Assembly: GCF_964204865.1 (NCBI RefSeq)
Contig: NC_135252.1
Span: 22,589,383 to 22,653,382, forward strand
Length of the DNA stretch: 64,000 nucleotides
Reading direction: 5' to 3'
DNA from: Styela clava
Taxonomy: Eukaryota > Chordata > Ascidiacea > Stolidobranchia > Styelidae
Shown here: positions 1-64,000 of the stretch, in pieces
How the letters are laid out: each line of letters opens with the position of its first letter
How positions within the stretch are numbered: position 1 is the stretch's first letter
Program-made: the position numbers and the translations under genes
Notes under the pieces: model-generated
What the model was told of the DNA's origin: nothing
Database searches by the model: none
The model's input: only the letters and a program-made list of their open reading frames with translations

Positions 1-758
1 ATTTTCATTCAAATTTATAAAAACATATTTTTGTGTAAGGTAACACTTTTATCATTAACGTTTTTTGTTCGATAGGGATAAAAATCGTTCTTAATAATTT
101 AAGTGAACCCCAAAATGTTTAACATGAAATGTCATGTTCCAATAGAAATCAGGGTAAAATTGACAAATATTGAAGTAATAGCCTTTTATCAAATTCTCAA
201 ATACCGGAAGAAACGACGCTCGCAGTGTCTCAAAGAAAACAAACACACCGTCAACTGCAAAAGTACAAACAATTACAATTTGTAATAATTATTAGTCTCC
301 CAAAGTGTCCAATAAGCATATAATATAAAGAATTAAAAATTTGGTTTTGTATAGTTCGGGACAGTGCCACGCTAAATGTGCTTAGTAATCATATAGCCAT
401 AAGAGGTCACCGATAATAGTGGCTCAGCAGTATTTGTCCAAGACAAATACTGGAAAAATTGCACAACAGGTTGCAAGATCTGGCGAACAGGCAAAACCTA
501 AATAACGCACATGACCTATTTATGGTTTACAGAACTAAGCAGAAATAAAATAAAATTTCTTCTCTCGCACGCAGTGAAGACGAAAAACACCCGGCTGCTA
601 CAGCCGTGTCTTTTTCGGAACAATAATTATAACATTAAGCCAAATCGCGAATTATTTTTTTATATGATCTTAAAATCAATCCCTTATTCAATTTACAGCT
701 TCCACGCGCATGACTTCAACAGGGATCAAATTTTCGCTTTTATCGCCCATTGAATAGT
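1..758. other. Left edge: no gene recognised
   Basis: No coding sequence of a known family is visible. Gene A ends at about 759 on the minus strand, so this stretch is its 3' flank. If gene A has further exons, they would lie here or beyond the left edge; I found no Hsp70-like beta-domain or lid sequence on the minus strand. A short perfect hairpin lies at 428-452 (arms CAGTATTTGTC and GACAAATACTG, 3-base loop). The open frames at 103-285 and 511-753 resemble nothing I know. Confidence 0.5.
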
Positions 759-3700
759 TCACGAAAGCGATTGTTTTAGATAACTAATCACCTTCAAATC
801 ATTTGGTGTCTCAGGAAACTCGTGAATTTTCTCATTGGGAATTTTTTTGTTCTTTGCCAAGATTTCTTTTCCAGAAACAGATACACTGTGTGGATAAACT
901 TCACTTACTTCGAATTTCTCCATCTTAAAAGAGACGAAAATACATGAAAATAAAAATGTAAAAACATTTTTATTAGATATTCGATATTGATATGAACATT
1001 AAATATCAGCACAGCCTGGTAAGTACAATCGCTTCAATATGAAATTCATACTAATGATATAGTTTTGCATGGTACTTTATATATATTATCTCCTAATTCA
1101 GAAGTGTGTAATCTGCAGCCCGCGGGCCAAACTCGGCCCACAAAGAAAAATTGGGAGAAGCGAAGCGAATCGAACAACGCATGGTATACAACTAATAACC
1201 AAAAAATGTGCCTATAGGCATTAGAAACCCCGTGTTAAATAAAGATGTGGACCGCGGTTTCACCCATTTAATCGTATCTGGCCCTCCGGCATTATGGGTT
1301 ACCAACTGCTGGCGTAATATATAAACAATAAAAATTACTTCTTTAGTTTCGAACACAATTCCCGCCTGAATAGCGGCGCCACATGCCATTGCCTCATCTG
1401 GATTAATTGACTTGTAAAATTTCGATCGGCTGAAAAACTGTTTAAGAAATGCTCGAATTTTGGGAATACGTGAACTGCCGCCAACAAGAATGACGTCATC
1501 GATCTTAAAACAAATTGTTTTATTCATTAAATATTATATAATTTGATATTATGTGGCGCTTTTTGTAATAATTTTTAGGAAATTATAGATTTAATTATTC
1601 CAGAAAATGTATTCTAGTAGTCGAAGCAAAAAGATTTCATATTTCATATATAGGTTTTAATCAATGTGCACTACCAGTCACTATTGATCAAAATTTGACA
1701 AGTCGTTATACCTCCTCTTTTCTTAACTTGTTAGACTCGCAAGCTTCTTTTATAATTTCTTCGACTTTTTCGAACAAGTTTTTATTAATTTTTTCAAACT
1801 CATCTCGATTTAGTGACAATTTGACTGACTTATTTTCAGATACGATATCCACTTCCGAACTGCAATAACAAAAAGTTATCGATAAATTTATGCAAAATTA
1901 AATAAGCTAATTGAAAAAAAACGTGGCAACCCCGGTAATGTTACTGTAATAATAAATTTAAATAGATACATGCGTTGCGTTTTTATGCAGGAGACAAGGG
2001 AGTAAGTGTGATAATGCTTGTAACACCAACATTTTGTCTTGGAAAATTGATGATGTTTCTCTGCTATTTTCGGATTCGAGTGTAAGCAACATATATTCGC
2101 ACAAAGACTACTTGAAGGGGTATAAAATTGCAAATTAATTTCCCTCCTAAATTTGCATACGAACAAAATATAATTTTAAATTGTGGTTGAGGTTTTTGAC
2201 TTTAAAAACGACAAATATGTCAAATGAGTCTTTTTGTTTTTGGATGAAAATGTTGCAAATAACATCTTTAAAATAATCATATTTCCAATCAAATATTCGT
2301 TCCTAGTTAGCATATAGTTTACGAATTACGACAATAAATCATTATCGACAATAAATAAGTCATATTAAATTATCATTCGGTAAATTCGTTTCATTGTTAA
2401 AATATCCACTAATTTCTCAAAGTATGAATTTGCTTGCTTATAACGTGCATAAGTTATTTTCATAATCTTGCAGTTGTGGGTTTTTTTGATATTATAACTA
2501 GTGATATAGCTGCATAAGAATACAATATTAACATTCGTTTTGTGCAATAGAGCTTCTTTTAGGCCATTGTCGAGTTGAACTATAATACTTAGATCTATTC
2601 AACAAAACAAAACAATAAACACAATACACTTACTGAGCCTGAAATGCCACAGATAAATTACGTTTTAGCTTTTCACATGAGTTTTTTAGACGAATTAAAT
2701 TCCTTTTTTCTTCGGTTTTGATATTGAACTCTTTACCAAAATGTTGAATCAGTTCATAATCTATACTCTCGCCTAGAAAAAAGATGAAAAATTTAATAAT
2801 AATAATTTACAATTTAAACAAATTGTAAATTAATTATAAAAATCTGAGCAAAATGCCCGACTGTCTAAATCAGGGTTTCACAAAATTTTTGGGCCGCTGA
2901 ACCCTGTATATAAACAAGAAAACAATCTCGATTTTCAAAATCGGTTTTGTTTTATATAATATATCACGAACACATTCTTATCTGACAATATTTATCAAAT
3001 ATATTTTTGTTTTCACACTAAACCGCGTGTGTTTAATTGTTACAAATACCTCCTAGACTGCAGTCTCCATATGACCAAACTATTTGTATAAGTGGGCCAT
3101 GTATTGTGGCCAAGCTTATATCCAATGACCCTCCTCCAAAGTCCAAAATAAATATTTTTTTCTCCTGATTTGCCTGCAATATTGAAAACAAGAATATTAA
3201 AATTTAAAGATTAATTATCATACCTAGCAAAGCTAAATTTGTTTTAGTTAAATTTCACCATTTTTTCTTCCCTGTTTTAGCAAATTGAAGCAGAAATGCT
3301 GCCAATATTACTAAATAATGTAAAAAGATGTTAGTGGTATTACCCTATTCATATCGATAACACGCAATTTATATTTTATATGATAACATGGCTATGATAA
3401 CAAGGCCTATACAATTGAAATATTATCATATTTTAAAAATAAATTTAAATTTCGTAATTCTTTATCATGACTAAATAGGACTATTAATTGCGGATTCCTT
3501 CAGCTAACAATTTGTGAGATGTATATGTTCTGTCTACAAAGTTTTACATTTTGTGTAAGAGCAAAATTAAAAACATTCAATAAAGTTTGAATGTTAATGC
3601 CTGGTAAATTCAACTAGGATAATGAAATTTAAAAAATCCAAAAGAGATATCTTTCAAATAATTTAATGAACGGTTTAGATGTTTAATTTAATCTTTGTAG

Positions 3701-5836
3701 TATTCATTCGCTAAAATGTAAACGGGAATAAGCTCATATTCATTTCATGATATTAATAAAGTTGGAAACAATCAAAAAATGTTAAGTAAGGTTAACTATA
3801 AAAACATATCAAACCTGCCCGTCAAATGCATAAGCAAGTGCAGCAGCCGCCGAATCAGAGATCAATTTAATGTCTTCAAAACCTGCAATTTCCCCAGCAT
3901 TTAAGGTAGCTTGACGTTGTGCATTGCTAAAACTTGAAGGAACGGAAATAACTGCTCTTTTCACTGATGCATTTAGATGCGATTCTGATAACTTCCTCAT
4001 CCTTTCTATAATCATGGCGATAACTTGTTCGGGATGTAACGTCTGTGTTTCAGTTTTTTTTTCATAAGATAACTGTAACAAATTTATTTGTCATTTTTTC
4101 ATTATAATATGTTTGGTTATTCAATCCAAAATATTTATAGAACAATGTTTATCCGTTTTCAGATGGAGGAATTGTCGTAATTTAATCTTATACCACCATG
4201 AAATATAATGATTACAATTTTGTGATTTTAACTGTATAATAAGAAAGGTTTTGCATATTACTTAGAAATGGTTGAACATCTTTTTATCAAATTATGTGTA
4301 TAAACTTTTGACTCAATTTATCTGCTGTATAATTGTAGAAAGTCAAATTTAAGAAACAAATAAAAATTTCAAAAATGATTTGAACAAAAATCATATATGA
4401 GTCATTGTCCAAATATTGGTTTACAATCGATTGACGTAAAATCCTCATCGTTATGACAACCAAACTAAAAATAAAATGATTATATTTGGATGATAAGCCC
4501 ACCGGAATCTTAATTTGATGGGCTTCATTTCCAGTTATCGGGTAGCCGACCATTATTTGAATATTATTCACAACTGGATCATCTGTCAATCTTCCAGCAA
4601 GCTGCTTTACATCTGCAAGAATATTTAAATAAATAAAGACGCGAGAATAGAAATATTAAATTATATTTTCAATGGCCTGCAAACGTAAAAGGAAAACAAA
4701 ATTGAAGCTAAAAAATATCTTTTTTTTTTGGAATGAAATTCACGAGAGAAGTTTGAATAAACGATCTCAATATTGTATTTAAATTGCATAGCTAAGCAAA
4801 GTATGATACAGCTGTTTTAACTGTTTAAAACTAATCGGCCATGACAAAAATATTATTTACAGATAAAAAATTGATAGCAATTGAAACAAATTAAAAATAG
4901 ATCGACTGTTAAAAATGAAAGACAAATATGTCGTGTTATCTAATCTTAAGAAACGTTCTAAAAATAACACTTCGTATTACATACGTTTTTAGCATTGTTA
5001 CACAAGCATGTATAAAAAAACATCGAAAAACGTCGGAACCCTTTCTTACTATCTCAATACAATCTTTTACAAAGACAGCCTGTGAGAATTGGATTGCTGA
5101 GATTTTAGAGTGTATTAGATATATTGTACCCATTCAAGCGAAACATTAGATTCATTTCAAATCTAATAAAAAGTATTTATAGTTATCTTTTAAATTGTCC
5201 AAGCTGCCCAAGTTTGGCATTAAGTGTGTAAGATCAGCTCGAATTAGACAAAAACATTACATATCTACAAATATGAATACAATAAATTTTCACACATAAA
5301 ATGGGTTGTCGAGGAGCTAATTAGTAAGTTTTAAAAATATATCTTACTGTAAAAGGTGTTGTCTGGATTAATTGGTGCTTGATGCTTTGCAGATTCTCCA
5401 AACAGACGCTCATCATCGGTAAAAGCAACGTACGCTGGTGTTAGTCGATTTTCGTGCTCATTTGGGATGATCTCAACCTAGGAAAATGGAATCTATATAA
5501 AACTATACAATGTATATACTTATCGCAAAATATCAAAATGCCATATAAAGCCTTATAAAAAACATAAACATAATATATAGCATGAAAATAAAATATTAAA
5601 TAAAAAAATACTACAAAAATTGCTTATCAAAATAAAAATAAAATGAAACTACAAATGATGATAAACGTTACAATTTAAATATATTGACAAAAGATATATT
5701 AATTTGGCAATGTTTCTGGAGCCGGTTTAAACGTAAAGTAAATATCTAAGAAATCTTATACCTTTCCATTTATTAATGCACCGACACATACAAAATTCGT
5801 CCCAAAGTCGATTCCTATGGCTATATCTTTACTCAT
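759..5836 (-). CDS. Gene A: truncated, divergent Hsp70 (NBD plus stub of substrate domain)
   Basis: Nine exons on the minus strand: 5836-5762, 5477-5348, 4612-4503, 4072-3815, 3173-3050, 2772-2634, 1859-1712, 1503-1339 and 923-792. The last reads on to TGA at 761-759. The start is the ATG giving [15 protein letters not shown]. The product is about 438 residues, against about 610-650 for a full Hsp70. The NBD runs from the phosphate-1 loop to the [12 protein letters not shown] motif. The final exon is only a weak match to the start of the beta-sandwich (KNKKIPNE), and the rest of that domain and the lid are missing. Substitutions fall at normally invariant sites: DLGTT is DFGTN, VPAYFND is VPSSFSN, and NEPTAAA is SDSAAAA, so the catalytic Glu is Asp. 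DFGGGSLD is retained. Intron positions match genes B, C and D. It could be an NBD-only protein or a decaying gene; the frame is open through all nine exons, which argues against an old pseudogene. The weak donor at the last exon makes the 3' end uncertain. Confidence 0.8.
1110..1175. repeat. Small hAT-like relic (GC-rich CCCGCGGGCC segment)
   Basis: The segment around GCAGCCCGCGGGCCAAAC stands out in very AT-rich sequence. It resembles the subterminal wording of the hAT-like elements at 8062 and 47870 (GCGGCCCGC, GCCCGCGGGCCC). No matching second end or target duplication is visible, so I treat it as a fragment. Confidence 0.35.
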
Positions 5837-8800
5837 GATGTTCTGGTTTCTCAGCAGTCAAAACATATATGTAGTAATATAATATATGGCATAAATAATT
5901 TAACAAGTTCTTTCTGAAAAAAAATGACATCATGTTGGTTAAATGAAAAAGAATTTTTGCTATACACAAAAGTTTGTATTTTTGTAATGTTAAGTTTGAT
6001 AAATCAGTTCGAATCGTGCAAGTGTATAACACCTATATAAGAAGACTTACACGATTTTATGCATGCAAATAGTTTTAGTGTAGAAAGAGACACTAGTATT
6101 AGTCCGCAGATTCAATGCATTATATACCTAAATTCACAATAATTTTAAACAGAATACAATAAATACTAATATTGTGCAAAGAAGGTTTCACAATTGAAAA
6201 AACCAAAAATGTTTTGACTTATCCACGCAATTCAATATTAATTACTGCAAAAAATAAAACGCCAGGGTCAAATGGTGCTAGAAATAGGAACATATTTTAT
6301 TATACTTCCCCGTTTTATAGCTGTGAGATTAATCAAGCGTCTAATTTCATATATCAGATAACAAATTTATACCAAATCAACCTACAAAGCTATCCGAAAT
6401 CCTATACAATAGATAATTCTCAAATAGATAACAATTAGATTATAGATAACAATTTTTAGATAACAATCATAAAAATTTTCATTTTTCTGTCGTTATTAAA
6501 GTTTGTTACATAGAAAAAAAATTCAAAGTTGTAAGCAGATACATTGAATAAATGCCCAATAAATCACGAGTGATACAAGAGACAAAAACACATTTCCTAG
6601 GGTGATCAACTGAACGTGGAGAGAATTAAAGCAAACAAAATATGTCTAGTACAATAGTGCAGCCATTTAACAAGCAGTGAACAGCTTTAAAGGGATCAGG
6701 TAGATTAAATTCAGTTTGTAAATTCAATTTCTATCATTTGTACAGAATTGAAATTTAAAGGATACTTTTATAATAACCTCCATATTTCCCCTCCGTGTAT
6801 GTAACATAAAATGTAAAAGTTCCAAGTATAGTTATTGAAAATTAAAGTTTATTTATAAAAATCTGTCGTTAACCGCAAGCGGTAAAGCATTAGTTAAACA
6901 TCGAGCCTAAAATATTTGTAGCAGACAATTGTATAAAATAACGTATAAACTAATGTTATGAAGCCGAAAAATATTTGGGTAAATATCAGGTTCGGTCTGA
7001 TTTGAAAAAAAGAGTTAACGAAAAAAGTATTTACCTTCCTGACTACTTTTTCAAACTACGGTAAAATGAACCCATTACCAAAAATACCAGCAACAAGAGT
7101 CAATTCAACAGAAACAGCAATAAAGAAAAATGATCAATATGATGTTTTCAATAAAATAGAGAAATACAGTGGATATATATATTTTTATGTAATGAAAAAT
7201 TTGCAACATATATCCGTCTATCTGGGGGAACCGTACTGGCAGATTACCAGCATTGGGATAGTAAGATCGGCTATCAAATTGAGAGATGTTTTGAATATTC
7301 CCATTGTTTCTAATGTGCTATTTTAAACGCATTTAAGTCATTTTAATCTCGTGGATACTTGTACATGTTAATATAAAATTATTTAATACTTTTAAAAGTC
7401 TGTCAAAATTAACCTTGATCACATTAAATACAGATCGGGTTGTTTCAATGTGGTGAGCTAACTAGACTCAGTAATTATATATCATTTTGACTCTATGATG
7501 CATTTCGTTATTTTATCAACGCTCATTAATTATCAGGAAAATAATGTACACACATATAGTTGCATATTACGTAATAATTCAGCATGAATATGAATAAATC
7601 GACTATTTAAAGTAAGAAGTTTAAACGAAATACTATATAAAAATTCTATTCGTATTTGTTATCATTAATTAAGGGGGTGTTTGCGGTATCTGAAATAAGT
7701 ATCAGTAAAATTATTTTGGTATTCAAGTAATTTTTGATTATCAATGAGATGATTGTAACAAAATCGATTAAGTAAGAAGAAACTTAATCTCCAGTGGAAT
7801 TCGATAAATTATAGAAACAAAATTGGCAATAGCATTTTGTCATATTAATTGCCAAGAACACCATTCGAAAACGTTATACTATGATGAAAAGGTTAATGAA
7901 AAGTTTCATGAATCGTCTTTTGTGTCTGTTTCTTTCTGTTAAAAATAAAAACAATTTTTAATGAAAACGATTTTCAAAAACTTCAATTTTTCATCTAATA
8001 CATTTTTTTTCTTCAATAGAAAAAAAAAAAAATTTTTCAATCGAAAACATTTAAGGGGTCTCAGGGGGTCTCCAACACGCGGCCCGCTAGGCATTTTTTT
8101 CCGCCCCGCGTCATGGTTGGGATTTTTAAACAAAAAACTAAAATAGTACGATGTCAACTACTAGTAAGTTTTATCGTGTCATTTATCATCAAGAGTCAGG
8201 TCTAACAAACTGTAAAAAGTGGAGCAAATATTTTTCCCTTTTATCCAGGTTCATGTTTTATTCTATTGTTATAATTCAATTATAAATGCAATAATTTCAT
8301 TTCGCAAGTTCATTATTACAAAATAAACTAGTTTCGGTCAGTCCATTGTGCCCGAAGAAATATTTGCAAAGCTAATTGCACATTTACGTCGCATACCTGC
8401 GATGCTTGGCAGTTCTCATATTCGCGACCAGTTTTTTTTTCAACTACGAAAGTTAGCAAGTCAGCCCTCCGCACACGACTAACGGACGAGCATTTGCATG
8501 TTGTCTTAAGACTAGCAAACCAACGCAATATAAAGCCAAACATCGAGACTAAATATCCAGCACAAGTAATCGAATATGTTTCATGTCTCGTTTGCTCTAA
8601 GATTCAAGTGTAATTTCAACACAATTCTTCAGATACCCATTTTTGTATCTAGTTTCTTGGTTTGGTTTCTTGGTTTTCCGCGTGGTCAATAAATTTTCCG
8701 CGACATGTTTTGAATTGAAGACCCCTGATTTAAAGCGTTATTCTGCAGCAATACTTAGTATCATTGTCTTGATAACACCAGTAGTGATCATAAAGTCACT

Positions 8801-9334
8801 TCTGTTCGGTTAATAATGCTATCAATTGCGCTACACAAAAGGCAAACACTTTACAAAGTACGTAGTTTATTCAAGTTCATATTAAATGGAATACATTTAT
8901 AAATCATGGCAACAATGCACGCCTTTTATAATATATTTTGTATGAATATCAGAGACAAGCTTTAAATTTTGATTGCAAAACTAAACCATACCTGAATGTA
9001 ACTATGTCGAAGTTCACGACTGAGGAACACGATTGTTCCAACATCTCATATTATTATTTTCAATTTATATAGAAAATTGGTAATACTTTAATTTAACAGT
9101 ATTTTACTATATTACTACCATACATCTAAATATTCTATCTTAAACTCATATGTTAAAACATGAACTTCAATATTCAGGGCTTAACTCGTTTAAAGTTTTC
9201 TTATGACGAATTGCAGAATGCGTATTTATGATAATACCAGTTGTATTTAATGCACTGAATCATTTTTGTTTGACTGCAAAGCCAGTAGCTAACTTGAAAA
9301 AAATTCTAGGTCAGTTCTGATATAAAGTTTATAT
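5837..9334. other. Spacer between genes A and B
   Basis: About 3.5 kb separates the 5' end of gene A from the 3' end of gene B. The promoter of gene A must lie near 5837-6100, but I see no clear TATA box or multi-unit heat shock element. A short run of AGATAACAAT-like repeats lies near 6418-6470. A decayed hAT element occupies about 8062-8727 (separate entry). The open frames at 6172-6438 and 7066-7326 have AT-rich, low-complexity translations that I do not recognise. Confidence 0.6.
8062..8727 (+). mobile_element. Decayed hAT transposon with C-terminal transposase fragment
   Basis: The left end reads CAGGGGGTCTCCAACACG and the right end, reverse-complemented, reads CAGGGGTCTTCAATTC, the typical terminal style of Charlie-like hAT elements. 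On the plus strand, about 8338-8570 translates to a degraded transposase C terminus: MLGSSHIRDQFF, then after one frameshift STTKVSKSALRTRLTDEHL. The S-x(4)-Q-x-FS...K-x-x-R-x-RLTDEHL pattern belongs to the dimerisation region of hAT transposases related to ZBED and GTF2IRD2-type proteins. No exact 8-bp target duplication abuts the ends; ATTTAAGG and ATTTAAAG nearby are a 7/8 candidate. It is inactive because of the frameshift and the loss of most of the transposase. Confidence 0.7.
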
Positions 9335-22397
<13,063 letters not shown>

Positions 22398-22444
22398 CTT
22401 TTTAGTGAATCCAAAAGTACTGAATCATACCCTGCGTTGCATAG

Positions 22445-22460
22445 CCTGAAATTACAGTCA
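22445..22460 (-). promoter_or_regulatory. 3' splice acceptor-like site upstream of gene B ATG
   Basis: On the minus strand, CTGTAATTTCAG ends at 22446, 48 bases before the ATG at 22397. It implies either a 5'-UTR intron or, if the organism uses spliced leaders, a trans-splice acceptor. Gene C has a similar site 36 bases before its ATG. Confidence 0.35.
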
Positions 22461-24942
22461 CGAGTTACTTCCCTTTTTACAATACAATGTACCCAGACGA
22501 AAACTATTTCGTGCTCGGAAACAGCGAATCGCGTCGTTGTTTGCTTGAGTTGTTGAGACTAACGCCCCACCAACAAACCGCGATGGAGTCGAAATAAGGA
22601 GACCGGATTGAACCGGATTGCTCATTTGAAAACAGAAAACGTGATTTACGTAGTTTCTGAGGCAAGAAATAAAACGGGAAATGATCCTAAATAGTAAAGT
22701 GTTTTGGTAGAAAATATTCCAGAAATTTTTCATTTTTTGTATATAGTTGTTAAAATCAGAATTTTATGTTGTGTCAAGCCTCGCTGATTTTATGGAATTA
22801 TATTCATCTTGAATGAAATGGATCTGGTGTATTCATGTTGATTTCGTTTAAGTTTGGTCTTTGCTTATCCCAAAATAATACAATTAACTAATGTCGATCT
22901 TTATGTAGCCATCCATACATGAAACAATCTGTAATGGTATATGAGGTATCGCATTTCTTCATATTGTCTTTCCTTTGACAATGAATAGTCACCTTTGTAA
23001 GTTGTGACCTGTTCATCCAATTGTAATATTATATACAAGTCGAGGTGTTGATTTTCTCATGCGTGAAATGACCTTATATGAATTAATATTTAAAATGCCT
23101 GAACGCGACAAACGGTGCATCTAACCAATACCACAGCGCTCCACAGCGGCACCAAGTATAGCTTATCCATTTTGGGTATTAAGAGAAGCCACCGATCAAT
23201 AATACATTGTGTTTGCTTGTAATAATTGAAGATTTAGAATAAGACTTTAGATTTAAAATTAGACAAAGCTGGATGTATTTTATTGGTATTCGTCACATAA
23301 CGACAGTCTCTATCTCTGTGTTATCGTCACTTGACAAACAGAACAATAAATTCCGCAAACAACAATAAGATCATAAGTTTTAATGTAAACAGGCGTCAGA
23401 ATTATATAAGAAATCAAATATCTTAACTCTGTGTTAAAATTAACCCATTACATATTGAATACTAAAATTATATCCGTTTATGAATTGTACTACTTTTCTT
23501 ATTTTCCTTAAATTATTTTAATTTAATCGAAAATCTCAAGAATCGATGCGCTCAAATATCATGTAATTATACAAGGGGCCAAACAGCGTCATTAAGTTAA
23601 ATTTTAATTTATTACCAAGAATTTAAAGCTTATTTAGCTATGAATATAATGAGTGTTTTTTTGCAAAACATACGTGAATCGAATATACCTATAATAAAAT
23701 TTCCAGTAGACCCAACTCCTACAACGATTCTTGCGTGTCAGCAAGGTTTGCCGCTATATCTAAGCGGCGCTTGGTAAACAGATTCAGTATTTACAAAGGT
23801 CGTATAAAGTATCGTATGACGGACGGGTAGCATCCTTTATTATCAGCGCAAACAAAGCACGAATACCCATTTGCCAGTTAAACATTTCAAAGAGGATTTA
23901 AAAGGAAAATAAAAGTGATTTTCAGTGATATTGAGGACAATGCAACTTTAACCATCCTTATGCATTTAACAGCTTCCGATTCTGTAAATGTCCTCTATAC
24001 TGCAAAATGAAATATCCATGACAAAATCAAAATGGGCATATTGATATAGGATTGGAACGTTTAAACAACGTGTTCATATGCAACGAAATTAGTACAGGCC
24101 ACCTATTTAACTGTTGTGAGGGATAAAGGTCAATGAAATGAGAAAACCGTAATAATGTTATCTGGTATTGATTATATAATACTTCATTCTTGACAAAAGT
24201 AAATTATAAATTTAAATCATAAAATACCATCATTTGAAATTCAATAAATTCTAGTGTGTCCCATGGACTCGATAGATAGCGCCAGAGATTTACAAATAGC
24301 GCTGCAAATAATCGATCCACTTCAATAGACAGAGACGCCTGTGGTAACTGAACTCGTCGACTGAATTGGAATGTTTGTGAATCGTTCCGCATTCACGATT
24401 TGAATCATAGGCAGGTAATGTTGTATGTAATATAGAGATATATGTAAATCATGTATCATGTAGAGAAGACGTGAAGCCAATTTATATGAAGAAAAGTTTG
24501 GTGAGAAATTTATGTGGTATTTAAAATATATATATATATATATTCGTTATCAGTAATCTAAAAACTTTTTACGCCTGGAATAGCCAATGTTACTATGCTA
24601 AGCAGATAATGTATGCTCTCTAGTTACAGAGAGCACAATTGCTTGGTTACAATGAGCGAACCATATGTTCTATCATAGTAATATTCTATTTTTATAAGTG
24701 CAAATTTGATCAATAGTGCAGAATTTGTATTTTATCTTGAATATTTTTCTGAATTTGATACATATAATTGTATAATATTATCGTAGTATTGTCGATAGTT
24801 GTTGCTGATAGGAAAATCTTAAGATCTGATATGAAAGCCCGTAGAGTACGATTGGATATAGGTTAATAACTAGGACGCTACAAAAATTCGGTTTTTGTAG
24901 AGCTAGGGCTCTAATTCTGTGTGGTTTGGTACATATAACATC

Positions 24943-25146
24943 GCTCCAGAAGTATTTATACCAATATAGAGGTAACTAATTTTTTTCGCCTACTGTACAT
25001 CAAGTTATCAAGTTGTGTAAAGGGATGGAAGCCTATGAGGGGGACAAAAACAGATAGTTCTCGGACTTGTAATAAATTTAAAATAGGGAAAATCGAAATA
25101 AAATGATGGTCTAACTCTAACCCGGTACATATATTACGGGAGTACC
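24943..25146. mobile_element. GGTACTCCCG-family MITE, copy 1
   Basis: It begins GCTCCAGAAGTATTTATACC and ends with ATTACGGGAGTACC, the reverse complement of the family terminus GGTACTCCCGTAGTATGTG. Internally it shares AACTAATTTTTTTCGCCTA and the CTAACTCTAA wording with the copy at 53583. No coding capacity. Confidence 0.7.
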
Positions 25147-25654
25147 TATATAATTATGTATGATAAAATCATGAAAGAGTGGTCACATTAAATATGCCGA
25201 ACATCCAACCTCCAAATTTTGTTTATGGAAAGTTTAATGTTTTTTTTTTTTTTTAATTTTTCAAACTACACATAATAATACTTTGCGTGTATGATCATCA
25301 GGCATTTTAATTATATATATGGCATAATTATGTGTTTTGTGTGCACTCTGACAAATTTATTTTGAAATATAAGGTATTGAGTAGTTGTTGTTTGGGATAT
25401 ACTTTTAGGGTGGTTTATGACTTAGTTGTCGCCACCAAAATGACAATTGTATCAATAAGCATTTTACTATTTATTTTTAATTATCTCCATTTGTGGACTT
25501 TTGTAGCTATAATTTTATATAATGTTTTAAAAAAGGAGTATGTTCTCAGATAAGATTTCCAAAGTGTGTATATGATATATCTCATCATGAGTTAACCAAC
25601 ATATTTTAGCAACTTCTCCTTGCAGGCATTCGATATCTCCACTAGACTAAGCCT

Positions 25655-25674
25655 TTGATGTAATTTTATTCAGA
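25655..25674 (+). promoter_or_regulatory. 3' splice acceptor-like site upstream of gene C ATG
   Basis: GTAATTTTATTCAG ends at 25673, 36 bases before the ATG; CTTCTCCTTGCAG lies a little further upstream at 25625. Either could be the acceptor of a 5'-UTR intron or of a spliced leader. No matching donor is obvious. Confidence 0.35.
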
Positions 25675-25709
25675 CTCATCCAGTCAAGTAGAAATTGCTC
25701 ATAAGAAAA

Positions 25710-28700
25710 ATGGCGGCAATTGGAATTGACCTCGGTACAACATTTTCTTGCGTTGCTATTTGCAAGAATGGAATAGTGAGTATAAGATTATTTTTTCGGC
25801 GCGTACTTCAAAAAGTCAAAATCTTGTCTTCAGATTTTCATCACTAGGAGTTCTACAATAAAACTCAGCGTACTTCTTTTCTTTCTTATATATGATTGCT
25901 CTACTTCAAACATTTTATTTTAGTATACCTCTTCGATATCTTCTATACCTCACTATTTTGGTCAGCCTTTTACATACACCAATATACTTTTAATTCTTCG
26001 TACAAAAAAGGTGGTGCAACGAAGGAGGTTACTCTAACATCTTTCAGAATTTAAATTCGGAGCACTTTTTATCACGTATGGGGTTATTTATTTTGTCACG
26101 TCCGCACTAGCTATCTGCTCAGCTGAGACCTCAGCAGTGGCCATGATGGTCATTTGTATCAATAAATTTTAACATCCATCTTATGTTTCGTTTTTATTTC
26201 TTAATTTTTCCCTTCTATTGACATTTTATTTACTGCCTATATACCAATTCCAGGTGCAAATTATACCCAATGAACACGAAAAACGGTTGACACCAGCATA
26301 TGTGGCTTTTACCGAAGAGGAAAGATTATTCGGAGACTCCGCAAAACATCAAGCTCCGTTGAACCTAGCAAATACTGTATATAGTAAGTGCAACATTGAA
26401 AATAAAACAAACAATGAATTATGTTTGAATTATTACCTAATGACGGATTTTATTTTGAACTTTTTTTTCTGAAAATCAAAAAAAGAAATAATATAACAGC
26501 ACTGATCTTTTCAATAACTACAAAAGGATTATACTCGAGTGCAGAAAATATGGTTTAAATGTGTACGTAATTTCTTACTATATCGATATTTCAATTGCGT
26601 CTTCGTTTGATCAACGTCGTATACAGGGTGTCTCAAAAGTAAGTATACACTTTTAATTTTGATTTGCTTTTCAGGTACTCAGCATAGAGCGTTCATTTTT
26701 TTCAGGGAACATAGTATAGATAACCAGTAAAATTTAGATATTGTTTGTATTTTTCAACAACCCACAAAATGACAAGGAGACTAAGCCCAAAAATGAAAAG
26801 CAAATTGGTGATTGGCAAGAAGCATGTAAATCAGTAAGGCAAACTTAGCTCCTCTTTAACAGAGAATTTGAAACTGATTCAGCTTCCTCAAAGCATCCGC
26901 TGCATGGTTTTCTTGATCTTACAGATCAAGTTTCCATGAATTGCGTAATTCTTTGTCGTGAAGTGCTGATTGCCTCAATGTTTTATATGCTTCTTGCCGA
27001 ACGGCAATTTTCACCCCATTTCTTGGGTCAATCTTCTTGTCATTCTGTGGGTTGTTGAAAAATGCAAACAATACCTAAATTTTACTACTTATCCACTATG
27101 TTTCCTGAAAAAATGAACGCTCTAGGATGAGTACCTGGGAAGCTAATCAAAATTAAAAGTGTATACTTGTTTTTGAGACACCTTGTATAGAGAGCCTAAA
27201 CAATAAATAATTGGGTCGATTCGGAAAACAAACATTTGTAACGATTAAATTCCGTTAGTGTGAAGGAATCCAATGAGTACACCAATTGAAAGTAAGAGTA
27301 CACTCAAAATAATAATAAAAATCCTAAGAAGGTCTTATTGCACGCAGTCTCAATTCGTTGTGTAAACGGTAAAGCTTTCAAATACCATTTAAATTAATAA
27401 AGATGAATTTTGCGGTGATAATCGTTACCAATGCGCGATGAACTAAACTAGTATTTCAGGTCCACCGGTAGCACAGTCCATTTTATGTCTCCAGCAGAGA
27501 TTTTGTTATTTGTTGATGTACCCAACATTTTTAGTGACTACATTTTATTTTGCCACGTTGTTTCACCTAAATAAAAATACTTTGGAATTATCTTTTGATT
27601 ACTCACCATCACCAACCACAGTGGCGTGACTGTTATGTAATTTATTTTCATCTTAAATCTGAAAGCGGATGATAGATTTTCACGCTATCGAAGATATTAC
27701 GTTCTGATGAATTTCCTTTGGATCATCTCTGCAAATTATATTATTCATAAAAACACGTTTCTATTTTGTTACCAGTTAATACATGTTTACTGTTTTTGCT
27801 CCACTGTGTAAATAGACTTTTTTAAGTCTATTTAAAACATTTACGAAATTAACGAAAATGAGATGTACCTACTTATGCTGCAAATATGGCTTAGTCAGGG
27901 ATAACTTCCACTTTTGAAATCATTAGCTAAGTTTTTTATTTTTAAAGCTGATATTTTAAACCAATTCTTTTTATACTTCTACAGACATCAAACATATAAT
28001 CGGAAGGTTATATAACGATCAAAAATTGAAACAAGACAAAAAATATTTGGGATATACTATCGAACCTGACAGAAATGGATATTGCCAAATACCAGTAAGA
28101 AATTTTGCGATTCTCTGATATCAATTTTTTGTAATATCGAATAGAATCTGCTTGAAATAAATGTAGATTATATTGTCATTGTAAAATACATATTCTATTG
28201 TCGTTTTAAAAAGCCTCCATTTTGGCATCACTGAGAAATTAGGAAAAGATGAAAACCTTTCCGTATTTATTAGTTACCATAATGCTTGACGATGCATTAA
28301 TTTAATGATTTTTGAGGTTATATTACCTAGTTGTCCTTTAGCGCAAAAAGTTTTCTCTCTCAATACCTGGCTTTGTCATTGCGCTCAATTTCAGGTATAA
28401 GTTCAATTTTTTATTCTAGAATTCGGGAATTTTTATTTGAAGAAGCATAACAAATGTAAAGTTTTTGTTTGCATATTGGACAAACGAGCCAAATTTTTCT
28501 ACCTACCAAATTTTCAGGCTTTTAGATTCCCATATCTACTTGAATTTTTAGATTTGATTCAAAATTAAGTAAATATTGCTACAATTCTCTGGACATAGCA
28601 TCAAATTTATTACTTTAGGATCTATCATTTATATTGACCTAAAAATCACTTTCAATATTAAAAGTGAAAAACTCGCATACTGGTATTTCAAAATTTCACT

Positions 28701-31700
28701 TTTCCAGATATCTAGCTACGGAAAGCAAGTAGAATTATATCCAGAACAAATTACGGCAATGACAATTGTTAAAATGAAAGACATAGCAAAAGCACACGTT
28801 GAGGAAACAGTATCTAGAGCTGTTATTTCCGTCCCCGGATTTTTTAACGAGGCACAGCGCCAGGCTACAATAAACGCTGGTAGGATGGCTGGCCTTGAAG
28901 ACGTCAAGCTCATAACCGAACCAATGGCATCAGCGCTGGCATATGGGCATGATAAACAGGTTAAACAAAATGATAAACAAACAATTTTATAAAAAATTAT
29001 ATCAAAAAGGCAAAATATTGTTATGTTATTAATTAATATCACACAATTTTCATTCTCGCCTAAAAATTGTAATAGCGTGTTTACTGATGATGAAATGGAA
29101 ATTTTTGATTGGATTTGGTAAACAGAAATTTTCAAAATTATAAATTTTATTTTTTATATTAAATATATGTCATTTCTTCAAAACTTCAAAGGCAATGATA
29201 ATTTATAGTGAAATAAACCATAATGTATAATACAAAATTTGGAAACGCTTTTAAGGATATCAATTGCAATTTTTTATTGACACACATTTTTTCTCTTTCA
29301 GCTAAAAACAATTGAAAACATTTTAATTTTTGATTGTGGTGGAGGGACAACCGAAATAAGTCTTGCAAAAATAACAAGCAAAGATGTTAAAATTATATCT
29401 ACGTTTGGAGAAAATTTCGGGGGTCAGTTTATTTTCAAGTTGTTTGATTTTTCTTTCAATATTTTTCATTAATTTGAGCTTATTTTATGAGTATGCGAAA
29501 AAAGGCTCATAATCAAATATTAATAAGTTGCAAGGAGAGCGGATTAATTTAGGGTTTTCAAAAAGGATGAAGATCGCAAAAAAATACCAATGCTTTAAAA
29601 TATTATTCGTCAATGAAATTATGTTTTCCTTCTTGTTATTCGGCCATAATTTAATCGTATCCAATATATCCAATATATTTTGTTTTGTTGAATCACGATT
29701 CAGATTCAGATTCAGATTTTTATTTTCGTCGTGCATGAAATATTGTACAAACAAAATTGATCAAAATATATAACAAAACATCAATTAAAATATACTGGAA
29801 TACAATATTTGCGCAATTGACGAGGAACCGCGAGAGACTACTAAAGTCATCGTGTCAGCGACACCGTGTTTGCTAAGATAAGCAGAAGACGTCAATAACA
29901 TGAAATAATTAATTTTTGAAAATAGAGTGAATACAATTTGGGAAATACAAATCAAAACGACGATGGATCACAATAACCATTGTCTTGTACTAGTTACGAT
30001 ATTCATCAGCAAACAAATATGGATTATTAGAGGATAGGGTAACTTTTTTCTGTGAAAATATTTGAAAGTGATAAAGAGTTTATAAAAAAAATGCCTACAT
30101 TAAAAAATAGGTTTATCGCGAAAGAATGGATTCGTTTATAATTTTTGTATTCGAAAGCTTGCGAATTATGGATCTTTTACGCAAAGCCCACGCCGCTAAT
30201 GTGGAATTTGACAAAAGAAAAAGAAAAACTGTCGTGTATTTATTTTGCAGTTGCGCACAAAGTATCTCACAAAGAGTCTCTTCCTTTATTAATTTAATTG
30301 TGCGTCGACAAAAGAACATTACTACGAAATGTTACGACCATAAAAAGTGTTTAAACTTTTGGATATCTAGTTTTGATTCGTATTTTTGCGATGTTAATAA
30401 TTATACAAATTTGATATGTTCTTGCAACACCGGCTTTGCTTTATCACAATGCCACCACCAAATTTTATTTTCAAGATATCAACGTTAGAGAAATCCCTAG
30501 ATCTGCTAGAGAATATCAAAACAATAATAATTGATTGTACAGTGATACCTCGATAGTCAACCAGTTCATTCGAGTCAAAAATGCTGCGGTATTCCAACTG
30601 AAATTAGGATCTCAAATACCCGAACCGAGCGGAGCTCGCGGCCGAGAGAAATGACGCCAACCGAAAATGAGCTCGATCGATCCTGGCATGCCGTTGGAAG
30701 CTTCCGAATCGTCAATTCGTCCTAATATTAAGCGTTTAGTGAAGCAAAAATGTTTCCAAATATCACTAGGAAAAACATGTATCAAATGTTCTATTTTTAT
30801 TTTATGCTGCAATATAACATCAAATTACCTTCAGCTGTATTGATGCAGTTGTTTATTTTTGTTGATGAAAATCAATAGATATCATGCGTGCGGGCCACTT
30901 ACTCATCGGTACTCGACTGATAAAATGGCCGGCGATAGCAAATGGGTTCGCCCCACCTTGTTTTAAATGAATAATCAACATATGTGTGATAAAAAAGATA
31001 TTTTAAATTTTGTATGTATCTAGGCCAGTGGTTCCCAAACTTTTTCGAGTTGGGACCCACTATTTATTACCACAGCTTATGGCGACCCATTTAAAGTTTT
31101 ATGACATAACACAGAACACAGCAATGGCTAATCATCGCTAAACTATCGTGTTTCCTCGAAAATAAGACCTGGACTGAAAATAAGACATAATTTGAATTTT
31201 GAAAATGATTTTAATTAAACCCTACCTTTGAAATTTAAAATGTGTGGGAGAGGAAGGGTTCAATGACCTGAGTGAGATAAGGTGAAGATTGCACCACTAT
31301 TCAAGATTACCACAATTATGATATTTGACACTTGATTTTTGTATAGAAAATACAAATAGAAACAATGGATGTCGAATTTTATATAATGTTTATTGAAAAA
31401 TCTCGTGATCTTCTACAATGTAAGGTCATTTTTGATAAATGAACACAAAAGACCTCTTCCAAAGAAACATAATGTTATTCTTCAAAAGAAAATAAATCTA
31501 AATCCTATTTAAATTTAGGGTGAAACACAGTAAGAAGTGCTGTCCAGTGTACAAAACTGCTGTGCGTAAAAAAGCCACATGGTCATTCTTTGTGTAGCAA
31601 ATTTTTGTTCCTTTGAGAAGATCGTAAAAAGTACAGATTAGAATTTCACAGACAGAACTTTCACATATAAGAATTTAAATTCAATTTAATTTAATTGGTT

Positions 31701-34700
31701 TTTTTGAAGATTTGCGTATTCGAGTCGCCACCGATCCTAAAAACCAGTGTAATTAATCAAAGCTTTCCACATCTTTTCACGACCCATTAAGATTCCTTTT
31801 GCGACCCACCAGTGGGTTGCGACCCATAGTTTGGGAACCGCTGATCTAGGCTATGTGTATTATTTCTTTAGACTATGTGCATAGACACAACTGATAAAAA
31901 GAACATTGGCTCATTTATCTTAGTCTTTTCAAACAGGTGATGATTTTGACAACCGATTGGTTCTGAAGTACGGTAAAGACTTGGGAATTGAAATTCACGA
32001 TAAAAAAGCAATAACTAGACTGAGAAACGCTTGCGAAAAAGCAAAACAAAGTCTGTCAGCAGCTTCTCGCGCTCGGTAAGCTCATTTATTGCTAATAATT
32101 GCTAACAAAAAATGAATTTTATGATTGGTGCTTGTCCAAATACTTGAAGCATGTAATGATTTTAAGATCTCATTCATAAAGTCTGATAAATATTGGTCCC
32201 AATAGTAGGTAACAAACGAAATGCAAATTCAATTAGGTATTCTCAATGTTTTGCAAGAAATATTTCTGTTCTAGTTTATGTCTGATATATGTCAAACAAT
32301 TTAAATGCGATTTTGTTATTAGGAAACATCATTGATATTTTAAAATCCTTCAGACATAATAAAGCTGAATTGTAATTTATTTTAATTTTATTTTTCAATT
32401 AATTCAACTTTTTTATGTGCAGGATAAAAGTTGACAATTTATACAATAATGAGCCGTTTGAAAGCACTATAACACGAGAAGATTTTGACAAAATAAACGA
32501 GGAATTGTTTGAAAAAGTTACTTCCATTGTTCAAAAAATGTCGAAGTTTTTGACAAAGAATCGTCATAAGGTTTCCTTTAGTGTTCGTCATTCTTTATTT
32601 AAAAGAATGTTTATAATTTTAATCGAAATAAATAATTAATTTTAGAATTTTCATTGCTATATAATTCTATCGCTGTTAAACGCTAATATTAGAGAAAGTT
32701 GCCTCCGACGTTTGTAATCATACTTCTAAGAATAGCTTACCAGATCTATATTTTTTATTATAAATATATTAGGTTGATGAAATAATTCTCATCGGAGGAT
32801 CAACGCGTATCCCCAATATACGGAACATTCTTCAGAATTCATTTAACGTCAAACACTTGAACAGAACAATTAACCCAGATGAAGCTGTTGCATACGGTGC
32901 AGCAGTACATGCGGCTAATGAATTTACTAACTGCAAGGTATTTTATTGGTTAATAGTTTTGTTGCGAAAATAAGCAGAGTATACAGACTTGTCCACGGAA
33001 CGTATTTTTCCGTCTCATTCCGTCTAATACTGTGGCAATTTTTACCCGTTCCACTCATCCCCATCAATGAAACGTTTCGTATAGAATTCCTATTTCCAAC
33101 TCTGGAAAATCACCTAAATAAGGAATCTATGTATAGGTGTCCCAACACAAAATAAAAATAAACAATAGATGTAAACAGCTCTTGGGAAATAAAAAAACAA
33201 CTGAATTTGACGTTTAAATTGCCATGAGAAGTAAAATGTCTGCTGTCCCATTCCATCTCATGAAAGACGACAATCCATGGCCATGTTTGAGAATACATAT
33301 ATATATAGTATTACGCTAAACATATAGTTAACAAATGTTGTATAGTGGAATGCCGTTTTGAAATAATTCCAGAAATAAAATATCGTATTTGTGAAAATTG
33401 TTTTAAAATTTGTTTGCAAATATTGATTTTTAAATTATTCTTCTGTAACTCTTACTTAGTCTTTTGTACTTTAGAAAATAGTCCAGGTTCGAGAGATGAC
33501 TGCTTTGAATAATAGTAATACAGTACCTGAAAATAAAAAACGTAAAATAGAAGAGACGAGTCAAGCAAAATTGACGGAAATGGTATGTAAATGGGCTACT
33601 CAAGTATAAAGATAGTTACGACGAGTAAATAATGTTTATGTTAAGTTCTGAAATATTTTACATGTTGTAATGTTTTGGTGGTGCTCCCGAAGTATGTGCA
33701 CCAAGATGGCTCACAACTTGAACATACTATGTGTACCAGGTTTGGGTTCAGGTTGTGCGCCATCTTGGTGCACATGTTTTCGAAGCGCCGTTTTGGTTAG
33801 TATTAGCCATTAATATTTCTGAAATTTGAAAAATATTTTTTTTCTTAAAACTACATTTTCACAATTTTGAAAAGACAGACGGATATGTTTTATTTATTTT
33901 GCCGAATCAGAATATTAGCAAACTATATAGTTCTCCTGGTATACCGTGTACTAAACCGAAACATTAATAGCGAAGGGGTTAGTCTGATAGGTTAACGCAA
34001 TGAAAACCGCTTTTATCTATGACAATTTTTCTTTACCTCAAATATTTGCCCTTGTTTCAGTTGCAAACCTATTCCTTGCTTGTTGAATAATTCATCTTTT
34101 TGTTTTTCTCCAGACTCAAAAAGTGCTGGAGTTTGATAAACATGACGAAATGCTCAGGGAAGAAAGTAATGCACGGAATAATCTCGAGAAATACGCTTAC
34201 AGTACCAAGAAAAAGGTTCACACAGATAAATACAAAGACAAGTTATCTGCTGAAGACAAAAAAGGAATTTTCCATGAATGTGATCTAGCGATAACATGGC
34301 TTGAAACGAATAAAGTAAGTATTCAAATGATTCACAACATGCTTACTAATGCTTTCAATATACGCCGAAAGTTTTTATTTATAAAATTATGCCGCAGAGA
34401 ATTTCTTGTATTTTACTTTACGTTGGCTTGAAGCAGAGTTCATTAATCTATTGTCGTCAGAAGCATGGAATTTGTACAAATCGCGGTGTTTGGTAACATG
34501 GTTTAGAGGTATAAAATGTTTTTTTTTTTATTTTGAAGCGGAAAAAAGTAGTAGAAAAAAAACTTGAAGAACTGAAGCAATATTGCGAAGCGATATTCGA
34601 TGGAAAGTCAGCAACAAAGGTCGAAATTAGATTATTTTTAGTGCTTGATTCCCTACATTACTATTATAACATACGTTTTTTCATAGTGGTAAAATGTGTA

Positions 34701-37700
34701 AAAATTGATTCTACGTTGTTGATTTAAGTTGGCACCATTAAAAAATCGAAAACTAAAAATTATTTAATCGACAATATTCCTATTGGCAGGATAAGAATTA
34801 CATAATTGGTTACGACCACCTAACTGTTTCTGAGTGATTAGGTAATCGGAGAATTACAGAATCCTCGACTGCGAATTAATTTAATCGTGTCATTTTTAAA
34901 TATATTGATCTTCACAAAACATGAACTTATTTTAAATCCATGATATATATGTTGATTACATTTGAATTTGATGGTAGATGTTACTCTTTCAGACGCTTAT
35001 TACAGTTTTTATTTTTTCAGTTTTAGCAACATCGAAGCAAATTTAGTTTTTTATATAAATAATTTTTAAATAATTTTTCTAATTCAGCAAGTGGTAATGA
35101 GGTCACCATATGTGAGATCGGAGAAAAGTCCAAAAGGTATCGTTACAGGAAAAATGCAGGTGAGATTACAACGTGCAAACAATATTTGTCGTCTTAGATC
35201 ACTGGTTCTCAACCAGTGGCCATGGCCCACCGCTGGGCTATAGATACATTTTCATGTGGGACACAAGCATTTTACAAAAATGTTTATTGAAAAGTTTAGT
35301 TTCATTTGTGTTAATATAGTCAAATTTTAATTGTAGTTGCAATGAATGATGCTGCTGCTTTTCATTATAATTATGAAAGTTAAAGTATTTATTTTTGCGA
35401 AAATAGTCTTGATTTTCTTGTAGTTTTTCCCTTGCATGAGAAAGCTAGTGGGCCACAGAATGTTTATGCAACAAAAGTGGGCCACGAAAGAAAAAAGGTT
35501 GAAACACTCCCGTAGTGTTTGTTCCAGTTAGGTCATTATTTCATTCCGATATTTCTTAATAGTTCTATTACGAGTTCGGGGATGGTCTGTGTTAGCAAAG
35601 TACATATACCCCTTTCTATAAGTTTCAGTCTCTTTACAAAACTTGATGTGAGGCAGGTGACCAAAGTAGTTATACCTCCATATTGGTACACGCACTTCTG
35701 GAGCGCCCTTCATATAATTTTGGGAAAAGCAGAACTTTATATTTGACCCTTTATAAATCTTTACCAAACAGTCAACTCGTGCAAATAAATCTACTGAACA
35801 AGAACTGGTGAAATTTAACGCAATCAATGATCTTCATAAATATGTTCAAAGTGTTCAATCCCATTCAATATTCGGAAAACTTACGGAATTTATGACGTCG
35901 GACATCAAAAAGAAAATAGATATCAAATGTCGTGAAATAGAGCAGTTTTTTAACGCAAGCCAGGTATGTTTTCCTCGCTATATCACCACTACCCTTCTAA
36001 TGTATTTATTTTACATGGGATAATGGCGTTTATTCGCTGCAAATATGATTGTTGACTCTTATAAATAATTTAAAAAGTAATATAATTATGGAAAAATATA
36101 TATTCCTATTTATTGTTTTGTGTTAAATGTTTAGGATATGGAAGTCAAAAAGATAAATGGCAAAAAAATGGAATTAGAAATAATTGTAGAAAGTATACTG
36201 CACAGATTGCAGCATAACCAGGTGAATAGCATTTTAAATAGTTTATTTTTAACCTTGTCGCTCTCTTCATATGTGCTCAAGCAGTTTCCTGTTATTAACA
36301 AAGATATAAAACACCTTATAAATATATGAGAAACGTTTATAGAATTCAACAAAGAAAGTTTCCACCTATTTTTATTATCAAAATTTTTCCATAAATATTT
36401 ATCTCAATATTATGTGTTCCAAATCATAAATGAAATTATTTCTGAAATGTAGCAAATGTACGTTAGTTTATTTAATTTCGTCCGAATGGTTTTGATTTAT
36501 AGATTATTCTTTACCGATCTTTAAAACAAATACATCTGAGAAACAATTGAAGCATAGAAAATCTTTAAAATACCGTATTTTCCGGCCAATAAGTCTACCC
36601 AGTGAATAAGACGAGGCCCGTTTTTGAGCCTGAAAAATGGATTTTCGCATATATTCTGCCGATAAGACGGTTAGTAAAATCGCATCAACATCGTAATCTC
36701 AAATTACCATGCAGAGGCTTTTGGGCGGTCGCCGCCTTTGCGCATTGGTTAAAATAGCCTATAATAACTTTTTCTTGTAGCGTAATATTCAATCCATAAC
36801 AATTACGAGAATTCGAACTGTCTTTCAATTTAATTGTGTTCAACCCAACTCGCGTTTGCGTCCACCATATAAGAACATTACCTATCTAAAATAACACGGC
36901 GATGATAAAAACGTGGGGATGCTATCGCCAAAGGTATTTGGTATTTTATGAATTGAATAATAAGGCGACACCAAAAAAATTATCATACTCGCCTAATAAG
37001 ACAACCCCCAAAATCAGGCCAAAAATTTGGGTTATTCGCCGGGAAATACGGTATAGTTCCGAAAATAAATTTTATATATGTTTATATAATCTTATCACAG
37101 GAAGTCGACAAAAAGAAGAACGACGAGTACGTAAAACTTCTCAAATATATTTCTTATCTCAGGAAGCCAGAGGAAGGACAAAAACCAGGCAATTTTACAT
37201 TTCAGTACATGGATGACATTAAATCCGCGTGCGATGAAACAGAACAATGGCTTAAAAGTAATTATGTACGTTTCATTCAAGTCCGATAGTACTAGAAGAC
37301 CGTTGTAATAATTTTGAATAGGTTACCATTATGCCCAAATTTATCTAATGACAATTCGCATTTTTTGGGGCGAGAGGTGCCCTAGAGTGAAATCTGTTTA
37401 TTGTTATTTCAAATAATAGTAGTCATTAGTTATCGATTTTAATCGGTAAGTATGTTGATAGGTATTTGTCTGTATGTCTGTCTGTTTGTCTGTTAGATGC
37501 ACGCGATATCTCACGAAAGCTAGATTGAATCTGCTCCAGATTTTGCATGTGCATTCATCTTATCTCGGACCAGAAGCCTATTGATTTTGGGCGAATTATG
37601 TCGTATAATTAGCGAGTTATCAATCAATTATTGATATAGTGATCTAGATTTTTGTAAAGCGAGAGAATTTTGAGACCCGCCGAGTGTGTGTGTGCGATGC

Positions 37701-40700
37701 GCAGTGCGCAAGTTACAAGAGCGGATGAATCGAAACTGCAGTTTCTGTTTTGGGGGATCCCCCAACTATCGATCGATAAGTCTTCGGTTTCCAACCAATA
37801 TTCTCGTTCACTATTCAGTTTTTATCTGTACATGTTGTATGAAATCGTAAATGCCACCGTACAAAAATATTTGTATCTCATGACTAGTTTTAAATCTAAA
37901 ATTACATGCAGTTATGATGAGACATTGCCATAAGCAATGCAAAAAAAATCGATGTTAGGTACTTCAATTGTTCAAGCTTTAAATTATTGTTTTAGAATTC
38001 GGTATCAGTGGAAATAATCAAGTCCAGATACACGGAATTTCAATACTGTGTTGATAAAATCAAACGGAGATATGAAGAATTCGAAATGGTTAGAGTTATG
38101 ATGATGAATATCTTGAAAAATAGCTCATACAAGACGAATTGAAACAAATACATTATTGGGTCATCACTTCAACGATTTCCGTAATTTTTTCTGAAGTGAC
38201 AAGAGGTTGAATATTTGATGTTCATTTTTTGTTATGATACTCAATCCATAACAACAGCCTAAAATTTCGATCTAAATTTTTTGCAATGGAGGCGCGCCTT
38301 GTATTTCTTTTCTTTAGTTCATGTTCATTCGCGCCCCATCATATGAAAATATTTATATTGTTTAAATGTTTTGGTTTTGAATCAAATGAGTCTTTTATTA
38401 CAGAAAGAAAGGGACAAAGAAGTGAAACGTGCCGAAGTTTACAGTAGTTTCAAAAAGTTCACCCGTAAAGTCATAAAATATACTAATTCCGAAAAAGGTA
38501 AAAACGATATAGATGATGAATATCTAAGAAATATGGAACATCAATGTGTAGAAACAACAAATTGGATTGAAAAGAATTACGTAAGTAATAATTTCACTAG
38601 GAAAAATAATTTGTATTCCAAAATTAATTTTATTTTATATTAAACTTTATTCACGATAACTAATTATTTTATTCAACATCAAAAATTTTAAACAAAAATA
38701 AGTAATAGGATATGTTTGTGTATTTTTTGTGATATTAAAGTATGTTTATAATTATTTTCAGCATGTAATATCACCAAGAAAAATGAATTCTGAAGAACTT
38801 AAACTACGAACAAAGATAACTGAAATCTTGAGAGGATTGAAAGCTAGCCAAGAGGTAAGAACCAAAATTTTTTAATACCGCAACGTGAACGATAATACCC
38901 AATAATAAATTTATTTAGTATTGATAAATTTCCTACAGTCTGCTCACCATATTTCTAAGTATACCTTTACAGTATATAGACCTATAATAATTGGATGAAA
39001 TAACAGCAAAAAAACATATATTTTTTACACGAAGTGGTAAATACTGAGAGAATTGCAATTTTTTATTATTCAACTATAAAATAATTGTTATTTTTTTTAT
39101 GAATTTAAAAGATCAAATGTTTGTAAAGAAACCTATAACGAGATTATCGGTCGGAGACCGAAGACGTATCGATCGACCGCGAAAAAAAATAAAAAAAAAT
39201 AATTAATTAATTAATTAATAACTCTCTAATTATACGATATAATTGATCCAAAATCAATAGGCTCCTGGTCCGAGATATGATGAATGCACATGCAAAATTT
39301 AGAGCAGACCTTGCTTTCGTGAGATATAGCGTGCATCTAACAGACAATCAAACAGACAAAGAGACAAATAACTATCAACATACTTACCGATCTTAAAAAT
39401 GATAAGTAATAATATTAGTCGTACTATAAACTAGTCGTCTACTATGAGGAAAATTCAAAATTTATTCCTTTCTTTTGGGACGGTTTGATGAATGCACATG
39501 CAAAATTTAGAGCAGATTCAACCTCGTTTTCGTGAGATATCGCGTGCATCTAACAGACAATCAAACAGACAAATACCTATCCACATACCTACCGATCTAA
39601 AAAATGATAAGTAATAATATTAGTCGTACTATAAACTAGTCGTCTACTTTGTGGAAAATTCAAAATTTATTCCTTTCTTTTGGGACGGTTTGATCACGGT
39701 TGTTTGCAAGATATGAATGTGGCAGTAGTCCGTGACAGTATAGATTTCAGATGGAAAGATAAATTTCGAAAAAAGATATCATGACCTGAAAATATCTTTC
39801 TAAGAATTTTCAGAGTTATTAAAACTGATATCGTATCTGTTTTTCATTTGCCTTCAATAGAATTATTTTCTAAAAAAGAGATTTTTGTATTCCATGAAAA
39901 CTTCAGATGTTCACGGCAGAAATGCAACTTCGTAATCAAGAATACAAGAAATTAATGGATTACATCGAAAATATTTTGGACTTCGTTGCTACTAAAAAGG
40001 GGAATGACAACATAACTAATGAGTATCTTCTAAAAATAAATCAACGATGCACTGTAACGCGAGAATTGTTGGAGAAATATGGCGTACGAACAATTTATAA
40101 ATCTTGTTTAAGTCTGATTCTAGATTTTGTTACTTTGATTTAAAAAAATTATGATTATTGTTTTTTGTTTCAAAACAAAACGGAATCGATAAACATAAAC
40201 CACATTCCTGTAACTTTTTGCGAGAAAAAATTATTAATAATTTCCTTTATCCTTTATAATGGTGTATATGTAAATATGTAAATAAAATTGTTTATAATAT
40301 GAAAAGTTACGCATATTTGGTGAAATATGTTTCAGGATAAACTTACCAGAAACGAAATTACTGTAAAAGCAGATCAACTTGAATTAAAAATTAATGAAAT
40401 CTGGACAAAAATGCAGGAAAGAAAACAGGTAAAATACTAATGCAGCAATGCACTAAAGTTGATTTAAAACACAGTTGTTTTCAAACAAACACAAATTTTA
40501 TTAAATTTTGCTAGAATTAAGTTATCACAGCAATATTTCCGAATAAATGATTGGAGAAAGGAGTTTTGGTAATTGAATTGCATAATTTACAGCAATTGCT
40601 GCATCTGCAAACTTGTAGGGTTAGGTTGAGTGACTTGCTTTTTTTTCACAAAGTTAAGAATAAATAGTATTATTATCATTCGTAGATAGCAACTGATGAA

Positions 40701-43700
40701 GAAAAACGGTGTCGTGAGGCATATGATAAATTAACAACCTATATTAATGGCATGATCAAATATATTGATTCCGAACGAGAGAACGACTGTATATCTGTAC
40801 AATATTCTGAAAAAGTAAAGCGTCAGAATTTGGAGTGGAAAAAGTGGCTTGATACTAATTACGTAAATATTACTTATTTTTCTTATATTATTTCTTTTAA
40901 AAAAATAGGGTTATCACAACTTTCCGACTATGAAACTTGTCTTTTATTATTATATTATTATGACGTTCTATTTAAAAATATTATAATTTTTATTATTTCC
41001 CAGTGATAACGATTGGCATACAAATCACCATTATTTTTCGACGTTTTTTTTTTTAGAATTATCTCACTTCGGACGAAATATTTTCAGAAAAATCCAGATT
41101 AGAATCGGAAAATAGTAAAGTTCTAATTGACATAAAAGCAAGAAAAAAGGTAATTTTTAAATCTTCTTAAGGTGTGAAATAAAAGTTTAATACAGATCAA
41201 AATTGTTTAAATTTAATTTGTCTCACGCTTATCAAATATTTATTCAATAAATGAGACACATATATACAATATTAACACAATAATTAAACTTGCAAAACTG
41301 GCATCCATTTTCGTTTCCATTTTCAATAGCAAATTGTTTTTTTTGGTATTTCTAAAACTTCCACTATTTGGATTATAAAGCAACCAAGAAAATTTTATAA
41401 AGAAATTTATATTATTCAAATATAATGTAATATATGATATTTTTGTACTTATAAATATTAAATATGAACAAAGATAACATAAGATATTTTATACAAAATT
41501 ATATTTAATGCAAACAATGTGGTTATTACAATTATATAAACTGTATATTCTTATGATTTGTGAAGGCTGAGATGGCTGAAAAATTAGCCAAAATCAAAAA
41601 CAAAACGGCTATAAACAATTTTATGAAGTGTATATCTGACGTGGAATCCTGTAGATATTTTTATCCGTACGAATTGAATGCGTCTGATAAAAAAGAAATT
41701 GAAGAAAAATGCAAATATTGGAAACAGTGGCTTTCTGAATCTTCCGTAAGTTTGAGTTTTAAATTGTATAAGAATTTGTTAATATTCAAATTCAACCTAA
41801 ATATACTAATTTTTCAATTGCTAACAGAGCCCTTGTATTTTCTTTGCAAAGATATTGTGAATTTTTCAAATTATATTAAGGATTGTAACAGCCTATTATT
41901 TAATATGTTCTTTAATCTCTTGATATGTTCTTTGACTTTCGTAAATGCAATTTTATTGAACGGTTATCTTGAAATATCAAATTAAATTGATTAATTTTCA
42001 ATGTCGCTTATGAAAACTCCATTAACCGTAGTTCAACCTGAAACATAATAACGTGTATTAAAAAAATACCAAAGACAATGATTGTCATCAATTATACAGA
42101 AATATTTCTCTTCGGATCACATAGAAGCATCTCAAATTGAACTGGAAGACTTTGCTCAGATAATTTTTAACAGATTAGGTGAACGACAACAGGTAATATT
42201 CTAAATGTGTAGTACACAAATGAAAATATAAATACATCATGTCATAAATATATATTTATTTTTTATATAATTTTTCTTTTACATACATTTATATAAATAA
42301 AAAATGAGGATAAGTTTTCGTTTTCATGACTTGTAAATGTGTGGCTTATTAAAAATTAGGTTTTAAATCATGAATTTCAATATATTTTTATAATATTTTT
42401 TTGTCCATGCAATAAAAGCAATAAAATTAGATTAAAATCTGAGCTGCTAATTTTCAGCACCCGCTAACCAAAAATACTATGAGTTGAACTGTTTCTCCGA
42501 AACCAAACCAAATGAAATATTCCATGTTTTATTAGCTTGAAGTAAGAAAGCAACGACAAAAACAATTGAAAGAAGCAGCAAAAAATCTTGAAACTTATAT
42601 TGAAGATGTTAAACAATTTTTGTGGTCTGATAAATACAAAGATTTGATTTCCCGTGAATACAAAAACTGGATTTATGACGTCTGCAATCGGGCAGATCGA
42701 ATAGCTTCATCTTACAAGGTGCTACTTAATTACTGTATATAGTTTAAACTAAAATGGCATATACTATTGCGAAAAAGAATATGTGATATTTTTATGCAAA
42801 TATTGCTGATTCAGAGTTACGGATTATCGGATATAGTAAGCAGCCACGAAGAATTACAGGAATCTGTATCCAAATTGTGTGACGAGTTGGATCGCAAGAA
42901 AAGGGTTAGAATTTTTTCCTGTTTCTTATGCATATATATAATGTATTTTGTCATAACTTTTATTTAGCTCTAAGCACAATTATTCAAAACACCAAGTATT
43001 GACAAAAATATTATCTACGTCATTCTTACCCCCAATACTCCATTAATTTAGTTACTAGTCGCAGAAAGACGAAAACGTCAAGAAGCCGAAGAAAAAGTCT
43101 ACGATTACATTAAATATGTCAGATCTGTTTTGACTTCAAACGATTACTTCATGAGAAAAGTACCACCAGCTGTGACTTATTGTGAGAAAGTTGAAAAATA
43201 TCTTCATTTTGAGCGGGCTGTAAGATATAATTTTATATTCATGATGTAAATATTCGAAAATACTGATCTAATTTGTATCCATAAGGATTTCATTGTATAG
43301 CGAAACCGCGAGCATCTTTTTAAAAAGTAACAAATTAAATAGTGCGTTCTCGTAACTTTGCATGCGGAGATTCTTTGTATCACAAGTTTCGAACAATCCA
43401 TGAAAAAATTCTTTATAATAATATGCTATTCCTATTTTGCCTTGGTCATAACAATAAATCCTTTTTTGATTCGCGTATTTTGTATTTATACAGTTATAAC
43501 GTTTATAGTCAATAATATATTTGCATGCTAACCACCCATTAATATTTTGTCACCAACTTTTTTTTTTTGAAGACTCTATCAGTAGAACGCATTGAAGAAA
43601 TGCATAAAAATATTTCTGCAGCGTTTCAGAATGATTGTCGCAAACTCAACATAAAGTTTCAGGTATAGTTGAGAGTGTTTCTTTAAATTTTTATTATTAT

Positions 43701-46700
43701 AGTCTATATATATCACTGAAATATTACTTAATAACATGTTATCTGAGCTGGGTTTTTTTTCGAAGTTGTTAAGAAACTTTCAATGCTGTTGCGAATTTGT
43801 TCGTATGAGTTCATTATTGCAAACTTCTACAATTACACAGAATTTAGTAATGTGATGCAAATCAATTGAGTTGCATGATTTGGATAGAAAATGATAAACT
43901 CCTTTAAATAACACTTTTGGGAGCTTAGGACGTGCCAAAAACGACCGAAACAGTCTGAACCTAGCAAATATTTGAAAGTGCAAAAATACAATAAATCCGT
44001 AAAAACTTTCAAAAACTAGCTAAACCCTATCTTTGTATCATCTAATGCTAATTAAGTTTTTTAAACTAAATGTATTGTAATTCAGAGAACAACGGTAACA
44101 AAATATATTCCGCAAAACCATGAACACATTAAACAAAACAAATCGATTAAGAAGGTTCGAAAGTTCACTGACAAAATGAGAGAAAGGATTAGAAATGAAC
44201 GAGCAATGTCTATATCGGAGAAAGAAAAATTATTGAAACTGTGTCAAAGTAACGATGAATGGTGCACAAAAAGACCTGTGAGTATATACATCATAGTAAG
44301 AGGTTATTTTAAATAGCATGGAAATAATTACATTATACTGGGTTAAGTCAAATTTGTCATCCGTGCGTTCATTGTTTAGTTGAATTATATGCACGTTTTT
44401 TTTTTATCCCAACATAAATTCCGCACAACTTATTATTAGATTGCAGTTTTACGGAACAAATAAATATATATTTTTCTTATAGAATTGCGACGTTTAAAAT
44501 ACTTCTAGTAACCAACTAATATTCCGCATTTTCCCTTCTGTCTATATATCAGAATGCCACAAAACATGAAGCGGACCGCAGAATAGAGATATTACAAGGA
44601 CAATGGGATCATGTTATTCATTCTTTGCAAATAAGGGCAGAGGTAATGAATTAAAATCTTTTTCACGAAAAACTGAAATTTCAATGAATTGTGTACAAAT
44701 GAAGATAATTTTTAAATTTTTCAGGGAATATACGAGCACATTAATGATTTATGCAATATTTTTTAGGCTGTAGATCGAAGACAATCTGCGAATTTTGGAT
44801 ATTTTTCATATTCGGGTTCTCGGAAGCAACCGCCAACATCTCGTTATAAATATCATAGTGAATATTCCCCTTCAGAGTACAAGGTAGGACACAATATTTT
44901 CCCATACATACCCGAAGTAATTTTGATCTTGTCGAACGTTTTATTCATCTAATACGTATATTGTTTATTTTAGTTATTAAAAGTAAAACGATAAGTTATA
45001 GATTTTTGTTATCAATTTTTTCTGTGAATTCTAGTCCAATTGTTATGAATAAATTTTGATATATACTCGAAAACATATGCGTACACATGCGTATATATTT
45101 ATCTAATACCCTATTATTTTCAAAATATTAGGCACTCTGAGAAATCTCAATCAAGTTATTCATACCAAATAGATTCAGGTTTAAAATATCATTCACTCCA
45201 TTAAATAATGCAACTCGTTCGAAAACAAAATAAATTTAATCGTCTTATATTGGAATGCCAATGTTTTTATTAGATGAGCACAGTAAATATTTGATTCATA
45301 GTCGTAGCTTTATGGAGATTTTTTTGTGAAAAGAAAATAATTTATATGTATCTAGTGCAGGCGTGTCGTGTGTAACATTTTTGTCGGTGGGCCATATAAC
45401 CAATTTAAAAATCTAGCTGGACCATACAATAAAAGATTATTTTTTCCATGTTTACGAAAAAACATTAGCGATAACCATAGGTACCCGAAAAAGTCAATGG
45501 GCTGGGGCCGAGTTGTAGTTCCCTGGACGCCTATTGCACAGCCCTGATCTAGTGATAGTAACGTATTAGGCGTAAAATGTTCAGAATCGAATCGATTAAT
45601 TTGTTCCGAATCAAATCGCGAATACTTGGGACATATAAAATTATATGCAACTTCCTTTTTGTATTAGATCTTCCAGACACATAAATTACTGAAATCATAG
45701 AATACAAGCAGATTGCTAAGCGTTCACACACAATAAAAGACACGTTTCCATAAATAACTATAAAAAAGAGTCATATGTTCAAATTTCGTTGAAAAATATG
45801 GCTTCGATGAACAATCAAGAAATTTACCTCGACCATCAGCCGGAAAAAAAGTTAGCGGCTATTCGAAATTTTGCTCTGAAGCGATTCAAAAATTTACTAT
45901 TCGATTCGAAATGCCCAGTCCTAGTAAAACGTGCGTAAAATTTTTATTTTATCGAAGCTTGTAGCGATACTTAGTCGTTTAGGACATTGTATTGCCTTAT
46001 CATGCATTTATGCATTCATCCATCATCAACATAATTGAACAATTAATTTACCCTTTCGAATTCAGTAAAATTATATTAATGCTGGATTGATTCCGACTGT
46101 TTGTTCTTATGAAAACGAAAATAAAATATGTTTATCCAGTATTCATCTATCGGTATTTATACATTATATAATACCATACATTTTTTTCATGATCTCTTTT
46201 TTACATAGGGCAACGTAAAAAGTGGATCAAAAAAATCAATTTCAACTGGAAAAGATTCTTCATACGGGCAAAGCCAATATTCGAGTGAAAAAGTTCGTAC
46301 AAAGCTATATTTAGATTTAGTCAGAATTCATGGAAAAAGAATTTCAAAAAAATTTATTACTGTAGCATATTTAATCTAGTATTCTATATCGGTGTATACA
46401 ATGTTTGACTACTTGTTTATTTGGAGCCTGTACTAATACATTGCCATTTTATTAAATAGGGCACCGGAAAAAGTGGTTCAAGACAATCCCATTCAAGAGA
46501 AAGCTCACAAGCAAAAACATCTACATACGATGAAAGCCGATGTTTGAGTGAAAAAGTTAGTAAGCAACTTATTTTAGAATTAGTCAGGAAGCGTCAAAAA
46601 GAATCCTTGAAAATCTTGAAAAATAAGTACAACAAATATAATTCAATAACCTTTCTCAATCTTGGAATATGTTTTTTAAATATTCAAGCAATTCAAATAA

Positions 46701-48688
46701 ATAATTAATATAAACTTTCGCATTCAGTAAAATTAAACGAAAAGTTGAATTGATTTTACAAGCTAAAATATAACGAAAATATATGTATCCAGAAATAGTA
46801 AAGTGTTCAACTAGCGGTGTATACAATGTTTAATCAAATATTTATTTGAGCTTGTATCAATAAATACATGTTTTACAAGATCTTTTTCATATACAGGACA
46901 CTGGAAAAAGTAGATCGAAAAGATCAAATTCTGAGGAAAGCTCGCCTAAAAAAGATTCCTCATACGGGCAAAGTCGATATTCGAGAGAAGAAGTTAGTAC
47001 GCAACTATTTTATGATTTAGTCAGAATTCATATAAAAAGAGTTCCGAAAAAATTCATTACGGTAGCAAATTTAATTCTAGCTCATTTGTCGATTCTGGTA
47101 TATATTTTCCTTATATCCAAGCATTTCAAAACCAATTCACGAATTTTTATTTCTTGACTTGATATTAAATTTTTCTAATGCTTTTGCTAGTGCATTCAAA
47201 ACTAAATGTCATCTTCTATGTCATGGTGGTCCACGTCTGTCGGTGGCGTCGTCGGCCACAATATTAGTTTTGTGTTGTTTGCGGGCCACGTTGGCCCCAA
47301 GAAATTTGATTATTTTTTTTCATGAATGAAGCGCTCTCGAACACCGATAGCATGCCGTTTTGGATTATATTTTTTTAGCCCCGACAAAACTTGCAGAAAT
47401 ATCAAGCATTGGGGAGGCTTTGTTTTCCGTTAGCAATTTTATTTTTCTGTTCACGGTGATTACAAAACAACAATGCTTCAGAGAGTATTGTGCCAGGCGA
47501 ATCCAATTTTCTATGTAGGTATTAAAATATTGATTACGAATATTGCCGAAGGAAAAGATCAATTTGTGAAAGTTTCAGGTCATCCCAGGGTGCCGAAATT
47601 GAATACCTGAATTTTAAATCAATTCAGGATGGCCGTGCACACTATCAATTACTCTACAAAAATCAGTTTTGTCCACTGACCGACTCAGTTATCCCTGTCA
47701 CGAGTAAATTCAACGACTTTTTAACGATCAATATCGCGACAATGTATAAGAATATTTTTCGATTCATTATATAACGAAAATATACCATGGGTATTTTAGT
47801 TACCACTAATTGTTTTCTATATATCAGTAAAGGTCACGCGGGTCATAGATAATGACACAGCGGATTACATGTAGCCCGCGGGCCCAGGTTGAGACCCCCT
47901 GTTCTAAGTGATCATAAAAAATAACAAGGCAATGGAACACACTCATCGGTATTTTCTATGTCATGGGAATTTATCTAAATTATACTCTTATATGCACTCA
48001 TACAGCCTAAAAGTAGCAAGAAGGAACTGATTGCCTTAGCAAAAGAGGCTAGGAGCAAAATACACGATCCCATGTATAACGAAGAGGTATCGAAACGAGA
48101 CAAGAATGAAATTATTCACAAAGAGAAAAAAATAATAAATGGCGTATGGGTAAGAGTAAAGTTTTGTATCCTCATCTCATTTTAATATATCAATTTGATT
48201 ATATGCTTTATAGGGATTCCCTTAAAATAAATCGTTCTAGCAACTGGAGTCTTAAATACTTAGCAGAAATTGTCCTGCTTATGCTGATTTGCTGCAGTTT
48301 TACGTGCCGCATTCCATTATTTCTCATCCACTCAGTTTAATTTAAAAAAAAATAATTATTTTTTTCTTTTGTAAATAATTTTATAGTTATAGATAATCCC
48401 ATATGCGACATTTATGTAATAAAATACCAATCACGCACACATTTAATTACTAATATTGTATTTTGCAGACCTTTTATATATATTCTGTAGTAAGTCATAC
48501 TATATAGAATAATGAAATTTAATTTTTTTTTGTAGTAAACTTTGATTTTTTTACGTTTCTTTCAGACAAACCGAACCGCTGAAAAAGAACTACAGGATTT
48601 AAAGACCTTCTGTAAGGATATTTTTGGATCCATCGATTATAATGCTGATCCTAAAAGAAAAGACACTAGGAGGCGTTGGTACTATTGA
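25710..48688 (+). CDS. Gene C: giant Hsp70-derived protein, NBD fused to about 11 tandem lid modules
   Basis: Thirty-six exons splice in one frame to about 1,561 residues. NBD exons: 25710-25775, 26254-26383, 27985-28094, 28708-28959, 29302-29422, 31937-32075, 32423-32570, 32773-32937. Linker: 33475-33582. Helical part: 34114-34314, 34539-34619, 35088-35159, 35772-35963, 36135-36221, 37101-37265, 37996-38088, 38404-38580, 38762-38854, 39907-40083, 40336-40428, 40686-40862, 41057-41149, 41566-41745, 42100-42192, 42536-42718, 42815-42904, 43052-43219, 43573-43662, 44086-44277, 44553-44642. Low-complexity: 44767-44883, 46209-46292, 46460-46555, 46897-46992. End: 48006-48149, 48566-48688 (TGA). 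The NBD has [40 protein letters not shown] and [12 protein letters not shown]. The catalytic Glu is kept, but the DLGGGTFD loop is altered. No beta-sandwich exon exists between NBD and lid. Every helical exon is phase 0-0 and has a multiple of three bases. The only family it clearly matches is Hsp70; classical peptide binding is unlikely. Confidence 0.85.
26624..27185. mobile_element. Mariner-like foldback element, copy 1
   Basis: TA-CAGGGTGTCTCAAAAGTAAG opens the element and its reverse complement GAGACACCTTG-TA closes it, 562 bases later, giving a TA duplication as in Tc1/mariner. The inverted repeats are long and extend into CATTTTGTGGGTTG words near both ends. ATGACAAGGAGACTAAGCCC in the left half could be the remnant of a transposase start, but the frame soon stops. 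It lies in gene C intron 2, and a second copy sits in gene D intron 8. Confidence 0.75.
29696..29740 (-). repeat. LINE-like 3' tail with TCTGAA repeats, copy 1
   Basis: On the minus strand, CATGCACGACGAAAATAAAA is followed by TCTGAATCTGAATCTGAATC. The copy at 50417 shares the ACGAAAATAAAA plus TCTGAA-repeat ending. Such short tandem tails are typical of CR1/L2-type non-LTR elements or their SINEs. Only the end is preserved here. Confidence 0.6.
31026..31843. mobile_element. Non-autonomous hAT element with perfect 8-bp target duplication
   Basis: Terminal inverted repeats CAGTGGTTCCCAAAC and GTTTGGGAACCGCTG (one mismatch) bound 818 bases. Both sides carry the identical 8-bp duplication ATCTAGGC (31018-31025 and 31844-31851). 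Subterminal GGGACCCAC / GTGGGTCGC words are also inverted. There is no transposase. It sits in gene C intron 5. The CTAG core fits the NTCTAGAN-like preference known for Charlie-type hATs. Confidence 0.92.
33475..33582 (+). other. Gene C exon 9: degenerate linker plus NLS-like motif replacing the beta-domain
   Basis: The 36-codon exon starts [11 protein letters not shown], which aligns loosely with the KERLQLLDVTPL linker exon of gene D, then diverges. It contains [10 protein letters not shown], a good match to a monopartite nuclear localisation signal. In genes B and D the corresponding position is followed by about 130 residues of beta-sandwich; here the next exon is already the lid. The flanking introns (32938-33474 and 33583-34113) contain no hidden beta-domain that I could find. 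Nuclear targeting is an inference. Confidence 0.7.
33680..33790. mobile_element. GGTACTCCCG-family MITE, copy 2
   Basis: GGTGCTCCCGAAGTATGTGC on the left is mirrored by GCGCCATCTTGGTGCACATG and TTCGAAGCGCC on the right. This is a short version, about 110 bases, in gene C intron 9. It shares ACCAAGATGGC with the copies at 56583 and 59906. Confidence 0.75.
35200..35508. mobile_element. Degenerate hAT-like element
   Basis: CACTGGTTCTCAACCAGTGG at the left and GTGGGCCACGAAAG...GGTTGAAACACT at the right form imperfect inverted ends with GGCCCAC-type subterminal words like those of the 31026 element. No target duplication was found. The right end abuts a GGTACTCCCG MITE. Confidence 0.5.
35505..35707. 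mobile_element. GGTACTCCCG-family MITE, copy 3
   Basis: It starts ACTCCCGTAGTGTTTGTTCC, includes AGTTCTATTACGAGTTCGGG, and ends CACGCACTTCTGGAGCGCCC. The long form (about 200 bases) resembles copies at 49064, 53583 and 56583. It lies in gene C intron 12, just upstream of exon 13. Confidence 0.7.
36571..37053. mobile_element. TACCGTATTTTCCGG MITE
   Basis: The left end TACCGTATTTTCCGGCCAAT and right end GCCGGGAAATACGGTA form terminal inverted repeats over 483 bases. AATAAGAC words recur near both ends. This terminal sequence style is common in animal non-autonomous DNA elements. No coding content. Located in gene C intron 14, ending about 50 bases before exon 15. Confidence 0.75.
37435..37810 (+). 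repeat. Dispersed repeat, plus-strand copy (gene C intron 15)
   Basis: It carries CGGTAAGTATGTTGATAG, a TGTCTGT-rich run, TTAGATGCACGCGATATCTC, TTTTGCATGTGCATTCATC and AGCCTATTGATTTTGGG. The same words in the same order occur reverse-complemented at about 39140-39420. The repeat class is unknown. Confidence 0.75.
39140..39420 (-). repeat. Dispersed repeat, minus-strand copy (gene C intron 18)
   Basis: This is the reverse complement of the 37435-37810 repeat, differing by scattered substitutions and an AATT microsatellite at about 39198-39220. Its left part overlaps the first unit of the 208-bp tandem duplication. The pair lies in inverse orientation about 1.5 kb apart, so a transcript could fold back on itself. 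Confidence 0.7.
39278..39690 (+). repeat. 208-bp tandem duplication in gene C intron 18
   Basis: Two adjacent units begin TGATGAATGCACATGCAAAA at 39278 and 39486. They remain nearly identical through TAGTCGTACTATAAACTAGT to GGGACGGTTTGAT. The second unit lacks a few bases around AACAGACAAAGAGACAAAT. Confidence 0.85.
44767..46992 (+). other. Gene C Ser/Tyr/Gly-rich segment with triplicated exon
   Basis: Exon 44767-44883 ([18 protein letters not shown]) is followed by three related exons: 46209-46292, 46460-46555 and 46897-46992. All three begin G/D-x-(G/V)-KSGS or GKSRS. Exons 1 and 3 share DSSYGQSxYS; exon 2 has [12 protein letters not shown]. Downstream intron sequence is also duplicated (GTTAGTA..., TTTAGTCAGAATTCAT, GGTGTATACAATGTTT), so whole exon-plus-intron blocks were copied. 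The product is a basic, serine/tyrosine-rich, probably disordered spacer with RS-like dipeptides. Confidence 0.75.
45358..45546. mobile_element. Short hAT MITE with perfect 8-bp target duplication
   Basis: CAGGCGTGTCG on the left and CACAGCCCTG on the right bound 189 bases. Both flanks carry ATCTAGTG (45350-45357 and 45547-45554). GTGGGCCATAT and the right-end GGGGCCGAG resemble hAT subterminal regions. It lies in gene C intron 31. The target again has a CTAG core, as for the element at 31026. Confidence 0.85.
47222..47901. mobile_element. Probable hAT-like element
   Basis: The right end reads GGTTGAGACCCCCTG (reverse complement CAGGGGGTCTCAACC) with GTAGCCCGCGGGCCC just inside. The left end CATGGTGGTCCACGTCTG is a weak partner. 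The flanks TTCTATGT and TTCTAAGT differ at one base and may be a decayed 8-bp duplication. No coding content. Located in gene C intron 34. Confidence 0.5.
48006..48688 (+). other. Gene C terminal lid-like module (exons 35-36)
   Basis: Exon 48006-48149 (48 codons, [16 protein letters not shown], ending INGVW) and exon 48566-48688 ([16 protein letters not shown], ending RRRWYY then TGA) repeat the long-short lid pattern. The last exon resembles the final lid helix of genes B and D. The C terminus is basic and aromatic, with no EEVD, KDEL or membrane anchor. Confidence 0.75.
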
Positions 48689-48891
48689 ACGATTTTGTAC
48701 CAATTTAAACTTAACAACTGCGCGTATTAAGCAGAAACAATATATTTGTACGTGACGTATAAAGCAGGCGACGATATAAACTGTACCATAATGACCAAAT
48801 ACAAACGTTAAAAGCTGTAAGGCGTTGACATCATATGGCAATAATGTTTATATTATGTCAAATTTTGATAATATAAACATGAATAAATGGT

Positions 48892-48897
48892 TTGTGC
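48892..48897 (+). terminator. Polyadenylation signal of gene C
   Basis: AATAAA lies about 205 bases after the TGA stop, a usual distance for a 3' UTR. It is the first canonical signal downstream. Confidence 0.55.
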
Positions 48898-49063
48898 ACT
48901 ACATGATTTCAAAATAAGTACTCTATGATCCAGGAAACTTTTTCCGTCTCAATTACGTGAGGTTTAACGACTAACTATCTGTGCTAAGTTTTTTATATTG
49001 TATGTTTACAATTTAAGCTTAAACCCTTATTTCTTTGACCAAATTCAGGGTTGGCCAAAAATG

Positions 49064-49190
49064 GGTACTCCCGTAGTATGTGTACCAGGTTAGGGTTAGG
49101 GCATACTTTTATTCCGGTTTTTCTTATTTTAGTTCTATTACGAGTTCGAGGACAGTGTGTGTTAGCCAAGTGAATACACCCCCAGCCCAT
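49064..49190. mobile_element. GGTACTCCCG-family MITE, copy 4 (partial)
   Basis: GGTACTCCCGTAGTATGTGT at the left is followed by ACCAGGTTAGGGTTAGGG and AGTTCTATTACGAGTTCGAG. The expected inverted right end is missing, so this is a truncated copy. Confidence 0.7.
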
Positions 49191-49559
49191 AGTAATTAGG
49201 GCTTGTTACACAGCTTGACATTTTAACATATTTTGGACAACACGGTATTTAAAAATATTCAACTGTTTATTTCAACAATTTAATGTTTTGTTCATTAAAC
49301 ATCGTTTCGTGTAAATTTATATTTTATGATAATGCTGTCTATGTCATATTAGAATTATCATATGCGGTATATATTGTATATAAGGTTATTATTATGATTA
49401 TTATTATTATTAGAACTGTGTTCCAGAATATATAATTTGAATGATTATGGTTGACTAATGTAGATATAATAAACTCTTTCCAAATTATGATTTCTGGTAT
49501 TTGTTTCTTGTCTGGTCTGATAGAAGATGGATTTAAGCGACGTAACTGCACAGACGTTT

Positions 49560-49560
49560 G

Positions 49561-49588
<28 letters not shown>
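49560..49588. repeat. AT dinucleotide microsatellite
   Basis: About fourteen uninterrupted AT units. Confidence 0.95.
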
Positions 49589-49593
<5 letters not shown>

Positions 49594-50416
49594 ATTGAAC
49601 ATTTTATAATTGTACGATGGAATTAAAAAGAGTATAAATCGATGGTGAGATGAATGTTTCTAATATTGAATAATAAACAGAGACATAAGCTTATTTTAGC
49701 AAATAAGATAAGATTTGAAAATTAGTGTGAAACATTAGATTTTTCGGAATTAGCTAGAATAAATAGACAGCCTATGGAAACGTTTGTTTGGTTCGGTGGA
49801 ATAGCCACTAACAATCGCTTTCAACATAAAAATCCGTTAAATACGGTATTGATTCTCGCAGCCAAAAGCCCGTTGCTGGGCACGCCATATTGGTTTACTG
49901 TGTATGCTTAGTCAGCATTATTTCGCAATTCTTGTTTGTCATTGAGGCATATCCTTCTTACAGATGTCGCTGTTAAGTCATATAATACGATGTAATCATT
50001 GTAGTATCTAGGTGTTTATTTCGATTTTATTTTGTTCTTACTCTGTATGATCGAGTTTAATTAGGTAAATATCTAATACTCCATAGTTATTATGACATCC
50101 TGTATTTTATTTTTCAAACTTTGTTGTTCCTTTTTGTGATTGAGGCTAATTAAGTGAATGTTTAGGTAAATTTTCGTGGTCATTGTGGCATTCTTTTTGT
50201 TGTCCCTTTTATATATATGATTGTGTCGAATTTAGTGACTATTTGATATTGAGTTGTTCGGTTGCTATATTTGCTGCTTCAATGCAGCTACAAGGTGTCG
50301 CTGACTGGATGACTCTTTGAGTCTTTCGCGATCCCTCGTCTATTGCAACAAGCCGATATCTGTCTTCGTAATTTGTTATATGTCTTTTTTTATTTTTTCA
50401 TATCGTATACTGGTTT

Positions 50417-50458
50417 TGCATGACGAAAATAAAATCTGAATCTGAATCTGAATCTGGA
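50417..50458 (+). repeat. LINE-like 3' tail with TCTGAA repeats, copy 2
   Basis: TTTTGCATGACGAAAATAAAA is followed by four TCTGAA units. The identical ending in opposite orientation at 29696 shows it belongs to an interspersed family. About 400 bases upstream (from roughly 50000) may be part of the same copy, but no reverse transcriptase is readable. Confidence 0.6.
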
Positions 50459-52645
50459 ATAGAAAACCACAAATTTCGATTATTCATAAGTATCAAATCA
50501 CTAAAATAACAGCGCTGACTTCGCAATTGGAGCCCAACTTCCGAAGTCTTACTCGACACAGCAAGCATGTCCCTTAGTAGAGATGTTTGCTGAGAACAAT
50601 GATACAAAATAAATTGTGTGTGTCTGACGCCACTTTTCAAGGTAATGACACATTACTTTATGAATACTGAAAATGGCGAAAATGTATACTAAACTGCCGG
50701 GTGTTTGTAAAGTATATTGCGATGATATCTGGCTCATTTGCGCTTGATCATGTCTTACTTTCCAAGGCAGTTTCATTGAGAAATGATGTGTTTCAAAAAC
50801 AGCAATACGATAAATTATACTTCTAAGGCAACCTTTCCGCGTAATAATTCTTTACCTTCGAGGTAACGAAGTACCGATAATATACACTAAATATATCAAA
50901 AAACAGCTGTTTGTTTGGTCAGTTGTTCCATTATTCATTTTACAGTGCTAGTGCGAAAGCAAATACGTACGGAAAAAAGTGTTCAAAAACATTTCATATA
51001 TAAACATATTTTTACTTTTACCTTTTAAAGAAAAACTTATATTTTATGTTACCGGTCGTGTTAAGAATGTTGGATACATGCATATGTAGCAGTACTTGCA
51101 ATATAAATATGAATCAAATTGCAACGTATCTCGTGGTACAAACTAGACATAACATTTGGCACAGTTTCCTTAAGTATAAATGGGTAAAACTGCCATGAAT
51201 GAAAAATAAGTAGAAGGGCGCAACAAGCAGTCCGTAGGATTGTCCAGTTTGGATGGATCGACTTTCGGACAAAATTAGCTTTGAGAAGTTTGCTCTTGTT
51301 TTGAAGTATTGAACAATGTTGTGGGTGGTAGTTTCAATACTCATACTTTTCGTAAAATGTCTTCAATCTCCCGATGTATGAGTGACTTATCAGCACGTAC
51401 GTCGGAAAATGTTATGTAGGCCAATTAACCGCGTTTCGTCCAACGTAATGACCTGAAGCAAACTAATATTGTCGGACACAACAAACCACAGAAATGATTG
51501 AAATGTTACAGGCCCTGTGCCCTCTCGGAGGTAATTTGATACCTGAACCATTCGCGAATCATTGTAAGCTTATCAAAATGACAAATTCCTGAACAAGGAC
51601 TATTTTTATTTATCACGTCGAATAATAAAGCAATTAAGAGATAAATCGTGCTCACCCAAATACCAGGTCTGTTTGCCTAACAAACAAACGTTAACCTGTT
51701 AGGAAGAATTTTAAATGTCTTATTTTTGTAAGTTGCAGGGTATGCAGTATCTGGAACACATCTATCCAACGAAACATACTATGGAGGTTTGTTGTTCCAT
51801 ATATGGTAGATTTATAAGTCGCATAATGGCTGGTATTAAATTAGAATTGCCCTTTATACACGAATGTTTGCTGCCCGTGCGTATGAAATGGTTGCCAATA
51901 AATAATGATCGTAAATGATTTTTTAAAGTATAAGGTTATTCGAGAGTTATGTTTGGCTCATGTGTGGAAAGCATGAGGTATTCGACAACTGGCAGGTTGC
52001 GCCAAACAATGTTACGCGTGAGTGCATTATTGTTATAGAATGATACTTGTTAGAATTGAATGGGTTTGATGGTTCCCTTTTATTGAAAGGCTCGATTTTC
52101 GTTTGATATGGCTCATATACCTTTTTATTTTAAAGTGTTTTACCAAGTCAGACTATAGACTAGGGTTTGACGAAATCAAACGTATTTCAACTGCAGAATT
52201 TAGGTCATAAGTTTCAAGGTATGTTTGGAAAGAACTTTGAGATTAAAAAAAGTTAAATGCATGTTAGGTCAGTCACAGGCATTTGATTTATCATTTTAAT
52301 TCAACATGACATCCCGTCCATCTTCAATCCAGTTATTTTTTTGCGGTGGTCCCTTCTCAAAAATAGATTATTTTCCATTCCGTGTGGGGTTATCTGCTAA
52401 CAGTCAGGATCTTATTCACCGGATATTTTTGGTACAACAGTGATGCATAATCTTCTTGTACCGTCTGATTTTCAATACTTGCTACCCCAGTTTTAAAAAA
52501 TATTAGGATTTAACCAGAGACAAACTTTGAAAAATCTGGTTGAATAAGTATATTGTATTATATATGAGTTGTGTTTTATCATTATTTTCACAAATTATAC
52601 CTTGCATACCTATTGAAGTATTGTTATAGAGCTTTATATTTACCC

Positions 52646-60980
<8,335 letters not shown>

Positions 60981-60984
60981 AATC

Positions 60985-61090
60985 GGTGCTTCCGAAGTAT
61001 GTGCACCAAGTATCTGTACCAGGTTAGGTTAGGGTTACCAGGTTAGGTTTCAGGTACCAGGTTAGGGTTCAGGTTGTGCGCCTTCTGGGT
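60985..61090. mobile_element. GGTACTCCCG-family MITE, copy 8 (degraded)
   Basis: GGTGCTTCCGAAGTATGTGC begins it; the middle has repeated CCAGGTTAGG units, and GTTGTGCGCCTTCTGGGTG is the remains of the right arm. It starts five bases after the gene D stop codon, so it would be transcribed in the gene D 3' UTR, or lie within the last intron if the alternative end is used. Confidence 0.7.
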
Positions 61091-62891
61091 GAAATTATTC
61101 ATTCCACCAGTTATATCTAAGTTAATACTGTCTTGGTGGTAAAGAGAAATTTTGCTATTATTAACCAGTGTTTAAATTTTATTCAAGATAAATTTTATTC
61201 AAGATACGGTAAAAAAATACTATTTCTCTTAAAAATGGGGTTGAAATGTATACGTTAAGATGGTATGAACAGAATTTTTCACTGGTAAAATACTTGATGA
61301 AAACAATTTTTAACACAGTAATCAACTAACAACTAATCCAAATTTTTAAAATGTTTACTACATACTGTATATTTCCAGATTGAAAATATATTCACATCAA
61401 CTGGAAAGAGCATGACGTTGCTGAGTGTTTCGAACTAACACTTCATTAGTCGTCGTTTTATTCATTTTGATTTCTTATGTATAATGTTGATTTCAAGCTT
61501 CAAATATTTGCATATATATATAGATCAGTTTCTTTTTGTAAATATAAAATATAAATTCATGCCTATTTTATCTAATTTATTCGAACTTACTGTAATATAG
61601 TCGTAAAACCATATTATTTTAATTTGATTATGTGAATAGTACTTTATTTGAGATGGTTTAGCTGATATTTCCAAATTATCTTTTATTTCTCATTGTATAT
61701 AGAGTTTATAAACAAAAATTGTTATTTCCAAATTATCCATATGTTTAATTATACATACTCCAGAAAGCTTTAATTTTGGGGAAACAATTTTACATATAGT
61801 TTTCAATCAAAATAAGAGCATAGGTTTTTGCTATTGAGCAATGATAATAATTTTTCATGAATTTCAGTTTGTCAAACTTAAGTATTGATTAATTGTTAAA
61901 GTGCACAACAATTACAACTGTGAAGGAATGAAAGTTTTCGCATTGTTTTAGATAGACCGTACATTCGAAGCTCAAATGTTATTTCAGGCGAAGTGTGTAA
62001 CAGATTAAAAATCAAGTTTTCCTGATATTTCTAAAAAAGTATTGATTTTAAAAAGACGGAAAAATTCAATAGCAGCTTTGAATATTGCTCTTGCAGCCAC
62101 ATTGATAAACATCATATCACGTTATTTGGAATGATTTTGATTTTATTTCTAAATAATGTGTTATTTTGCATGTACACATAGTTTATAAACAAGAATAGAG
62201 ACTTGGCCTTTATAGTAAGCAATATACTAACATAACATATCTGTGTTTAGCCGTCAGAGAGCCTACATTACAATATATTAGAAATGTTACTACTTCATTG
62301 TTTATAACTCATAACAAGCTAATTCAATATAATTCCGAATCCTATCATATTCCAAATCTTAAGCCTTAGGTCGTCTCGGTTATTAAATCCCTACGTTTCC
62401 TTTGTTTTATTTGATTGCTCGACGGTGTGCCATCTATTGTTCATGGAACACGTCTCGTATCTCAATCGTCACGTTAAATTGGACACGCGTGGACAGATAT
62501 TGCCATACCCACAATATATATTACTAACATTTCTTGCCCATTAAAAAAATAAAAAGTCTGATTTTAGTTTTTAGATAAACAGAAAGCAATGCGAAATTTT
62601 TGCTTGGCTTGAACAACATTGAACATTTGTTCCATATCTGTATGAAGGAGATAGCCTGGTTTGATGATGCTTCTCTTTTATTTTATAATCTTGTAGACGA
62701 AAATTTTATAATTGAAGTATAGAACAGTCATTATAACAGAACAAAAAATGTTTGGAGATATTTTGTAATACAGTTCAAACGATACCTAAAACCTAAATTG
62801 CACCTTTGAAAAATACTGTTAATTCAGTGACATATAAGTTATTTAAAAAATTCAAAGTTTATTATTTAAAGTTGTTTCTTCTTCTTTATTA
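61091..62891. other. Spacer between gene D and the transporter (convergent 3' ends)
   Basis: About 1.8 kb of AT-rich DNA between two genes that converge. An acceptor-like TATATTTCCAG before 61379 might define an alternative final exon of gene D. No other coding sequence or named repeat is visible. Confidence 0.6.
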
Positions 62892-64000
62892 TCACAATTT
62901 AGTGACTTCACACGGATCTACTTTAGACGTATTGGTCTTTACCAGAAGTGACAGTTGCGCAAACAGAAAGAATATCGAACCTGTAAAAAGTTAATATGTA
63001 TATAGAACAAAGGTTATGAACATGCACTGAAAATCAAATGTGTATCAATTATAATATATAACTAATTTCCCTCGGTACTGCATTCCTTGCCACTGAGAAT
63101 GTGCCAGGTGAGATATTTTGCAGTATGGTTTTCATTATGTAATTCATTGTATTAGCTATAGTTTTGATCAATATTCATTTAATATCATAATTCTACGCTG
63201 CCACAATTATACGTCATAGAAAAAATCAAAAAAAAAATATATTGAGACACCTATTCGAAACCGCTAGATTGTTGCCAATCTTATTATGACAACTAAATAA
63301 AAACTTGACATTTGCTACTTAATCGATATCTCTTGAATTTATTAAAACCACGTGGTAAATTGCAAATATTTATTCAATATTTGAGCTTACTTGTCAAATA
63401 AAATCCTGGATAAACAAGGTACAATGATTCCCTGAATCCCATCAAATCTGCTAGAGGAGGAACAATGAGTTGTGCATTTCCACCAATATTATTGATGACG
63501 AATATAAAACAAGCCACTGCGCTTGCACGAGCGTGCGCTGGATAGAATTCGACAAGAATTGTAAATAAGACTCCAAACCACATCTCGGCTGCAAAAAAAC
63601 ACAACAAATAATTGATCAATTCAATGGAAGTTTTGGAATGTTCATTCGTTGCTGCAACAATCGTGAAATAAAAATTTTGTTATTTACGCTAATCACGCAT
63701 GCATTTAACAGTATATCACGATGGCAGTCAGCGTGCTGCTCATAACTAGAAAAAAAATTCGATCGGATACTTTCGTTTTGAGCTCACAATTTTGAGTGAA
63801 CAGTTTTTTTACTAGTAGTGTTACTATATGAATAAGACATGAACAATTCCAAACGTTCCAAGTCTTTAAATATAATATAGCCTGCATAGTAAAATAAAAT
63901 TAACTTACCAAATAAATAGGCGACGAGAAGGGAAATAAAACATTCAGGTGGTTCAACTAGTAAAACTCCGGCGGCGCAAGGTGCCGCAAGTGCTTGGGAT
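62892..64000 (-). CDS. Major facilitator superfamily transporter, last three exons (5' part beyond the window)
   Basis: Exons on the minus strand: 64000-63909 (runs off the edge), 63588-63391 and 62980-62892. Phases agree (1 and 1) and the frame is open to TGA at 62894-62892. The visible 120 or so residues contain three or four hydrophobic helices: LLVAYLF into EMWFGVLFTILVEF, then ACFIFVINNIGGNAQL, then SSIFFLFAQLSLLV. The loop FYPAHARASAVA is the MFS-type P-x-x-x-R-A/S-x-A-x-A motif between helices. The protein ends in a short cytosolic tail with VTKL. NNIGGN and GFRESLYLVYPGFYL are reminiscent of spinster-like MFS proteins, but I cannot fix the subfamily or substrate. AATAAA overlaps the region just after the stop (62889-62884). 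Confidence 0.75.

Follow-up and report, generated by a model that had tools for sequence, protein, structure and literature searches.

Giant Hsp70-derived genes in the tunicate Styela clava predicted to join an ATPase head to an array of lid modules

Hsp70 proteins are among the most conserved protein machines, and the lid is mostly regarded as a cover for the client pocket. The array genes described here share with the canonical cytosolic Hsp70s (HSPA8, HSPA1A) an actin-like ATPase domain with most nucleotide-site residues and a lid of helices B, C and D, but they have no SBD-beta, DLLLLD linker, J-domain arginine or EEVD, and they carry 11 to 28 lids where the canonical proteins carry one. 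Hsp110 and Grp170 are likewise large, non-canonical Hsp70s; they keep SBD-beta with insertions (a long loop) and one extended lid region, whereas the array genes are without SBD-beta and repeat the lid. HSPA13/Stch and the truncated Hsp70s of plants have also lost C-terminal Hsp70 parts, yet we know of no lid array in them. Spectrin repeats are tandem three-helix bundles, an arrangement only proposed for the lid array, and a profile built from 17 modules matches alpha-spectrin (1u4q) weakly (E 0.0035, no single stretch passing by itself); the clear homology of the modules, however, is to Hsp70 lids. P0003, a Styela clava Hsp70-like protein of 666 aa from the same Styela clade as the array gene studied here, consists of an ATPase domain and one lid without SBD-beta, and has a charged tail in place of the array.

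Judged from its predicted products, the architecture of the array genes is new and its parts, an Hsp70 ATPase head and repeated lids, are known: in the course of evolution the pocket would have been lost and the lid copied until there were as many as 28. If these genes are expressed as predicted, they show a lid that functions on its own as a repeat unit, they provide a natural test of an ATPase without a client domain, and they show a chaperone made into a giant repeat protein by way of symmetrical exons.

The array gene of the window

The stretch of DNA analysed, called the window throughout, comprises 64,000 nucleotides (C3:22589383-22653382) of a 377-Mb assembly of Styela clava, a tunicate of the family Styelidae. 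Its array gene is named B and its neighbours in the window A, C and D, while E and F denote paralogues elsewhere on C3. The features of the window are these:

25710..32937, plus strand: exons 1-8 of gene B, the Hsp70 ATPase (nucleotide-binding) domain, residues 1-377, recognized by Pfam HSP70 (E 5.6e-120, residues 3-370), exon phases, splice sites and key residues
33475..33582, plus strand: exon 9, a 36-aa linker exon at the place of the SBD-beta exons of an ordinary Hsp70, by comparison with neighbour C, which has those exons
34114..34619, plus strand: exons 10-11, the canonical first lid, a long and a short exon (33% against the lid of C across 76 aa, 29% against that of A across 85 aa)
35088..35159, plus strand: exon 12, 24 aa, also part of the NCBI 541-aa model and not lid-like by exon mapping
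35563..35595, plus strand: final exon of the NCBI 541-aa model, 10 residues and a stop, within intron 12/13
35772..36221, plus strand: exons 13-14, lid module 2 by exon mapping and lid profile; the inner Met of exon 13 is the start of the NCBI 990-aa model
37101..44642, plus strand: exons 15-30, lid modules 3-10 by exon mapping and lid profile, long/short pairs in phase 0, with module 9 matching the lid least well
44767..46992, plus strand: exons 31-34, a Ser/Tyr/Lys-rich insert in the spliced sequence, three exons of which resemble one another
48006..48688, plus strand: exons 35-36, terminal lid module with C-terminal RRWYY, common to paralogue E by module comparison
About 22397-10064, minus strand: gene A, with SBD-beta and a single lid; Gln at the J-domain arginine, by eye
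52646-60957, plus strand: gene C, an ordinary Hsp70 with SBD-beta and a single lid; Ser at the J-domain arginine
5836-792, minus strand: gene D, with an ATPase domain in the array-gene clade; its 3' part lies beyond the window

The first-pass annotation of this DNA had proposed 36 exons in one frame with canonical splice sites, encoding about 1,561 residues laid out as a nucleotide-binding domain, a short linker and a chain of lids. The exon model is confirmed: all 36 exons were located within 25710..48688 on the plus strand, exon 1 begins at an ATG and exon 36 closes at a stop, acceptors are AG and donors GT throughout, and the spliced product contains 1,561 codons and a stop with no internal stop. 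The layout likewise holds, and NCBI joins head and array in two paralogues. When splice sites were scored with a matrix built from those of gene B itself, the donors of exons 7 and 11 and the acceptors of exons 13 and 27 came out weak. From exon 8 to exon 36 every exon length is a multiple of three, with phase 0 at both ends. One canonical lid and 10 lid-like modules (exon pairs 13/14 to 29/30, plus 35/36) give a count of 11; exons 12 and 31-34 are interspersed among them and are not lid-like.

Lid homology, paralogues and the unity of the gene

The first exon pair had been read as an Hsp70 lid, a reading upheld by its matches to the lids of neighbours C (E 2e-7) and A (E 3e-9) in a set of 13 sequences. 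For the later pairs, a profile of 36 array modules (10 of gene B and 26 of paralogue E, the first lid excluded) was aligned by hhalign with 81 canonical lids, giving a probability of 98.1 and E 1e-13 over 91 columns, compared with a best E of 0.029 among 50 column-shuffled controls. The canonical set was obtained by motif excision from 124 proteins, with 6 from Styela omitted and 81 of the remaining 118 yielding a lid. Taken singly against the 81-lid profile, 34 of the 36 modules were equalled by at most 2 of 200 shuffles of their own sequence (7,187 of 7,200 shuffles scored); the weaker ones are B9, whose score 38 of 200 shuffles reach, and E25 (6 of 200). Searched against PDB sequences, the 17-module profile returned Hsp70 or BiP lids as the top 15 of its 27 matches, from E 2.2e-9, and one module by itself returned Hsp70 lids as its top four matches (best E 0.032). 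Pfam gave no match above its curated cut-off on the array of gene B. The array modules are homologues of the Hsp70 lid (the SBD-alpha helix B-C-D bundle); the profile-profile alignment and the PDB lids sustain the earlier estimate of about 11 modules with the later pairs derived from the lid. Each array module corresponds to human SBD-alpha(537-610), which comprises distal helix B and helices C and D and was studied as an isolated fragment in PMC7294093.

A genome search with the array of gene B gave further, weaker matches on its own chromosome (best E 9e-4), most of them at 20.27-20.55 Mb. Gene E was predicted from 200 kb of fetched sequence with exon profiles and the chaining of phase-0 exons, a few exons being placed by hand. 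It occupies the minus strand of C3 from 20585718 to 20536916 and contains 65 exons, 2,964 aa and 28 lid pairs with no internal stop, in the order of eight ATPase exons, a 24-residue linker exon, the first lid twice and 26 more long and short pairs, closing with the same terminal pair as gene B. The protein database, queried with gene E only after its prediction, holds LOC120342837 isoform X2 (P0122), one NCBI protein of 3,007 aa with PF00012 and 99% identity over 100% of the predicted gene. LOC120343174 isoform X2 (P0123; 2,714 aa, PF00012) fits gene F, on the plus strand from 20326500, and LOC120343202 (P0124; 1,898 aa) is an array annotated without an ATPase domain; these three were the only matches to gene E at E 0.001 among 5,232 candidates. 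With the array of gene B as query, a single match was returned, the uncharacterized Styela clava LOC144420993 (100% identity over 85% of the query), from the 8,000 scored candidates that shared most words with it; a further search scored 7,999 candidates chosen in the same way. In these word-based searches, which drew candidates by shared short words from about 5.8 billion proteins, the layout of ATPase head and lid array was found in Styela clava only. In the open-licence literature we found no paper naming LOC144420993, LOC120342837, LOC120343174 or LOC120343202, and none on repeated Hsp70 lids among the matches listed, most of which were unrelated uses of 'lid'.

At the window locus itself NCBI splits gene B. 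P0002 (541 aa) equals exons 1-12 extended by 10 residues of the intron behind exon 12, P0001 (990 aa) runs from the inner Met of exon 13 through exon 36, and their sequences equal the same spliced product as the exons of gene B. In-frame stops and a separate gene for the later exons had been named in advance as evidence against the single-gene model; no such stop is present, but NCBI does file exons 13-36 here as a separate protein. A pair of genes, one a truncated Hsp70-like gene of 541 aa (exons 1-12) and the next a lid-array gene of 990 aa (exons 13-36), would agree with the standing of P0002 and P0001 as separate NCBI proteins, with the annotation elsewhere of an array without an ATPase domain (P0124), and with the weak acceptor of exon 13. 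The details of the split nevertheless argue against it, and we regard two genes as improbable. The start of P0001 at the inner Met halves a lid module; upstream of exon 13 the frame stays open for five intron codons before a stop, and the inner Met is the first in it; and the 541-aa model closes with a 10-residue exon inside an intron. A 15-base core of that exon has a few further copies across the window and the paralogue regions analysed. Paralogues E and F, moreover, are unsplit, and the first lid and array of E match those of B in order. A single gene at this locus is thus, in our judgement, highly probable, and we judge the NCBI split to be a model artefact because a paralogue is unsplit and agrees with gene B in the order of its modules, the first lid among them. 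That one transcript covers the locus is supported by the paralogues rather than by direct observation. A chance fusion of neighbouring genes was suspected at first and dropped given the paralogues annotated as one protein.

The order of modules was compared between B and E by reciprocal best matches. Nine pairs were obtained (B1-E1, B2-E12, B3-E18, B4-E17, B5-E19, B6-E20, B9-E26, B10-E27 and B11-E28) with one inversion, for which the chance is 2.5e-5 if the pairs are independent; B7 and B8 are without a reciprocal partner in E. Since B1 alone of the nine paired modules lies on the ATPase side of the NCBI cut, this collinearity speaks for a common order of the arrays rather more than it bears on the cut, for which the unsplit paralogue is the test. 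For each of E3 to E16 the best match is B2, and from these matches gene E seems to have grown by the copying of a B2-like pair.

Genes E and F are found on opposite strands (C3:20320001-20420000 and 20500001-20600000). Their ATPase exons agree at 95-100% identity and most of their array exons at 77-100%, and two pairs of array matches recur about 81 kb apart. This likeness and spacing would follow from a recent duplication of the segment, or from haplotype copies retained by the assembly. A plus-strand array with the terminal pair stands at C3:20503880-20532251, and the modules near its beginning match those with which P0124 starts; no ATPase exon is among the matches listed between 20331402 and 20581517, for which 73 of 481 candidates were scored. 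This array might be the distal part of gene F. C3 measures 25,584,882 bases in this assembly and 25,587,678 in the source of the protein database, which is perhaps another assembly version.

ATPase head and origin of the layout

With the ATPase fold and most nucleotide-site residues in place, gene B belongs to the Hsp70 superfamily. The equivalents of D10, T13, K71, E175, D199, K271, S275, G338, G339, R342 and D366 are kept in P0002, P0003, P0122 and P0123; D10, T13, K71, E175 and the others we take to be the Hsp70 nucleotide-site residues. Among these four proteins the T204 equivalent is kept only in P0002 (gene B) and the D206 equivalent only in P0003, gene B having Glu at 206 and genes E and F having Lys at 204 and Glu at 206. 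Judged by these residues, the heads of the array genes are likely to bind nucleotide.

The features by which an Hsp70 grips its clients are a different matter. SBD-beta, the client pocket, is absent from gene B, where only the 36-aa exon spans the distance from ATPase domain to lid, and from gene E, where a 24-aa exon takes its place. A DLLLLD-type interdomain linker was not seen in the alignment of P0002, P0003, P0122 and P0123. The J-domain arginine (DnaK R167, HSPA8 R171) is replaced by Lys in gene B, by Cys in P0122 and P0123 and by Glu in P0003. PMC7289447 describes R171 as invariant and central to J-domain action. Because the SBD-beta-bearing neighbours C (Ser) and A (Gln, by eye) have lost R171 too, its replacement is a trait of the wider cluster and not special to the array genes. 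Nor does gene B carry a C-terminal EEVD; its product terminates in RRWYY. With SBD-beta, DLLLLD, the J-domain arginine and EEVD gone, gene B is no ordinary client-binding Hsp70, and since both pocket and DLLLLD linker are lost, a normal client-gripping cycle by the array-gene heads would be hardly possible and is very unlikely.

In a tree of ATPase domains, B groups with E and F (91/92), and the three fall within a clade with P0003 and gene D (100/100), apart from the canonical Hsp70s, A and C; P0003, D and B form long branches, and the grouping of P0003 with D is possibly false according to a warning of the tool. Neighbour C shows what the ancestral exons may have been like: two exons of 162 and 231 nt, both in phase 0, encode SBD-beta, the long lid exon after them measures 192 nt and is also in phase 0, and the last exon starts at 60879. 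An ordinary cluster Hsp70 would have lost its two symmetrical SBD-beta exons, after which the pair of long and short lid exons would have been duplicated repeatedly. We infer this likely origin from the exon phases; because the exons are in phase 0, neither the loss nor the copying needs any repair of the frame. P0003 has a single lid and no SBD-beta, so the pocket may have disappeared before the array arose.

Proposed function and genomic setting

Our leading interpretation, held with a little more than even confidence, is that gene B comes from a small gene family of Styela clava whose giant products derive from Hsp70 and consist of a head attached to a rod of lids that acts as scaffold, spacer or tether. 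The first-pass annotation had suggested an ATP-switched rod, scaffold or holdase, or a disaggregase-like tether. In the most likely form of the product, a head that binds nucleotide is carried on a rod of three-helix lid bundles, the rod and the continuity of its helices being suggested by composition. Each bundle would consist of distal helix B, C and D, and helix D of one module probably continues into helix B of the next. Pro and Gly are rare at the module junctions (11/768, compared with 17/400 at the C/D loop; Fisher p 0.004), where charged residues are frequent (46% KRED); a helix D continuous with the following helix B should look like this. Such a rod could offer many lid-type contact surfaces, and a precedent for the lid as a docking surface comes from Ssb, whose lid is needed for ribosome binding according to PMC5123055. 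The head would be expected to turn over ATP slowly and independently of J-proteins, or to use ATP as a cofactor for folding and anchoring.

Besides the two-gene reading, two others were weighed against this scaffold, spacer or tether. The array could be a redox-tuned holdase whose modules, by analogy with the human lid, would be glutathionylated on oxidation and unfold in series to expose sticky helices. Glutathionylation at Cys574 and Cys603 unfolds the human Hsp70 lid, as stated in PMC7294093, and the Cys574 equivalent is Cys in 32 of 36 array modules, compared with 51 of 81 canonical lids, making it the best-kept column. Yet Cys603, the more reactive of the two, is not kept, other array columns have Cys in at most 2 of 36 modules, and a buried small core residue explains the conservation equally well; the unfolded human lid, moreover, acts by plugging SBD-beta, which is absent here. 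We consider a holdase unlikely. That the genes are decaying by-products of a runaway tandem cluster, without function, would fit the size and repetition of the cluster and the fast evolution of the arrays, for which dN/dS between E and F is 0.59 (0.37-1.01) over 679 codons in 15 of the 52 array exons of E, hand-picked as collinear, ungapped matches in F. This value, with its upper bound of 1.01, is compatible with neutrality. The ATPase domain and linker, however, give 0.24 (0.11-0.48), so that the head is constrained by purifying selection between E and F; no internal stop occurs in the 36 exons of B or the 65 of E, and module order is largely conserved between B and E. Decay thus strikes us as the most improbable of the readings.

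A broader proposal, to which we give little credence, would make these proteins a new class of ATP-headed molecular rods in which the lid has become an independent unit of construction, comparable to the repeats of spectrin or titin, with variable arrays serving as scaffolds. Because every array exon is in phase 0, any subset of modules could be spliced in or out with the frame intact. The fast-evolving arrays would then be scaffolds variable in length and surface, even combinatorial ones, with possible roles in stress, the tunic, immunity or self-recognition, and the ATP state or the retained cysteine might set their stiffness.

In the 1 kb upstream of their start codons, genes B, C, D and E have no heat-shock element (at most one mismatch). 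Gene A has two weak elements there, which overlap, and six, two of them perfect, precede the ordinary intronless Hsp70 L002, our single control. The array genes may not be heat-induced, a comparison that is suggestive only.

The window lies inside a very large Hsp70-like gene cluster at C3:19.2-22.75 Mb, which flags Styela clava as the bearer of a large and unusual Hsp70 complement. By hand count, at least 49 of the 94 matches listed fall in this interval and span the exon-4 region of the ATPase domain, a lower bound because 73 of 481 candidates were scored and gene D of the window is missing from them. Ciona savignyi has eight Hsp70 genes according to PMC6079275. Gene D itself carries an apparent diverged SBD-beta exon after its ATPase domain and, by eye, has Asp at the E175 equivalent.
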